The position numbers and the translations under genes are program-made. Shown here in pieces: positions 1 to 64,000 of a DNA stretch of 64,000 nt; within the stretch, counting starts at the first letter, position 1, and every line of letters begins with the position of its first letter. The stretch is from Gammaproteobacteria bacterium (GTDB lineage: Bacteria > Pseudomonadota > Gammaproteobacteria > Xanthomonadales > SZUA-36): positions 124,001 through 188,000 of the forward strand of contig JAJRRA010000048.1 of NCBI GenBank assembly GCA_024279945.1, in the 5' to 3' direction. Under the pieces are notes generated by a model. It searched no databases, was not told the origin of the DNA, and saw only the letters and a list, made by a program, of their open reading frames with translations.

Positions 1-1749
1 GAAACGCCCAGCGAAGAGTGGCGGGATCTTCCGGTTCGTGACCGCCTCGTCCACGCTCTGGTCAAGGGGATCACTACCTATATCGAGGAGGACACCGAGG
101 AAGAACGGATTCATTCCAGCCGCGCACTGGATGTAATCGAAGGGCCATTGATGGACGGTATGAACGTGGTTGGCGATTTGTTCGGCGACGGCAAAATGTT
201 CCTGCCACAAGTGGTAAAAAGTGCCCGCGTCATGAAACAGGCCGTTGCGGTACTCCTGCCCCATATCGAGGAAGAAAAACGTCTCAGCGGAGAAACCGGC
301 AACAAACAGGGTCATATCCTGATGGCTACCGTGAAGGGTGACGTGCATGATATCGGTAAAAATATCGTTGCCGTCATACTGCGCTGCAACAATTTTGAAG
401 TCACCGACCTGGGCGTGATGGTACCGGGGGAAACGATCATTTCCGCAGCACTGAAGGAGAAAGCGGACATTATCGGTCTGTCCGGCCTGATTACGCCTTC
501 ACTGGAAGAAATGCGCCTGGTCGCGGCCGGCATGAAGCGTCAGGGCCTGGAACTGCCCTTGATGGTTGGTGGGGCAACCACTTCACCGGTTCATACCGCA
601 TTGAAAATTGAGCCGGAGTATGACCGGGGTGTGTTCTGGGTCAAAGATGCTTCGCGTGCTGTTGGCGTGGCAAGGAAGTTGATCGGGAAGGAAAGCAGAG
701 AATTATTGCAGGAAGAAACAGCCCGGAGCTACCAGGCCCTGCGCGATCGCCGTAGCCGGGGCAGCAGAAAAACCCTGGTATCCCTGTCCGCCGCCCGCGA
801 CAAGCGCCTGAAAATTGACTGGAAAGAGCGTGAACTGAGCCCTCCGAAGATCGCCGGAGTACACACTCTGGATGACTATCCGCTGGATCGTCTGGTGGAC
901 TTCATCGACTGGACGCCTTTTTTCCAGACCTGGGAACTGGCCGGCCGCTTTCCCGCCATCCTTGAGAACCCGGTTGTGGGAGAAGCCGCATCGAGCCTTT
1001 ACCGGGACGCGCGTATCATGCTGGACCGCATCGTCAAGGAAAAATGGCTGCAGGCCAGCGCGGTCTACGGTATTTTCCCGGCTGCTGCAAGCGGTGATGA
1101 CGTATTGCTGTTCGAAGACGACGATCGTGGAGAAACCAGGGCCACACTGAATTTTCTCCGCCAGCAAAGAGCCAAAGCCAGCGGCCGTGCCAACCTCAGC
1201 CTTGCCGACTATATCGCTCCCGCCGAAAGCAGACTCAAAGATCATATGGGTCTGTTCGCCGTCACCACGGGACGGGGCATCGAGGCGAAACTGGCAGAAT
1301 TCGATGCCACCCACGATGACTATCAGTCTATCCTGCTCAAGGCGCTTGCTGACCGCCTGGCGGAAGCCTTTGCCGAACACCTCCACCAACGCGTACGCAA
1401 GGAATTTTGGGGGTACTCAAGCAATGAAACTCTTACTAATGAAGAACTTATCAAAGCTTCTTACCGCGGAATCAGACCGGCCCCCGGCTATCCGGCCTGC
1501 CCTGATCACAGTGAGAAAACGAAAATTTTCGACTTGCTTAATGCAGAGAATAATGCCGGTATGGTATTGACCAGTGGTTATTCCATGCTGCCTGCCGCTT
1601 CCGTCAGCGGCTACTATTTCGCCCACCCCAGGGCAAAATATTTTGTTCTGGGCCCCATACTGCCGGACCAGGTCGAGGACTATGCCCGCCGCAAGGCATG
1701 CAGCGTCGAGGAAGTCCGCCGCTTATTGACGGCCAATTTACATGCGTAA
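1..1749 (+). CDS. metH: Cobalamin-dependent methionine synthase, C-terminal part (5' end outside window)
   Basis: Transfers a methyl group from methyl-tetrahydrofolate through cobalamin to homocysteine, making methionine in the cytoplasm. The open frame runs in from base 1 with no stop, so the gene is cut by the window edge; about 582 residues remain. Visible parts are the cobalamin-domain cap ([21 protein letters not shown]), the B12-binding DVHDIGKN loop near base 340 whose His is the lower axial cobalt ligand, and the C-terminal activation domain with the S-adenosylmethionine-binding [12 protein letters not shown] stretch near base 1480. The homocysteine and folate domains must lie upstream. 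The C-terminus looks intact, and a palindromic repeat follows two bases after the stop. Confidence 0.97.
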
Positions 1750-1750
1750 C

Positions 1751-1785
1751 AGCCGGGGTCGGGTTCAACGAACCTGACCCCGGCT
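1751..1785. repeat. Family A palindrome (GGGGTCAGGTTC type), possible bidirectional terminator
   Basis: Two 16-base arms (AGCCGGGGTCGGGTTC and its complement with one mismatch) are separated by 3 bases. It lies exactly between the convergent stops of metH and the DUF2058 gene, so it may end transcription in both directions. The same core recurs at many gene ends in this window. Confidence 0.8.
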
Positions 1786-1786
1786 T

Positions 1787-2359
1787 CTACCAGATCAGGT
1801 CATCGGGCACCGGGAATTCTTCAGTCTCCTCAGAAGCACCTGATGTGAGGTCAGGTATATGGTCCTGAGACAGCTTCCGCACCGCTTCCAAATGTTCCGG
1901 GGCCAGCAGATGGTAACCGCCTGAGAGGTAGGCGATGCCGAGTTCGCCGGCATTGAGGGCTTTCAGTTGATCGGGAGTAACGCTGATTTTCCGAATACGA
2001 CCTCGATACATGAAGTGTCGCGGAACATCTGCCTTAATGTCGTTAAGGCGATGCTTGTGCACGATTGCTTTGATCTGCTTATTAAGTTCCCGGCGCTGGC
2101 GATCCTCGGCCTGTTTTCGCTTGCGCGCCGCATCGGCCTGCTTTTTCTCTTCCTGTTTGCGCAAGGCATAGGCCCTGTCCAGCGACAGTTCACTTTCATC
2201 GGCCTGCTTTCCCCGACCCTGCCCCTTTTTTGTGAAGCTTCCGCCACCGGGTTGCCGGTCTGCTTTGCCCGGCCGCCGCTGGGACGATTTCCGGGGCTTG
2301 CTTGGCTTCTCCCTGGCAAGACCCAGCGCCAGCAATTGATCCTGAAGCGACTTACTCAT
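1787..2359 (-). CDS. DUF2058 family protein (YaiL-like)
   Basis: 190 residues. The N-terminal MSKSLQDQLLALGLA stretch is the hallmark of the DUF2058/YaiL family of Gammaproteobacteria. It is followed by a very basic Lys/Arg/Gln-rich segment (about residues 20-100, EEKKQADAARKRKQAEDRQ, likely coiled coil or RNA/DNA-contacting) and a folded C-terminal half with the NDIKADVPRHFMYRGRIRKI and LAPEHLEAVRKL stretches. The family has no firmly established function; members are often called nucleoprotein or polynucleotide-associated proteins. Length is normal for the family. It is transcribed towards metH and shares a palindrome with it as a probable terminator. Confidence 0.88.
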   Translation of the reverse strand: MSKSLQDQLLALGLAREKPSKPRKSSQRRPGKADRQPGGGSFTKKGQGRGKQADESELSLDRAYALRKQEEKKQADAARKRKQAEDRQRRELNKQIKAIVHKHRLNDIKADVPRHFMYRGRIRKISVTPDQLKALNAGELGIAYLSGGYHLLAPEHLEAVRKLSQDHIPDLTSGASEETEEFPVPDDLIW

Positions 2360-2409
2360 TGTTCTCGAAAGCTGTAAACATCGGACAAATAATCATACGA
2401 CCAGAAATA

Positions 2410-3414
2410 TCAGGCTGTTTCATCAGCCCAGGTGTTAATTTCGTGTTGCACCATCCAGGCATAAGTCTGCGCGAGACCTTCTTCAAGGCTCAATTCCGCC
2501 TCCCAGCCAAGCGCCCTCAATCGACTGATATCCAGCAGTTTACGGGGCGTTCCATCGGGCATGTCGGGATCAAACTGTATCTGGCCACTGAAGCCGCTGA
2601 TACCGGATATCAAGCCGGCCAATTGCGCAATACTCACATCCGTGCCGGTACCGACATTGATGTGTGAACAACGTGGCGTCGCCACCGACCAGTACTGTGC
2701 TGTTGTAAGATTCATGGTGTGCACACTTGCTGCAGCCATGTCATCCACGTGTAAAAACTCGCGCCGTGGGCGACCACTGCCCCACACCGTAACCGTCTCG
2801 CTGCCAGTTGCTACCGCAGTATAAAATTTTCGCAGCAGGGCCGGCAAAACATGGCCTGAATCCAGGTCGAAATTATCGTTAGGACCATACAGGTTGGTCG
2901 GCATCACGCTGCGGAAATCACAACCATACTGATGTCGATAGGATTCACACATTTTGATCCCGGCGATTTTCGCAACGGCATAGGCTTCGTTGCTCGGCTC
3001 CAGCGGCCCACTCATCAGTGCATCTTCAAGCATCGGCTGTTGCGCCAGGCGGGGGTAGATACAGGAACTGCCCAGGAACAGTAATCGCTCCACCCCGGCG
3101 CTAAACGCCGCATGAATAACATGGGTCTGGATTTGCAGGTTCTCGCGGATAAAATCGGCGGGCATCTCCATATTTGCCTTGATCCCACCGACTTTTGCAG
3201 CAGCCAGGTAAACCCGGTCGATATGCTCATCTGCAAAGAACGATTCAACCTCACTCTGTCGTGTCAGATCCAGTTCCTGGCGACTGCGGGTAATAATGCT
3301 GTGTTCCCGGAACATTTCCAGCTTCCGCACCAGCGCTGAGCCCACCATGCCGAGGTGCCCGGCAACATAAACCCGGCAGGGCCCGGCTGCGTTTGGGGAA
3401 GACGTCAGGCTCAC
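2410..3414 (-). CDS. fcl: GDP-L-fucose synthase
   Basis: 334 residues. NADPH-dependent 3,5-epimerase/4-reductase that turns GDP-4-keto-6-deoxy-mannose into GDP-L-fucose for surface glycans. An extended short-chain dehydrogenase fold is evident: the nucleotide loop [14 protein letters not shown] near residues 19-32, the LGSSCIYP motif with the catalytic Ser/Cys, and the YAVAKIAG active-site YxxxK. The ATG overlaps the gmd stop by four bases (ATGA), so the two are translationally coupled. Gmd makes the substrate of this enzyme, which supports the assignment. Confidence 0.95.
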
Positions 3415-4511
3415 TGGTCGCTTCTGTCCTGGTTAAGCAGGGCTTCTTCACGTGCCAACCGCAGATCCGTCACGACCATTTCCTCAACCAATTCATCAAA
3501 TGAAGTACTGGCTTCCCAACCCAGTAATTCACGCGCCAGGCTGGCGTCACCCAGCAGAGTCTCGACTTCCGTCGGCCGGTAATACCGGGGATCGATTTGC
3601 ACAACGACATCACCCGCCCGGAAATGCAGGTCCTCACGTTCAGACCAGGCCACGACCGCACACTCTTCCTGTCCACTGCCCTGCCACTCCAGTTCAAGGT
3701 CCATTCCAGCGGCCGCCGCATTGACGAAATCACGCACGGAATGCTGTTCCCCGCTGGCGATAACAAAATCCCGCGGTTCGTCGTGCTGGAGCATCAACCA
3801 CTGTGCTTCAACATAATCCCGGGCATGGCCCCAATCACGCCGGGCATCCAGATTGCCCAGGTAAATGCACTCATCCAGGCCCCAGCCGATCCGGGCCAGG
3901 CCACGCGTGATCTTACGCGTCACGAATGTTTCGCCACGCTTGGGCGATTCGTGATTGAAGAGGATGCCGTTGCAGGCAAACATGCCGTAAGACTCCCGGT
4001 AATTCACCACGATCCAGTAGGCATAAAGCTTGGCTACCGCGTAAGGTGAGCGCGGGTAGAAAGGTGTGGATTCATTTTGCGGCGCCTCCCGGACCTTGCC
4101 GAACAGTTCCGAGGTGGAGGCCTGGTAGAAGCGGCATTGTTTTTCCAGGCCCAGGTTCCTGATGGCCTCCAGTATCCTCAGGGTGCCTACTGCATCCGAT
4201 TCCGCCGTGTACTCAGGTTCTTCAAAGGAGACGGCCACGTGGCTCTGCGCAGCCAGGTTGTATATTTCATCGGGCTGGACACGCTGAATGGTTCGTTGCA
4301 GGCTGGAACTGTCCGTCATATCCCCATAATGCAGTCTGAACCTGGTGTTTTCGACATGAGGGTCTGCGTACAGATGGTCGATGCGTGCGGTATTCATCAA
4401 AGAGGCCCGACGTTTAATGCCATGTACTTCATAGCCCTTGCCGAGGAGAAATTCCGCCAGGTACGCTCCGTCCTGTCCCGTGATACCCGTAATCAGTGCT
4501 GTCTTGCTCAT
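3411..4511 (-). CDS. gmd: GDP-mannose 4,6-dehydratase
   Basis: 366 residues from the chosen start. Converts GDP-D-mannose to GDP-4-keto-6-deoxy-D-mannose, the first step to GDP-fucose and related deoxyhexoses. Seen: the Rossmann loop [19 protein letters not shown] at the N-terminus, the family-typical [12 protein letters not shown], the Ser/Thr region [11 protein letters not shown] and [10 protein letters not shown] with the catalytic Tyr/Lys. The frame is open further upstream (to 4613), but the ATG at 4511 is preceded by a strong GGAGGAG Shine-Dalgarno and begins exactly at the conserved [12 protein letters not shown]. Downstream fcl overlaps by four bases; ugd lies 28 bases upstream on the same strand. 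Confidence 0.96.
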
Positions 4512-4539
4512 ATTCTCCTCCCTGGAGACTGTCGCGTGT

Positions 4540-5862
4540 TTAGGGGCGACCGATGGCGTAGTAAGTGATGCCGCGCCGGCGAACAACTTCAGGCGACCAG
4601 ATATTGCGCCCATCGATGATCACCGCTTGATTCATGGATTCACACAAGCGATCAAAATCCGGTGCCCAGTAGAGCTTCCATTCAGTCATCAGCACCAGAG
4701 CATCAGCACCGGTCACAGCCTCGTATGGATCTTCAAAAGTCTCAAAACCACTCTGCCCCTGGAACAACAGACCGACTTCCCGGCCTGCTTCCGGGTCGTG
4801 AGCACGTATGCTCGAACCTGTGCCAAGACATGCTTTGATCAACTCGATGCTGGGTGCTTCGCGCATATCGTCGGTATTGGGCTTGAACGACAAGCCCCAA
4901 ACGGCCACCGACAAGCCGCTCATTTGCCCCTTGAAATGACGGTTCAGCAGTTCGAAAGGCTTGTGCTTCTGACGGTTATTGACCGCTTCTACCGCCTGGA
5001 GTAATTCTGCCTTGTAACCGTATTGCCGCGCAGTATTTTCCAATGCCCGAACATCCTTGGGAAAGCAGGAGCCCCCATAGCCCGCCCCCGGATAGATAAA
5101 AGAAAAACCGATACGCGGATCGGATCCAATGCCGTTGCGCACATGCTCGATATCGGCGCCCACTCGTTCGGCCACGTTGGACAGTTCGTTCATCAGGCTG
5201 ATCTTTGTTGCCAGCATGGCATTCGCAGCGTATTTGGTCAGCTCCGAAGATCGCACATCCATGCACAGCAGTTTTTCATGGTTGCGATTAAAAGGGGCAT
5301 AAAGCTCACGCAACAAAGCCTCGGCTTCTTCGCTGTCGACCCCGACAATAATCCGGTCGGGTTTCATGAAATCAGCAACTGCGGCACCTTCTTTCAGAAA
5401 TTCCGGGTTAGACGCAACCGTAAAATCGACATCCATCCCCCGATTCTGCAACTCTGTGGAAATGTATTCAGCAACTTTTTCACAGGTACCCACCGGCACA
5501 GTGGACTTGACCACGACCAAAAGCGGTTTCTCCATATGCAGCCCAATGGATTTTGCCACGGCCAGTACATGGCTTAGATCCGCCGATCCATCCTCGTCCG
5601 GAGGAGTACCCACGGCGATGAGCAGCACTTGCGCCTGCTCGATGGCCTCCGCGATTGATGCAGTGAAGATCAAACGCCCCTGATGGGAGTTTTCCTTGAG
5701 CATTTCCTCAAGCCCAGGCTCGAATATCGGTACGATGCCCTTGCACAGATTCTCAATGCGCTCTTCATTGATATCCATGCACACAACGTGGTGCCCGACT
5801 TCGGACAGTCCCGCACCGCTGACCAGTCCCACGTAACCACTTCCTATAATTGATATGCGCAC
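4540..5862 (-). CDS. ugd: UDP-glucose 6-dehydrogenase
   Basis: 440 residues. Oxidises UDP-glucose to UDP-glucuronate with two NAD+, for capsule or exopolysaccharide synthesis. Seen: the NAD-binding [19 protein letters not shown] at the N-terminus, the mid-protein substrate-binding stretch [19 protein letters not shown], the catalytic-Cys motif [16 protein letters not shown], and a C-terminal UDP-binding domain containing [17 protein letters not shown]. Length fits the bacterial single-domain-repeat enzymes. It is the first gene of a probable ugd-gmd-fcl operon that feeds nucleotide sugars to a polysaccharide; the glycosyltransferases are not in the window. Confidence 0.96.
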
Positions 5863-5914
5863 AAAAACTCCGAAAAACGGCTCAAATTAAAAGAGAATGA
5901 TTATACCTAAAGCA

Positions 5915-5940
5915 GGGGTCAGGTTCTCGAACCTGACCCC
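5915..5940. repeat. Family A palindrome
   Basis: Perfect 12-base arms GGGGTCAGGTTC/GAACCTGACCCC separated by two bases, in the gap between ugd and the FKBP gene. It lies just upstream of ugd (start at 5862) and downstream of the stop of the minus-strand FKBP gene (6003), so it could terminate FKBP transcription. Confidence 0.8.
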
Positions 5941-6002
5941 CTCGAACGGGCGGAGCGGGTAAAGTTACAAAAGGAGTCGGGTTCGCAGACCTCAACCAAG
6001 CC

Positions 6003-6689
6003 TTATTCTTCAATGCCCAGGAGTTCAACCTGAAAAATCAGCGTTGCGTTGGGGCCGATGGGACCACCACCGCCCGGGCCATAGGCCAGATCTGGTGGAA
6101 TATAGAACATGAATTTGCTGCCCACCGGCATCAGTTGAACACCTTCGGTCCAACCGGGGATCACCTGGTTGAGCTGAAAGCTGATTGGCTCGCCCCGTGC
6201 GTAAGAACTGTCAAACTCTTCACCATTGAGAAGCGTACCCCGGTAATGTACCTTTACCTTGTCCGTTGCGGCAGGCTTTGGGCCGTCTCCCATGGTAATC
6301 ACTTTATACTGAAGACCGGAGTCTGTTACCTGCACACCTTCCTTTGACTGGTTTTCCAGCATAAACTTGTCTCCTTCCATGGCGTTCGCTGCGGCCATCC
6401 CCTCTCGTTCAGTTTCAGCGGCAGCACGCCGCTTGGCAATAAATGCCTCCCGGATGGTCGCGGCTTCCTCCGGTGTCATAGCCAGTTCCGCACCGTTATA
6501 AGTAGCCTTGATGGCTTCATACTGAGAATCAAGGTCCAGTTCCGTGCCTTGCTGCTTGAGAGAAGAACCTATGTCCATGCCGATGATATAACCCAGCTTC
6601 TGTGCATCGGTTTCAAGTTCAGCTGCCAGTGCCGAGCCGGACAAAGCCACAGCCGCCATCAGCGCGCCAAAGGTACCAAATCGTTTCAT
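6003..6689 (-). CDS. FKBP-type peptidyl-prolyl cis-trans isomerase, exported (Mip/FkpA-like)
   Basis: 228 residues. A folding catalyst for exported proteins. An N-terminal signal peptide (MKRFGTFGALMAAVALSGSALA) is followed by the helical dimerisation domain typical of Mip/FkpA (LGYIIGMDIGSSLKQQG, residues about 32-120). The FKBP domain comes last, with KVKVHYRGTLLNGEEFDSSY, QVIPGWTEGVQLM and YGPGGGGPIGPNATLIFQVEL. The conserved FKBP-pocket aromatic and Asp residues are present. Size is normal for the family. It is likely periplasmic; lack of an obvious lipobox Cys argues against a lipoprotein. It stands alone, divergent from the symporter gene. Confidence 0.93.
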   Translation of the reverse strand: MKRFGTFGALMAAVALSGSALAAELETDAQKLGYIIGMDIGSSLKQQGTELDLDSQYEAIKATYNGAELAMTPEEAATIREAFIAKRRAAAETEREGMAAANAMEGDKFMLENQSKEGVQVTDSGLQYKVITMGDGPKPAATDKVKVHYRGTLLNGEEFDSSYARGEPISFQLNQVIPGWTEGVQLMPVGSKFMFYIPPDLAYGPGGGGPIGPNATLIFQVELLGIEE

Positions 6690-6900
6690 TTTGGGTATTA
6701 CTCCTTAGTCATGAGTCAATTGCTACACCGGGAACTGGAACTGCAAACCAGACCCCGGCAACAAGTCTTTGAACAACGATCACCCATATTGTTCAATAGG
6801 ATGGGTAATTGTCGCCCGATATGCATGTTGAGGCAAATTCCGCAAAAGCAACGGACAGAATACGGGTGACGCCGCTGATCATGGGCACTACACTGGAAAG

Positions 6901-8325
6901 ATGACGGGTGTTCTGATTACGCTGATTGCTTACCAGTTGCTTATGCTGGGTATCGGCTGGTGGGCAAGTCAACGCAACACAGACAGTGAGGATTTCTACC
7001 TGGGTGGCCGCAAGCTGGGTGGGTGGGTCGCAGCCCTGAGCGCATCTGCAAGTTCCTCCTCTGCATGGAGCTTGCTCGGCGTCAGCGGAGCTGCCTTTAG
7101 CTGGGGTCTGCCGGCCATCTGGCTGATTCCGGCAACGCTCCTGGGATTTGTGATTAACTGGACCGTCATCGCACCCAGGCTGGCGCGGCAAAGCCGTAGC
7201 AGCAAGGCGCTGACCCTGACTGAATTTCTCGCCGGCCCGCCCGGAGACCCGGCCCGCAAAACAATCCTGTGGCTGGGAAGTGGCGTGATCCTGTTCTCTT
7301 TCACCTTCTATATTGCAGCCCAGTTCCAGGCCGCCGGCAGCACCTTTGCCAGTGTACTGGGGATCGGGCAAAATACGGCCATCATTATCGGCGCGGCGGT
7401 TGTACTGGCCTACGTGTGGCTGGGTGGCTTTTGGGCCGCCAGCGTCACCGACAGCGTGCAGGGAGTTTTGATGGCGCTGAGTGCACTCATTCTGCCCGCA
7501 CTGGCTTTGCATGCTGCAGGTGGCCCGGGTGTAGTGGCTGCTAATCTTGGCGCTGCAAACACCAGCGGATGGTTGTTGTGGACGAACCAGACATCCATTC
7601 TGGCCGGCACGGGCTTTGTGCTTGGACTGTTTGGTATCGGACTTGGTTACCCGGGCCAACCACATGTGGTCAATCGCTTCATGGCAGTCAAAAACGATGC
7701 GGAAATTGTCAAGGGCCGCCGAATTGCAATTGGATGGGCCGTCATCATTTACACCGGCATGGTCGTGTTGGGCTGGTGTGGTCGCGTACTGGTTGACACC
7801 ATCGGTGATGGCGAGCAGGTCCTGTTCTTCCTGGCCACAATGCTTCTTCCCTCACTGCTGGCCGGCGTTATGGTGTCGGCTATTCTTTCCGCCATTATGT
7901 CCACTGCGGACAGCCAGCTTCTGGTTGCCGCCGCCAGCGTCAGTCACGATCTGAATGATAAATCTTCCAGCGCCACCAGCAGCCTCGGGAGAGCTCGATG
8001 GGTCGTGCTTATCATCGGCATGCTCGCCGTTGCCCTCGCGATCGGTTCCCCCGATCAGATATTCAGCCGCGTCCTATTCGCCTGGCAGGCTCTGGCTGCA
8101 GCATTTGGCCCTCTGCTCTTGATCACACTGTGGCGGGGCCCAGTTGAACCGCCCTGGCGCATCGCCGCCCTGGCAAGTGGCTTCCTGCTTACCATCATCC
8201 TCAGTTGGACCGTCGACTCTCCCGGCGACTGGGTTGAGCGTCTGATACCTCTGAGCCTGGCTCTGCTGCTTGCCTGGCTTGGGTCGCGGACTGCATCTGT
8301 CCCAGGCAAGTCCACACACACATAA
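6901..8325 (+). CDS. Sodium:solute symporter family protein (PutP-like)
   Basis: 474 residues and about 13 hydrophobic segments. An inner-membrane sodium-coupled uptake transporter. The family signature region is clear: NTDSEDFYLGGRKLGGWVAALSASASSSSAWSLLG near residues 27-62 contains the unwound TM1 region around the sodium site, and GLGYPGQPHVVNRFMAVK and SAIMSTADSQLLVAAASVSHD match PutP proline symporters. It is slightly shorter than E. coli PutP (about 500). Proline is the best guess for substrate, but other solutes are possible because the family is broad. It has a lone promoter region, and no catabolic proline gene is nearby. Confidence 0.9.
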   Translation: MTGVLITLIAYQLLMLGIGWWASQRNTDSEDFYLGGRKLGGWVAALSASASSSSAWSLLGVSGAAFSWGLPAIWLIPATLLGFVINWTVIAPRLARQSRSSKALTLTEFLAGPPGDPARKTILWLGSGVILFSFTFYIAAQFQAAGSTFASVLGIGQNTAIIIGAAVVLAYVWLGGFWAASVTDSVQGVLMALSALILPALALHAAGGPGVVAANLGAANTSGWLLWTNQTSILAGTGFVLGLFGIGLGYPGQPHVVNRFMAVKNDAEIVKGRRIAIGWAVIIYTGMVVLGWCGRVLVDTIGDGEQVLFFLATMLLPSLLAGVMVSAILSAIMSTADSQLLVAAASVSHDLNDKSSSATSSLGRARWVVLIIGMLAVALAIGSPDQIFSRVLFAWQALAAAFGPLLLITLWRGPVEPPWRIAALASGFLLTIILSWTVDSPGDWVERLIPLSLALLLAWLGSRTASVPGKSTHT

Positions 8326-8328
8326 TTC

Positions 8329-8363
8329 TTGTGTTTTGCGGTAGTGGTGTTATACTTCACTAC
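8329..8363 (+). promoter_or_regulatory. Candidate promoter with overlapping operator for the GntR/ABC operon
   Basis: TTGTGT (8329-8334), a 16-base spacer and TATACT (8351-8356) resemble sigma70 -35 and -10 boxes. The -10 is bracketed by the inverted repeat GTAGTG (8341-8346) / CACTAC (8358-8363). That is a plausible site for the YtrA-type GntR repressor encoded 310 bases downstream, giving autoregulation. This is inferred from sequence only. Confidence 0.5.
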
Positions 8364-8409
8364 ATCACCCTAACTGATTCCCTGAATTAAGGTCCTACTG
8401 GAAAATGAA

Positions 8410-8661
8410 ATGTTGAGATTCAGATCACGACACACACTCCGGATATCCAATAGCCTCGCGGTGTTTGCGGCACTAACGCTGCTGGTCAGCGCACTGGTGA
8501 GCTTAAATGATTCCGGTTTAACCGCAAAGGGCACGACTAGCCAAATGGCTGAAATTGAATCTGACCCGGCACAGTCTCTTGCCAGCGAGGATCCCGGTGG
8601 TGCCTCCTATAAAAAGAACAAGAGTTTCAAAGTCAGCCTGTTCCTGTTCCACATAGACTGA
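8410..8661 (+). CDS. Small predicted membrane/exported protein, first gene of the GntR-ABC operon
   Basis: 83 residues, not recognised. A basic start (MLRFRSRHTLRISN) is followed by one hydrophobic stretch (about residues 14-32, SLAVFAALTLLVSALVSL), then a polar tail ending FKVSLFLFHID. It is therefore a single-pass membrane protein or a signal peptide with a short mature part. It sits between a likely promoter and the regulator gene (9 bases between its stop and the GntR start). Reading frame, position and lack of overlap support a real gene, but there is no strong Shine-Dalgarno. Confidence 0.5.
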   Translation: MLRFRSRHTLRISNSLAVFAALTLLVSALVSLNDSGLTAKGTTSQMAEIESDPAQSLASEDPGGASYKKNKSFKVSLFLFHID

Positions 8662-8670
8662 ATCGCTTAA

Positions 8671-9045
8671 ATGTCCACCCACTGGAATGACAGCCAGCCT
8701 ATCTACTGGCAACTAAAAGAGCGCACGGTCGCAATGATCCTTGATGGAACCCTGGGCGAGGGCGATGCCCTGCCCTCGGTCCGCACCGTAGCATCGGAGT
8801 TCCAGTTGAATCCCATCACAGTCTCCAAGTCTTACCAGGCTCTGGTAGATGAGAACCTGGTCGAAAAGCGACGCGGCCTGGGTATGTTCGTATGCAAGGG
8901 AGCACACAGACAACTGGTTGCTTCCGAGCGTAACAAGTTTCTCAACGAGGAATGGCCCGCCATGCTCAACCGGATCGGCCAACTGGGACTCGACGTCAAA
9001 GAACTGCTCAAAGCCCCCCCGAATAAAGAGAAAAAATCCTCATGA
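8671..9045 (+). CDS. GntR family transcriptional regulator, YtrA subfamily
   Basis: 124 residues. A DNA-binding repressor of the short YtrA type: a winged helix-turn-helix (QPIYWQLKERTVAMILDGTLGEGDALPSVRTVASEFQLNPITVSKSYQALVDENLVEKRRGLGMFV, about residues 9-75) plus a short helical dimerisation tail, with no large ligand domain. YtrA regulators are normally co-transcribed with ABC transporter genes and repress them. Here the ATP-binding gene overlaps its end by four bases (ATGA). The inverted repeat over the -10 box at 8341-8363 is a candidate operator. Confidence 0.93.
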   Translation: MSTHWNDSQPIYWQLKERTVAMILDGTLGEGDALPSVRTVASEFQLNPITVSKSYQALVDENLVEKRRGLGMFVCKGAHRQLVASERNKFLNEEWPAMLNRIGQLGLDVKELLKAPPNKEKKSS

Positions 9046-9914
9046 ATCCCATTATATCCGCACGTGGGCTTAGCAAACGTTTTGGCCGAACCCTTGCAGT
9101 TGATCACATCGATCTGAATATACCCCCGGGTCGCATCGTTGGCTTGATTGGACCCAATGGCGCAGGCAAAACAACGGCGATGAAGGCCATACTGGGCCTG
9201 GTTACCTTCGATGGCGAACTCAGCGTACTGGGTAAGAATCCGGCCCACGAACGTGCCGCCCTGATGGAAGAAGTGTGTTTTATTGCTGATGTAGCAGTCC
9301 TCCCGCGCTGGATCCGCGTATGGCAACTGATCGACCTGACCGAGCAGATCCACCCAAAATTTTCACGCGGAAAATGCCTCAAGTACCTGGCAGAGACCAA
9401 AGTCACACCCCAGCATAAAGTCAAGCAACTCTCCAAGGGCATGGTAGCTCAGTTGCATCTGGCTCTGGTCATGGCCATTGATGCCTCATTGCTGGTACTG
9501 GACGAACCGACGCTTGGACTGGATATCATTTACCGCAAACAGTTCTACACCAACCTGCTCAATGACTATTTTGACCAGGAACGCACCATTCTGATCACGA
9601 CCCACCAGGTTGAGGAAATCGAGCACATCCTGACTGACCTGATTTTCATACAGGATGGAAAAATCGTTCTGAAGGCAAGCATGGACGAAGTCCAGCAGCG
9701 TTATGCCGAGCTTATGGTATCGAAAGGTCAGGTCGAGCAGGCGCGTAAGCTCAGCCCAATCTACGAACGCGAACTCTTCGGTAAACATATTCTTCTTTAC
9801 GACAACGCTGACCGGGCAAAACTGACTGAACTCGGTGAAATTCATACACCCAGCATCGCCGACTTGTTCGTTGCCAAGATGAAGGGAAGCACAAGAGAAG
9901 GGATTAGTGTATGA
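9042..9914 (+). CDS. ABC transporter ATP-binding protein (YtrB-like)
   Basis: 290 residues. Cytoplasmic ATPase of an ABC system. Walker A GPNGAGKTT near residues 38-46; Walker B LLVLDEPTLGLD near 151-162; and the switch His in TTHQVEE. The signature is LSKGMVAQLHLAL, a variant of LSGGQ often seen in the YtrB/drug-efflux branch. About 75 residues follow the nucleotide-binding domain. It is coupled by overlaps to the regulator gene before it and the permease gene after it, so the three form a unit. The substrate cannot be told; this layout is typical of exporters responding to envelope stress or peptides. Confidence 0.93.
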   Translation: MNPIISARGLSKRFGRTLAVDHIDLNIPPGRIVGLIGPNGAGKTTAMKAILGLVTFDGELSVLGKNPAHERAALMEEVCFIADVAVLPRWIRVWQLIDLTEQIHPKFSRGKCLKYLAETKVTPQHKVKQLSKGMVAQLHLALVMAIDASLLVLDEPTLGLDIIYRKQFYTNLLNDYFDQERTILITTHQVEEIEHILTDLIFIQDGKIVLKASMDEVQQRYAELMVSKGQVEQARKLSPIYERELFGKHILLYDNADRAKLTELGEIHTPSIADLFVAKMKGSTREGISV

Positions 9915-10858
9915 ACCGCCTGATCCCACTCCTGCGCCGTGAATACTGGGAAAACAAGGGCGCCTTCCGAACCACGCCCATGGTGATCGGCGGGCTTTAT
10001 GTCATCTTTCTGTTAATGTCGATCTTTACCACTGCGCGTATCGACAGTGAGTTGTACACGCTCAGAGAAGCCGTACGAATGTTGTCCGATCAAACCCCGG
10101 AATTTCGCAACGCCCTGATATATCAGGGCATGCTGGGCAGTTCGGTATTTTTTACCGTGGTAATGGGATTCGTTATATTCTTTTATCTGCTGGGCTCGCT
10201 GTATGACGACCGCAAGGATCGCAGTATCCTGTTCTGGAAATCCCTGCCTGCTTCTGACACGCTGACTCTGGCATCCAAACTGCTGGCCGCGATGGTGGTC
10301 ATACCCACATTCTTCCTGCTCATCCTGGTAGCTACCCATATCATCATGGCGATTATCGGCGCACTGATGATTCTCGGCGTTGACGGCAATCCATGGACCC
10401 TTATGCCGAGCATGTTAATCCCGATCAAGGCGTGGTCAATGATCGCCGTTTCATGGTATGCACAGTCAATATGGGCGCTACCGATGTTCGGCTGGCTGAT
10501 GCTGGTTTCAGCTTTTGCGCCACGTCTACCCCTGTTATTCGCCACGTTGCCGCCCCTGGTCTTTGCCGTATTGCAAACATGGATCGAATTTCTGCGTACT
10601 TTTACGCTGAAGAGCAACATCGTGGGCGTTATTGGTGACTGGATAGTCAACAGCCCCGCTATCCTGACCGCCGAGGTTCATCACGGTAGCGGAGAAGTTG
10701 CCCTGGGTTTCCCACAAACAGAACAGTTTGACCACTCAGTGAACCTGATCAACATCGCTGATCGCTTGCTCTCAATAGAAATGCTGGGCGGCCTGGTGCT
10801 TGCCACCGTATTCCTTGCGGCAGCCTTGTGGCTGAGGCGTCGCGCCACTGAAAGCTGA
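9911..10858 (+). CDS. ABC transporter permease (ABC-2-like)
   Basis: 315 residues. Membrane partner of the preceding ATPase. About six hydrophobic segments are visible: residues about 22-40, 75-97, 115-150, 170-190, 195-220 and 280-305. There is a large external loop after the first segment, and the family-like stretch YDDRKDRSILFWKSLPASD between segments 2 and 3 is the usual coupling region of ABC-2 permeases. The start overlaps the ATPase stop (ATGA). It ends in RRRATES. No homolog of known substrate is recognised. Confidence 0.85.
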   Translation: MNRLIPLLRREYWENKGAFRTTPMVIGGLYVIFLLMSIFTTARIDSELYTLREAVRMLSDQTPEFRNALIYQGMLGSSVFFTVVMGFVIFFYLLGSLYDDRKDRSILFWKSLPASDTLTLASKLLAAMVVIPTFFLLILVATHIIMAIIGALMILGVDGNPWTLMPSMLIPIKAWSMIAVSWYAQSIWALPMFGWLMLVSAFAPRLPLLFATLPPLVFAVLQTWIEFLRTFTLKSNIVGVIGDWIVNSPAILTAEVHHGSGEVALGFPQTEQFDHSVNLINIADRLLSIEMLGGLVLATVFLAAALWLRRRATES

Positions 10859-10885
10859 ATCCAGGGACTTGCGGGCAGAGCTTCC

Positions 10886-11134
10886 TTAATCAGCGCTTTT
10901 GTCAAGGACGACTCGAACCATTTCGCCAACATTTTTCAGGTTGGCAACCTCACCGGTGTTGAATTTGACGCCCTTGAATGCCTTTTCTATAGCAACCAGT
11001 AACTGGATGTTGGTCAGAGAATCCCACTCGAGAATGTCATCAGCAACCGTATCCGGTCCGATCTCTATATCTTCGTCACCAAAGACATCACGGAAAATCT
11101 CCCTCAGGCGATTCCATACGGTTTCTTCATTCAT
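10886..11134 (-). CDS. Acyl carrier protein of the Dlt-like operon
   Basis: 82 residues, acidic. A small carrier that holds an acyl group as a thioester on phosphopantetheine. The attachment motif is WDSLTNIQLL with Ser39. It differs from the fatty-acid-synthesis AcpP (DSLDTVEL) and fits the stand-alone carriers paired with FkbH-type enzymes. Its start overlaps the end of the FkbH-like gene by eight bases, and it is the last gene of the operon. I infer that it carries the group made by the FkbH-like protein and presents it to the MBOAT protein on the cytoplasmic face, playing the part DltC plays in Gram-positive D-alanylation. Confidence 0.9.
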   Translation of the reverse strand: MNEETVWNRLREIFRDVFGDEDIEIGPDTVADDILEWDSLTNIQLLVAIEKAFKGVKFNTGEVANLKNVGEMVRVVLDKSAD

Positions 11135-12983
11135 GGTCGCAATCCTCGTTAACGGAAATCGTTACAGGAACCGGCTGATAGTCTTGCACCTTAATGCTCC
11201 ACTGGCTGACTCCCTGCCTGTCGCGGTCGATTAACTGAAAACCCAAATCAGAATACAGGGATTCCACCAGCCGGTTTTTTGCAGTCGGCATATAAATCCC
11301 ATGAACCTCTTCAAGCCCCCATTTTGTCACGGAATCAAACAGGTAATTTGCCAGCAAGCGCTCTACTCCGCGCTGAAATACACGGCAACTCATCAGCCAC
11401 AGGTCAATATGCAGTGTTCGCTCCTCAATACGGCCCGCCAGTACGCTAATCAGCCCGTTATCGCCAAACCGGTCAAGCAGACGCACACTGGCTGTGAATA
11501 CGTCCGGATTATCCATCAGTACTTCAATTTCTGATCTGTTCAGCCTCTTTGTGGTCAGATTGAACTGGTTGGTTTTATTAACCAATTGTGTGATTCGATC
11601 CAGATCCCGGATATTGAAACTGCAGATAGACGCCCGTTGCTCGAGTGACTGCAGGTAACCGTCATAGTCTGCCTGCTGATCCCGCAACTCCTCGCGCTGT
11701 CGGTTCTCATGATATTGATCGGTTTTTCTGGCATCTTCAGCGGTCAGACTGGCAATTTCCAGCCAGCCACATTGATCGAGCAGCACGGGGTATTCTGCCG
11801 GATCATCAGACAACTCAAGCACCTTGACCTGCGGCAGCACTTGCCGCACCAATTCCCGTTCAGCCGGATTATCATCGACAAAAACAAGGGCATCCAGGCC
11901 AATATTCAGCTCACTGGCAATCAGCCTGAGATTATCCGGCTTGGGATCCCAGTTGGCCTTGAACGAAACAAAATCGCTACGCTTCAGGACCATCCCCGGT
12001 AAGTTTTCAAACGGAGCGAGTGCATTTTCTTCTTCATTCTTGCTGCACACCGCCAGCAACATGCCCCTTTGTTTCAGACGTAAAAGGTACTCCTGAAAAA
12101 AACGGAATGATTCGCCCTCGGCGTCACCCGCTCCCACTTTCAATCCTTCCAGGCCATCGTCCCCAACCACACCACCCCAGAGTGTATGGTCGAGGTCCAG
12201 GACCAGGCATTTGGCCGTTCGGCCATACAGTGCGCCGATGAGGGCCGCAAGGTTCCTGATGAAGGGCACCAGGCAGTCGAAGGAAACAGGCTGCCGGGAA
12301 TGATGCCAGAACCTGCTGTCAAACCAGTTCAGCACACCATAAAAAGATGCCAGTGAAGCAATATCCAGGATGTGAACATAGGCGGGCGCCTTGTGATTCA
12401 GGCGCTCATTGACCCGGCGAATGAAGCTGTTGGCCTCCCAATTCAAGCGGCAATCAAGATTTCCCGTGGTACGCGTTGGCAGGGCATGAAGATTACTCAT
12501 GACGATTTCACAGTGGGTATTCCTGTGCAGTGATTCACACAGACCAAGCCAGTGATGGGAAATCTTATTAGCAATCGACTGGATGGCTTCGAGGGAATCA
12601 CCCGGCCGGGGCCATTCCGGGATATTGAAGGAATTGATCAGAAATACGGCAAGATCAGGACCGAAGGCGACCGTATCGCTGTCATTGCGTAGCATCTCGG
12701 AGACAAAGGAGTTGTAGTTACTGCTGAAAAGCCGGCAAGCAAGCCCAAGTGTCTCCAATTCAAGCTGGAGTGGATGCTCGAGAAAGTCTGTGGTGTAGCC
12801 ACCCAGTAGGGCGATCTTCAAGTCCATCGCCTTCGGGGCCGTGGTGTCTGCATTGATTTTACTGCGCAGACGGCACAGGGACTGGTAGCTGCTGTAGTCG
12901 GCGGTCATGCGGGCCTGTCGCAGTATGGCTGACAGGGCTTCAGGATGCCGGTCGTCTTTTATGAACTGCTTTATGTCCTTCAT
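11127..12983 (-). CDS. FkbH-like HAD-IIIC family protein (predicted acyl-ACP loading enzyme)
   Basis: 618 residues with three visible parts. Residues about 50-230 are an N-terminal SGNH-like region (LKIALLGGYTTDFL, LHALPTRTTGN). Residues about 257-420 are a HAD domain with the nucleophile motif VLDLDHTLWGG (Asp263, Asp265) and motif III/IV-like FVDDNPAERELVRQ. Residues about 470-600 are a GNAT-like C-terminal domain (VRLLDRFGDNGLISVL, WLMSCRVFQRGVERLL). This order is that of FkbH/OzmB-type proteins, which dephosphorylate 1,3-bisphosphoglycerate and load D-glyceryl onto an ACP. The neighbouring ACP gene overlaps by eight bases. The glyceryl substrate here is inference; the family also makes related C3 units. 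Confidence 0.9.
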   Translation of the reverse strand: MKDIKQFIKDDRHPEALSAILRQARMTADYSSYQSLCRLRSKINADTTAPKAMDLKIALLGGYTTDFLEHPLQLELETLGLACRLFSSNYNSFVSEMLRNDSDTVAFGPDLAVFLINSFNIPEWPRPGDSLEAIQSIANKISHHWLGLCESLHRNTHCEIVMSNLHALPTRTTGNLDCRLNWEANSFIRRVNERLNHKAPAYVHILDIASLASFYGVLNWFDSRFWHHSRQPVSFDCLVPFIRNLAALIGALYGRTAKCLVLDLDHTLWGGVVGDDGLEGLKVGAGDAEGESFRFFQEYLLRLKQRGMLLAVCSKNEEENALAPFENLPGMVLKRSDFVSFKANWDPKPDNLRLIASELNIGLDALVFVDDNPAERELVRQVLPQVKVLELSDDPAEYPVLLDQCGWLEIASLTAEDARKTDQYHENRQREELRDQQADYDGYLQSLEQRASICSFNIRDLDRITQLVNKTNQFNLTTKRLNRSEIEVLMDNPDVFTASVRLLDRFGDNGLISVLAGRIEERTLHIDLWLMSCRVFQRGVERLLANYLFDSVTKWGLEEVHGIYMPTAKNRLVESLYSDLGFQLIDRDRQGVSQWSIKVQDYQPVPVTISVNEDCDHE

Positions 12984-14221
12984 CTGCCTGGCGCTTCCTC
13001 GATTCCCTGCTGCGTTCCTGGTTTAGCTAATATTTTTTTGAGTTGCCGAATGACTTCCTCGCTCAGGCGCAGTGAACCACGATAAACCGTGTGCTCCACA
13101 TCATAGAACTCATCGCTGCTGGAAAATTCCCGGTAATCCAGAAAAGGCACATCACCGAGAGATCCCCTGACCAGGTCGAGATAAGCCCGGTAGTAAGCAT
13201 CATCAAACAGTTCACGGCTGAAATCTCTTTCAGGAAGGTTGATGACCATCAATCGAATTTGATGCATCCTGATAAATTTGGTGAGTCGATTTATACGGGC
13301 AGAAGTTTGCGCCTGTGTCTCCATAGGATTCCAGGAATGAACCGTTTCCCACCATGACCCGGGATCTGTTAACCAATCCTTAAGCCCCTCTATCCCGGGC
13401 CGCTCACTCAGGAGGTATTTGCTGGGTGAGATAAGCCAGGCCAGCACCTGTGAAAACTCAAAATCCAAAGCCCGCCGAAATCGTCCATTCCGAATAATCC
13501 GAACAACAAGCGGATGTTTGAACAGTTTTTCAAGCAGTCGTTGCTGCGCTGTTCTCTGGCTTATGTCAGCGTTTGGGTCAAGGTCCACAGCTTTCCCTTC
13601 TGCCAGCCAGTTGCTGAGCATTGCCAACAAGGCGGTGCGGAATCGCCCACTTTGCTTCTGAGTAAGAAATTTCAGCCTTGCATGGATTGAATCGATGAAC
13701 CCTTTGGGCGCCAGTTCAATGCCGGAATCCGTGTTGCGCGCTGAATAAAACGGACTGTAGCGATCAAGCCCCAGGCTGAACGGCCGTTGTGCGGGAATGT
13801 TGCCGATCACACGGGGGGAAACACCCAAAACCAGAACATCCGGCAAGGCATCGACACCATAGACCTTTTCAACATATTCCAATGATGCTGTAACATCATC
13901 AATGGTGCCGAGGCTGATTCCTCCCGGGTAGACTGAATATTGCGGGAAAGCTTTTTCAAACTGACGGTAAAGCAGGTTCTCCCGAACGGTCGATGGCCCG
14001 GCCAGCATAATTCTTTGTTTATCCGTACCGGTGAATCGCGACGGGAGCAGATAGCGCAGCCAATCCTCCTCCTTGAAAGGAAATGCATCCAGTTCCCGCT
14101 CGGCCCCGGACGACACCGAGATCATCCCAAACACGATGCACGCATACAGCAACACCCCGGTCGCCACAGCAGAGACCGCCAGCAAGGGTTTCTTAAAAAC
14201 TGGTGTAAATAAAGTCAACAT
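12980..14221 (-). CDS. SGNH-hydrolase-fold membrane-anchored acyltransferase (DltD-like)
   Basis: 413 residues. One N-terminal transmembrane helix (residues about 13-35) anchors an extracytoplasmic domain. Two catalytic motifs are visible: IMLAGPSTVREN with candidate nucleophile Ser77, and near the C-terminus FYDVEHTVYRGSLRLSE with candidate Asp374 and His377. These correspond to the Ser and D-x-x-H of DltD/AlgX-like SGNH proteins. DltD takes the acyl group from DltX and puts it on the polymer; I infer the same role here. The ATG lies inside the 3' end of the microprotein gene in another frame (29-base overlap), and its stop overlaps the next gene by four bases. Confidence 0.82.
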   Translation of the reverse strand: MLTLFTPVFKKPLLAVSAVATGVLLYACIVFGMISVSSGAERELDAFPFKEEDWLRYLLPSRFTGTDKQRIMLAGPSTVRENLLYRQFEKAFPQYSVYPGGISLGTIDDVTASLEYVEKVYGVDALPDVLVLGVSPRVIGNIPAQRPFSLGLDRYSPFYSARNTDSGIELAPKGFIDSIHARLKFLTQKQSGRFRTALLAMLSNWLAEGKAVDLDPNADISQRTAQQRLLEKLFKHPLVVRIIRNGRFRRALDFEFSQVLAWLISPSKYLLSERPGIEGLKDWLTDPGSWWETVHSWNPMETQAQTSARINRLTKFIRMHQIRLMVINLPERDFSRELFDDAYYRAYLDLVRGSLGDVPFLDYREFSSSDEFYDVEHTVYRGSLRLSEEVIRQLKKILAKPGTQQGIEEAPGR

Positions 14222-14315
14222 GGGTGCTTGAAAACAATACCAGGATGAAAATTAACAGTGCTGCAGCCAAAAGCTTTAACAGAATTCGGGTTCGAATTGA
14301 TGAGATGGCCTTCAT
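14193..14315 (-). CDS. 40-residue DltX-like membrane microprotein with C-terminal acyl-shuttle motif
   Basis: Reading: MKAISSIRTR, then a hydrophobic helix (residues about 11-28, ILLKLLAAALLIFILVLF), then SSTHVDFIYTSF and the stop. The basic N-terminus predicts an N-in, C-out topology, which places the last residues in the periplasm. The final six residues FIYTSF fit the F-x-Y-x-x-F hexapeptide at the end of DltX, where the Tyr carries the acyl group from the MBOAT to the DltD Ser; here that is Tyr37. The ATG shares four bases (ATGA) with the MBOAT stop and the 3' end overlaps the SGNH gene by 29 bases. Too short for ordinary gene callers. Confidence 0.85.
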   Translation of the reverse strand: MKAISSIRTRILLKLLAAALLIFILVLFSSTHVDFIYTSF

Positions 14316-15520
14316 GATCCTAACAAGTCACTGAACAGTTGCAGCAAGTGTGCCGTATCGAGTTGGAAAAATAAAAATGCGAAAGAGGCTGCATTGAACG
14401 TGATCACAATACCGACTGTTCTTGCCAGCCAGTGCTGGCGTAACTGCTTGAGCCGTTTTCGCCCCAGGCGCCGCGCAAGAAAATGGTCCCAACTGTGGTA
14501 AATCACCAGATAGATGCCGTGCACAAGGCCAAAGAACAGGAAGTTGATCGATGTACCATGCCAGATACCGGATACGATCATGGTCAGCATGATGGCCAGA
14601 TTGCCGGCAAGTACCGGATGGCTGCCAAGCCGTTTGCTGCTCAGTGCCCGTTTGTACGCAGGTGAAAATACATAATCCGTCAGCCACAGCGTCAGGCTAC
14701 GATGCTGGCGTAACCAGAAATCCGAAATATTCTGTGCGATGAACGGCTTGTTGAAATTTTCGGGGGGGCGTATGCCCATCAGGCTGCCAATACCGATGAC
14801 GATATCAACGTATCCGGAAAAATTCAGATAGAGGTAGAAAAAGAAGGCATACATCTGAACCAGCCAGGCCGTAAAACTCAGTTGCAATACATTGGTGTCC
14901 GCTTGCAGAGCAAGGCCGTTAATCCACCCAGCGAGCACATAGGCCTTGACCATACCGCCCAGTATCCGGAGTACGGCATCAAGGTGCGCCTCATAAGTCG
15001 GCTCAATTGCCTGCTTATGGCCATGCCACTGGTCGAAGTAATCCTGATAACGCATGATGGGCCCCATCATGAATGTGGTGAAATTCAGGCAGTAATTGAG
15101 ATAGGTCAGAAATTCCAGTTTCCGCAGAGTGTTGCTTTGCGCATCGACCAGGACATGAATGATTTTGAAGAATAAAAAGCTGAGCCCGATTGTACTCAGC
15201 GTGCTGCTCAATAATTCTGGTGGAAATATCCACTGCAAAATCTCGTAGTTGCGCAGGTAGATAAACAAGGCGACGAAAACCGGTAAGGTATACACAAGCC
15301 GCAGCGCCGGCCATTTGAGGTGAATGCGGACCAGAGCAAACCCAAGCAGGCAGAATGCAATAGTGGCAAGAGCGCTGATCGGCCCCAGCAGCCATCCGAT
15401 AAAAAAGAGATTGACGGACAAGAATACAAATTGCCGGAAGGCACCAGCCAGCAGCGACACCAACAGCACGGACATCATTGAAAATGACAGGTACTTTATT
15501 GAGAGAAGGGCAATGCTCAT
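14312..15520 (-). CDS. MBOAT family O-acyltransferase (DltB-like)
   Basis: 402 residues with about ten hydrophobic segments. Polytopic inner-membrane protein that takes an acyl group from a cytoplasmic carrier and passes it across the membrane. Family marks: YCLNFTTFMMGPIMRYQDY (residues about 143-161), YLYLNFSGYVDIVIGIGSLMG (230-249), NFNKPFIAQNISDFWLRQHRSLT (255-277), and the two conserved histidines in IWHG (His321) and GLVHG (His334, the usual catalytic one). Its own C-terminus (QLFSDLLGS) has no acyl-shuttle hexapeptide; that is on the next gene. It is the first gene of the five-gene operon. No clear Shine-Dalgarno precedes the ATG. Confidence 0.93.
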   Translation of the reverse strand: MSIALLSIKYLSFSMMSVLLVSLLAGAFRQFVFLSVNLFFIGWLLGPISALATIAFCLLGFALVRIHLKWPALRLVYTLPVFVALFIYLRNYEILQWIFPPELLSSTLSTIGLSFLFFKIIHVLVDAQSNTLRKLEFLTYLNYCLNFTTFMMGPIMRYQDYFDQWHGHKQAIEPTYEAHLDAVLRILGGMVKAYVLAGWINGLALQADTNVLQLSFTAWLVQMYAFFFYLYLNFSGYVDIVIGIGSLMGIRPPENFNKPFIAQNISDFWLRQHRSLTLWLTDYVFSPAYKRALSSKRLGSHPVLAGNLAIMLTMIVSGIWHGTSINFLFFGLVHGIYLVIYHSWDHFLARRLGRKRLKQLRQHWLARTVGIVITFNAASFAFLFFQLDTAHLLQLFSDLLGS

Positions 15521-15586
15521 ATGCTGGTGTAGTGTATCCCACGGCGTTCATCCACAACACTTTTACACTGTGTCAGCACCAAATAA

Positions 15587-15612
15587 AAACCCCGGCCAGA
15601 ATGCCGGGGTTT
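15587..15612. terminator. Rho-independent terminator downstream of the usp gene
   Basis: Perfect 10-base arms AAACCCCGGC/GCCGGGGTTT with a six-base loop. Read on the minus strand it lies 22 bases past the usp stop and ends in a T-rich run (TTTTTATTT), the classical form. It separates usp from the MBOAT operon promoter region at about 15521-15586. Confidence 0.85.
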
Positions 15613-15633
15613 CTTCGCTGATATAAGGAAAAA

Positions 15634-16443
15634 CTAGTTCAGTACAAGAATATCGGTGGAGAGTTTTTCCAGTACTTTTTCGCTGGTATTGCCGCGCAAG
15701 GTAGCGCGAAGCCCCTTGCGTGCCTTGGAACCAATAATCACCAGGTCTGCCTGTAGTTTCTCAGCCACATCGGAAATAATATCTTCCGGCGGGCCCATGT
15801 CCCGGTGAATATTCTCACGGGGAACGTCTACTATCCGCTGCACGTCACTGAAGTTGGGAAAATCTTCCGTACCCTGGTAGGCGTTAACCACGTGAAGCTC
15901 TGCACCATAATATCCAGCCAACTCGAATCCGTGCCGCAACACCTTCTCGTTCAGCTCAACACTTTTGTCGTCCGTGCTCTCCATATTAACTGCCGCCAGG
16001 ATACGCTTAACAGTCTCGCTGGAATTCCGGCCGATAATAGCCACCGGGACGGGAGAGTTCCGCACCAGCCCCCACTTGGTATCAGTGATCAGCCCCGCCT
16101 GATGCTCGGCCGCGGATTTTGCCAGCATGATGATATCGGCTCCTGTTCGTTTAACAGCATCGATCACCGACTGGCGCCAATCCGTCGTCCATACCACTTC
16201 CATAGCATAATCCAGGCCCGCGTCCTTCAGTGGCCGGACCAGTTCTTCAAACCACTCGGGCCCTTTCACCACCTCTGTCGGCGTGTCGGGATCGCCTCTG
16301 TCGCCAGTTTCGAAGCCGATGAAAAGTTGAATTTCCAATTTTTCATTCCGCTGCTGCTGGCCGATTTGCACGATCCACGAAATACCCTTGTGATGCTGAC
16401 GTGCAGGATCAACAACCACCAGGAATTTTCTTTTTTTCATCAA
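15634..16443 (-). CDS. Tandem universal stress protein (UspE-like)
   Basis: 269 residues made of two Usp domains (about 1-140 and 145-269). Usp proteins bind nucleotides and support survival under stress. The second domain keeps the ATP-binding signature DLVIIGSKARKGLRATLRGNTSEKVL (G-x2-G-x9-G-S/T pattern). The first is degenerate at this site (DIIMLAKSAAEHQAG...RNSPVPVAIIG), as in other double-domain UspE-type proteins. A strong terminator follows. The start could also be the second Met. No operon partner is seen. Confidence 0.9.
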   Translation of the reverse strand: MMKKRKFLVVVDPARQHHKGISWIVQIGQQQRNEKLEIQLFIGFETGDRGDPDTPTEVVKGPEWFEELVRPLKDAGLDYAMEVVWTTDWRQSVIDAVKRTGADIIMLAKSAAEHQAGLITDTKWGLVRNSPVPVAIIGRNSSETVKRILAAVNMESTDDKSVELNEKVLRHGFELAGYYGAELHVVNAYQGTEDFPNFSDVQRIVDVPRENIHRDMGPPEDIISDVAEKLQADLVIIGSKARKGLRATLRGNTSEKVLEKLSTDILVLN

Positions 16444-16712
16444 AATCTCTCCTGCTGCTCAATTTGCCCCTGCATGATAGCAAAACGACGCGATACGCAT
16501 AGTGCTTCCGTCAAAATAAAAGCCTGTGCCGCGCTCAAGAACTGAGTGAACCTGCATTGCCGATACCCTACCTGTTTGCTACTATCCGGCACTGGAATCG
16601 TTATCGGTCAGTTGTTTTAACAGAGCCTGGAAATCAGGATGAACAGTAACAGGCCCTGGCCTATACATTACACTAGCCGGCCCAGGCTTTTATCTCCAAA
16701 GGACTAAACCGA

Positions 16713-18446
16713 ATGCAACCCTATTTTGAAAACATGGAGCGTTTCGGGAAGGCGCTCAAGCAAGGGCGCATCAAGCGTGCCGCTGCAAGTTCTGAACAAC
16801 TCAGACAAACCGAAAGGAAAATTGAACAACTCAAGAAAAATGTCGAAGAAGCCGGTTTCTCGACGGAAAAAATAAACCAGCGGGGTGTGATGACGGTGTG
16901 GCAACGGATCGAGTACCTGGTTGATTCCGGTACCTGGCATCCCCTGCACAGCACTTTCAACCCACTCGACAATGTTGAGGGCACGACCAATGTGGTGGAT
17001 GGCCTGGCCAAAATCGAAGGCCGCTGGGCCGTAGTTATCGGTTTTGATAATAAGGTGATGGCCGGCGCCTGGTTACCCGGCCAATCAGAAAATATTCTGC
17101 GGGTTACCGATCTGGCCAAACGCCTGAATATTCCCCTGGTCTGGCTGGTCAATTGCAGTGGCGCCAAGTTACCGGAGCAGGAAAAATTTTATGCCAATCG
17201 GCGCGGCGCCGGCACACCGTTCTATCGTCATGCGGAACTGGAGCAGGCAGGTATCCCGGTACTCGCAGGAATTTACGGCACCAATCCGGCAGGTGGCGGC
17301 TATCAAAGCATCAGCCCCACTATTCTGATCGCACACAAGAACGCCAACATGGCGGTTGGTGGTGTGGGGATTGTTTCCGGCATGGCGCCAAGAGGTGGTT
17401 TTGATGTCGAAATGCTGGAAGAACTCATTGAAAAAACCCGGGAATTCAGTGCCAGCCCGCCGGGAACCGTGGCGACACATTTCGACGCAACCGGATTTTT
17501 CACCGAGGTTTGTGAAGAAGAAACCGGTGTTCTGGACGGTCTCAAGAAATACATGAAGGCAATTCCTGCCTACAAACCCGAATTTTTCCGGGTCGCCACC
17601 CCAAAGGCACCGGAGTTTCCAGCCGCAGACCTGTACTCGCTGCTGCCCGCCAACCAGAAAGAAGTCTATAACTTCGACGAGGTGCTGGCTCGTCTGGTCG
17701 ATGGCAGCGAACACATGGAATTCCGCCCCGATTATGGCCCGGAAATGTATACCGGCCTGTGCAAGATCGATGGAATGCTGGTGGCCTGTATCGGCAATCG
17801 CCAGGGCTACCTGGGTAAAGGCTATCCCGAATATGCCGACTACCCGGGCATGGGTGGCAAACTCTACCGGCAGGGCCTGATTAAAATGAATGAGTTCGTC
17901 ACGCTGTGTGGCCGGGACCGCATACCGGTCATCTGGTTTCAGGACACCTCCGGTATCGATGTGGGAGATCTGGCGGAAAGAGCGGAACTGCTCGGTCTGG
18001 GGCAATCACTAATTTATTCCATCCAGCAAACCGATGTACCCATGATCCTGGTCGTGTTACGCAAAGGCAGCGCTGCAGCACATTATGTTCTGGGTGGTCC
18101 TACTGCGAACCGTCACAATGCATTCACGCTGGGTACACCGGCTACAGAAATCGCAGTCATGCATGGAGAGACAGCGGCCGTGGCCACCTATTCTCGGCGG
18201 GCGATGAAAGAAAAGGATGCCGGGCGGCCATTGGAACCGATTGTCGAGAAAATGAATGCGCTTGCGCAGCATTACCATGATCATTCGCAGCCGGATTATT
18301 GTGCCCAGTACGGACTGGTGGATGAAATTGTAAAACTGCAGGATCTGCGCAGCTATCTTCAGGCCTTCGCAGGCGCTGCTTACCAGAACCCGACATCCAT
18401 CTGCCCTCGCCACCATTTGATTTTGCCCCGCAGTATCAAGGGCTAG
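16713..18446 (+). CDS. gcdA: Glutaconyl-CoA decarboxylase alpha subunit (carboxyltransferase)
   Basis: 577 residues. Removes the carboxyl group of glutaconyl-CoA and passes it to biotin, giving crotonyl-CoA; it acts on the membrane as part of an ion-pumping complex. The sequence follows the GcdA family throughout: N-terminal YFENMERFGKALKQ, the crotonase-fold stretch GIYGTNPAGGGYQSISPTILIAHKNANMAVGG, GGKLYRQGLIKMNEFVTLC, QDTSGIDVGDLAERAELLGLGQSLIYSIQ, and a C-terminal AAYQNPTSICPRHHLILPRSI. General acyl-CoA carboxylase beta subunits lack these ends. Downstream genes encode the small, beta and biotin-carrier subunits, which confirms the decarboxylase pump. Confidence 0.92.
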   Translation: MQPYFENMERFGKALKQGRIKRAAASSEQLRQTERKIEQLKKNVEEAGFSTEKINQRGVMTVWQRIEYLVDSGTWHPLHSTFNPLDNVEGTTNVVDGLAKIEGRWAVVIGFDNKVMAGAWLPGQSENILRVTDLAKRLNIPLVWLVNCSGAKLPEQEKFYANRRGAGTPFYRHAELEQAGIPVLAGIYGTNPAGGGYQSISPTILIAHKNANMAVGGVGIVSGMAPRGGFDVEMLEELIEKTREFSASPPGTVATHFDATGFFTEVCEEETGVLDGLKKYMKAIPAYKPEFFRVATPKAPEFPAADLYSLLPANQKEVYNFDEVLARLVDGSEHMEFRPDYGPEMYTGLCKIDGMLVACIGNRQGYLGKGYPEYADYPGMGGKLYRQGLIKMNEFVTLCGRDRIPVIWFQDTSGIDVGDLAERAELLGLGQSLIYSIQQTDVPMILVVLRKGSAAAHYVLGGPTANRHNAFTLGTPATEIAVMHGETAAVATYSRRAMKEKDAGRPLEPIVEKMNALAQHYHDHSQPDYCAQYGLVDEIVKLQDLRSYLQAFAGAAYQNPTSICPRHHLILPRSIKG

Positions 18447-18485
18447 TGTCGGGTACTACACGAGGGATTATCACGAGGAATTTTC

Positions 18486-18611
18486 ATGCAGGAAGCAGTC
18501 CAGATATTCGTAAACGGCATTTCCGGCGTTTTTATCGGCCTGGCCGTGCTCTATGTGGTTATTAGAATAAACAAACTACTGGCCGGAAAGGAACCGGATA
18601 AAAAGGAATAA
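18486..18611 (+). CDS. Small membrane subunit of the decarboxylase (OadG/GcdD-like)
   Basis: 41 residues: MQEAVQIFVNGISGVFIG, then LAVLYVVIRINKLL and a charged tail. It is one transmembrane helix followed by a short basic/acidic cytoplasmic end, like the gamma/delta subunits of sodium-pumping decarboxylases that hold the complex together. The ATG follows an AGGAATTTTC sequence that could act as ribosome binding site, and its stop is two bases before the ATG of the beta subunit. It lies between alpha and beta, as expected. It lacks the long Pro/Ala-rich tail and Zn-binding His of full-length OadG. Confidence 0.75.
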   Translation: MQEAVQIFVNGISGVFIGLAVLYVVIRINKLLAGKEPDKKE

Positions 18612-18613
18612 TA

Positions 18614-19717
18614 ATGGTATTTTTTAACAACATGGGCTTGCTGGCCGTCACCCCCGGCATGGTTTTCATGTGGATAATCGGACTGATTCTGATCTACCTG
18701 GCGATTACACGGCAATACGAGCCTCTGCTGCTGTTGCCAATCGGCTTTGGCATCATCCTCACCAACCTGCCCTTGAGCATGTTAATGGAACCGGGCGAAG
18801 GCCTGCTCTGGCGCTTCTATCATTATGGTATTGAATGGGAAGTTATCCCCCCGCTGATTTTCCTGGGGCTGGGTGCACTGACCGATTTTAGCGCCTTGCT
18901 GTCACAACCTCGCTTGATTTTTCTCGGCGCGGCGGCACAGGTGGGCGTCTACGTCACATTTTTTATTGCTTACTCCATGGGTTTCAGCCTGCAAGAGGCG
19001 GCAACCATCGGCATTATCGGTGGCGCAGACGGTCCGACAACCATCTATCTCGCCGCCAAGCTTGCGCCACAACTACTGGGTGCAACTGCGGTGGCCGCCT
19101 ATTCCTATATGGCACTGGTGCCGTTGATCATGCCCCCTATCATGAAACTGCTGACGACTGATGCCGAACGCAAAATCAGGATGAAAAAAGGCCGCAAGGT
19201 CTCCGCCCGGGAAAAACTGTATTTCCCGATCATCGCCGCCATGGTGATTATCCTGCTGGTGCCGGCCTCAGCGCCACTGATCGCGATGTTCATGATGGGT
19301 AACCTCTTCCGTGAATCCAAAGTCGTTGAGCGCCTGAATGAAACTGCGCAGAACTCCCTGATGAATATCGTTACCATATTCCTCGGTGTCAGCATCGGGG
19401 CAACCATGAATGCAGAGGTATTTCTACGCAAGGAAGTGATTTTCATCTTCTTTTTAGGTTTATTTGCATTCATGATCAGCACCGCAAGCGGTATATTGCT
19501 GGCCAAATTCATGAACCTGTTCACCAGCAATAAAATCAATCCCCTGGTTGGCGCGGCAGGTGTTTCCGCCGTACCCATGGCGGCACGCGTGGTACAGAAA
19601 GTCGGGGCCGCTGCAGATAAACGTAATTATTTACTCATGTTTGCAATGGGGCCCAACATCGCCGGGGTTATCGGCACCGTGATTGCCGCCGGCATATTCA
19701 TATCAATATTGAAATAG
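18614..19717 (+). CDS. gcdB: Sodium ion-translocating decarboxylase beta subunit
   Basis: 367 residues, about ten membrane segments. Decarboxylates carboxybiotin and couples this to ion export. Two family hallmarks are intact: IGIIGGADGPTTIYLAAKLAPQLLG (with the ion-site Asp139) and NPLVGAAGVSAVPMAARVVQK near the C-terminus. A ribosome site AAGGAATAAT precedes the ATG. Sodium is the usual coupling ion of this family; the sequence alone cannot exclude protons. It is named GcdB from its partners, since the OadB, MmdB and GcdB sequences are hard to tell apart. Confidence 0.93.
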   Translation: MVFFNNMGLLAVTPGMVFMWIIGLILIYLAITRQYEPLLLLPIGFGIILTNLPLSMLMEPGEGLLWRFYHYGIEWEVIPPLIFLGLGALTDFSALLSQPRLIFLGAAAQVGVYVTFFIAYSMGFSLQEAATIGIIGGADGPTTIYLAAKLAPQLLGATAVAAYSYMALVPLIMPPIMKLLTTDAERKIRMKKGRKVSAREKLYFPIIAAMVIILLVPASAPLIAMFMMGNLFRESKVVERLNETAQNSLMNIVTIFLGVSIGATMNAEVFLRKEVIFIFFLGLFAFMISTASGILLAKFMNLFTSNKINPLVGAAGVSAVPMAARVVQKVGAAADKRNYLLMFAMGPNIAGVIGTVIAAGIFISILK

Positions 19718-19726
19718 GAAAATACA

Positions 19727-19948
19727 ATGGCTACAGAAGTTCTGGTTCCCCTGGCGGGAAATATCTGGGTAGTACTCGTTAATGTAGGTGACGAAGTCGA
19801 AGAAGACGACGAGTTGGTGGTTATTGAGGCGCTTAAGATGGAAAATCCGGTCTATGCACCTTGTGACGGTACCGTATCAGAAATACGGGTTAAAAAGGGT
19901 GATGTCGTTGAGGATGATGACGTACTTATGATCATCGAAGAATCCTGA
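19727..19948 (+). CDS. gcdC: Biotin carboxyl carrier subunit of the decarboxylase
   Basis: 73 residues, a bare biotinyl domain. It carries the carboxyl group between the alpha and beta subunits. The biotin attachment motif is EALKMEN with Lys37, and the flanking half (VLVPLAGNIWVVLVNVGDEVEEDDELVVI) has the normal beta-barrel pattern. It is shorter than Acidaminococcus GcdC, which has a long Ala/Pro linker; here only the domain itself remains. Very acidic (runs of Glu/Asp at 22-29 and 62-65). Nine bases separate it from gcdB. Confidence 0.93.
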   Translation: MATEVLVPLAGNIWVVLVNVGDEVEEDDELVVIEALKMENPVYAPCDGTVSEIRVKKGDVVEDDDVLMIIEES

Positions 19949-19976
19949 TCGATGACCCCAAAATAGAGAAACCACA

Positions 19977-21134
19977 ATGAATTTTGAACTGACAGAACAG
20001 CAACAACTGGTGCAGGACACCGCCAGGCGCTTTGCACTGGAAGAAATTGCACCGACCCTGGAAGAAGAAGAAAAGAATCACGAATTTCGCCAGGAACGGG
20101 TCGCGCTGATGGGCGAACTGGGCTTCCTCTCCTGCGTGTTGCCGGAAGAACTCGGCGGAAACGGCATGGGATACCTGGAATCCGTATTGATGGCGGAGCA
20201 GATCGCCCGGGTTTCTGCTTCCTGGCGCCTGCCCTTCAATATGCAAAACCTGGGTCCGTCCTTGTCTGTGGCCAAATGGGGCACGGACAAGCAAAAAGAA
20301 AAATATATCCCCGGCTGGATTGACGGAACGAAGTTGGGCTTTTTTGCCATGACCGAACCCAATGCCGGATCGGATGTCGCCAGTATGAAAACCTATGCGA
20401 TTGATAAAGGCGACCACTGGGAACTGCATGGCAGTAAGCTCTGGATTACCAACGCACACGTGGGGGATGCCGGCCTGCTTTACGCCTACACAGACCGGGA
20501 AAAAGGCAACAAGGGCATGTCCTGCTTTATCCTCGAACCCAAGAATCTGGAAGGGTGTACGGCCACGGCAATCGAAACCAAGCTGGGGCTGCACTGCTCA
20601 CCCACCGGCGAATTTGTTTTTGACGGCGCCAAAATTCCAAAAGATGCCCTGCTGGGCGAAGTCAATAACGGCTTCAAGATGTGCATGTGGCAATTGGGCA
20701 ATACCCGTATCGGTTGTGCTGCCGGCGCTCTGGGTGTCGCAGGCGGGGCGCTGGAACTGGCGATCAACTATGCCAATGAACGCACTCAGTTCGGCAAACC
20801 CATCTCGAAGCACCAGATGATCCAGGCCCAGATTGCCGAAATGGTAGTGGAACACGAGGCGGCCCAGATGCTGGTGTACCGCGCGGCCTGGCTGAAGGAC
20901 CAGGGCAAACCCAGTCAGTTTGAAACATCAGTGGGCAAACTTGCCGCATCCGAAGCAGCAGTCCATGCCGCCAATGAATGCATGAAGATTTTTGGCTCCT
21001 ATGGTTTCTCCTCCGAATACCCGGCGGAACGTTTTTACCGGGACGCCAAGTCACTGCAAATCGTCGAGGGCACATCCAATGTCCAGAAGATCATTATCTC
21101 GGGTATTGCCTGTGGCTTTACCCAGAACCGCTGA
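19977..21134 (+). CDS. Acyl-CoA dehydrogenase, probable glutaryl-CoA dehydrogenase (non-decarboxylating type)
   Basis: 385 residues, full-length FAD-dependent acyl-CoA dehydrogenase. Seen: FFAMTEPNAGSDVASM and WITNAHVGD (FAD/substrate loops), RTQFGKPISKHQMIQAQIAEM, and IVEGTSNVQKIII with the catalytic Glu. Twenty-eight bases after the biotin carrier gene, it is surely in the same operon. If the complex is glutaconyl-CoA decarboxylase, the matching enzyme oxidises glutaryl-CoA to glutaconyl-CoA without decarboxylation, as in anaerobic aromatic degraders. That specificity is inferred from context; family and fold are clear from sequence. Confidence 0.85.
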   Translation: MNFELTEQQQLVQDTARRFALEEIAPTLEEEEKNHEFRQERVALMGELGFLSCVLPEELGGNGMGYLESVLMAEQIARVSASWRLPFNMQNLGPSLSVAKWGTDKQKEKYIPGWIDGTKLGFFAMTEPNAGSDVASMKTYAIDKGDHWELHGSKLWITNAHVGDAGLLYAYTDREKGNKGMSCFILEPKNLEGCTATAIETKLGLHCSPTGEFVFDGAKIPKDALLGEVNNGFKMCMWQLGNTRIGCAAGALGVAGGALELAINYANERTQFGKPISKHQMIQAQIAEMVVEHEAAQMLVYRAAWLKDQGKPSQFETSVGKLAASEAAVHAANECMKIFGSYGFSSEYPAERFYRDAKSLQIVEGTSNVQKIIISGIACGFTQNR

Positions 21135-21161
21135 GCCGATTCCTGCGTGAGGAACTAAACA

Positions 21162-21806
21162 ATGCGTGCAAATTTCTGGATCAAGGCCTGGGGCGAAGGC
21201 AATATCGGCTTTCACCAGGCCGATATCCACCCGGCTTTGCAGAAATACTGGCCTGAACTGGAAGCCGGCGCCTCCGTGCTGGTGCCCCTGTGCGGAAAAT
21301 CACGGGATCTTCTGTGGCTGGAAGAGCGTGGGCTTGACGTGATCGGTATCGAATTCGTGGAATCAGCCGTGCTGGATTTCTTCTGCGAGAACGACCTGAC
21401 CTGGAATAAATCCGTGCAATATGGACACCCGTGCTACCGCGCCCACGAGCGGAATATTCGCCTGTTCGTCACGGATTTCATTCAATTCGCCAAAGACTAT
21501 GACGGCCAGCCAATCGCTTCTCTTTATGATCGGGCGGCGCTGGTGGCCCTGCCTGAGGACATGCGCGCCGACTACGTGTCGGCCTGCAAGAAACTACTCA
21601 ACACTTCTCCACAGGGCTTGCTGATTACAATGGAGTACGACCAGGCCGCGATGGAAGGGCCTCCATTCAGCGTAGCTGTCGCAGAAGTCGAACGTCACTG
21701 GGAAGGCAAACTCAAACTTGTTGAACAGGCGGATATACTGTCTTCCATGCCCCGCGCTGTTGCATCGGGTGTGCAAAGGCTGGATGAATATGTGTGGGTT
21801 TTCTGA
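21162..21806 (+). CDS. tpm: Thiopurine S-methyltransferase family protein
   Basis: 214 residues. SAM-dependent methyltransferase of the bacterial TPMT family (also able to methylate selenium/tellurium compounds in some species). Seen: N-terminal FWIKAWGEGNIGFHQADIHPALQKYWP, the SAM-binding VLVPLCGKSRDLLWLEERGLDVIGIE, and ASLYDRAALVALPEDMRADYV. A GAGGAAC ribosome site precedes the ATG. It lies 27 bases after the acyl-CoA dehydrogenase and may be co-transcribed, though a metabolic link is not obvious. Confidence 0.93.
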   Translation: MRANFWIKAWGEGNIGFHQADIHPALQKYWPELEAGASVLVPLCGKSRDLLWLEERGLDVIGIEFVESAVLDFFCENDLTWNKSVQYGHPCYRAHERNIRLFVTDFIQFAKDYDGQPIASLYDRAALVALPEDMRADYVSACKKLLNTSPQGLLITMEYDQAAMEGPPFSVAVAEVERHWEGKLKLVEQADILSSMPRAVASGVQRLDEYVWVF

Positions 21807-21807
21807 A

Positions 21808-21821
21808 CCGGGGTCGGGTTC
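21808..21821 (+). repeat. Half of a family A palindrome
   Basis: CCGGGGTCGGGTTC directly after the tpm stop. The complementary arm is missing, so this looks like a decayed or half element in the gap between convergent tpm and the carbonic anhydrase gene. Confidence 0.6.
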
Positions 21822-21829
21822 CAGCTACC

Positions 21830-22600
21830 TTAATCCAGGATCATCCTTGCGTTGTGCGGCTGAACCGGCCGGTTGGTGGCCGAACCCATGCGTTCCTTGA
21901 ACCGTGCAATTTGTTCGGCTGATGCCTCGATGGGGTTCTTGAGAACCATCCATACAACACCCTCGGAACACGGTGGGGTGGTCAGGGAACCATTGTAGGA
22001 AAAATAATCGCGCGTCGGTGGCAACAGATCGGTCTCTTCAATACCGATCGCCTGCTCACTGGTTTCACCGGCATGTTCCGGCATCCAGGCCCATAGCTTG
22101 CTTAACACCGGATGCTCCTTGCCCTCATCAATCATCACACCGACTACAGCCAGTGCGCCGTCATCATTTGCATGCACGAAGTGTAATTCCATTGCATATG
22201 AACGCCCGTTAATTTGGTGTTCACTGGGGCTGTGGAAGTGAAACTGCTTGAGTTCATACCGCTTATTGAGGTCGGTAATGGTCAGGAAACTACCCGGCTC
22301 GGCATTTTGCTGAATGGTATGTCCGTTATTGATTTCACGTAGTGGCGAACCCTTGTAGTCGAACACCAACTCGGGCAAGTCGGCATCGAGATCAGCAACG
22401 AGATCGATCGGTGACTGGTTGCGTCCTTCGGAACACATGCGGTACTGCTCAGAGATATCGCCCCAGTGCTCAGGGCCTTCTTCACCTGAATAAGACCAGT
22501 GCGGCGCTTCATTCTCCCCGGCAAACAACAGCGGCGAAGCCAGCAGTAACGCCAGGCAGCTAAAAGCAATGGTCGAATTGAGCCTGTAAGCTGTATTCAT
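21830..22600 (-). CDS. Alpha-class carbonic anhydrase, exported
   Basis: 256 residues. Interconverts CO2 and bicarbonate in the periplasm. A signal peptide (about residues 1-27, ending SPLLFAGE) precedes the alpha-CA domain. Seen: HWSYSGEEGPEHWGDI, the CSEGRNQSPIDL core, the zinc-ligand strand QFHFHSPSEHQINGRSYAMELHFVH (His residues of H-x-H and the third His), and GSLTTPPCSEGVVWMVLK. All three zinc histidines and the Thr gatekeeper region are present. The start overlaps the fumC stop by four bases, so it is coupled to fumC, which might link bicarbonate supply to carboxylations. Confidence 0.96.
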   Translation of the reverse strand: MNTAYRLNSTIAFSCLALLLASPLLFAGENEAPHWSYSGEEGPEHWGDISEQYRMCSEGRNQSPIDLVADLDADLPELVFDYKGSPLREINNGHTIQQNAEPGSFLTITDLNKRYELKQFHFHSPSEHQINGRSYAMELHFVHANDDGALAVVGVMIDEGKEHPVLSKLWAWMPEHAGETSEQAIGIEETDLLPPTRDYFSYNGSLTTPPCSEGVVWMVLKNPIEASAEQIARFKERMGSATNRPVQPHNARMILD

Positions 22601-23982
22601 TCCTTGATACCTCCTTTGGTCAATTCCAGCGGATCGAGCAGGCGATCCAGTTCCTCTGCAGACAAATCCGTCATGTCCAGTGCGACATCCTTGATTGGCC
22701 TGCCCTCTTTATAGGCCTGCTTGGCGGTTGCCGCGCCCAGTTCGTAGCCAATGACCGGATTGAGTGCCGTCACCAGGATCGGGTTGCGTTCCAGCGCTTT
22801 GCGGATGTTGTCTTCACGCACGACAAAACCACTGATGGCGGTATCGGCCAGCAAGGTGCTTACCGTGGACAATATTTCCAGGCTTTGCAAGAGATTCAGC
22901 GCCACCACCGGCAGCATGACGTTAAGCTGAAACAGGCCGGACTGGCCGGCTACCGTGATGGTGGTGTCGTTACCGATCACCTGCGCACAGACCTGGCATA
23001 CGGCTTCCGGGATCACCGGGTTGACTTTACCGGGCATGATGGAAGACCCGGGTTGCAACGCCGGTAAGGCGATTTCACCGATGCCGGCCAGTGGACCGGA
23101 GTTCATCAGCCTGAGGTCATTGGCGATCTTCATCAGGCTGCAGGCCAGGGTTTTAAGCTGTCCGGACAGTTCGACCGAGGCATCCTGGGAACTGATGCCT
23201 TCAAAATAGTTATCGGAAGATTTGAATTTGACGCCGGTAGCTTCCTGCAGCGCTGCTGCAACACGGGGACCAAATTCAGGATGTGCATTAATGCCGGTGC
23301 CAACTGCTGTTCCGCCCAGTGGCAAGCGGCGTGTGCGTTTCAGTGCACTCTTGATGCGCTTGATGTTGGAACGAATTTGCTTCGACCAGCAACTCAATTC
23401 CTGACCAAAAGTGACCGGCATTGCGTCCATCAAATGCGTGCGACCCGTCTTGGCGACAGCAGAAAGTTCCTCGGCCTTGATGTCCAGTGTTTCGGCCAGG
23501 TGCAGAAGCGATGGAATGAGTTGACCGGAAGCGACCAGCGTGGTGCTGACCTGGATTGCGGTCGGAATAACGTCATTGGAGCTTTGCCCCATGTTGACGT
23601 GATCGTTGGGGTGAACACCCAGATCACTTCCCTGGTTCGCCAGGTGTGAAATAACCTCGTTGGCATTCATATTGGATGAAGTGCCCGAACCGGTCTGAAA
23701 CACATCGATGGGAAAGTGACTGTCCGCTTCCCCCGCTTCCACTTTGCCGGCAGCGTCCTTGATGGCTGCGGCTTTGTCCTGGTCGAGGAAACCCATGTCC
23801 TGGTTTACCTGTGCTGCTGCAGCCTTGATCAGGCCCAGGGCGCGAATAAATTGCCGTGGCATCGCGATGCCGCTGATGGGGAAATTCTGCACGGCACGCT
23901 GGGTCTGTGCGCCCCAAAGCGCGTCCGCGGGAACCTGCAGTTCGCCCATGCTGTCGTGTTCTGTTCTGTATTCGGTCATCAC
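22597..23982 (-). CDS. fumC: Fumarate hydratase, class II
   Basis: 461 residues. Hydrates fumarate to L-malate in the citric acid cycle; an oxygen-stable, iron-free homotetramer. The family signature GSSIMPGKVNPVIPE is present with the catalytic-loop Ser. TGSGTSSNMNANEVI and GRTHLMDAMPVTFGQE are the other two active-site regions. The protein is full length from MTEYRTEHDSMGELQVPADALWGAQTQRA (the first Met of two adjacent ones may be either). The carbonic anhydrase gene follows by overlap. icd and the odh operon in this window are part of the same cycle. Confidence 0.97.
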   Translation of the reverse strand: MMTEYRTEHDSMGELQVPADALWGAQTQRAVQNFPISGIAMPRQFIRALGLIKAAAAQVNQDMGFLDQDKAAAIKDAAGKVEAGEADSHFPIDVFQTGSGTSSNMNANEVISHLANQGSDLGVHPNDHVNMGQSSNDVIPTAIQVSTTLVASGQLIPSLLHLAETLDIKAEELSAVAKTGRTHLMDAMPVTFGQELSCWSKQIRSNIKRIKSALKRTRRLPLGGTAVGTGINAHPEFGPRVAAALQEATGVKFKSSDNYFEGISSQDASVELSGQLKTLACSLMKIANDLRLMNSGPLAGIGEIALPALQPGSSIMPGKVNPVIPEAVCQVCAQVIGNDTTITVAGQSGLFQLNVMLPVVALNLLQSLEILSTVSTLLADTAISGFVVREDNIRKALERNPILVTALNPVIGYELGAATAKQAYKEGRPIKDVALDMTDLSAEELDRLLDPLELTKGGIKE

Positions 23983-24129
23983 TAAATGCTCCGCACTTTT
24001 CAGGGTTCATATCTGCCTCAGATTATAAAGGAAATCCGGGTTTTATTGGCTCCTGTGCGGGTCAGACAGGCATTTTTTTTCACCGATGGTTTGGTGTACA
24101 CCCAAAAGAGGGGGAAAATGCTTCTCTGA

Positions 24130-26682
<2,553 letters not shown>

Positions 26683-26717
26683 TCACACAAAGTTCAGTGC
26701 ATTTGAGTCTGACCCCG

Positions 26718-27260
26718 ATGAATAGCCCAAGCCGCCCCCATCCGCTGATGCAGATCTTGCTGCTGGCAGCGTCCTTACTATTCGCCTCTTCCAGCAGGGC
26801 AGTTGAAATTGGCGACCTGGCGCCGGATTTTGACTTACAGACGATGGATGGAACGCCATGGCGCCTGGCGGACTATCGGGGCAAAAAGGCCGTTTACCTG
26901 ATTTTCTGTAATACCTGGTGCAGCTATTGCATTGAGAAAACGCCCCGCTACACAAAACTGCAGGAACAGTTTGCCGACCGCGTGGAAATTATCGCGGTCA
27001 ACACCACCTGGAGCGATTCAAAAGAAGAAATCGAGCAGTTTCAACAGCGCTTTGGGCTTAACTACCCAGTCGCCATGGATAACGGTGAAGTACTGAGCAA
27101 ACGCTATGCCGTGTCCGGTGTTCCGACCGAGTTCATCATCGACATCAACGGTGTAGTACGATACCGCGATGGCGTTCCCGAATACATCGCAGCGCATATT
27201 CCAGATTGGGTCGCGCCCTACAGTGCGGACATGAACCCGGTACAGGCTTGTTTGAAATGA
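26718..27260 (+). CDS. Exported thiol-disulfide oxidoreductase (TlpA/ResA-like)
   Basis: 180 residues. An N-terminal signal sequence or anchor (LMQILLLAASLLFASSSRA) precedes a redoxin domain starting IGDLAPDFDLQTMDGTPWRLADYRGK. The active site is NTWCSYCIEKTPRY, a CxxC with the unusual dipeptide Ser-Tyr between the cysteines. The cis-Pro region is SGVPTEFIIDINGVV. It likely reduces periplasmic disulfides. The ATG at 26718 is preferred over GTG 26697, which lies in the repeat. Its stop overlaps the next start (ATGA), tying it to the Tat-exported subunit and GMC oxidase, perhaps as a maturation factor. Confidence 0.88.
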   Translation: MNSPSRPHPLMQILLLAASLLFASSSRAVEIGDLAPDFDLQTMDGTPWRLADYRGKKAVYLIFCNTWCSYCIEKTPRYTKLQEQFADRVEIIAVNTTWSDSKEEIEQFQQRFGLNYPVAMDNGEVLSKRYAVSGVPTEFIIDINGVVRYRDGVPEYIAAHIPDWVAPYSADMNPVQACLK

Positions 27261-27886
27261 AAAAACGTCAAACAGATTCTGAAGGCACACAAACAACCGC
27301 GCCCGGTGCCGGCGCCACCCCGTTCCTGAGCCGGCGCGCTTTTGTGCTGCACGGCAGTGCCGCACTGGCAGCGGGTGCAACGCTTTCAGACTTGTCGCCG
27401 GCCCGGGCTGACGAACCCGGCCCGCAATCATCATTCTCCCTTTCCGCGGGTCGGAAAAAGACGCTGGCAGCGGTACAGGAACATCTTTTTCCAGCGGGCG
27501 ACGATGCCCCCGGCGCGGGGGATATAAAAGCCCTGCCCTTTCTGCAGTTTGTCATGGCCCAGGCTGGCTTTGACCCGGACACGGAACATTTCATCGTCAA
27601 CAGCATTCAGTCGCTGGAGGAAGTGAGCATGGAGCGCTTTGACGCCCGCTTTGAAGAACTGGACTTTGACCGCAGGGAACTCCTGTTGCGCTACCTGGCC
27701 GACCGCACCCGCTGGGGCAGGAACTGGCTCTCACTGCTGCTGTATTACCTTTTCGAGGCCTTGCTGGCCGACCCAGTCTACGGCTGTAACCCGCAGGGAA
27801 GCGGCTGGAAGTGGCTGGAGCACCAGGCAGGCTTCCCGCAACCACCGGCGGACAAAACCTATCCCCGGATTATGGCCAGGCGATAA
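27257..27886 (+). CDS. Gluconate 2-dehydrogenase subunit 3-like protein with Tat signal
   Basis: 209 residues. The N-terminus carries a twin-arginine export signal (FLSRRAFVLHGSAALAAGATL, residues about 21-42). The mature part resembles the small gamma subunit of membrane-bound gluconate/sorbitol dehydrogenases (LAAVQEHLFPAGDDAPGAGDIKALPFLQFV; YYLFEALLADPVYGCNPQGSGWKWL). In those enzymes it guides the flavoprotein partner across the membrane. The ATG at 27257 overlaps the TlpA stop and the next gene starts three bases after its stop, so all three form one operon. Confidence 0.88.
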   Translation: MKKRQTDSEGTQTTAPGAGATPFLSRRAFVLHGSAALAAGATLSDLSPARADEPGPQSSFSLSAGRKKTLAAVQEHLFPAGDDAPGAGDIKALPFLQFVMAQAGFDPDTEHFIVNSIQSLEEVSMERFDARFEELDFDRRELLLRYLADRTRWGRNWLSLLLYYLFEALLADPVYGCNPQGSGWKWLEHQAGFPQPPADKTYPRIMARR

Positions 27887-27888
27887 AG

Positions 27889-29580
27889 ATGGACTACGAC
27901 ATTTGTGTGGTGGGCAGCGGCGCCGGAGGCGGGCCCGTCGCGCTGGCCCTGGCCGAGGCCGGTCATTCCGTTGTCGTGCTCGAAAAAGGCCCCTGGTACA
28001 CAGAAGCGGATTTTTTCAAGGATGAACTGGCCTGCTGCCGGCGCAGCGCTTACAGCCCCGACCTGCGTAAAGAATTTCACGTCACCGAAGACCGTCAGGA
28101 AGACGGAAGCTGGGCGGCCGACCCCAGCTATGGCTCCGGTCTGGATTTCTGGAACGGCAACTGCGTGGGCGGCTCATCAAATTTCATGAGTGGCTGTTTC
28201 CACCGCCTCAAACCGAAGGATTTCCGCCTGCTGTCCGAGTTCGGGCCGATCGAAGGCGCCAATATCGCCGACTGGCCGATTAACTATACCGCTCTGGAAC
28301 CGTATTATGCCCGGGTTGAACGTGAGGTCGGCGTTTCAGGCCGGGTGGTCGATCATCCCAACCTTGAGCCGCGCTCGACCAGCACCTTCCCTTTTCCCCC
28401 GACCGTCGAACACCCGGCGGCAGGCTGGTTCGACGATGAATGCAGACAGCAGGGCTTGCATTCCATCCCTGTGCCACGCGCCATCCTGTCGCGCCCGGCG
28501 ATGGGCCGACAGTCCTGTCAGTATTCCGGCTACTGTGGCAGCTATGGTTGCTCCACCGGCGCCAAGGGCAGTTCGCGCGCCGCCCTGCTGCAGCGGGCCG
28601 TGGCCACCGGACACTGCGAGATCCGTGACCATGCCCACGTTTACCGACTCGAGAGCGACCCGCAGGGCCGGGTCGTGGCGGCCAAATACCAAGACCGTCA
28701 AAACCAGGCTCAATCGGTAGAAGCCCGGATCTTTGTGGTCGCCTGCCAGGCGGTAGAGACCTCCCGCCTGCTGTTGCTGTCACGCAGTCCGCGCCACCCT
28801 AACGGGCTGGCCAACAACAGCGGACAGGTCGGCAAAAACCTATTGTTTTCAGCCGGCGGATCCGGAACCGGGGAATTCCTCTACAGCGATCTTGATCAGG
28901 CCCGGGCAAAACAACTCAAAATTCTCGGCCCCTTCATGAACCGCGCCCTGCAGGACTGGTATTTTATCGATGATAAAGAACTGGGCAAAATCAAGGGCGG
29001 CACCATCGAGTTCCTGTTTCGCCACCCCAACCCCATCAGCCAGGCCAACCGGCAAAAATATTCACCCGATGGCCTCATCTGGGGTGAGCCGCTGAAAAAA
29101 AAGCTCAAGTCCTACTTCACCCAGGCCCGCTACCTTCGTTTTGAAACATTTTGCGACTGGCTGCCGAATGATAACTGTCATGTCACGCTGGACCCGGAGT
29201 TACGGGATCAGCGGGGATCCCCGGTGGCCCGCGTCAAGGTCGGCTACCACCCGCATGATCTGAAGGTAGGTGAATACCTGACCCGCAAAGGCCGCCGCAT
29301 GCTGCAAGCGATGGGGGCAAACGATGTGACCTGGGGCGTCAGCGGCTCACCGCCCACTAACCTGATCGCCGGCGGCTGCCGTTTCGGCAACGACCCCGAA
29401 CACTCGGTGCTCAACGCCGACTGCTGCGCCCATGAAATCGAGCACCTGTACATCACCGACGGCAGTTTCATGCCCACCGGCGGCAGCGTCCCCTACACCT
29501 GGACCATCTACGCCAACGCCTTCCGCGTCGCCGACATCCTCATCAAGGAACTCGGCGGCCAACGAGTTAGCCCAACGTAA
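27889..29580 (+). CDS. GMC family oxidoreductase (large flavoprotein subunit)
   Basis: 563 residues. FAD-dependent sugar/alcohol dehydrogenase, probably exported in complex with the preceding Tat subunit. FAD-binding MDYDICVVGSGAGGGPVALALAEAGHSVVVLEKG opens the protein, fixing the start at ATG 27889. NCVGGSSNFMSGCF, a Cys-rich loop SCQYSGYCGSYGCSTGAKGSSR and the GMC C-terminal ITDGSFMPTGGSVPYTWTIYANAFRVAD follow. The substrate is unknown; related enzymes oxidise gluconate, sorbitol or other polyols and pass electrons to a cytochrome c, which I do not see nearby. A strong palindrome follows directly after the stop. Confidence 0.92.
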   Translation: MDYDICVVGSGAGGGPVALALAEAGHSVVVLEKGPWYTEADFFKDELACCRRSAYSPDLRKEFHVTEDRQEDGSWAADPSYGSGLDFWNGNCVGGSSNFMSGCFHRLKPKDFRLLSEFGPIEGANIADWPINYTALEPYYARVEREVGVSGRVVDHPNLEPRSTSTFPFPPTVEHPAAGWFDDECRQQGLHSIPVPRAILSRPAMGRQSCQYSGYCGSYGCSTGAKGSSRAALLQRAVATGHCEIRDHAHVYRLESDPQGRVVAAKYQDRQNQAQSVEARIFVVACQAVETSRLLLLSRSPRHPNGLANNSGQVGKNLLFSAGGSGTGEFLYSDLDQARAKQLKILGPFMNRALQDWYFIDDKELGKIKGGTIEFLFRHPNPISQANRQKYSPDGLIWGEPLKKKLKSYFTQARYLRFETFCDWLPNDNCHVTLDPELRDQRGSPVARVKVGYHPHDLKVGEYLTRKGRRMLQAMGANDVTWGVSGSPPTNLIAGGCRFGNDPEHSVLNADCCAHEIEHLYITDGSFMPTGGSVPYTWTIYANAFRVADILIKELGGQRVSPT

Positions 29581-29614
29581 AGCCGGGGTCAGGTTTAAAA
29601 ACCTGACCCCGGCT
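29581..29614. repeat. Family A palindrome, probable terminator of the GMC operon
   Basis: Perfect 16-base arms AGCCGGGGTCAGGTTT / complement with a two-base gap, beginning at the base after the GMC stop codon. It would form a very stable hairpin. Confidence 0.85.
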
Positions 29615-29664
29615 CTGGTCAACTGCCATAGGGTTGTAGATTAAAGCCTGTCAGCTAGTGCTAA

Positions 29665-31239
29665 TCAGGCAAAACGCCGGAAGCCGACCATGCCCAGACC
29701 CAGCATCAGTAAAGCCATTATAACCAGGCCATAACGGTTCAGTGCCGGGATGCCTTCATAGAACACCGTATTGGTGATCGTGCAGGAGGTCGTTTGGCCC
29801 ATGGTCAGGCTTTGCGGACTTCTGCAGGGATTATCCGTTTCCACTGCATCAGAGAAGGTTCTCTCCCGTGCCGAGCAGTTGGCCGGCCCATTGGTAGAGT
29901 CAACGTCAACCCAGACAGTCGCGTCTCCTTCCAGCCCCTGCCAGGTAACCGCTCGAACATCTTTGGAGTGTCTGGGCCTGCTGCGGAAGTCAGAACCGGA
30001 TGCGGAAGCGGTTATTCCCCGGTTGCAGGAGATGGTTAAATTGAAGACCTGCGGGATCAGGTCACCGCCTTCGCTGATGATGTCCCAAACCTTACTGACC
30101 TCGTAGGTCGCGTCCTGTGCGGTGTTGGTGATAACACAACTGAAGTCACCGCCCACCACTTCATTGAACTGACATCCATCCACATTTCCCATTGAGCCTA
30201 TCGCGCCATGGATGTTGGTGGCGGCGTAGCTATCCTCATAGCCAACCGGCACCGGAGCTTCCGTAATTTCACAGTCCAGATTACCGGGCGTGAACAGTTC
30301 CACAATAAAGGTTACACCGCCGGAGTCTTCTGTAATCACCTGACTGTTGTTGAGTGGCAGGCCATCATTACAGGAAATAAATACCTCGACTTCCATTGCA
30401 TTGTCGGGCACAAAATCTTTTACCACGTGGAAAGAGGCAATATCATAATCCTCGAGACTCACCAGATAACTGCCCTCCCCGGTGGGTGTGAACACCACAT
30501 TTGTCTGGTCCAGATCAAAAGCCGTGTTGATGGGGCCGGGCCATCCGTTGTCGCTGCTGTTATAACCGCATGAATCCGCTTCGTCATAACACCAGCGATC
30601 GTAGATTTCGGTGCTGTTGACGTTAAAAGGTGGCTGGGCCGTGCTCAGATCTGTGGGGCCAAGTTCCGTACCCGATGCCTGGCGACCAGCCGAAATACCC
30701 ACCACGATGCCTTCACCCAGGTCATCAAGCAGGTCTTCCGATGGATCATCCATTATCCCGTTATAGCCCAGGATGATAGTCCCGTCAGCGAATAACTGGA
30801 TTTGAAACGTAAGTAGTGCTTCTTCATTTTCATCCGTACCAACCTCATTCCAGGTAAATACGGCCCGGTCACCGAAATCGTTGAAATGAATTGTCCCCGT
30901 TGTGCTCAAATCCAGATCGCTAAAGAATCCGCCAATGGACGGAGCGTTATCAGAGACAAAAAGCTGCATGCTAGACCAAAAGTCATAGTCAATGTCACCA
31001 GAGTCACCACGACTTCCTAACTGCACACCTCCATTGGTTCCCACCCAGACAGTGCTGTAATCAACACCGTCGAAGGGAAATGAAAAGCTCAGACTTACGC
31101 TTTCCTCGTCATCATCATCTCCGGTGAGACCGGTAATTTCAGATCCGAAATCAGTCTCCCAGATGGGGGGCGTGGCCAAAGCCGGCACGCAGAACAAAAG
31201 TGCAAAGCAAAACAGAATAGCCCTCTTCATTTTTTTCAC
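29665..31239 (-). CDS. Exported NIDO-like protein with IPTL-CTERM sorting signal
   Basis: 524 residues, function unknown, cell-surface or envelope. Signal peptide at residues 1-22 (ILFCFALLFCVPALA). Residues about 30-190 resemble the nidogen-like beta domain found in many surface proteins (VWVGTNGGVQLG, FFSDLDLSTTGTIHFNDF, LFADGTIILGYNGIM, VVGISAG). Residues about 270-490 hold two or three Cys-containing modules ending in C-x-I-T-N-T (DFSCVITNTA, TTSCTITNTV). The tail IPALNRYGLVIMALLMLG is the IPTL-CTERM type: short motif, hydrophobic helix, then basic FRRFA. Such tails are thought to be processed by an exosortase-like enzyme, which is not in this window. Confidence 0.85.
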   Translation of the reverse strand: MKKMKRAILFCFALLFCVPALATPPIWETDFGSEITGLTGDDDDEESVSLSFSFPFDGVDYSTVWVGTNGGVQLGSRGDSGDIDYDFWSSMQLFVSDNAPSIGGFFSDLDLSTTGTIHFNDFGDRAVFTWNEVGTDENEEALLTFQIQLFADGTIILGYNGIMDDPSEDLLDDLGEGIVVGISAGRQASGTELGPTDLSTAQPPFNVNSTEIYDRWCYDEADSCGYNSSDNGWPGPINTAFDLDQTNVVFTPTGEGSYLVSLEDYDIASFHVVKDFVPDNAMEVEVFISCNDGLPLNNSQVITEDSGGVTFIVELFTPGNLDCEITEAPVPVGYEDSYAATNIHGAIGSMGNVDGCQFNEVVGGDFSCVITNTAQDATYEVSKVWDIISEGGDLIPQVFNLTISCNRGITASASGSDFRSRPRHSKDVRAVTWQGLEGDATVWVDVDSTNGPANCSARERTFSDAVETDNPCRSPQSLTMGQTTSCTITNTVFYEGIPALNRYGLVIMALLMLGLGMVGFRRFA

Positions 31240-31462
31240 TCCTCAAGCTGATATAAATAATTGAACAATCATTCAACCAATTGATGATAGTGTGGATTTT
31301 CCATTTTTATTGCCTGGCCGCCGGAACAATGAGGCTTCAGGCCGATTATTTTGGAAACATAACACAGTTCTTCCGCTGTTTCATGTGTCTGCTGAAAATT
31401 TAAGCTACAGGCGCAGTGGGTGAAATCATGAAAATGAGGAGTAGAATAAGTGCTTCGGACGA

Positions 31463-31490
31463 GGGGTCAGGTTCCGCGGAACCTGACCCC
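31463..31490. repeat. Family A palindrome upstream of the YIP1 gene
   Basis: 13-base perfect arms GGGGTCAGGTTCC/GGAACCTGACCCC around GC. It lies 36 bases before the YIP1 start. An open frame reads through it, but the conserved protein begins after it. Confidence 0.8.
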
Positions 31491-31526
31491 CGTTTGCCCC
31501 CAACTTTACGGCAAAGGAGAGAGACC

Positions 31527-32606
31527 ATGAATTTTGATTTTGCAAAAACACTTTCCCTGATCAAGGGTGGCTTGCTGGATCATGAAACGACCTGGAAAAG
31601 CTATCTGGAGGAAAACCCCACCTGGAAGCAAACCGCCATGGTGCTGGCAGGCCCCCTGATTCTCGCCAATATCATTCTCAGCGTCATTCTTTCGCGCATG
31701 GCTGGCGGTTTTTCCTATTACAGCTATTACGGCAATCTCTTTACTGCTCTCTTCTGGGGGCTTTTTATGGGAATCCTGGGCTTTGTCATTACGGTATTCG
31801 CGTTTAACTTTCTGGCCGGACAGTTCAAGGGCAAGCCCGACTTCCCGCGTGCTTTTGCTGCGGTATCCCTGGCGGCCATACCCTCATGGACGGCCGGCAT
31901 CCTGGCTGCTCTGATCCCGTACATTGGCCTCCTTATTGCACTGGCAGGCGGCGTTATATCATTGATTTTCATGTACAAAATCATGCCGATGGCCCTGAAT
32001 GTGCCGGATGAAAAGCGCCTTGCTCACTTTATTTCATCCCTGGTCTCCATCATCATCCTTAATTTTGTCATCGGCAGCATCATTGGCGTCGGCGCCATGA
32101 ATTCCGGTATGCACTCAGGGGCCTTGTCGAAAGGCAGCATCAATTCCCGTACCACCGTTGGATCGGGCATGCTCGGCGAGTTTGAACGCCAGGGACGTTT
32201 GATGGAAGATGCTGAAGCGGATACTTTTGAACCGCCGGCCGATGGAAAACTGAGCAAAGCACAGCTTGAGAAATATGTGAAGGTGCTGCAAAAAACCCGC
32301 GCACTGCACGAAGATTATGCGCAGAGAATGCAAAAGTTCTCCGAGGACATGAAGGCCAAAGAAGCGGCTGGTGAGAAGCCATCCGTGTCCGACCTGTCCC
32401 AGGCGTATGCCGGAATCGGCACCGCGATGAGCGCAAATAACGCAGAAATGGAGGTGGTCAAAACCGGCGGGGGCAACTGGGCGGAACACCTGTGGATCAA
32501 AGAACAACTCCGCGTTGCACGCATCCAGCAAGGCGACGGTTCCGATGCACTGGAGCACAACTACAAGCTCTACAAAAAATATGAAGATGAACTGAACGGC
32601 AACTAA
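31527..32606 (+). CDS. YIP1 family membrane protein with C-terminal helical domain
   Basis: 359 residues. Residues 1-200 form a YIP1-type domain with about five membrane helices (MVLAGPLILANIILSVIL, GLFMGILGFVITVFAFNFLAG, AIPSWTAGILAALIPYIGLL, FISSLVSIIILNFVIGSIIG). A soluble, charged helical tail (about 225-359) may be coiled coil (KLSKAQLEKYVKVLQKTRALHEDYAQRMQ). The start at 31527 has the ribosome site AAGGAGAG; the frame opens further upstream through a repeat, so the longer version is unlikely. Function of bacterial YIP1 proteins is not established. Confidence 0.82.
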   Translation: MNFDFAKTLSLIKGGLLDHETTWKSYLEENPTWKQTAMVLAGPLILANIILSVILSRMAGGFSYYSYYGNLFTALFWGLFMGILGFVITVFAFNFLAGQFKGKPDFPRAFAAVSLAAIPSWTAGILAALIPYIGLLIALAGGVISLIFMYKIMPMALNVPDEKRLAHFISSLVSIIILNFVIGSIIGVGAMNSGMHSGALSKGSINSRTTVGSGMLGEFERQGRLMEDAEADTFEPPADGKLSKAQLEKYVKVLQKTRALHEDYAQRMQKFSEDMKAKEAAGEKPSVSDLSQAYAGIGTAMSANNAEMEVVKTGGGNWAEHLWIKEQLRVARIQQGDGSDALEHNYKLYKKYEDELNGN

Positions 32607-32627
32607 AGCTCCGGTTGTACCGGGGTC

Positions 32628-32654
32628 GGGGTCAGGTTCGTGGAACCTGACCCC
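32628..32654. repeat. Family A palindrome before sucA (nested pair)
   Basis: Perfect 12-base arms GGGGTCAGGTTC/GAACCTGACCCC around GTG. An outer partial pair, CCGGGGTC at 32620 and GACCCCGG near 32675, brackets it, so this is a composite element between the YIP1 stop and the sucA promoter. Confidence 0.8.
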
Positions 32655-32690
32655 ATTCAGGAAATGGTTCTCTGACCCCGGCCCGGACGT

Positions 32691-32696
32691 TATAAT
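32691..32696 (+). promoter_or_regulatory. Candidate -10 box (TATAAT) of the sucA operon
   Basis: A perfect TATAAT overlaps the first in-frame ATG (32695). This suggests that ATG is part of the promoter and that translation starts at GTG 32743. No convincing -35 is visible at the normal spacing. Confidence 0.4.
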
Positions 32697-32742
32697 GGTG
32701 GGCTACCCTGAATTTAAACCCATACCGGCAGCCGACATTTTC

Positions 32743-35577
32743 GTGAGCAAAAAACTTCTAGATCTGTATCAGTCGTCCTACCTGTATGGCAGCAATGCGC
32801 CGTTTATCGAGGCGTACTACGAGGACTGGCTGGAAAACAGGAGTAGTGTTCCACCACACTGGGCAGACGTGTTTTCCGGCATGCTAAACGGCGCCCGGCC
32901 TGAAAATACCGCGGAAACCGGCCATCTGGGTATCCGGGACAAGTTCCGCGCGCTGGGCCGCCTGCCCTCGGCGTCCACGGCTGACATCCACCTGGCCGAC
33001 CACAAACAGGCCGCTGTCCTTAAACTGATCACGACCTACCGGGTGCGTGGTCACCAGGCGGCAGACCTCAACCCGCTGGAAGATGGATCCCAGGCCGTAA
33101 TTCCCGATCTCGATCCGGCCTGGCACGATCTTGATGAGTCTGATCTGGATCGGGAGTTCGACAGCGGCTCACTGGTTGCGCCCAGCCGGATGAAACTGCG
33201 TGAAATAATCGAATTATGTGAACGGGTCTATTGCGACAGCATCGGCGTGGAATACCTGCACCTGTCAGACACCACCAAGCGCCAGTGGCTGCAACAGCGT
33301 CTGGAAGGCTCGAAGGGTATCCCGGAAGTCAGCGATGAAGAGCGTCTGAGCATCCTGCGCCTGCTGACTGCGGCCGAGGGCCTGGAAAAATTCCTGCATA
33401 CCCGCTACGTCGGCCAGAAACGCTTTTCACTGGAAGGCGCCGACAGCCTGATTCCCCTGCTGCATGAAACCATGTTGCACGCGGGGGCAAGTGGTGTTGA
33501 AGAAGTGGTCATCGGCATGGCGCACCGCGGACGCCTGAACGTACTGGTCAACATCCTCGGCAAATCCCCGGCGATGTTGTTTGAAGAATTTGAAGGCCGC
33601 CATTCCGAGCGCAACCCCCTGCGCTCCGGGGACGTTAAGTACCACCTGGGTTTCGCCTCGGATATCCAGACCCCCGGCGGGCCGATGCACATGGCGCTGG
33701 CTTTCAATCCCTCGCACCTGGAAATCGTCGACCCGGTCGTCGTCGGCTCCGTGCGTGCGCGCCAGGTGCGCCGCAAGGATCTGGGCCATGACAAAGTCAT
33801 GCCGGTGTTAATTCACGGCGATGCCGCTTTTTCTGTCCAGGGTGTGATCATGGAATTGTTCCAGATGTCCGAGACACGCGGTTTCGGCGTTGGCGGAACT
33901 TTGCACATCGTGATCAACAACCAGGTCGGCTTTACCATCAGCAGGCCCGATGACATGCGTTCCACCCTGTACTGCACCACGGTGGCGAAAATGGTGCATG
34001 CGCCCATTTTCCATGTCAACGGTGATGATCCCGAGGCCGTACACCACGTCATGAAAATCGCATGCGACTTCCGGGTCCGATTCAAACGCGATGTGGTCAT
34101 TGACCTGGTCTGCTACCGCCGCCACGGCCACAACGAGGCCGATGAACCGGCAGCAACGCAACCCCTGATGTACCAAAAAATACGCGGCATGAAAACCACA
34201 CGGCAGATCTACGCCGATCGCCTGCTCGAGCGGGGTCTGATCGATACCCAAACCGCCCTGACCATGATGGATGAATACCGCGAACACCTGGACCGGGGCG
34301 AACAGGTTGCCAACGTGGACACCGAGGCACGGTCCAATAAGTACGCCGCCGACTGGCAGCGTTTCCGGCACGTTGATGCGCCCTGCGATATCGACACCCG
34401 GGTGCCGCTGGACGCCATTCGCAAGTTGTCAGACCAACTGACTACCCTGCCCGAGAGTTTCAAGCTGCACAACCGGGTAAACCGCATCATCGAAGATCGC
34501 AAGAAGATGGCGGCCGGGGAAATTCCCATGGACTGGGGCTTTGCCGAAACCATGGCTTACGCCACACTGATCGAGAACGGAAAAAAGCTCCGCCTGGTGG
34601 GCCAGGACACCGGCCGCGGCACCTTTTTTCACCGCCACGCCGTGCTGCACAACCAGGTCGACGGCAGCACCATCACGCCGCTGGCCGGCATCAATCCCGA
34701 TCTCGAGGTTGTAGTCGTTGATTCCCTGTTGTCGGAAGAAGCCGTAATGGCCTTCGAATACGGTTATGCCTCATCTTCACCCGATACACTGGTCATCTGG
34801 GAAGGCCAGTTCGGCGATTTCGCCAACGGCGCCCAGGTGGTCATTGACCAGTTCATCACATCGGGCGAGGCAAAGTGGGGGCGCCTGTGCGGCCTGACCC
34901 TGTTCCTGCCGCATGGCTACGAAGGCCAGGGCCCCGAACATTCCAGCGCACGGCTTGAGCGCTATCTGCAATTGTGCGCCAACCACAATATCCAGGTTTG
35001 CGTCCCTTCAACACCCGGCCAGATGTTTCATTTGTTGCGGCGCCAGATGCTGCAGCCGATGCGCAAACCACTGATCATCATGACGCCCAAGAGCATGTTG
35101 CGCAGCAAGGCGTCCACCTCGGTGCTGGAAATACTTTCCGAGGGTAAATTCCAGCAGGTCATCGGCGACCGTGGGCCGGGGAATGCAGAAGAAATCAAAC
35201 GGGTGGTATTCTGCGCCGGGACAATCTACTACGACCTGGCCGCCAAACGGGATGCTGAGAACATCCGCGAAGTGGCCGTGATGCGCGCCGAGCAACTGTA
35301 CCCCTTCCCGGAAGAAGATTTGCGCGGCTTCGTCAACGAATTTCCCAATGCCACCGAAGTGGTCTGGTGCCAGGAAGAACCCCAGAACCAGGGCGCCTGG
35401 TATCCGATTCGCCACCACCTGCAGGCATGCATCAGCGAACAACATGAATTGAAATACGTTGGCCGGCCCCATTCAGCTTCACCGGCGGTGGGCTATTACA
35501 CCGTGCATCTCGAAGAGCAGCAGGCACTGGTAAGCGAGGCCATTTTGCCAGGAGCAGTAAAACCGGGGTCAGAGTAG
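32743..35577 (+). CDS. sucA: 2-oxoglutarate dehydrogenase E1 component
   Basis: 944 residues from GTG 32743 (960 from ATG 32695). Thiamine-diphosphate enzyme that decarboxylates 2-oxoglutarate and succinylates E2 in the citric acid cycle. Starts [30 protein letters not shown], the usual E1o N-terminus. Core motifs [36 protein letters not shown] and [20 protein letters not shown] (ThDP/Mg region), and [23 protein letters not shown] near the end. The GTG choice rests on the TATAAT box over the upstream ATG and on the alignment of known starts. The last codons and the stop lie in a family A repeat (P-G-S-E-stop). Confidence 0.96.
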
Positions 35578-35595
35578 ATCCCCTACTCTGACCCC
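35565..35595. repeat. Palindrome GGGGTCAGAGTAG across the sucA stop
   Basis: 13-base perfect arms with a five-base loop. The left arm contains the final codons and TAG stop of sucA. It belongs to the GTCAGAGTA variant of family A. It lies inside the sucA-sucB gap of a probable operon, so it probably does not stop all transcription. Confidence 0.8.
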
Positions 35596-35620
35596 TTCGA
35601 GGCCTAACAAAGGATCAACC

Positions 35621-36820
35621 ATGACCATCGAAGTAAAAGTACCCGTATTGCCGGAATCCGTGGAAGACGCCATCATCGCTGCCTGGCACAAACAGGTGGG
35701 AGATGTCGTGCGGCGGGATGAAAATCTCGTTGACCTGGAGACCGACAAAGTCATCCTGGAAGTACCGGCGCCGCTTGACGGCGTCCTGAAGGAAATCAAG
35801 GCAGAGGAAGGCGCCACGGTATTGAGCGATGATTTGCTCGCCATCATCGAAGAAGGCGCCGTGGAGCCGGAATCGGGAGCTGCAAACAAAGCTGAAGCTA
35901 AAGCCAAAACCGGGACCGGAGTTGCCGCCCAACCACCAGCCCCGCCTCAAACCGTGACTCCGTCGCCGGCAGATAGCGGGGCGGAATCTCCCATGCTCAG
36001 TCCTTCCGCCCGGCGGATGGCCGAAGAAGAGAAAGTGAATCCTGCGTATGTTCCCGGCACCGGCCGGGGCGGCAGGATCACCAAGGGCGATGTCATCAAT
36101 TTCATCAGCAGCGGGGGCTCGCGCCAGGAAGAGCGCGTAAAAATGACCCGCCTGCGCAGTCGCATCGCCGAGCGCATGAAGGAAGCCCAGAATACAGCCG
36201 CCATCCTGACCTCATTCAACGAAGTGGACCTCAAGGCCGTGATGGACCTGCGGCGTAAATACAAACAACAGTTCATTGAGCGCTACGGCATCAAGCTAGG
36301 CCTGATGTCCTTCTTCGTCAAAGCCTGCTGTGATGCGCTACGCAAATATCCAACGGTCAATGCATCCATCGACGGTAATGAAATTGTCTACCATAACTAT
36401 CAGGACGTAGGTATTGCGGTGTCCACGGAACGCGGCCTGATGGTACCGATCCTGCGTAACGCGGAGAACATGGGCCTGGCCGAAATCGAGCAGGCCATCG
36501 GCCATTTCGCCGGCAAAGCGAGAGACGGGTCCATTGCCCTTGAAGACCTGCAGGGCGGCACGTTCAGCATCACCAACGGCGGCATTTTCGGCTCGCTGGT
36601 TTCAACCCCGCTGCTGAACCCGCCGCAAAGTGCGATCCTGGGTATGCACAACATCAAGGAACGCCCGATCGTGGTGGACGGGGAAATCGTTGCCCGCCCG
36701 ATGATGTTTCTGGCGCTCAGTTACGACCACCGGATCATCGATGGCAAGGATGCGGTGCAGTTCCTGGTCGCAGTAAAAGAAACGCTGGAAGACCCCGCGC
36801 GCCTTCTGCTCGGCCTTTAA
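35621..36820 (+). CDS. sucB: 2-oxoglutarate dehydrogenase E2 (dihydrolipoamide succinyltransferase)
   Basis: 399 residues. Core of the 2-oxoglutarate dehydrogenase complex; transfers succinyl to CoA. Domains: lipoyl domain (residues 1-75, lipoate Lys in [14 protein letters not shown]), an Ala/Pro-rich linker (85-120), a peripheral subunit-binding domain ([36 protein letters not shown], about 125-165), and the catalytic domain with [17 protein letters not shown] (active-site His and Asp) at the C-terminus. A ribosome site AAAGGATC precedes the ATG. It lies between sucA and lpd. Confidence 0.97.
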
Positions 36821-36826
36821 CGAAAC

Positions 36827-36913
36827 TGTAAGAGCCCGCTTGCGGGCGAAGGACCGGATCGTTGGCCCATATGCAGTGAGATAAAAATTATCGCCCGCAA
36901 GCGGGCTCTTACA
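36827..36913. repeat. REP-like palindromic pair, family B (TGTAAGAG-type)
   Basis: Two 23-base arms in opposite orientation at 36827-36849 and 36891-36913, perfectly complementary; each arm itself contains the stem-loop GCCCGCTTGCGGGC. A REP-doublet (BIME) arrangement. It occupies the gap between sucB and lpd. Layout and sequence (TGTAAGAGCCCGCTTGCGGG) resemble Pseudomonas REP elements. Confidence 0.88.
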
Positions 36914-36921
36914 ACGAGTGA

Positions 36922-38367
<1,446 letters not shown>

Positions 38368-38375
38368 AACCAAAT

Positions 38376-38389
38376 GGGGTCAGAGTAAG
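38376..38389 (+). repeat. Half of a family A (GTCAGAGTA) palindrome
   Basis: GGGGTCAGAGTAAG lies just past the lpd stop without a complementary arm close by. It sits between convergent lpd and the aldehyde dehydrogenase gene. Confidence 0.5.
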
Positions 38390-38482
38390 AAACTCAAAAA
38401 CAGGTTGAAGTAACCTAACTACAAGGCGATTCAAGGCAACTCCATTCTTTAATGGTTATTCAACCTGCCCCCTTTTTTTGAT

Positions 38483-39904
38483 TTACTTGACCACCTTCAG
38501 GGTCTGGATGGAGGTAAATTCTTCTAGTCCATACAGACCGAATTCAACGCCCATTCCGGATTGCTTGATGCCGCCAAACGGGGCGTCCGGTTGCAGCGCG
38601 CCGTGGTCGTTGACCCAGGCCGACCCACACTCAAGGCGTTGCGCCAGTGCAGCAGCTTTATCCAGGTCGCTGGACCAGATCGAGCCGCCCAGGCCACATT
38701 CATTGCGGTTGGCACGTTCGATGACTTCATCAATATCCGAGTATTTGATCATAGGCACGATCGGACCGAAGGGTTCTTCGTCCACCAGGCGGTGACCGTC
38801 GGTCAAATCGGCAACAATGGTCGGCTCGAAAAAATAGCCTTCGCGATCGATCCGCTTACCTCCTGAGAGGAATCGACCGCCATCGGCCCGCGCTGAATCC
38901 GCCAGATCCTGGACAATATTCAATTGTGCCTCATTTTGTACCGGGCCCAGTTCCGTTCCTTCTTCAAGCCCGTCACCAACCACGACATTTTTCGCCAGTT
39001 CCGCCAATTCCTGACCCATTTCTTCATACTGGGATTCATGGACATACAGGCGTTTTAATGCGGCACAAGTTTGTCCGTTGTTGTGGAAACAGGCAGCAAA
39101 TAATTTAGGGGCCATTTCTTTGACATTGACATCCGGCAGCACAATACCCGCATCGTTACCACCCAATTCAAGCGTGCAGCGCGTCAGGTTGCCCGATGCA
39201 GACTCCATGATCCGTTTGCCCGTCGGCGTCGAACCGGTGAACGCCACCTTCGAAACATCCGGGTGCCCGGTGATCAGCCCGCCGACAGATCCGGGACCCG
39301 TGATGATATTAATCACGCCGGGTGGCAGGATTTCGCTCGCCAACTGCACAAAGCGCAAGGTCGAAACCGGGGTAAATGAGGCCGGTTTCATGACCACCGT
39401 ATTACCGGCGCGCAGGGCCGGAATAACGTGCCAGATGGCGATCATCAGGGGCCAGTTCCAGGGCGTAATCGAAGCGACAACACCCAAGGGCTTCCGGTTA
39501 ACTTCAATCCGCGCCACCTCATTGTCCTGGATGACATCAACCGGGAGTTGAAGCTCTGCAGTGAATTGCGTCCAGGCAATCGAACCCCCGACTTCCATCC
39601 CGGAGCCAACGCCATTCAGACCACCCATGGGCTTACCGGTCTCCATCGTCACCAACTGCATCAACTCCGGCATATTTGCCTCGATGGCGCCGGCCACTTC
39701 ATGCAGCAATTGTTTGCGCTGCTCATCCGTGGTCTGGCTCCAGGCAGGAAACGCAGCCTTGGCTGCACTGACAGCCTGTTCAACATGGGAAGCATTACCC
39801 AACTGACACTGGGCGAAAACTTTAGCCGTAGCGGGGTTAATTACGTCAAAAGTACTATCGGACTGCACGGCCTGGCCGTTGATAAACATGTCGAATTGTT
39901 GCAT
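38483..39904 (-). CDS. Aldehyde dehydrogenase family protein
   Basis: 473 residues. NAD(P)-dependent oxidation of an aldehyde to its acid. Catalytic Cys in HNNGQTCAALKRLYVH, catalytic Glu in TLELGGNDAGIVL, the Asn of ITPWNWPLMIAIWHVIPALRAGNTVVMKP, and the nucleotide loop FTGSTPTGKRIM are all present. The ELGG-NDAG variant and the overall sequence suggest the succinate-semialdehyde/betaine-aldehyde-like branch, but the substrate cannot be set from sequence alone. It faces the lpd gene and has its own promoter region upstream. Confidence 0.92.
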   Translation of the reverse strand: MQQFDMFINGQAVQSDSTFDVINPATAKVFAQCQLGNASHVEQAVSAAKAAFPAWSQTTDEQRKQLLHEVAGAIEANMPELMQLVTMETGKPMGGLNGVGSGMEVGGSIAWTQFTAELQLPVDVIQDNEVARIEVNRKPLGVVASITPWNWPLMIAIWHVIPALRAGNTVVMKPASFTPVSTLRFVQLASEILPPGVINIITGPGSVGGLITGHPDVSKVAFTGSTPTGKRIMESASGNLTRCTLELGGNDAGIVLPDVNVKEMAPKLFAACFHNNGQTCAALKRLYVHESQYEEMGQELAELAKNVVVGDGLEEGTELGPVQNEAQLNIVQDLADSARADGGRFLSGGKRIDREGYFFEPTIVADLTDGHRLVDEEPFGPIVPMIKYSDIDEVIERANRNECGLGGSIWSSDLDKAAALAQRLECGSAWVNDHGALQPDAPFGGIKQSGMGVEFGLYGLEEFTSIQTLKVVK

Positions 39905-40207
39905 CGGATCCTCTACCTGTAGGTTAGTTGCTGGCGTTACGTTGAGCAGATACTACCAGTTGTAAGAACATGGTCACATCCCGGCCGCGAGGTACTGTTG
40001 GCCGGCAGATGACCGTTTCAGCAATATTCACGCTATTTGGTGTATTGAGTCAAGTACAAAACGCTAAGATATCCGTTTCTCAGCCCGGCGGGGTCCCGTA
40101 CCGACGAAATGACTGACAAATCATTCCAGACAATGTTGAAGAAGCTGTGGAATGATTTGTAAAATCTGCGGATAATCAGAGTTCCATTGACCTCAGGAAA
40201 TTAAGAC
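39905..40207. other. Intergenic region between divergent aldehyde dehydrogenase and YhdH genes, with inverted repeat
   Basis: Holds no gene. The only clear structure is an inverted repeat with perfect 13-base arms, ACAAATCATTCCA (40116-40128) and TGGAATGATTTGT (40148-40160), 19 bases apart and 48 bases before the YhdH start. It is a candidate operator or mRNA leader hairpin. Confidence 0.6.
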
Positions 40208-41212
40208 ATGAGTTCCATTCCCACTACCTTCCAGGCTTTTCGAATTCATAACGATGCACAGGGCTACCGTTCCGCTATCGAGGATATTTCTCTCGACGAT
40301 TTGGCGGAAGGGGACGTGACCATCCAGGTTGAATGGTCAAGCATAAATTACAAAGACGCACTGGCGGCAACGGGTAAAGGAAAAATCCTCAAGCGTTATC
40401 CCATGGCCGGGGGAATCGATGTAGCTGGAACGGTGGTAGAGTCAGCCAGCGATTACTTTTTTCCGGGAGACAAGGTACTCGCCAATGGTTCCGGTCTCGG
40501 TGAAAACCGTGACGGTGGCTATGCACAGTACCTTCGGCTACAAAGCGACTGGGTTGTACCCTTGCCTGCCGGACTGACAACACGCGAAGCCATGGGCCTG
40601 GGCACGGCGGGATTCACCGCGGCGATGTGTCTGCACCGCATGGAAGCCAACGGGCAGCAGCCCGATAATGGCCCGATCGTGGTGACGGGCGCCAGCGGCG
40701 GTGTGGGAACCGTCGCCATCGATTTACTGACCCATGCCGGTTACGAAGTGCACGCCATTACCGGGAAACTGGAAGAGTTTGACTGGCTGGAACATCTTGG
40801 CGCCACCCAGTGCATCTCCCGTCACGACTTGCACTGGGGCCAGCGACCACTGGAAAAAGCGACCTGGGCCGGCTGCATCGACAATGTGGGTGGTGACATG
40901 CTCGCCGGCATCAGCCGAGTGATTGATTTATGGGGCAATATCGCCTGCTGTGGCATGGCCGGTGGCCAGGGGCTGAACACCACCGTTTTCCCCCTGATTC
41001 TGCGTGGTGTCAGCTTCCTGGGTGTCAGTTCAACGAACTGCCCGATCGATGTCCGAAAAATGCTCTGGGACCGCCTGGCCAATGAATGGAAGCCGCCACA
41101 CCTGGATGAAATTATCAAGCAGGAAGTCCCGCTGGATGGCATGACCCCGGTTTTCAAGCAGATGATGGAGGGTAAATCGCTGGGAAGAACGGTCGTAAAA
41201 ATCGAGGATTAA
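40208..41212 (+). CDS. YhdH/AcuI family oxidoreductase (acryloyl-CoA reductase-like)
   Basis: 334 residues. NADPH-dependent medium-chain reductase without the catalytic zinc ligands. Seen: WSSINYKDALAATGKGKI, PMAGGIDVAGTVVES, LGTAGFTAAMCLHRME and VVTGASGGVGTVAIDLLTHAGYEV (nucleotide binding). These match YhdH/AcuI, which reduces acryloyl-CoA to propionyl-CoA. It clears toxic acryloyl-CoA or takes part in DMSP/3-hydroxypropionate use. AcuI itself is not distinguished from other YhdH members here. It is monocistronic or the first gene before the PilH-like regulator (84 bases). Confidence 0.9.
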   Translation: MSSIPTTFQAFRIHNDAQGYRSAIEDISLDDLAEGDVTIQVEWSSINYKDALAATGKGKILKRYPMAGGIDVAGTVVESASDYFFPGDKVLANGSGLGENRDGGYAQYLRLQSDWVVPLPAGLTTREAMGLGTAGFTAAMCLHRMEANGQQPDNGPIVVTGASGGVGTVAIDLLTHAGYEVHAITGKLEEFDWLEHLGATQCISRHDLHWGQRPLEKATWAGCIDNVGGDMLAGISRVIDLWGNIACCGMAGGQGLNTTVFPLILRGVSFLGVSSTNCPIDVRKMLWDRLANEWKPPHLDEIIKQEVPLDGMTPVFKQMMEGKSLGRTVVKIED

Positions 41213-41295
41213 ACAGAATATCTTTACAAATTTCATTGATTTACGCCATAATGATGGCCAATGATAATAAATCAACAGGAAAAACGAGGGACGGG

Positions 41296-41661
41296 ATGTC
41301 CAAAATATTGATTGTTGATGACTCACCGGCACAGCTTTTCAGCTTGCGAAAAATCGTTGAGGACGGTGGTCACCGAACGATTACTGCCGAATCCGGCGAA
41401 CAGGCGCTTGAGATCGCTTCCTTCGAAAATCCCGAATTAATCCTGATGGATATCGTCATGCCGGGCATGAGTGGCTACCAGGCCACCCGCCAACTGGGGC
41501 GTAACGAAGCCACCCGGCATATCCCGGTTATCTTTGTTTCCAAAAAATCCGGCGATGCCGACCGCGCCTGGGGTCTGCGCCAGGGTGCGATGGAATACAT
41601 CACCAAACCGGTTAATCCCGGCAAACTCCTGACCGCTATCTCTGCGGCCATGGCTGCCTGA
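41296..41661 (+). CDS. Single-domain response regulator (PilH-like)
   Basis: 121 residues: a lone receiver domain. Phospho-acceptor Asp52 (LILMDIVMPGMSGYQ), acidic pair DD near residues 8-9, Thr/Ser switch (IPVIFVSKK) and Lys104 (EYITKPVNP) are present. It resembles PilH of twitching-motility chemosensory systems, but the Pil-Chp genes are not near. The ATG at 41296 has a GAGGGACGGG ribosome site; upstream in-frame ATGs are less likely. There is no output domain, so it must act by protein contact or as a phosphate sink. Confidence 0.88.
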   Translation: MSKILIVDDSPAQLFSLRKIVEDGGHRTITAESGEQALEIASFENPELILMDIVMPGMSGYQATRQLGRNEATRHIPVIFVSKKSGDADRAWGLRQGAMEYITKPVNPGKLLTAISAAMAA

Positions 41662-41686
41662 GTCATCTTATAGCTGCACCGGTGTC

Positions 41687-41700
41687 AGGTTCCGGAACCT
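41687..41700. repeat. Degenerate family A palindrome
   Basis: AGGTTCCGGAACCT, a perfect 14-base palindrome preceded by GGTGTC (cf. GGGGTC in the other copies), in the gap after the PilH-like gene. The right flank has lost the GACCCC end. Confidence 0.45.
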
Positions 41701-41809
41701 TTCGAACCGGAAACGCGTCGCGCTCAGCACATTGCCTTGAAAAACGATCAATGCGTTACCATTATCGTCCGGGACTTCAAATTTTTTTTACTTAATCACG
41801 GAGCATTGC

Positions 41810-42288
41810 ATGACCATAAAGATTGGTGAACGTATTCCCGACGCTACTTTAATGACTATGGCCGACGGAAAGCCCAAGCCTCTGACCAGCGCTGAGTTGT
41901 TCGGTGGTAAAAAAGTCGTGCTGTTCTCCGTTCCTGGTGCTTTCACACCCACTTGCTCCGTCAAGCACCTGCCGGGTTTTGTAGATAGTGTCGATGAGAT
42001 TCTCGGCAAAGGCGTGGACACCGTTGCCTGCATGGCAGTCAATGACGTATTTGTTATGGATGCCTGGGGAAAAAGCGCCAATGCGGATAAGATCACCATG
42101 CTGGCAGACGGCAATGCTGAATTCACCCGGTCACTGGGCCTGGAAATGGATGCGTCCGGCTTTGGTATGGGTGAGCGCGCCCAGCGTTTTGCCCTGATCG
42201 CTGAGATGGCGTCGTCAGCCACTTGTTTATTGAGGCGCCGGGTGAGTATCGTGTCAGCGCGGCCGAACACCTGTTGATGTCACTCTGA
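41810..42288 (+). pseudogene. Peroxiredoxin (Prx5/AhpC-TSA type), with a one-base frameshift near the 3' end
   Basis: Thiol peroxidase; the peroxidatic Cys49 is in SVPGAFTPTCSVKHLPGF. The uncorrected frame ends at 42277 with a foreign tail (MASSATCLLRRRVS). Inserting one base at about 42203-42206 restores the family ending: LIAE, then DGVVSHLFIEAPGEYRVSAA, then EHLLMSL and stop at 42286-42288. With one base added the gene is 159 codons, and its stop then overlaps the next ATG by one base (TGATG), the usual coupling. The restored frame therefore looks genuine. Function is probably intact if this is a sequencing error. Confidence 0.85.
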
Positions 42289-42725
42289 TGCAAGACTTCC
42301 CACATCACTACGAAATTCGCGCAGACGGCGGGGCTGACGGCCCGGTAAACGTTAGCGGAAAGGGGCTGGAAACACTTTCAACGACTTCGCCACCCGAGTT
42401 TGGGGGGCCGGAAGGTTACTGGTCACCGGAAACCATGCTGGTGGCTTCGGTCGCCAACTGCTTTATCCTGACTTTCCGCGCCATTGCGCTAGCCTCCCGG
42501 TTTGAGTGGACGTCCATGGATTGCTCCGTAGACGGAGTCCTGGATCGTGTGGAAAGGAAAATAAGCTTCACAAAATATCGGCTCAAGGCGACTCTGTATT
42601 TGCCATCAGGCAGCGATGAAGCCAAGGCCAGGAAACTTCTCGACAAGGTGAGCGCAAACTGTCTGATCATCAACTCCCTGAATGGCATCGAACAGCTCGA
42701 CGCTACGGTAGTCATTGCAGACTGA
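42288..42725 (+). CDS. OsmC family protein
   Basis: 145 residues. OsmC/Ohr-type proteins are dithiol peroxidases. Two conserved cysteines are visible: VASVANCFILTFRAIA and VSANCLIINSLNG. The first lies on the helix that follows the signature WSPETMLVASV. It forms a small oxidative-stress unit with the peroxiredoxin gene before it, whose corrected stop overlaps its start. The sequence does not specify OsmC versus Ohr. Confidence 0.9.
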   Translation: MQDFPHHYEIRADGGADGPVNVSGKGLETLSTTSPPEFGGPEGYWSPETMLVASVANCFILTFRAIALASRFEWTSMDCSVDGVLDRVERKISFTKYRLKATLYLPSGSDEAKARKLLDKVSANCLIINSLNGIEQLDATVVIAD

Positions 42726-42734
42726 ACCCGCTCC

Positions 42735-45305
42735 TTACACGTCTTCCCCGGAAGTCTGTTCTGAATCATCCCCCGGATCATCCTCCGGTTCGATCCGGGC
42801 CAGACCAACCAGTTTTTCTTCCTGGCGCAGACGGATCAAGGTGACGCCCTGGGTATTGCGGCCCAGCGTTGAAATTTCACCGGCATTGGTGCGGACCAGT
42901 GTTCCACCATCGGAAATAAGCATGATGTCATCGTCACTGGTCACCTGGATGGCGGAGATCAGCGCACCGTTGCGATCCGAAGTCTGGATGCCGATCATGC
43001 CCTGCCCGCCACGCCCCTGGCGTGAATAGTCATCCACCCGGGTCCGTTTACCGTAACCGTTTGCCGTGACAGTCAGAATATCCCCGTCGCCGATCACCAG
43101 CATCGAAACCACCTGGTGCTGATCCGGCAGGCGGATACCGATGACGCCACGTGCAACACGGCCCATCGAGCGGACGTTACTTTCCGCGAAACGGATGCAC
43201 TTGCCGGAGCTGGAAAACAGCATGATGTCCTGTTCGCCATCGGTCAGGTAGGCATTAACCAGTTCATCGTCTTCAGGCAAATCAATCGCCCAGATACCGT
43301 TTGCCCTCGGGCGTGAATAATCTGACAGGGGTGTCTTTTTTACAATTCCTTTACGGGTGGCAAAGAAAACATAAAGATTATCCGGAAATTCGCGCACCGG
43401 CAGCACCGCATTGACCCGTTCATCCTTATCCAGCGGCAACAGGTTGACGATGGGTTTACCCCGGCTGACGTGGCTGGCCTGCGGTAACTGGTAGACCTTC
43501 ATCCAGTGAATCTTTCCACGGCTGGTGAAACACAGCAGGGTGTCGTGCGTATTGGCAATAAACAGCTTGTCGATAAAGTCTTCCTGCTTGACTTTGGTCG
43601 CAGATTTACCGGTTCCACCCCGGCGTTGGGCCTGATAGCGATCCAGCGACTGTGACTTGGCATAACCTTGATGGGACAAGGTAACCACCACATCTTCCTC
43701 AGTGATCAGATCCTCCAGGCTCAGATCGAGACGGTCTTGCAAAATCTCGGTACGGCGCTCATCACCATACTGTTCCCGGATGGCTTCCAATTCCTCGCGA
43801 ATCACTTCCATCAACCGGCCGGGATTCGACAGGATCAATAACAGTTCTTTCACCCGCTCCAGAATTTCTTCATATTCCCGGGTCAGCTTTTCCTGCTCCA
43901 GCCCGGTCAGGCGGTGCAGGCGCATATTCAATATTTCCTGGGCCTGAACGGGTGAAAGTTGATAAGTGTCATCCTGGAGTCCGAATTCGGCATCCAATTC
44001 TTCCGGCCGTGATGTTTCCGCACCACCCTGCCCCAACATGGCCTTGACCAGGCCGGGCTCCCAGCGCTGCGCCAACAGCCGTTTGCGGGCTTCGGCTGGT
44101 GTCGAAGAAGCCTTGATCAAGGCGATCACTTCATCCAGATTAGCCAGTGCAACGGTCAGCCCCTCAAGCACATGAGCACGATCCCGGGCCTTACGCAAAT
44201 CAAACAGCGTGCGGCGGGTAACGACTTCACGGCGGTGACCGACAAAGGCATTAAGTATTTCCAGCACGTTCAGCAACCTTGGCTGACCGTCAACCAGGGC
44301 CACCATGTTGATCCCAAACACGCTTTGCATTGCGGTCTGCTTGAACAGGTTGTTCAACACAACCTCCGGTACTTCACCGCGACGTAACTCAAAAACGACC
44401 CGCATTCCGTCCTTGTCCGACTCATCTCGCAGTTCGGTAATGCCCTCGAGTTTCTTTTCCCGCACCAGTTCTGCTACTTTTTCCAGCAAGCGGGCCTTGT
44501 TCACCTGGAAAGGCAGTTCAGTAACGATAATGGACTGTTTACCGTTTGTCTCGTTGGTTTCAATATGGGAACGGGCGCGGACGTAAATCCGCCCACGACC
44601 TGTGCTATAAGCCTCTCGAATACCCAGGGCGCCATTGATTACCCCCGCCGTGGGGAAATCCGGACCTGGCAGATATTCCATGACGCCATCCACATCAAGC
44701 GAGGGATCATTGATCAATGCGATGGTTGCGGCAATCACCTCGTTGAGGTTGTGGGGCGGAATATTGGTCGCCATGCCCACGGCAATACCGGCAGAGCCAT
44801 TGACCAGCAGGTTGGGGATGCGGGTCGGCATGACCTGAGGCTCCCACTCCGACTCGTCGTAGTTCGGAGTGAAATCAACCGTATCCTTTTCCAGGTCGGA
44901 CAACAGTTCGTGGGCCAGTCGTGACATGCGCACTTCGGTATACCGCATGGCGGCTGCCGAATCACCATCGACCGAACCAAAATTACCCTGACCGTCAACC
45001 AGCATGTAGCGCATTGAGAACGGCTGCGCCATGCGCACGATGGTGTCATAAACTGCCGTGTCACCGTGCGGATGATATTTACCGATGACGTCACCGACCA
45101 CGCGAGCAGACTTTTTATAAGGCTTGTTCCAGTCGTTACCCAGTACATTCATCGCGTAAAGTACGCGGCGATGTACCGGTTTCAAACCATCACGGACGTC
45201 CGGCAGCGCACGTCCGACAATGACGCTCATTGCATAGTCCAGGTAGGACCGGCGCATCTCGTCTTCGAGGTTTACCTGCAGCACTTCTTTGGCAAGTTCG
45301 GCCAT
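42735..45305 (-). CDS. gyrA: DNA gyrase subunit A
   Basis: 856 residues. Breaks and rejoins DNA to introduce negative supercoils. The start is set at ATG 45305 ([22 protein letters not shown]), matching known GyrA; the open frame extends 48 bases to a TTG, which is unlikely. The active Tyr is in [11 protein letters not shown]. The quinolone region reads [15 protein letters not shown], so Thr occupies the E. coli Ser83 position (as in Pseudomonas) and Asp87 is kept. The C-terminal half has six-bladed DNA-wrapping repeats, including the GyrA box QRRGGTGK, then an acidic tail ([17 protein letters not shown]). Confidence 0.98.
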
Positions 45306-45670
45306 ATTAGAAATATTCTCCGGAATATCAGGAAAGCTTTTGTTTTTCGACAATATTATATGGTTTTATTTTCGAGGAAAATTAAGCAAAATTGTGTGTT
45401 GGATCCAGCATTGAATTATACCATAAAACCACCTTGAAAGAGTCCCTGAGCGGCCTGCTTCAATGGGGTCATTTTCGCTGCAGCGCATAGCCATTCCGGA
45501 CAAAGCTAGCCCAAACCACAAAGCCCAAGTATGATTTCACACTTAGCAGTCTTTTTGGCCGCATGCGGGATGAAGCACTCAGGGGTTGTGAATATGAGTA
45601 AATCTGAAATGCACAGGCTCGTCTTGGTGCAACATGCAGCCTATCCACTCCAATCAAAGGAATAAAGATC
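45306..45670. other. Intergenic region between divergent gyrA and cyclophilin genes
   Basis: AT-rich near gyrA (several TATAAT-like words around 45345-45360 that could serve gyrA). No open gene, RNA or strong hairpin is recognised in the rest. A ribosome site AAAGGAATAAAG lies just before the cyclophilin ATG. Confidence 0.5.
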
Positions 45671-46255
45671 ATGAAGAAGTATTTACAGCTACTGCCCTTA
45701 ATGCTGCTGACAGCACCATTGTTCGTACCGAACCTGTCTGCTGCGAGCAACCCCGTTGCGATAATTCACACCAGCATGGGAGACATCAAACTGGAGTTGT
45801 ATGCTGACAAGGCGCCCATCTCGGTAGAGAATTTTCTCGGCTACGCCAAAAGTGGGTTTTATGATGGAACCATTTTTCACCGCGTCATCAGTCACTTCAT
45901 GATACAGGGCGGTGGGTTTACGCCGGATATGAAAAAGAAACCGACCGGCAAGCCCATTGCCAACGAAGCCGGTAATGTCCTGTCCAACCTGAAGGGTACG
46001 GTTGCAATGGCCCGCACCAATGACCCCCATTCGGCAACCGCCCAGTTCTTCATCAACACCCAGGACAACCGGAACCTCGATTTCTCCGGTGGAAGCAATC
46101 CGGGCAACTGGGGCTATGCTGTTTTTGCCAAAGTGATCGATGGCATGAACGTGGTGGAAGATATTCGTTTTGTCAAAACTATCTCGAAACCACCCTACGC
46201 CGATGTACCCAGGAAGCCTGTCGTCATCGAGAGCGTTGAAATCATCAGCGAGTAA
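45671..46255 (+). CDS. ppiA: Cyclophilin-type peptidyl-prolyl isomerase, exported
   Basis: 194 residues. Signal peptide (YLQLLPLMLLTAPLFVPNLSAA) then a bacterial cyclophilin domain: VAIIHTSMGDIKLELYADKAPISVENF, GTIFHRVISHFMIQGGGF (catalytic Arg-x4-F-M-I-Q), TVAMARTNDPHSATAQFFIN and WGYAVFAKVIDGMNVV. It is most like periplasmic PpiA, though PpiB-like proteins are close in sequence; the signal peptide decides. LpxH begins one base after its stop. Confidence 0.92.
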   Translation: MKKYLQLLPLMLLTAPLFVPNLSAASNPVAIIHTSMGDIKLELYADKAPISVENFLGYAKSGFYDGTIFHRVISHFMIQGGGFTPDMKKKPTGKPIANEAGNVLSNLKGTVAMARTNDPHSATAQFFINTQDNRNLDFSGGSNPGNWGYAVFAKVIDGMNVVEDIRFVKTISKPPYADVPRKPVVIESVEIISE

Positions 46256-46256
46256 A

Positions 46257-46997
46257 ATGGCAACGCTCTTCATTTCGGACCTCCATCTTGAGGACAGCCG
46301 GTCTGCGGCTACCGGCTGGCTATTGGGCCTCCTGTCCGGGCCTGCCCGGACTGCGGATGCGGTGTACATACTGGGAGATCTCTTCGAGTACTGGATCGGA
46401 GACGATGCCTTTTCTGAAACCGCTCGCCGTGTGGCGCAGGCTACTTCCTCTTTGGTTACCGCAGGCGTGCCCTGTTATTTCCTGCGTGGAAACCGTGATT
46501 TTCTACTCGGCGAAGCTTACGCTACCCAGGCAGGCTTCACCTTACTGCCGGATCTGCTTTCAGTAGACCTGTACGGCACCCCAACCCTGCTATTACACGG
46601 AGACTCCCTGTGTACTGACGACACGGCATATCAGGCCTTCCGGCAACAATCACGCCGTCCGGAGTGGCAAGCCCACATACTGGCGCTACCGGTGGAAGAA
46701 AGACTGCAACTGGCGCAAAACGCACGGGATACCAGCGCAACACACACGGGTTCGGTGTCAGCAGAAATCATGGATGTCAATGAATCGGCCGTGCGTGAAG
46801 CCTTCCGGCGTCACGGTGCCAAGCGAATGATCCACGGTCATACCCACCGTCCAGCGACCCATCGTTACGTCATGGAAGACGGCAGCCTAGTGGAACGAAT
46901 CGTACTGGCCGACTGGTATACGGCGGGCAGTTATCTTGTTGTTGACGCGAACCGGGTGGAATCCATCACCATTTCAAATAAGAATCGACCTCTGTAA
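46257..46997 (+). CDS. lpxH: UDP-2,3-diacylglucosamine hydrolase
   Basis: 246 residues. Makes lipid X in lipid A synthesis on the inner face of the inner membrane. All calcineurin-like metal motifs are seen: LFISDLHLED, YILGDLFEYWIGDDAF, FLRGNRDFLLGE, LLHGDSLCTDD and MIHGHTHRPATH. The ATG at 46257 starts MATLFISDLHL one base after the cyclophilin stop; the frame is open upstream but that part is antisense to nothing useful. The stop TAA lies in a family B repeat half. Confidence 0.96.
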   Translation: MATLFISDLHLEDSRSAATGWLLGLLSGPARTADAVYILGDLFEYWIGDDAFSETARRVAQATSSLVTAGVPCYFLRGNRDFLLGEAYATQAGFTLLPDLLSVDLYGTPTLLLHGDSLCTDDTAYQAFRQQSRRPEWQAHILALPVEERLQLAQNARDTSATHTGSVSAEIMDVNESAVREAFRRHGAKRMIHGHTHRPATHRYVMEDGSLVERIVLADWYTAGSYLVVDANRVESITISNKNRPL

Positions 46998-47015
46998 GAG
47001 GTCGCTTGCGACCGA
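46993..47015. repeat. Single family B (REP-like) arm at the lpxH stop
   Basis: TGTAAGAGGTCGCTTGCGAC then CGA: the family B motif with the inner stem GGTCGC/GCGACC in place of GCCCGC/GCGGGC, i.e. paired changes on both sides of the stem. It contains the lpxH TAA stop. No second arm is seen nearby. Confidence 0.7.
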
Positions 47016-47098
47016 CTGATTATGGGGAAAACACCCGCAAACCGGGTTGGCTGTGAATTCCAGCAACGTCACCCTGGTCTTCTTTATCGGGGCGCCGC

Positions 47099-47223
47099 TC
47101 CGGAGTAAGGGGACTGTTTCCAGGACACGGCATTACCCCGCAAATTGCGGGTTAGCCATCCCTGGGCCTCCTCTTGAGACATCCTGTCTCAAAGGGTCCT
47201 GGAAACAGCCCCCTTACTCCGGA
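47099..47223. repeat. Cloverleaf-like structured repeat 1 (family C)
   Basis: Outer 28-base arms, 47099-47126 and 47196-47223, match with one mismatch. Inside are two smaller hairpins: CCCGCAAATTGCGGG (about 47137-47151) and TTGAGACATCCTGTCTCAA (about 47174-47192). Together they would fold as a stem with two side hairpins. This is one of three related elements (next at 47268-47369 and 56142-56254) whose long arms close on CAGGAC/GTCCTG. It lies between lpxH and the methyltransferase gene; the 371-base gap holds no gene. Confidence 0.75.
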
Positions 47224-47267
47224 CCGGCTCTTGCCATGCTGCAATGCAGAACTCCGAATAGCCGGAA

Positions 47268-47369
47268 AGAGTGACCGTGCTTCTTCCAGGACCGTATGCG
47301 TCAGGGATGACGCATCCGAGCCTACACGGACGTACTTGTGGCGTGTCCTGGAAGGAGTACGGTCGCTCT
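47268..47369. repeat. Cloverleaf-like structured repeat 2 (family C)
   Basis: Outer 25-base arms (47268-47292 and 47345-47369) match with three mismatches, again closing on TTCCAGGAC/GTCCTGGAA. The inner hairpin is ATGCGTCAGGGATGACGCAT (47295-47314), followed by GAGCCTACACGGACGTACTT. It ends on the first base of the stop codon of the minus-strand methyltransferase gene. Confidence 0.7.
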
Positions 47370-48142
47370 CAGCCGGCGTGCTGGATAGAATGATAAGGTT
47401 TCCGGACGACCCTGAGGCTGATTGGCCAGGAAATTTTTTGTACTTTGTGGGGGTCTCCCCAGGCATTGGCGAGTTCTCTCTCGATTAAATCAAGCGGGTT
47501 GGTCCCCTTTGCTGCGCTAAAGTTTTTTACCGCGGACCAGGTACCCAGATAGTTGAGCAGGTCGCCCATCTGCCACATCGCTGACATTTCAAATGACGGC
47601 GCCGATACCTCTTCGAACGGCAACTCCAGGCCGTGCAGGCCTGCGTCCACCTGCGCCCTCTCCTTCGGCCACCAGCCATCAAGGATCTGCCCCCATAGGG
47701 ATTTGACCACAAGGTCAACCGGAGCAGTCACGCGGAGCAGATGATATGACACGATGGACAGCAGGCCACCCGGCTTGAGGACACGGGACACTTCCGCCAG
47801 AAACCTGTCGGGATCGAACCAGTGGTAAGCCTGTGCAACAAGAATCAGGTCTGCACTACACGGATCAAGACTGCATCGTTCCGCCGCCTCGACGCGGTAT
47901 TCAATATTGTCATGAGTTCGTGCGTGACGGATCTGCTCAGCGCTGGCGTCTGTGGCGAATACGCGATCAAAAAAAGCTGTGAGCGAAAATGCAGCCTGTC
48001 CGCTGCCCGTGGCACAATCCCAGGCCAGTTGACGAGCCGGCGCCTGCTCCGCCAGCCACACGAAAAGCTCCAGAGGCCAGGTCGGGCGGTATGCCGAGTA
48101 TTCAGCGGCATGTCCCGAAAAGTGATCCTTGAAATGAGTCAC
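47369..48142 (-). CDS. Class I SAM-dependent methyltransferase
   Basis: 257 residues, substrate unknown. A Rossmann-type methyltransferase with the SAM loop AWDCATGSGQAAFSL (motif I, about residues 40-54), the acidic ADLILVAQAYHWFDPDRFLAEVSRVLKPGGLLSIV region (motifs IV-VI), and the N-terminal FSGHAAEYSAYRPTWP shared with the UbiE/SmtA-like group of small-molecule enzymes. Its stop abuts the structured repeat at 47268-47369. It runs in the same direction as the DUF455 and icd genes behind it (14 and 8 bases), so the three may share a transcript. Confidence 0.88.
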   Translation of the reverse strand: MTHFKDHFSGHAAEYSAYRPTWPLELFVWLAEQAPARQLAWDCATGSGQAAFSLTAFFDRVFATDASAEQIRHARTHDNIEYRVEAAERCSLDPCSADLILVAQAYHWFDPDRFLAEVSRVLKPGGLLSIVSYHLLRVTAPVDLVVKSLWGQILDGWWPKERAQVDAGLHGLELPFEEVSAPSFEMSAMWQMGDLLNYLGTWSAVKNFSAAKGTNPLDLIERELANAWGDPHKVQKISWPISLRVVRKPYHSIQHAG

Positions 48143-48156
48143 TGGTTACAGGGCCG

Positions 48157-48957
48157 TCAAGAGTCGGCAGCCAACCCTTCCATCTCTACCCGGGTAAAAC
48201 CGGCCTCTGCCCGTGCAGAGAGGTTGAACGGCCCGCGTACCCTTCTCGAAAACCGCTTGCGAACCAGTTCCAGAAACGTTTCTGCAGGAGGTTTGTTTTC
48301 CTGCTCGCAGCAGTAATTGAACCAACGAGTGCCGATCGCCACATGGCGAATTTCTTCAGCCAGAATTACTTCCAGTGCAGCCACCGTTTCGGTATCACCC
48401 AACGCCCGTAGCCGCTCGATCATACCGGGTGTCACATCCAGCCCGCGTGCTTCCAGAACGCGCGGCACCAGCGCCATTCTGACCAGGCAACTGTCCACGG
48501 TTTTTTCTGCCATTTCCCACACACCATTGTGAGCCGGGTAGTCACCATATTGCCGCTTCAGTTGGCCCAGTCGTTTCTGCAACATCTGAAAATGTCGCAC
48601 CTCGTCTTCGGCGACGGATATCCAGTCAAGATAGTACTGATCCGGCATGCCGCGAAAACGGCAGACCGCGTCAAGCGCCAGGTTGATTGCGTTGAATTCG
48701 ATATGGGCGACGGCGTGAACCAGTGCGGACCTGCCTTCCTCACTGCCCAGGCGACGACGCGGCACGGCGGTGGGAGCCACCAGTTCCGGTCGGGAGGGCC
48801 GGCCGGGAGGGGTAATCGATAGAACCGGATCATCCCGGTCCCACCGGAACCATCCATTTTCTACTTTGCCGGCCAGGTCAGAAACAGCAGCGCATTTTTC
48901 CTGCACATCCGCCAGGGACAGGCAGTGTGCACTCGCCTCAAACAGGCCAGGCTTCAT
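48157..48957 (-). CDS. DUF455 ferritin-like protein
   Basis: 266 residues. A four-helix, metal-binding domain of the DUF455 family. Two E-x2-H motifs are visible (AEDEVRHFQML and AEEIRHVAIGTRWFNYC) together with IEFNAINLALDAVCRF, giving the ligands of a probable di-iron centre, as in MiaE-type oxygenases. Function of the family is not established. N-terminal part (residues 1-75) is variable; the middle RPELVAPTAVPRRRLGSEEGR is family-typical. Confidence 0.88.
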   Translation of the reverse strand: MKPGLFEASAHCLSLADVQEKCAAVSDLAGKVENGWFRWDRDDPVLSITPPGRPSRPELVAPTAVPRRRLGSEEGRSALVHAVAHIEFNAINLALDAVCRFRGMPDQYYLDWISVAEDEVRHFQMLQKRLGQLKRQYGDYPAHNGVWEMAEKTVDSCLVRMALVPRVLEARGLDVTPGMIERLRALGDTETVAALEVILAEEIRHVAIGTRWFNYCCEQENKPPAETFLELVRKRFSRRVRGPFNLSARAEAGFTRVEMEGLAADS

Positions 48958-48965
48958 CGCATCCT

Positions 48966-50210
48966 TCAGAGGCGTTCGATCAATGCGTCGGCAAAACCGG
49001 AGGTTGAAACCTTGGTCGCACCTTCCATCTGGCGGGCGAAGTCATAGGTCACAATGCCTGCGCCAACGGTTTTCCTGAAGGCCTCTGAAATCCGGTCGGC
49101 CACTTCATTCCAACCGATGTACTCAAACATCATCGAACCAGAGAACATCAATGAGCTTGGGTTGACTTTGTCCTGGTTGGCGTACTTGGGTGCAGTACCG
49201 TGGGTAGCTTCAAAAACAGCGATGTGATCAGCCATGTTGGCGCCCGGGGCAATACCCATGCCACCGACTTCCGCAGCGAGGGCATCGGAAAGGTAGTCAC
49301 CGTTGAGGTTCATCGTCGCCAGAACATCAAACTCGGCGGGACGTAACTGCATCAACTGGAAAGTAATGTCCGCAATACGATCCTTGATCAGGATCTTGCC
49401 TTCTGGCATCTTGCCGTCAAATTTTGACCACAGGTCATCTTCAGATACCAGTTCATCGCCGAATTCCTCGCGGGCCAGTTCATAGCCCCAGTTGCGGAAT
49501 GCGCCTTCGGTGAACTTCATGATGTTACCCTTGTGCACCAGGGTCACGCTCTCACGGTTATTATCAATCGCATACTGGATCGCTTTCCTGATCAAGCGGC
49601 GTGAGCCAAAGGGAGAAATTGGCTTGATTCCCAGGCCGGCGTCTTCAAAAAAATCAACATGCATTTCTTCACGCAGGAACTTGGCCAGTTTCTTATTTTC
49701 CTCAGTACCGCTCTGGAACTCAATTCCGCAATATACGTCTTCCGTATTCTCCCGGAAAATAATCACGTCGACATCTTCAGGGTGTTTCATCGGTGAAGGT
49801 ACACCTTCGGTATAGGTAACCGGCCGGACACAGGCATACAGGTCCAGTTCCTGCCGCAGGGACACGTTCAGGGAACGGAAGCCGCCGCCAATCGGCGTAG
49901 TCAATGGCCCCTTGATGGCAACGATCAGATCCCTGATGGCATCCATGGTTTCAGCGGGAAAGTAATCACCGTCATAAATACCTGCAGCTTTTTCACCCAG
50001 GTACAATTCTGCCCAGTGTACTTTACGCTTACCGCCGTAGGCCTTTTCCACTGCCGCGTCCCACACACGCAGGGAAGCATTGGTAATATCCGGGCCAATA
50101 CCATCGCCTTCTACGAAGCCCAGAATGGGGTTATCTGGCACCTGCAGGCGGTTGTCGCTGATGGTTATTTTTTGCCCGGATTCGGGAATCTTGATATGAC
50201 GGTAGCTCAT
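48966..50210 (-). CDS. icd: Isocitrate dehydrogenase (NADP+)
   Basis: 414 residues. Oxidative decarboxylation of isocitrate to 2-oxoglutarate in the citric acid cycle. The start ATG at 50210 gives [17 protein letters not shown], matching E. coli-type Icd, and not the upstream in-frame ATG at 50300. [17 protein letters not shown] covers the substrate and phospho-regulated region. [26 protein letters not shown] is the family signature and [19 protein letters not shown] binds the coenzyme. The presence of an Icd kinase cannot be judged here. Confidence 0.97.
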
Positions 50211-50385
50211 TGTGATATTTTCCTTGTGCTGAGGGTTTTCGTAGCCGCCTATTATACAACCAGCGACGTTCTCATCGTATAAGCAATTGTCCTGATGCAA
50301 TGTTCAACTTTGGCTTAACAGGATATTAATCTGCAAGCCTCATAATCAGGGCTTAAACGGACGAACCGGGGTAAATTTTTCCTTC

Positions 50386-51135
50386 ATGGCTGCAACGGTA
50401 ACAAGCAAAACAAGTAGCAGAAGGCGGTGGGGTGCGCAGGACTTCCTGTGGCTGGGCCTTGCAGTCGTGCTGCATGCCCTGGTGCTGCTGATCCCCGCCC
50501 TGAAAAATAATGACAGCTACTCCCGAACGCTCCCTCTGAACATCACCCTGCTGTCCCCTCAGCCAATTGCAGAGCCGATCATTGCTGAACCGGAAGCCGA
50601 AAGGGATGAACCACTGGAGATTGACAGGGAAGTTGTATTGCCTGATCCGCAGCCATCCCCTGAACTCGCCCATCGACAAGAACCGGATGAACGTGTCGAA
50701 GCTGAGCTACCGGTAAAAAGGGCGCCCCTGACAACTGCCCTGCTGCTGGATTCAGCCGGAAGAATCGAGTGGCCGGTGCCGAATATAGATGATTCAAGGC
50801 AATTGGGCGTTTTCGTGCCACGGGAGGAACCGGCGAACTGGCGATCCGGTATCAGGATAGAGGACAATCTGTTTAACGGTATGGTGTTGCCCCGGCAAAC
50901 AGAGATTGTGGATCGATGGCTGGCAGCGGATGGTTCTCACAACGTAGTCATTAACACGCCAGGAGGCCGGACGCTTTGCGGGCGGGGCCTTCCCTGGGAT
51001 CCGATGCACGCGCTGGTCGAACACGTCATGCTATTTCGCCCCTGCGGTGGTGGCGGAAAACGTACTTTTAAGATGTCGCCACGGCTTGAACGACTGACCG
51101 ATAACAATTTTTTGGCCAATTCCACCACGGATTAG
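50386..51135 (+). CDS. Predicted inner-membrane-anchored periplasmic protein, unknown
   Basis: 249 residues, not recognised. N-terminal membrane helix (LWLGLAVVLHALVLLIPAL, about 21-39) after a basic cytoplasmic tip, then a Pro/Glu-rich linker (about 50-100, AEPIIAEPEAERDEPLEID), then a folded C-terminal domain with two or three Cys (GGRTLCGRGLPWDPM, FRPCGGGG). The layout is like TonB-type or other periplasm-spanning proteins, but the C-terminus lacks a clear TonB motif. A family B repeat follows. It is probably real: long frame, good start context, intergenic spacing. Confidence 0.6.
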   Translation: MAATVTSKTSSRRRWGAQDFLWLGLAVVLHALVLLIPALKNNDSYSRTLPLNITLLSPQPIAEPIIAEPEAERDEPLEIDREVVLPDPQPSPELAHRQEPDERVEAELPVKRAPLTTALLLDSAGRIEWPVPNIDDSRQLGVFVPREEPANWRSGIRIEDNLFNGMVLPRQTEIVDRWLAADGSHNVVINTPGGRTLCGRGLPWDPMHALVEHVMLFRPCGGGGKRTFKMSPRLERLTDNNFLANSTTD

Positions 51136-51179
51136 TGTCTCTCGCCTATGCCACAGCCTGTGAGTTGGCCGCTTTACCC

Positions 51180-51242
51180 GTAAGAGGCCGCTTGCGGCCG
51201 ATAGAGACAGGCTCTACAGGTCGGCCGCAAGCGGCCTCTTAC
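51180..51242. repeat. REP-like palindromic pair, family B (GGCCGC variant)
   Basis: Two 22-base complementary arms at 51180-51201 and 51221-51242; each holds GGCCGCTTGCGGCC. Compared with the 36827 and 61115 pairs, both sides of the inner stem differ in matched fashion. It lies between the unknown 249-residue protein and a small membrane protein gene. Confidence 0.85.
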
Positions 51243-51294
51243 AGTGACTGGCACGAATCCTGCATGTTTATAGATAAAACATAAGGAGGAAATT

Positions 51295-51549
51295 ATGGGA
51301 AGTGGAAGTTGCGGAAACGTTTTAGCTGCGCTGGCCAGTTTTTTCATACCGGGCCTGGGGCAGTTGTTACAGGGCCGCTGGGTGCTGGCCGGATTCATGT
51401 TCCTGTTATCAGCACTGCTTTGGCTGATCCTGTTGGGCTGGGTTATCCACTTGTGGTCCATCATCGATGCTGCCCTGTTCGATAAGCCGGAGCCTCTGGC
51501 CCGTCGTTACAGCCGATATTCCACTTACGATAAACGCAGGGTATATTGA
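51295..51549 (+). CDS. Small two-helix membrane protein (TM2-like)
   Basis: 84 residues. Two membrane helices (VLAALASFFIPGLGQLLQGR and AGFMFLLSALLWLILLGWVIHL) joined by a short turn. FIPGLGQLLQGR resembles the conserved first-helix motif of TM2-domain proteins. The charged tail (ARRYSRYSTYDKRRVY) is Tyr/Arg-rich. A strong ribosome site AAGGAGGAAATT precedes the ATG. Function unknown. Confidence 0.75.
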   Translation: MGSGSCGNVLAALASFFIPGLGQLLQGRWVLAGFMFLLSALLWLILLGWVIHLWSIIDAALFDKPEPLARRYSRYSTYDKRRVY

Positions 51550-51635
51550 ATCCATTGAGGTGGATGTGTCATGGTTTTGCCAGCGCCTGTTAACAGGCGC
51601 TAAGATGAGCCTGTCAGCACACATAAGGTAAACCC

Positions 51636-52061
51636 ATGTTTTACAAACCCCTGCTCGTCCCCCTCCTGGCCCTGGTTCTTCTCACTTTCCTGGTCTGGGT
51701 TTACATGTACGTCACGCGCATTGGTGAGATGAAAAGAAAATCCATCAATCCGCAGAACCTCGACAGCAGGGCGCACGGTCAAACACTGCTGACAGACTCC
51801 TGCGCCCCGGCAGACAACCTGAAAAACCTGTTCGAAATGCCGGTTCTGTTCTATGTTGTGGTATTGCTGGCGCTGATATTGATGATCCAGGATCAACTCC
51901 TGGTGCAACTGGCCTGGAGCTACGTGGCATTGCGCTATGTACACAGCCTGGTTCATTGCACCTACAACCGGGTCATGCACCGTTTCGCTGCCTACGCGGC
52001 AAGTTGCCTGGTCCTCATTTTTATATGGGCCAGGCTGGCTGCCTACATTCTGATGAATTAG
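51636..52061 (+). CDS. MAPEG family membrane protein
   Basis: 141 residues, four membrane helices. The MAPEG fold is shown by PADNLKNLFEMPVLFYVV and LRYVHSLVHCTYNRVMHRFAAY. Eukaryotic relatives act on glutathione and eicosanoids; bacterial members are mostly uncharacterised. Next to a GFA-fold gene (10 bases downstream), which is itself named after glutathione chemistry, so a shared detoxification role is possible but unproven. Confidence 0.88.
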   Translation: MFYKPLLVPLLALVLLTFLVWVYMYVTRIGEMKRKSINPQNLDSRAHGQTLLTDSCAPADNLKNLFEMPVLFYVVVLLALILMIQDQLLVQLAWSYVALRYVHSLVHCTYNRVMHRFAAYAASCLVLIFIWARLAAYILMN

Positions 52062-52071
52062 TGAGCAAATC

Positions 52072-52488
52072 ATGAGTACAAAAAAACAGTCGCAAGTGAA
52101 AGTCGAAGGTGGCTGCCTTTGTGGAGCCGTCCGGTTTTCCGTCACCTTGCCCAGCAAATGGTGTGCACATTGCCACTGCAGCATGTGCCAACGTGAGCAT
52201 GGCGCCGGCTACGTCACCTGGGTGGGTTTTGAGAATGATCATTTCACGCTATTGAGGGACGGGGGGCAACTCAAATGGTACCAATCCTCACCTGAAGCAA
52301 AACGTGGTTTCTGTGGCAGTTGTGGTAGCAGCATGCTGTTCAAGTCAAGCCGTTGGGCCGGTGAAATGCATGTGGCGCTCGCCTGCCTTGACGGGCCCAT
52401 CGACCGTAAACCCCAGGCCCATGCTTTCTATGACTCACACGTTGACTGGATACCCGTTGACGAAGCCTTGCAAGTTTTTAGTGACTAG
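52072..52488 (+). CDS. GFA/CENP-V family zinc-binding protein
   Basis: 138 residues. Zinc ligands are visible in [21 protein letters not shown] and [11 protein letters not shown], the standard Cys pattern of the glutathione-dependent formaldehyde-activating (GFA) fold. [14 protein letters not shown] closes the domain. Formaldehyde activity is not general in this family, so the substrate stays open. It follows the MAPEG gene closely. Confidence 0.9.
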
Positions 52489-52495
52489 AACACAG

Positions 52496-52543
52496 CCCCC
52501 CGTCATTGCGGATAGACGCAATCGCATCCAGAATGACGGGGGG
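52496..52543. terminator. Long inverted repeat between convergent GFA and ung genes
   Basis: Perfect 12-base arms CCCCCCGTCATT (52496-52507) and AATGACGGGGGG (52532-52543), with GGAT/ATCC inside. It is placed between two convergent genes and so may terminate both. The out-of-frame tail of ung would read through this hairpin, further evidence that the tail is an artefact. Sequence type (CGTCATTGCGG...) is that of an interspersed repeat. Confidence 0.7.
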
Positions 52544-52547
52544 CGAC

Positions 52548-53227
52548 TTACAACCAGTTAACCGGCTGTTGGCCGTGCTGTTGCAGCCAGGTATTGGCCT
52601 TTGAAAAGTGGCGACAACCAAAAAACCACGATGCGCTGACAATGGTGACGGGTGAGGCGCGGTCAGGACCAGGTGGCGGTCGCGATCGATCTGGCTGCCC
52701 TTTTTCATCGCATAACTGCCCCAGAGCATGAAGACCAGGCCATCACGGCCTTCATTCAGTTCGCTTACGATACGGTCGGTAAAACGCTCCCAGCCTTTGC
52801 CCTGATGAGCGCCGGCCTTCCCCCGCTCGACCGTGAGCACCGCATTGAGCAGCAGCACACCCTGACTGGCCCAGTGTTGCAGATTACCGCCGGACGGGGG
52901 ACGGATGCCCAGATCCTGTTCCATTTCTTTATAGATGTTGACCAGGGATGGTGGAACAGCCACACCCTCCATGACCGAAAAACACAGGCCGTGAGCCTGT
53001 CCGGGACCATGGTAGGGATCCTGACCGAGAATGACGACTTTAACCGTGTCGAATGGCGTTGAATCCATCGCATTAAAAATCTGTTCGCCCGGCGGGTAAA
53101 CCACTGCCCCGTTTTTTTTCCTGTCGACCAGGAAGCGCCGCAGGTCCAGCATATAGGGCTGTTCAAACTCTTCCGCCAATCGTGCTTTCCATGACGGTTC
53201 CAGCCGTATTTCTCTCACCTCAGCCAT
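52548..53227 (-). pseudogene. ung: Uracil-DNA glycosylase, with a one-base frameshift near the 3' end
   Basis: Removes uracil from DNA. Catalytic Asp70 in [21 protein letters not shown], plus [25 protein letters not shown] and [15 protein letters not shown] with the catalytic His. After HRGF the uncorrected frame wanders (LVVATFQRP) and runs to 52478. Restoring one T to the six-T run (plus-strand A6, 52620-52625) gives [20 protein letters not shown], then GQQPVNWL and a TAA at 52548-52550, the normal Ung ending; 226 codons in all. Sequencing error is the easiest explanation; if real, the last helix is lost. Confidence 0.88.
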
Positions 53228-53358
53228 AATGCTTCATTCGCCCTCACCTGCTATGTTTAAAGTACGCCTTTCGTTGTGATTCTCAGGGTACCATTCAGTT
53301 TGAGCAAGTTGTACCCTGATTCACAGCCCCTATTCCAACAGCATTGGAGAGAATACGA

Positions 53359-54747
53359 ATGAGCAGCTTGCTGATCAGGAACGGAACGGTCGTAACGGCG
53401 ACCGACCATTACCGGGCAGATGTCTATATCCAGGACGAAAAAGTGTCCGCCATAGCCGCAACAATGAATGAGCGTGCCGACCGCACCATTGATGCCCATG
53501 GCTGTTATCTGTTTCCCGGTGGTATCGATGCCCACACTCACATGGAACTGCCCTTCATGGGAACCTTCGCCAGCGACACCTTCCACACGGGCACTCTGGC
53601 CGGCTTGTACGGGGGCACTACAACAATTGTGGATTTCGCCATCCAGACTCAGGGTGAAAGCCTGGAATCGGCGATTCGGGAGTGGCACAGCAAGGCGGAT
53701 GGTCACGCGGTAAGCGACTACGCTTTCCACTGCGCGGTAACGGATTTTAACCAGGAGACCCGCAAGGAAATCCCCCGTATCATCAACGAATTCGGCATCA
53801 ATTCTTTCAAAACCTTCATGGCCTACAAGGGCGCACTGATGATCGATGATCGCCAGATGTTTGAACTGATGAAGGAACTCGTCAAGCACGGCGGTATCAT
53901 CACCACGCATGCCGAAAATGGCGATATGATTGATTCCCTGGTGCAGAAATTCCTGGCCGAGGGAAAAACCGAACCCCGTTACCATGTACTTTCGCGCCCG
54001 CCCATCTGTGAAGCAGAAGCCAGTGGCCGGGTGATCGATCTGGCCTACCAGGCGGAATGTCCGTTATACATTGTTCACATGAGCTGTGAAGAATCGCTCG
54101 CCCGCGTCAAAACAGCGACTCTGCGTAAGCAGAAAGTACATGCAGAAACCTGTGTGCAGTACCTGCTACTGGATGATTCACGCTATTTCCAGGACGGATT
54201 CGAGGGCGCCAAAGTCGTCATGAGCCCCCCGTTGCGCAAACCAAAGGACCAGGACGCACTGTGGGCCGCAATCAACCAGAACCTGGTGCAACACGTTGCC
54301 ACCGATCACTGTCCGTTTTGCACCGATCAAAAAGCGATGGGTATCGATGATTTTTCCAAAATCCCCAACGGTGCGCCCGGTATCGAACACCGGGTCGAAC
54401 TGATGCACTCGGAAGGTGTACAGCAGGGCCGTATTTCTCTGAACAAGTTTGTCGACATTACCTCAACCGCCGCCGCAAAAATCTTTGGACTGTTCCCGCG
54501 CAAGGGAACCATCGCGGTGGGATCTGATGCGGACATCATCATCTTCGACCCGGAGGTCAGGCACACCATTTCCGCCGATACACACCACATGATGGTGGAC
54601 TATTCGGCCTACGAAGGCTGGGAGGTCCAGGGAAAATGCCGAACGACCATCCTGCGCGGCGCGGTCACAGTGGACGATGGCCTCTCCTGCGTCGATGAGG
54701 GCTTTGGAAAATACCTGCCGCGCAAACCGTTCAACCCAGGATACTAG
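53359..54747 (+). CDS. Dihydropyrimidinase (hydantoinase)
   Basis: 462 residues. Opens dihydrouracil/dihydrothymine rings (reductive pyrimidine breakdown) with two zinc ions. Metal motifs are seen: FPGGIDAHTHMELPFMG (His-x-His), the carboxylated Lys in FKTFMAYKGALMIDD, TTHAENGDMID, IVHMSCEES and VATDHCPFCT. The start ATG at 53359 follows a GGAGAG ribosome site; the upstream TTG is unlikely. It is followed 20 bases later by a class III aminotransferase, the kind that takes the next product (beta-alanine or beta-aminoisobutyrate) onward. A beta-ureidopropionase is not in the window. Confidence 0.93.
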   Translation: MSSLLIRNGTVVTATDHYRADVYIQDEKVSAIAATMNERADRTIDAHGCYLFPGGIDAHTHMELPFMGTFASDTFHTGTLAGLYGGTTTIVDFAIQTQGESLESAIREWHSKADGHAVSDYAFHCAVTDFNQETRKEIPRIINEFGINSFKTFMAYKGALMIDDRQMFELMKELVKHGGIITTHAENGDMIDSLVQKFLAEGKTEPRYHVLSRPPICEAEASGRVIDLAYQAECPLYIVHMSCEESLARVKTATLRKQKVHAETCVQYLLLDDSRYFQDGFEGAKVVMSPPLRKPKDQDALWAAINQNLVQHVATDHCPFCTDQKAMGIDDFSKIPNGAPGIEHRVELMHSEGVQQGRISLNKFVDITSTAAAKIFGLFPRKGTIAVGSDADIIIFDPEVRHTISADTHHMMVDYSAYEGWEVQGKCRTTILRGAVTVDDGLSCVDEGFGKYLPRKPFNPGY

Positions 54748-54767
54748 AAGTACTCCGGAGTCAGCGT

Positions 54768-56111
54768 ATGTCAAACAATATCAAGCCCCAAAAGCCTGCA
54801 CCCACACCTTCTTATTCACAGAATTCCGCACTGCTGGCTTCACGGGCCCGCCACTTTCTGCCCAATGCGCACCACTACCACAGCAAAGCCCTGCAACTGG
54901 TAAAGGCCCGAGGTGTGTATGTCTGGGATGAGCAGGGACGCCGTTATCTGGACGCTATAGGCGGCATCGTCTGTATTTCAGCCGGCCACAACCACCCGAA
55001 GATCAAACAAAAACTGATGCAGATGCTGGAAGATGACGAAATTCAGCACACCAGCCTGTTGTACCTCTCACGTCATGTGGTTGAACTGGCCGAAGCCCTG
55101 GTTGCGGTCGCACCCCTGGGACTCGATGTGGCCTCGTTTACCAACTCCGGTTCCGAAGCCAATGAGATGGCCCTGATGGCTGCCCGCCAATCCACCGGCG
55201 AAACTATCGTGATCAATCTGCGCCATGGCTATCATGGCGGCACGGCAGCAACACTTGCTCAGTGTGGCCATCAAAGCTGGCGCTACCGCGCACAACCGGG
55301 TGCAGCCACCACCAGTGCCATGGAACCCAACTGCTACCGCTGTCCTTTTAAGCAAAAACGGGAAAGCTGCGACCTGGAGTGTGCCACCAACGTGGAGACG
55401 ACTATCCAGACATCCACACACGGTAAAATTGCCGCGATGATCGTCGAGCCGGTCATGGGGATTGGCGGTCTCATTGACCCGCCGGCTGAATATTTTCACC
55501 GTGTGACGAAGATCGTTCACAACTACGGTGGCCGCTATATTTCAGATGAAGTCCAGACCGGGGCCGGCCGTTGCGGGAATGAATTCCTGCTGTCAAAAGA
55601 ACTGGGCATAGATGCCGACATGGTCACTATGGCCAAAGGCTTTGGCAACGGCGCCGCTATTGGAGCCGTGCTGATGAAGTCCGAAGATGCGGCGGCCTTT
55701 GCAGGCAAGTTATATTTCAATACCTTCGGCGGTGATCCCATGCAGACAGCGCAGGCCCGGGCCACCATGGAGGTGATTGCCGAGGAGAAACTCAGCGTCA
55801 ACGCAGTTGCCATGGGGCAACGCCTTGAAAACGGTTTACGCGAACTGATGAAGCATCACCACTTAATCGGAGATGTCAGGGGGCGTGGCCTCTTGTTAGG
55901 GATGGAGTTGGTCGAAGACCGCGACAGCAAACAATACGCTACAGAGAAGACTGCATTATTCATGGACAAATGCTGTGAGAAAGGGGTACTGGTTGGTAAA
56001 GGCGGGCTGATGGGCAACGTGGTCAGGCTTGCGCCACCACTGACGATCAGTGCCGGGCAGATCGATCAACTGCTGGAGGTGTTTGATCGCAGTTTTGCTG
56101 AAATTTCATAG
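54768..56111 (+). CDS. Class III aminotransferase (AGXT2-like, beta-alanine/beta-aminoisobutyrate type)
   Basis: 447 residues, PLP enzyme. Seen: the PLP Lys in ADMVTMAKGFGNGAAIGAVL, FTNSGSEANEMALMAAR and IVEPVMGIGG and YISDEVQTGAGRCG. A Cys-rich insert, NCYRCPFKQKRESCDLEC, also found in the AGXT2-like branch, lies near residues 186-205. Together with dihydropyrimidinase this makes a pyrimidine-derived beta-amino acid the likely donor. The amino acceptor cannot be told. Tight spacing suggests a two-gene operon, ending before a structured repeat. Confidence 0.88.
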   Translation: MSNNIKPQKPAPTPSYSQNSALLASRARHFLPNAHHYHSKALQLVKARGVYVWDEQGRRYLDAIGGIVCISAGHNHPKIKQKLMQMLEDDEIQHTSLLYLSRHVVELAEALVAVAPLGLDVASFTNSGSEANEMALMAARQSTGETIVINLRHGYHGGTAATLAQCGHQSWRYRAQPGAATTSAMEPNCYRCPFKQKRESCDLECATNVETTIQTSTHGKIAAMIVEPVMGIGGLIDPPAEYFHRVTKIVHNYGGRYISDEVQTGAGRCGNEFLLSKELGIDADMVTMAKGFGNGAAIGAVLMKSEDAAAFAGKLYFNTFGGDPMQTAQARATMEVIAEEKLSVNAVAMGQRLENGLRELMKHHHLIGDVRGRGLLLGMELVEDRDSKQYATEKTALFMDKCCEKGVLVGKGGLMGNVVRLAPPLTISAGQIDQLLEVFDRSFAEIS

Positions 56112-56141
56112 AAAAGGATTCATAGAAATCAGGCTTTACTT

Positions 56142-56254
56142 GATTAGCTGTGTTGCCTGCCTGTGTGCAGGACGCGCTCGAGACATCCCTGTGCGCTCAT
56201 CATCTGCTCCCGGCAGATGAAGGTCCTGCACACAGGCAGGCAACACGACTAATC
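56142..56254. repeat. Cloverleaf-like structured repeat 3 (family C)
   Basis: 32-base arms at 56142-56173 and 56223-56254 (two mismatches) closing on GCAGGAC/GTCCTGC. Inside: a hairpin CATCTGCTCCCGGCAGATG and the string GAGACATCCCTGT, which is shared with the 47099 element. Located between convergent aminotransferase and alpha/beta-hydrolase genes. Confidence 0.75.
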
Positions 56255-56289
56255 TCAAGGGGTTCCAGTTTCTTACGCAACAGATCATG

Positions 56290-57114
56290 TTAAATCCGAC
56301 AGTCTCCTAGCGGGTTTTCCTCGCCGTGCACCAGCCAGTCGGGATACCAGTTGTAGAACAGTGGTTTCATCCAGAATGAGGGTTTGAACGGGCGCCACTG
56401 CCCCTCCGGCTGAGCCAGGCGATCGGCCAGGGCGACCAGAACCCGAGGATTGAAGCCAAGCCCCAGGTGAGCACCACCTACGTGGATATTTTCAACATCA
56501 TAACGGCTGGAAAGCTCAACGGTGGACTGCCAGGCGACGACACCATCCCCCCGAGAATAAAGTGCAGTCGTGGGAACCGGTGGGGGGTGCGCCATATGCT
56601 GCAGGAACGATGCCGGCATTTCTTCATACGGGACTTCACTGAACATATTGAAAATCCCCTGGATATTGCTGGAACTCGGGTGCCCGCGAAATGGGCTGCC
56701 CATAGTGACCACCTGGCGCACAATATTCGGCATTTCACGCGCAAGTTCGCGTGCATAGACTCCCCCAAGACTCCAGCCGACCAGGCTAACCTTTTTGCCG
56801 TAACGATCGGCCAATTCGCTAATCCGGTCCCGGATGCCATAGTGCAGCTTGAAGCTGTATCCCATGTTGTAGCCCAGTTTCCACCGATGGGCCCGGTAAC
56901 CGATACCTGCCAGATACTTTCGTAAAGGCCGGGTCGAATAGGAACTGGTCAGGAATCCGGGGAGCACGAGAACCGGGTGCATGTCACCCTGGGGTAAAAA
57001 CCGCTTAAGGCCCAACATTGGGACCATGGCTGCTGCATCGTATACCGCCCTGCTTTCCAGCAGCAACAACAATTTGGATGGGCGATGTGAATGATCGATC
57101 AGATCTTTTTTCAT
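56290..57114 (-). CDS. Alpha/beta hydrolase family protein
   Basis: 274 residues. Probable lipase/esterase-like fold. The nucleophile elbow is GWSLGG (LVGWSLGGVYARELAREM), the oxyanion strand is HPVLVLPGFLTSSYSTRPLRKYL, and the His may be in VGGAHLGLGFNPRVL. It lacks a signal peptide. It is transcribed in the same direction as the DUF2189 gene upstream (31 bases). Substrate unknown. Confidence 0.85.
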   Translation of the reverse strand: MKKDLIDHSHRPSKLLLLLESRAVYDAAAMVPMLGLKRFLPQGDMHPVLVLPGFLTSSYSTRPLRKYLAGIGYRAHRWKLGYNMGYSFKLHYGIRDRISELADRYGKKVSLVGWSLGGVYARELAREMPNIVRQVVTMGSPFRGHPSSSNIQGIFNMFSEVPYEEMPASFLQHMAHPPPVPTTALYSRGDGVVAWQSTVELSSRYDVENIHVGGAHLGLGFNPRVLVALADRLAQPEGQWRPFKPSFWMKPLFYNWYPDWLVHGEENPLGDCRI

Positions 57115-57145
57115 TATTTTTCCAATCCCAGGCTGACTCGGTAGC

Positions 57146-57964
57146 TTACTCCATGCGGGGCAGCGACGGCCACTGTGTCACGTTCAGAGCATCGCGATAA
57201 CCATGCCAGGTTGCATACCCCAGCCAGGGGATGATGAAAATGAAACCGAGTAATCCGGTCAGTATGCCAATGGCAGTAAAGAAAGCCAGCAAGAGTGCCC
57301 AGACCAGCATAGTCCACCGGTTTCTCAGCACCGCGTTGATGCTGGAAACTACCGCAGTGACCGGGTCCACATGGCGGTTGGCGATGAAAGGCAGGGCGAA
57401 CACACTGGCGGAGAAAGTAAAGGTCGCAAATAGCGACCCCACAAGGGAACCGATACCCAGAAAAATCAGGAAATCTAACAGTTTGGCATCACTGTTGGAC
57501 GGAAAAAAAACGGGGATCATGCTTCCCGCCCTTGCCCACAGCAGGAAAATCAGCAGCAATATAATCGCGAAAACCAACGCATTGCTAAAAGGTTCTCGCG
57601 CTGCAATCAGCGTTTGCTTCAATGTAGGTTTGTTTCCCAGGCACAACTGCCTGCTAACCGAGTACAAAGCGAATGCCGACAGTGGCGCCACGAAAATAAA
57701 ACCGGACAACATACTGAGCAGCAATACCCAGCCACCCAGTTTCCAGGAAGCGAAAGCAATGACGGATGACAGGAGCCAGAAAAACAGCCCCCATGCCAGG
57801 CTCAAACCCGGTGCTTTTTTGTAATCTTCCCAGCCCCCTCTCAGCCACTTCAATGGTGCGTTCAGTGCGAGCTCGTTGCAGGGAGCGACGAAAGGAAGTG
57901 GCTCATTATCCTCACCGCTTCCAGAGCCACCGGCTCGGTGAATATCTGAATTATTTTTCGACAT
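57146..57964 (-). CDS. DUF2189 family integral membrane protein
   Basis: 272 residues with about six membrane helices. The N-terminal cytoplasmic part (LNAPLKWLRGGWEDYKKAPGL) and TFSASVFALPFIANRHVDPVTAVVSSI are family-typical. Some DUF2189 members have been linked to cytochrome c oxidase, but no such gene is nearby, so no function is assigned. The start ATG 57964 (MSKNNSDIHRAG) is preferred over an upstream in-frame ATG. It is divergent from the ABC-F gene. Confidence 0.85.
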   Translation of the reverse strand: MSKNNSDIHRAGGSGSGEDNEPLPFVAPCNELALNAPLKWLRGGWEDYKKAPGLSLAWGLFFWLLSSVIAFASWKLGGWVLLLSMLSGFIFVAPLSAFALYSVSRQLCLGNKPTLKQTLIAAREPFSNALVFAIILLLIFLLWARAGSMIPVFFPSNSDAKLLDFLIFLGIGSLVGSLFATFTFSASVFALPFIANRHVDPVTAVVSSINAVLRNRWTMLVWALLLAFFTAIGILTGLLGFIFIIPWLGYATWHGYRDALNVTQWPSLPRME

Positions 57965-58106
57965 TGTTCTCCCGGGACATGAACCCGCTGTGGTGCAACG
58001 CATAATGTCCCTTAAACTTTTGGAAATCAAACCAACCCCACCAAAAACAGAACAATGGAAGGGTATAATGTCCTCCCGTCAACGAATATAGAAAACCGCT
58101 GGAACC

Positions 58107-60017
58107 ATGTTGAGTCTGAATCAGGTCAGTCTGCGTCGCGGGCGCAAACTGCTTTTTGAAAATGCTGCCTTCCAGGTACATGCGGGACAACGCCTGGGTG
58201 TGATAGGCGCCAACGGCAGCGGTAAATCCTCCCTGTTTTCATTGATACGGGGCGATCTGGAACCCGATAGTGGCGATCTGCGCGTCAACGCCGCCGATGA
58301 GATCGCCCACGTCTCCCAGGAAAGCCCCAATTCAAGTGAATCAGCCCTGAGCTTCGTACTGGACGGTGATCATGAATTGCGGAAAATCCAGCTTGCGATT
58401 GCAGCCCGGGAGGCCACGGCAAAAGAACAGAATGAGGCGGGTGATGACTTGCACGTTCTCTATGAAAAGCTGGAAACAATAGATGGGTTTACCGCTGAAG
58501 CCCGCGCTGCACGCCTGCTGGCCGGACTGGGTTTCTCCGATGACAGTTTCCTGAAGCCGGTCAGGGAGTTTTCCGGTGGCTGGCGTATGCGCCTGAACCT
58601 GGCGCAATCACTGATGTGCCGCTCAGATATTCTGCTACTGGATGAACCAACCAACCATCTCGACCTGCCGGCCATCCTGTGGCTGGAGCACTGGCTGAAG
58701 CGCTATCGGGGTATTCTTCTACTAATTTCCCATGATCGTGATTTTCTCGATGGGGTCTGTACCCGCATCGCCCACATTGAAAATCGAAAAATACTGCTCT
58801 ACGCCGGCAACTACAGCCAGTTTGAGAATCAGCGAAGTGAGCAGTTGGCGCAACAGCAGGCCATGTATCAGCGCCAGCAAAAAGAGATCCGGCACATCCA
58901 GGCCTATGTGGATCGCTTTCGCTACAAAGCGTCCAAGGCCCGTCAGGCACAGAGCCGCCTGAAAATGCTCGAACGAATGACGCTTATCGCGGCTGCACAC
59001 GTGGATTCTCCCTTCCATTTCCATTTTATGGAGCCAAAAAAGCAGCCTCAACACCTGCTGAAGCTGGAGGATGCTGAACTCGGCTATGGAGACCCGGTGC
59101 TCAGCGATATCAGGCTAAGCCTGGTTGCCGGTGACCGCATGGGTCTTTTGGGTGTAAACGGTGCGGGAAAATCCACCCTGATTAAGGCCCTGGCCGATGG
59201 CAGCACACTGCTCCGGGGCGAAAGGCTGGTGAGCAAGGAAACAAAAATCAGCTATTTTGCCCAGCACCAACTGGATCAACTGAACCCTGAAAACAGTCCG
59301 ATAGATCATCTGCGCGAGCGTTCTCCGGGTGAACGTGAAGCAGACTTGCGTAATTTCCTCGGCAGATTCGGCTTTGGCGGCGACATGGTCTGCGAACCGA
59401 TCGCTCCATTTTCCGGGGGAGAGAAAGCTCGCCTGGTGCTGGCCCTGATTATTCGCCAGCAACCGAACCTCCTGCTGCTCGATGAACCCACCAACCATCT
59501 GGACCTGGAGATGCGCCAGGCACTCAGTGTTGCCCTGGTCGAGTACAGCGGTGCCCTCGTGGTGATCTCCCATGACCGGCATTTGCTGCGCAGTGTGTGT
59601 GATGAACTCCTGGTCGTGCACAGTGGAAGCGTTCAACGCTTTAGGCGGACTCTCGATGACTACCCCGCATGGCTGAAAGAGCAACAGATCCTGCCAGGCG
59701 CCGCATCAACCCGAGCCAGGACAAAGAATACGAAAAAACTACCCGGTAAAAAACAGACCAGGCAATTGGAAGCTCAGCGCAGGCAACGCCTGAAACCCCT
59801 GCTTGACCGCGTACGCAATATTGAGCAACTGATGGCCACCAGGCGCATGGAACTTGAAATACTGGAAAAGCAGCTAAGTGATGAAACACTGTACTCCAAC
59901 CCCACCCGGAAGGATGAAATGACCGGGCTTATAAAGCAGCAGGGTGCAATAAAATCTTCACTGGAAACCCTGGAGTGGGAATGGCTGGACGCCAGTGAAA
60001 CCCTGGAAAAAATGTAA
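58107..60017 (+). CDS. yheS: ABC-F family ATPase (YheS-like)
   Basis: 636 residues. Two nucleotide-binding domains and no membrane part: a ribosome-associated ABC-F protein. Walker A loops GANGSGKSS and GVNGAGKST; signatures FSGGWRMRLNLAQ and FSGGEKARLVLAL; Walker B LLLDEPTNHLDLP and LLLDEPTNHLDLE. The interdomain linker with QAYVDRFRYKASKARQAQSRLKML is the ABC-F signature region. A C-terminal charged coiled-coil arm (about 540-636) is present. Length matches E. coli YheS (about 637). Confidence 0.93.
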   Translation: MLSLNQVSLRRGRKLLFENAAFQVHAGQRLGVIGANGSGKSSLFSLIRGDLEPDSGDLRVNAADEIAHVSQESPNSSESALSFVLDGDHELRKIQLAIAAREATAKEQNEAGDDLHVLYEKLETIDGFTAEARAARLLAGLGFSDDSFLKPVREFSGGWRMRLNLAQSLMCRSDILLLDEPTNHLDLPAILWLEHWLKRYRGILLLISHDRDFLDGVCTRIAHIENRKILLYAGNYSQFENQRSEQLAQQQAMYQRQQKEIRHIQAYVDRFRYKASKARQAQSRLKMLERMTLIAAAHVDSPFHFHFMEPKKQPQHLLKLEDAELGYGDPVLSDIRLSLVAGDRMGLLGVNGAGKSTLIKALADGSTLLRGERLVSKETKISYFAQHQLDQLNPENSPIDHLRERSPGEREADLRNFLGRFGFGGDMVCEPIAPFSGGEKARLVLALIIRQQPNLLLLDEPTNHLDLEMRQALSVALVEYSGALVVISHDRHLLRSVCDELLVVHSGSVQRFRRTLDDYPAWLKEQQILPGAASTRARTKNTKKLPGKKQTRQLEAQRRQRLKPLLDRVRNIEQLMATRRMELEILEKQLSDETLYSNPTRKDEMTGLIKQQGAIKSSLETLEWEWLDASETLEKM

Positions 60018-60094
60018 CAACCCACAACCCTGTGGACATTCGGATGGAAGCCCGGGCAGAGATATCCGCCCGGGTTCCATGCCGTCATGCCAGA

Positions 60095-60376
60095 TCAATG
60101 ATCAACTTGTTCTCCAGCAGCCTGCAGGAGAATCACATCCTTGTTCCTGTCCAGAGTGCGGACACCGATACCCTTCACATTAACCAGTTCATCAAGGTGA
60201 GTGAATGGGCCGTTGGCTTCGCGGTACTCGATGATCAGAGCTGCTTTGCTGAGACCAACACCATTGAGGTTCTCGGCTATTTCCTCCGCCGAGGCAGTAT
60301 TGATATTTACCGGCTCCGCGGCCCAGGCCGAGGATGCCAGTATGCCGGTGGCGAGTAATGTAAGTAAAAATTTCAT
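60095..60376 (-). CDS. Exported ComEA-like helix-hairpin-helix protein
   Basis: 93 residues: signal peptide (MKFLLTLLATGILASSAWA) then one HhH2 DNA-binding unit, VNINTASAEEIAENLNGVGLSKAALIIEYR...FTHLDELVNVKGIGVRTLDRN. ComEA pulls DNA into the periplasm during natural transformation; many bacteria have such short paralogs of unclear role. The ATG at 60376 follows GGAGACC; upstream in-frame ATG is less likely. Confidence 0.9.
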   Translation of the reverse strand: MKFLLTLLATGILASSAWAAEPVNINTASAEEIAENLNGVGLSKAALIIEYREANGPFTHLDELVNVKGIGVRTLDRNKDVILLQAAGEQVDH

Positions 60377-60584
60377 GTCGGTCTCCCTGTGTCTGTATTT
60401 ATCGATCTGATTGCCCATAAATGGGCCCCTTCCAATTGCAGGGATCAGAGTAAGCGGTATTGGAAAACCCGGGCAGTCGAATTCTCCTTGAGTTTGTGTA
60501 GGAAAACGACTCTCTCAAGTTTTGAGAACAAGCTGGGTTTCAATATGCACAGGCAATTACGAATACTCTCAAAGGGTGTATAAA

Positions 60585-60812
60585 ATGAAAGCAAACCAGG
60601 ATCTGATTGGCAAGACGATTAGCGGGATTGTGGCGGTAACGGAAGCGGGTGAAAGTGTACGGGAAATCTGGATGTTGCAGTTTTCCGATGGTACTCACGT
60701 TGAATTTGTATCCCCATCTGCCAGACGCCGCCTGAAGCGGTCTGCGCAGCGCCGAAAAATCTTGATCAGCAGACCTTCAAACGAGCTCCAACTGTCTCTG
60801 AATGTGGCCTGA
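60585..60812 (+). CDS. Small hypothetical protein (75 residues)
   Basis: 75 residues from ATG 60585, not recognised. A likely beta-rich core (LIGKTISGIVAVTEAGESVREIWMLQFSDGTHVEFVS) is followed by a very basic stretch, ARRRLKRSAQRRK. No membrane segment. A GGGTGTATAAA leader precedes the ATG. The basic tail might bind nucleic acid. A DnaA-box palindrome begins four bases after the stop. Confidence 0.6.
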   Translation: MKANQDLIGKTISGIVAVTEAGESVREIWMLQFSDGTHVEFVSPSARRRLKRSAQRRKILISRPSNELQLSLNVA

Positions 60813-61171
60813 AAACTTATCCACAAAGCTTGTGGATAAGCCTGTGAGGAAAGTCCCGGCGCCACAGACAGCGTACGAGTCGCTCCTGTTTGATCAAAAA
60901 TTGATCATATATAAATAAACCTTTATTTTCAATATCTTAGAATTTTTCTAATTCAGGCGATGCGAATGAATTTATGCCGAAAATGGGCCGCAAAAACAAT
61001 CAGTCACTTGTGTATAAATAATTCGAAACCAATCGAGGAAGTCGCCGTAACTCATTGAATAAATCCTTGTGACAGGCAAAATTAGTTTCAATTAATTGCA
61101 TCAATTAGAACTTCTGTAAGAGCCCGCTTGCGGGCGAATTGGCTTCGTAATAATCGCCCGCAAGCGGGCTC
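60813..61171. other. AT-rich intergenic region with a DnaA-box palindrome and a REP pair
   Basis: 359 bases without a gene. From left: a DnaA-box pair (60816-60840), a G/C segment, then about 200 A/T-rich bases (about 60895-61110, with TGATCAAAAATTGATCA at 60890-60906), then the family B REP pair that meets the sbcB stop. I see no tRNA or other RNA gene. Confidence 0.6.
60816..60840. promoter_or_regulatory. Palindrome with two perfect DnaA boxes
   Basis: TTATCCACA (60817-60825) and its inverse TGTGGATAA (60831-60839) form 11-base arms with AGC between. Both are perfect matches to the E. coli DnaA-box consensus. It could bind DnaA, or simply act as a hairpin after the small hypothetical gene (no T-run follows). 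Confidence 0.6.
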
Positions 61172-61176
61172 TTACA
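61115..61176. repeat. REP-like palindromic pair, family B, overlapping the sbcB stop
   Basis: 23-base arms at 61115-61137 and 61154-61176, identical in sequence to the pair at 36827-36913 but with a shorter spacer. The right arm holds the TAA stop of sbcB on the minus strand. Confidence 0.88.
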
Positions 61177-62623
61177 GATTTTCCAGGCCGATTTCCAAGA
61201 CCCAGGCTTCCAGTTGATCCAGAATACTTTGTGCCTGTGGCTCATCGCGCTTCAGTTCCCTTGCCCTGGCCATTTCATGCCTGAATTCCTGCAGGGTAAA
61301 ATGCACCGAATCCTGCGCATCAATCAACCTGGCTTTGCGGTCCTTATTCCACACCTCTGCCTCTTCCATTGAAAGCGTATCGGGGTAGTTCCTTGCCCGG
61401 TAACGGAACAACATCAGGGGCAGGCGCTGGTCCTGGAATGACCACAAATGGACACCCAGTTTGTCCGCAGGCACTTCGCGAATTTTTTTCATCAAGTGCC
61501 GGTCGGCCTGTGAGAAAAACCCGCCACTGTAGAGCATAAGATCTGGATCGTTCGTTGCCGAACCATCTGTGTTTGAGGCCGAGAAAACTTCTGCAACTTT
61601 ATGCCGGACCAACGCCAGGGACGCGACCAGGCGACGCGCATGCCGGCGACACAAATCCGGGTCCAATTGGATGCGCTGCAGATCGACACCCTTGAGCGTA
61701 GCAGCCGGTGCAAGCATGGGTACGTGATTACTGTGGACAGCCTTCAGCGGTAGTCTCTCGATACCTTCGGGCATATCTGCAGCCGGTGTAAACACCAGGT
61801 CGTGAATCACTTCAGCAGGCTGCTCTATAAGCGGGGCCGGATCGGCCATCAGGTCAAACACAATAACTGACTTGGGTCGACCAGGTATCACGGCAAGTGG
61901 CAACACCAGGGAAGTACAGCCACGGTTTGCCGGTATCTTCGAAGACGTGTGCAGAAGTGGCCTGGGCTCCACCGGGTCCAGCAGTTTCATAACCTGCTTC
62001 TGATTGCGCAGACTCAGCCCCCATTCAAACAGGCGTGGCTGGGTTTTCCTCAGCAAGCGTGCGAGATCGATAGTGGCGCGCACGTCCGCCAGTGCATCGT
62101 GCGCACCTTCATGAGCTAGTTGGTTCGCTGCACTCAGATCCTCAAGACGGAAACTGGGTTTACCGGGCTCGTGCATCGGCCAGTGAATGTTCTCCGGGCG
62201 CAGAGCATAGTACATACGAGCGAGATCAATCAGATCCCAGCGGCTATTACCATTTTTGTACTCACGCTCATAGGGATCATACAGGTTGCGGTAGAGAAGG
62301 TTCCGCGTGACCGTATCGTCAAAACGAATACTGTTGTAACCCGCGCTGCAGGTACCTGGCTGCATCATCTCGTCCAGGATATGCTGTGCGAACCTGGCTT
62401 CAGTCTCACCCTTTTGGCGTGCTTCCTGGGGCGTGATACCGGTGATCAGGCAGGCCATGGGATGAGGCAGTACATCATCTGCCGGTGAACAGTACCAGAC
62501 TACCGGGTCACCGATGCAATTAAGGTCAGCATCGGTTCTTTGTGCCGCAAACTGTGATGGCCGGTCCGCCATCGGCCGGGCGCCGAAGGTTTCGTAGTCG
62601 TGCCAGAGAAATGAAGACTCCAT
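61172..62623 (-). CDS. sbcB: Exodeoxyribonuclease I
   Basis: 483 residues. 3'-to-5' single-strand DNA exonuclease used in recombination and mismatch repair. DnaQ-type exonuclease motif I FLWHDYETFGARPMADRPSQFA near the N-terminus (Asp and Glu ligands), ExoII SAGYNSIRFDDTVTRNLLYRNL, ExoIII HDALADVRATIDLARLL. The C-terminal SH3-like/helical part (LMLYSGGFFSQADRHLMKKIREVP, LFRYRARNYPDTL) is family-specific. It lies beside recR, another recombination gene. Its stop is inside a REP arm. Confidence 0.95.
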   Translation of the reverse strand: MESSFLWHDYETFGARPMADRPSQFAAQRTDADLNCIGDPVVWYCSPADDVLPHPMACLITGITPQEARQKGETEARFAQHILDEMMQPGTCSAGYNSIRFDDTVTRNLLYRNLYDPYEREYKNGNSRWDLIDLARMYYALRPENIHWPMHEPGKPSFRLEDLSAANQLAHEGAHDALADVRATIDLARLLRKTQPRLFEWGLSLRNQKQVMKLLDPVEPRPLLHTSSKIPANRGCTSLVLPLAVIPGRPKSVIVFDLMADPAPLIEQPAEVIHDLVFTPAADMPEGIERLPLKAVHSNHVPMLAPAATLKGVDLQRIQLDPDLCRRHARRLVASLALVRHKVAEVFSASNTDGSATNDPDLMLYSGGFFSQADRHLMKKIREVPADKLGVHLWSFQDQRLPLMLFRYRARNYPDTLSMEEAEVWNKDRKARLIDAQDSVHFTLQEFRHEMARARELKRDEPQAQSILDQLEAWVLEIGLENL

Positions 62624-62631
62624 TTCAGGGG

Positions 62632-63227
62632 TTACACTTCCTGCCGGCTTGCAAATGCGTGGGCAATGGTGGATTGGTCGGTGTACTCGAGCTCCCCGCC
62701 CAGTGGAACACCGTGAGCGATGCGGCTGATAGCTATGTCGTGTTTTTGCGCCATACGCTGCAGGTAGAATGCAGTTGCCTCGCCCTCAACGGTCGGATTG
62801 GTTGCAATGATCATTTCCCGGGGGGATGGTCTTTCAGGCGCTCGGCCAGTTCTTCCAGGCCCAGATCGGCCGGACCAATACCGTCGAGCGGGGACAAACG
62901 CCCCAACAAAACAAAATAGCGGCCCTGGTAGCCGGTGGCGTTCTCAATGGCGATGACGTCACTGGGAGATTCCACGATACACAACAAGGATGGGTCACGC
63001 CGTTCATTGGAACAAATGCGGCAGATCTCGTTTTCCGTCAGATCCCGGCAGTCCCGGCAACGGCCAATTCGCTCCATTGCCTCTTCCAGTACAGTGGACA
63101 GGTGCTTACCCCCGTCCCGGTCACGCTCCAACAAGTGTAATGCCATTCTCTGCGCCGACTTGGGGCCCACGCCCGGAAGGCAGCGCAACGCTTCCACCAA
63201 CTGCTCAAGAAGCGAATTATCACTCAT
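62632..63227 (-). pseudogene. recR: Recombination mediator RecR, with a one-base frameshift
   Basis: Helps RecO/RecF load RecA on gapped DNA. The first frame gives residues 1-138 ([15 protein letters not shown] helix-hairpin-helix; zinc finger [16 protein letters not shown]; Toprim [14 protein letters not shown]) and stops after DHPPGK. The second frame restarts at [19 protein letters not shown] and runs to the normal RecR end ([19 protein letters not shown]). One added G in the GGG run (plus strand CCC, 62817-62819) joins them as [18 protein letters not shown], 198 residues, the usual length. RecR is nearly always intact, so a sequencing error is likely. Confidence 0.9.
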
Positions 63228-63262
63228 ACATAAACTCGACTAGCGTGATCGAAGGGCCAGCG

Positions 63263-63303
63263 CGCATATGGTGCCGGTCTCCCGGATACTGGCGCCATAT
63301 GCG
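63263..63303. repeat. Inverted repeat between ybaB and recR
   Basis: 13-base arms CGCATATGGTGCC (63263-63275) and GGCGCCATATGCG (63291-63303) with one mismatch and 15 bases between. It sits in the 83-base gap between ybaB and recR; it may be a hairpin that tunes recR read-through, or a repeat. Confidence 0.55.
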
Positions 63304-63310
63304 GACACAT

Positions 63311-63631
63311 TCAAAAGGGCAGTTTTATGCCCGGAGGCAGCGGGATACCGGCGGTCATTTCCGACATACGTTCCTGCATATTCTCAGCAACCCGGTTCAC
63401 GGCATCATTGACTGCTGCAGTCACAATATCTTCAAGCATTTCGCGATCATCCAGCAGTGAAGGATCGATCTGGATCCTGCGCACGGCATGTTTGCCTGAC
63501 ATAGTGACCTTTACCAGGCCGCCACCGGCCTCACCGGACACTTCCATCCGGGCCAGTTCTTCCTGGGTTTTTTGCATTTCTTCCTGCATTTTCTGGGCTT
63601 GTTGCATCAAGCCTGCGAGCTTACCTTTCAT
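63311..63631 (-). CDS. ybaB: YbaB/EbfC family nucleoid-associated protein
   Basis: 106 residues. Small DNA-binding dimer. N-terminal helix ([31 protein letters not shown]) and the strand part [25 protein letters not shown] are canonical. It is between dnaX and recR in the standard order. The 3' end is close to the hairpin at 63263-63303. Confidence 0.96.
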
Positions 63632-63671
63632 TTTCTACCTCTAAATAAATTTGAATTGGAGTCCTGGAATC

Positions 63672-64000
63672 TCATTGAAGAGGTTGAATCGAATCTTCGA
63701 CAATGTGTGCACCCAGTTGTTCTTTCAATGCCTTGACGGTTGGATCATCGTTGATGGCTTTTTCGGCTTCATTCATGTTTTGAAGATTCTGGTGCCGATC
63801 CCGTTCTGCCGCAGTAATGAGCTCTGTGGTGTCACTGTTGATCAGATTGACAGCTACCGTATGGCCTACTTTCTGGCTGATCGCCCGGCCCAGTTGATTG
63901 ATGCAGCTTTGGGAACCCAGGTGTTTGAGCGACTGTGTAATCACGAAATCCCAGCGCTCATCATCGCGGGACTTCAGGTGCACGTTGCGCGCCAATTCGC
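63672..64000 (-). CDS. dnaX: DNA polymerase III subunits gamma/tau, C-terminal part (5' end outside window)
   Basis: About 109 residues remain; the frame is open through base 64000. This is the tau C-terminal domain (ERWDFVITQSLKHLGSQSCINQLGRAISQKVGHTVAVNLINSDTTELIT...NDDPTVKALKEQLGAHIVEDSIQP), which binds the polymerase alpha subunit in E. coli. The ATPase domain lies beyond the window. Order dnaX-ybaB-recR is widespread in bacteria and supports the call. Confidence 0.93.
   Translation of the reverse strand, partial: ELARNVHLKSRDDERWDFVITQSLKHLGSQSCINQLGRAISQKVGHTVAVNLINSDTTELITAAERDRHQNLQNMNEAEKAINDDPTVKALKEQLGAHIVEDSIQPLQ

Follow-up and report, generated by a model that had tools for sequence, protein, structure and literature searches.

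An FkbH-containing, Dlt-like operon in a gammaproteobacterium that may relay a glyceryl group to the cell envelope

Why would a gammaproteobacterium keep an FkbH-type protein, an acyl carrier protein (ACP) and an MBOAT acyltransferase together in one compact operon? The question is raised by positions 10886-15520 of the 64,000-nucleotide stretch of DNA analysed here (the window), which a preliminary description had read as five overlapping minus-strand genes for Dlt-like envelope acylation, with FkbH in the place of DltA. Open reading frames (ORFs), family scans and conservation confirm the five-gene minus-strand operon and the gene types that had been named (Table 1), with neighbouring ORFs overlapping by 4, 29, 4 and 8 bases. 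In the family scan the MBOAT matches PF03062 at 3.7e-16, the FkbH protein matches FkbH_N at 8.2e-11 and the ACP matches the PP-binding family at 1.2e-8, while the DltX-like microprotein (X) and the SGNH protein gave zero matches in Pfam and NCBIfam scans. The residues singled out earlier, Ser39 of the ACP and Ser77, Asp374 and His377 of the SGNH protein, are found at those positions in the translations. Neither the ORFs nor the family scan of the operon revealed a DltA-type adenylation enzyme, in agreement with the proposed replacement of DltA by FkbH. The operon stands alone, outside any glycan cluster; the window also has genes for GDP-fucose and UDP-glucuronate, at a distance of 5-8 kb. Promoter and terminator scans of the operon region returned nothing above chance and did not list the hairpin given in Table 1, which, read by eye, may terminate transcription of the gene upstream. 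The host genome encodes LpxC, indicating a lipid A-making Gram-negative bacterium.

Table 1. Features of the operon region, in window coordinates.
Feature	Positions	Strand	Remarks
DltB-like MBOAT acyltransferase, 402 aa	14312..15520	-	PF03062; no C-terminal FxYxxF
DltX-like membrane microprotein X, 40 aa	14193..14315	-	C-terminal FIYTSF; Tyr37 presumed acyl carrier
Putative membrane-anchored SGNH/DltD-like transferase, 413 aa	12980..14221	-	Ser77 in GPST; Asp374-x-x-His377; remote profile match
FkbH-type HAD-IIIC protein, 618 aa	11127..12983	-	DLDHT (Asp263, Asp265, Thr267); Cys533 in SCRV
Acyl carrier protein (ACP), 82 aa	10886..11134	-	Phosphopantetheine site Ser39 in EWDSL
GC-rich hairpin, then T-rich tract	15581..15610	-	By eye, between usp gene and operon; candidate terminator

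A search of genome contigs with the window MBOAT retrieved a Methylococcaceae contig, L064, that carries all five genes in identical order, with identities to the window of 80, 67.5, 65, 74 and 78% across the five genes and dN/dS values of 0.09-0.16 in all of them. The whole operon is under purifying selection; it is real, conserved and recurrent.

The smallest gene encodes a protein with a positively charged N-terminus, a single hydrophobic helix and a C-terminal FIYTSF, and its L064 counterpart, likewise of 40 residues, ends in FIYTGF (dN/dS 0.16), so that both have the membrane-anchored FxYxxF Tyr carrier of MBOAT-SGNH shuttles. The X gene shares 4 bases with the MBOAT gene at one end and 29 with the SGNH gene at the other. 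Over the 29 codons free of overlap, pS is 0.64 versus a pN of 0.22, with changes mostly at third codon positions, showing that X is a genuine gene; its last nine codons overlap the SGNH gene, and conservation of the motif there is therefore partly a shared constraint. In an alignment of nine such microproteins, the Tyr is the sole invariant residue. Defining the motif as a C-terminal [FLVIM]xYxx[FM] and counting the background in about 125 loci gathered, we compared 6265 distinct ORFs with lengths of 30-75 residues and found it in 18. Fourteen of the 18 are hydrophobic, and 13 of those belong to loci whose MBOAT is motif-less; the other one is the truncated tail of a fused MBOAT. Among the MBOATs compared, full-length ones of ~460 residues or more have the motif as part of their own C-terminal end and shorter ones lack it, with a single apparent exception in L084, where the ORF start was called too far upstream and runs over the microprotein. 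No partner microprotein was detected for some motif-less MBOATs, namely those of Lactobacillus L101, L077 and contig-end fragments. The DltX family PF12459 recovers S. aureus DltX at 2e-14 and Enterococcus DltX at 9e-16 but misses every Gram-negative microprotein tested, including X, which gave no match at E<=10, a comparison in which a 40-residue query has little power.

The preliminary description made its reading depend on homologous operons retaining this motif, and they do: L064 and other split loci have it in a separate ORF, and the remainder have it fused to the MBOAT. It had also called a separate microprotein unusual in Gram-negatives; one is present here, but it is not unique, as others occur in enterobacterial dltD-X-B-A-C operons (L079 and kin) and in L072, L078, L084, L089 and L094. 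Since the enterobacterial Dlt-type operons share it, a separate microprotein is not in itself the novelty.

Alignment of the MBOAT with DltB of S. thermophilus (2.1e-34) equates His273 and His321 with DltB His289 and His336, and His334 with DltB His349. Of the catalytic pair suggested earlier, His321/His334, His321 is thereby retained, as the counterpart of the invariant His of acyl-shuttle MBOATs, and His273 takes the place of His334. Against the DltB family TIGR04091 the window protein scores 198.6 bits, below the cut-off of 375 (S. aureus DltB, 522). In a maximum-likelihood tree calculated without the columns of the C-terminal extension, the window and L064 MBOATs fall within a 15-row set (98/88) together with Gram-positive DltB, enterobacterial Dlt proteins and the split loci L072, L084, L089 and L094, and 31 of the 33 MBOATs with a fused motif fall elsewhere. 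By its sequence, then, the window MBOAT groups with DltB and not with the fused-motif MBOATs. The two exceptions within the set, the FkbH-linked fused rows L093 and L073, adjoin the window and L064 MBOATs on a branch that is not starred (97/71), and there a gene fusion links MBOAT to microprotein. The tree requires two changes between split and fused states, and nine changes for association with FkbH.

Assignment of the third protein to the SGNH family, the weakest of the five, is based on motifs plus a distant profile match and is best regarded as putative. L064 retains both Ser77 and Asp374-x-x-His377, and a profile of these two sequences aligns over 283 columns with one built from 18 further SGNH proteins of these loci (probability 94.3, E 9.7e-8), lining up both the Ser region and the DxxH region. 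An AlphaFold model from the two-sequence alignment was of low confidence (pLDDT 45), and a fold search with it returned no match at E below 0.001, TesA-type SGNH proteins leading and PatB being among the best. Searched across 369 genomes of the class, the protein gave two weak partial matches only, and it did not match PF04914 (DltD), a family that detects S. aureus DltD at 7e-103 and an enterobacterial DltD at 1e-22.

The FkbH assignment is supported by a TIGR01686 score of 308 bits, above the 146.65 cut-off, and by the DxDxT motif and conserved Cys of the family: Asp263, Asp265, Thr267 and Cys533, along with other residues, are invariant in 21 of 21 FkbH proteins aligned from these loci. Since the chemistry of the family is glyceryl-S-ACP formation (PMC7489565), the window FkbH probably makes glyceryl-S-ACP, and the earlier suggestion of a glyceryl-type group in place of alanine is, at that same strength, supported. 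We rejected a methoxymalonyl pathway, since the operon has neither the dehydrogenases nor the methyltransferase of that route.

To place the operon among its relatives, we consider 80 genomes chosen solely for possessing a DltB-like MBOAT, in which, counted by hand, 19 of 55 FkbH matches have an MBOAT no more than about 6 kb away, where a rough estimate of the chance expectation is about one or fewer of 55. Complete or near-complete sets of FkbH, ACP, MBOAT and SGNH genes occur in many Pseudomonadota, the motif being mostly fused and, in the FkbH sets L064, L072, L084, L089 and L094, separate; the FkbH-MBOAT combination recurs in unrelated loci with differing gene orders. This cassette is far wider than the window operon, the distribution of which is sporadic, with a close FkbH in 0 of 398 further genomes from its order and the operon absent from two genus-mates examined, both incomplete genomes. 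Some clusters carry additional enzymes: MaoC-like and SDR genes in L084, L085, L090 and L093, and a methyltransferase and/or VOC (PF13669) gene near FkbH in L089, L128, L129 and the S. meliloti locus L100. The bryostatin loading module converts glyceryl to lactyl by activities resembling those of such cluster genes. Given these additions, the exported group may differ among loci.

The S. meliloti locus consists of four adjacent genes, MBOAT-SGNH-ACP-FkbH, on pSymB of S. meliloti strains; its SGNH protein, identified by profile, is annotated as a TonB-dependent receptor. It shares the same four enzyme types with the window operon, and differs in that its MBOAT itself carries the motif (FLYQGF) and a separate microprotein is missing. 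A literature search found no studies of this operon. A guess that the S. meliloti ACP SMb20651 is the one of this locus was dropped, as no title or abstract was found tying SMb20651 to FkbH. A lead from gellan was not confirmed, the Sphingomonas plasmid MBOAT having no adjacent FkbH.

Gene content, the DltB-related MBOAT and its pairing with a motif microprotein uphold the Dlt-like acyl-shuttle architecture claimed for the operon. We judge it fairly likely that these genes encode a complete carrier-protein-dependent acyl export and transfer machine, Dlt-like but fed by FkbH, that relays glyceryl to an envelope acceptor. FkbH would take the glyceryl group of 1,3-bisphosphoglycerate, strip its phosphate and load a D-glyceryl thioester onto the phosphopantetheine of ACP Ser39. 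The MBOAT would receive the ACP arm from the cytoplasm, and His321, with His273, would shift the acyl group to Tyr37, predicted to lie at the extracytoplasmic end of the microprotein. From the microprotein the group could pass to Ser77 in the SGNH protein, itself anchored in the membrane and the predicted donor to a hydroxyl on an envelope acceptor, for which LPS, exopolysaccharide or another glycan are candidates. The anatomy of the operon is strong and the acyl group probable; shuttle and glyceryl group alike are suggested by analogy with the families concerned.

A relay of this kind, from MBOAT to Tyr to Ser, has been described in the Dlt pathway and demonstrated in PatA/PatB (PMC12148441). 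With the Dlt pathway (DltA-DltB-DltC-DltD-DltX), which D-alanylates teichoic acids, the window operon shares an MBOAT of DltB length and group, a separate motif microprotein, a carrier protein and a putative SGNH-type transferase, but it has FkbH and no DltA, its X misses PF12459, its SGNH protein misses PF04914, its MBOAT falls under the DltB cut-off, and its host makes lipid A. By curated family cut-offs this is not a Dlt operon, though its sequences suggest that it is built to work like one. A D-alanine-adding locus, dra, is known in Bordetella (PMC4448142). PatA/PatB and AlgI-type systems likewise combine an MBOAT and an SGNH protein with an FxYxxF Tyr carrier, but their MBOATs include the motif and PatA takes acetyl-CoA as donor (PMC12148441), whereas the window operon has a separate microprotein and a carrier protein. 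A 2025 paper on PatA/PatB described non-Dlt MBOAT/SGNH pathways as having neither a carrier protein nor a DltX-like microprotein (PMC12148441); window-type loci are exceptions to that statement, with both components present and DltA absent, in lipid A-making bacteria. The glyceryl-loading FkbH/ACP modules of tetronate and methoxymalonyl pathways share FkbH, a free-standing ACP and the conserved DLDxT and Cys with the window operon, which differs in lacking a ketosynthase, dehydrogenases and a methyltransferase and in being coupled to a membrane acyl exporter. We found no report joining FkbH with MBOAT, SGNH or envelope glycans in a literature in which subscription journals were thinly covered.

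Other readings of the same genes have to be weighed. The machine could be as proposed and its cargo different, if an enzyme encoded elsewhere changed the FkbH-loaded glyceryl before export into lactyl or a methylated or epimerised glyceryl; the MaoC-like, SDR, methyltransferase and VOC genes of the relatives listed above speak for this, yet the window and L064 operons are without such enzymes and their five genes are self-sufficient for glyceryl, making an altered group unlikely in the window. It is also improbable, to a slightly greater degree, that FkbH-ACP and MBOAT-X-SGNH serve separate functions, the MBOAT using acetyl-CoA as PatA does (PMC12148441) and glyceryl-ACP feeding a cytoplasmic sugar acyltransferase or a small molecule. 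FkbH-ACP pairs do occur in polyketide loci as well (Methylosinus L127), but here the pair is accompanied by no other acyltransferase or PKS gene, the MBOAT sides with carrier-dependent DltB rather than the fused-motif type, and the combination has recurred in unrelated loci with varied gene orders.

More improbable still is that the acceptor is a lipid or secreted small molecule and not a polymer. The isolation of the operon from any glycan cluster would fit such an acceptor, as would the proposal that an MBOAT acylates the sugar of suomilides (PMC13122637). Characterised MBOAT-SGNH pairs, however, modify envelope polymers (PMC12148441), some FkbH-MBOAT relatives lie near glycan-type genes (a sulfotransferase in L129; L072, by eye), and the window itself has the GDP-fucose and UDP-glucuronate genes nearby.

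Beyond the window, we lean towards a third donor class of MBOAT-SGNH acylation beside D-alanyl-DltC and acyl-CoA, in which glyceryl-ACP made by FkbH, apparently tailored further in some loci by MaoC/SDR, methyltransferase or VOC enzymes, would be exported onto surface molecules of many Gram-negatives, with the Tyr carrier separate or fused. If this is true, glycolysis-derived glycerate would be a donor for surface modification. A glycerate ester, in the L form, is known on gellan (PMC9104527), and the pathway would offer a candidate route to esters of this kind, although a link between gellan and these genes was not found. Split and fused Tyr carriers would also become comparable inside one phylogeny, and the fused-motif version is carried by a model soil bacterium, S. 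meliloti.

The enterobacterial-type operon at L079, with which we grouped the loci L034, L035 and L038–L040, is a complete Dlt set in Gram-negatives; its microprotein has no match to Pfam DltX. In the dlt operon carried by a Lactobacillus plasmid (L101), a motif search did not find a DltX-like ORF.

Separate motif microproteins also occur beside MBOAT genes with other neighbours. By-eye reading puts two genes next to the set at L076, one for an AMP-binding-like enzyme and one for a protein resembling decarboxylases, and this system possibly handles another acyl group. The surroundings of the set at L078, read in the same way, look like a glycan cluster, and neither FkbH nor a carrier protein was seen near it.

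Features at and around the compared loci
Locus	Positions	Feature	Remark
Window	2410-5862	GDP-fucose synthase, GDP-mannose dehydratase, UDP-glucose dehydrogenase genes	same strand, 5-8 kb from operon
Window	16713-19717	carboxyltransferase, sodium-pumping decarboxylase beta subunit genes	near operon
L064	810-1037, 9378-9722	similar transposase-like fragments	both sides of operon, by-eye reading
L064	6119-7450	AlgX-like SGNH protein (PF16822)	after operon
L076	7937-14163	MBOAT of DltB length, 47-aa microprotein (FRYAGF), SGNH-like protein	
L078	7227-9836	split MBOAT, SGNH-like protein, FIYVSF microprotein	
L079	7174-11225	DltD, 40-aa microprotein (QFEYQQF), DltB, adenylation-like enzyme, small carrier protein	enterobacterial-type operon
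L101	2088-7365	dlt operon	Lactobacillus plasmid

Since similar transposase-like fragments lie on both flanks of the five-gene operon in the Methylococcaceae contig (L064), mobility of the operon is suggested there. The window has no counterpart of the AlgX-like protein of this contig at the matching place after the operon. FkbH in the pSymB operon is encoded by a single ORF in Sinorhizobium meliloti ml46 (L100), whereas in strain 1021 (L081, 8341-10403) its gene reads as two ORFs.

In four FkbH-MBOAT clusters there are MaoC-like domains together with SDR domains; L084 has them as separate units, and in L085, L090 and L093 they are fused. These domains may convert glyceryl-ACP into a different acyl group.
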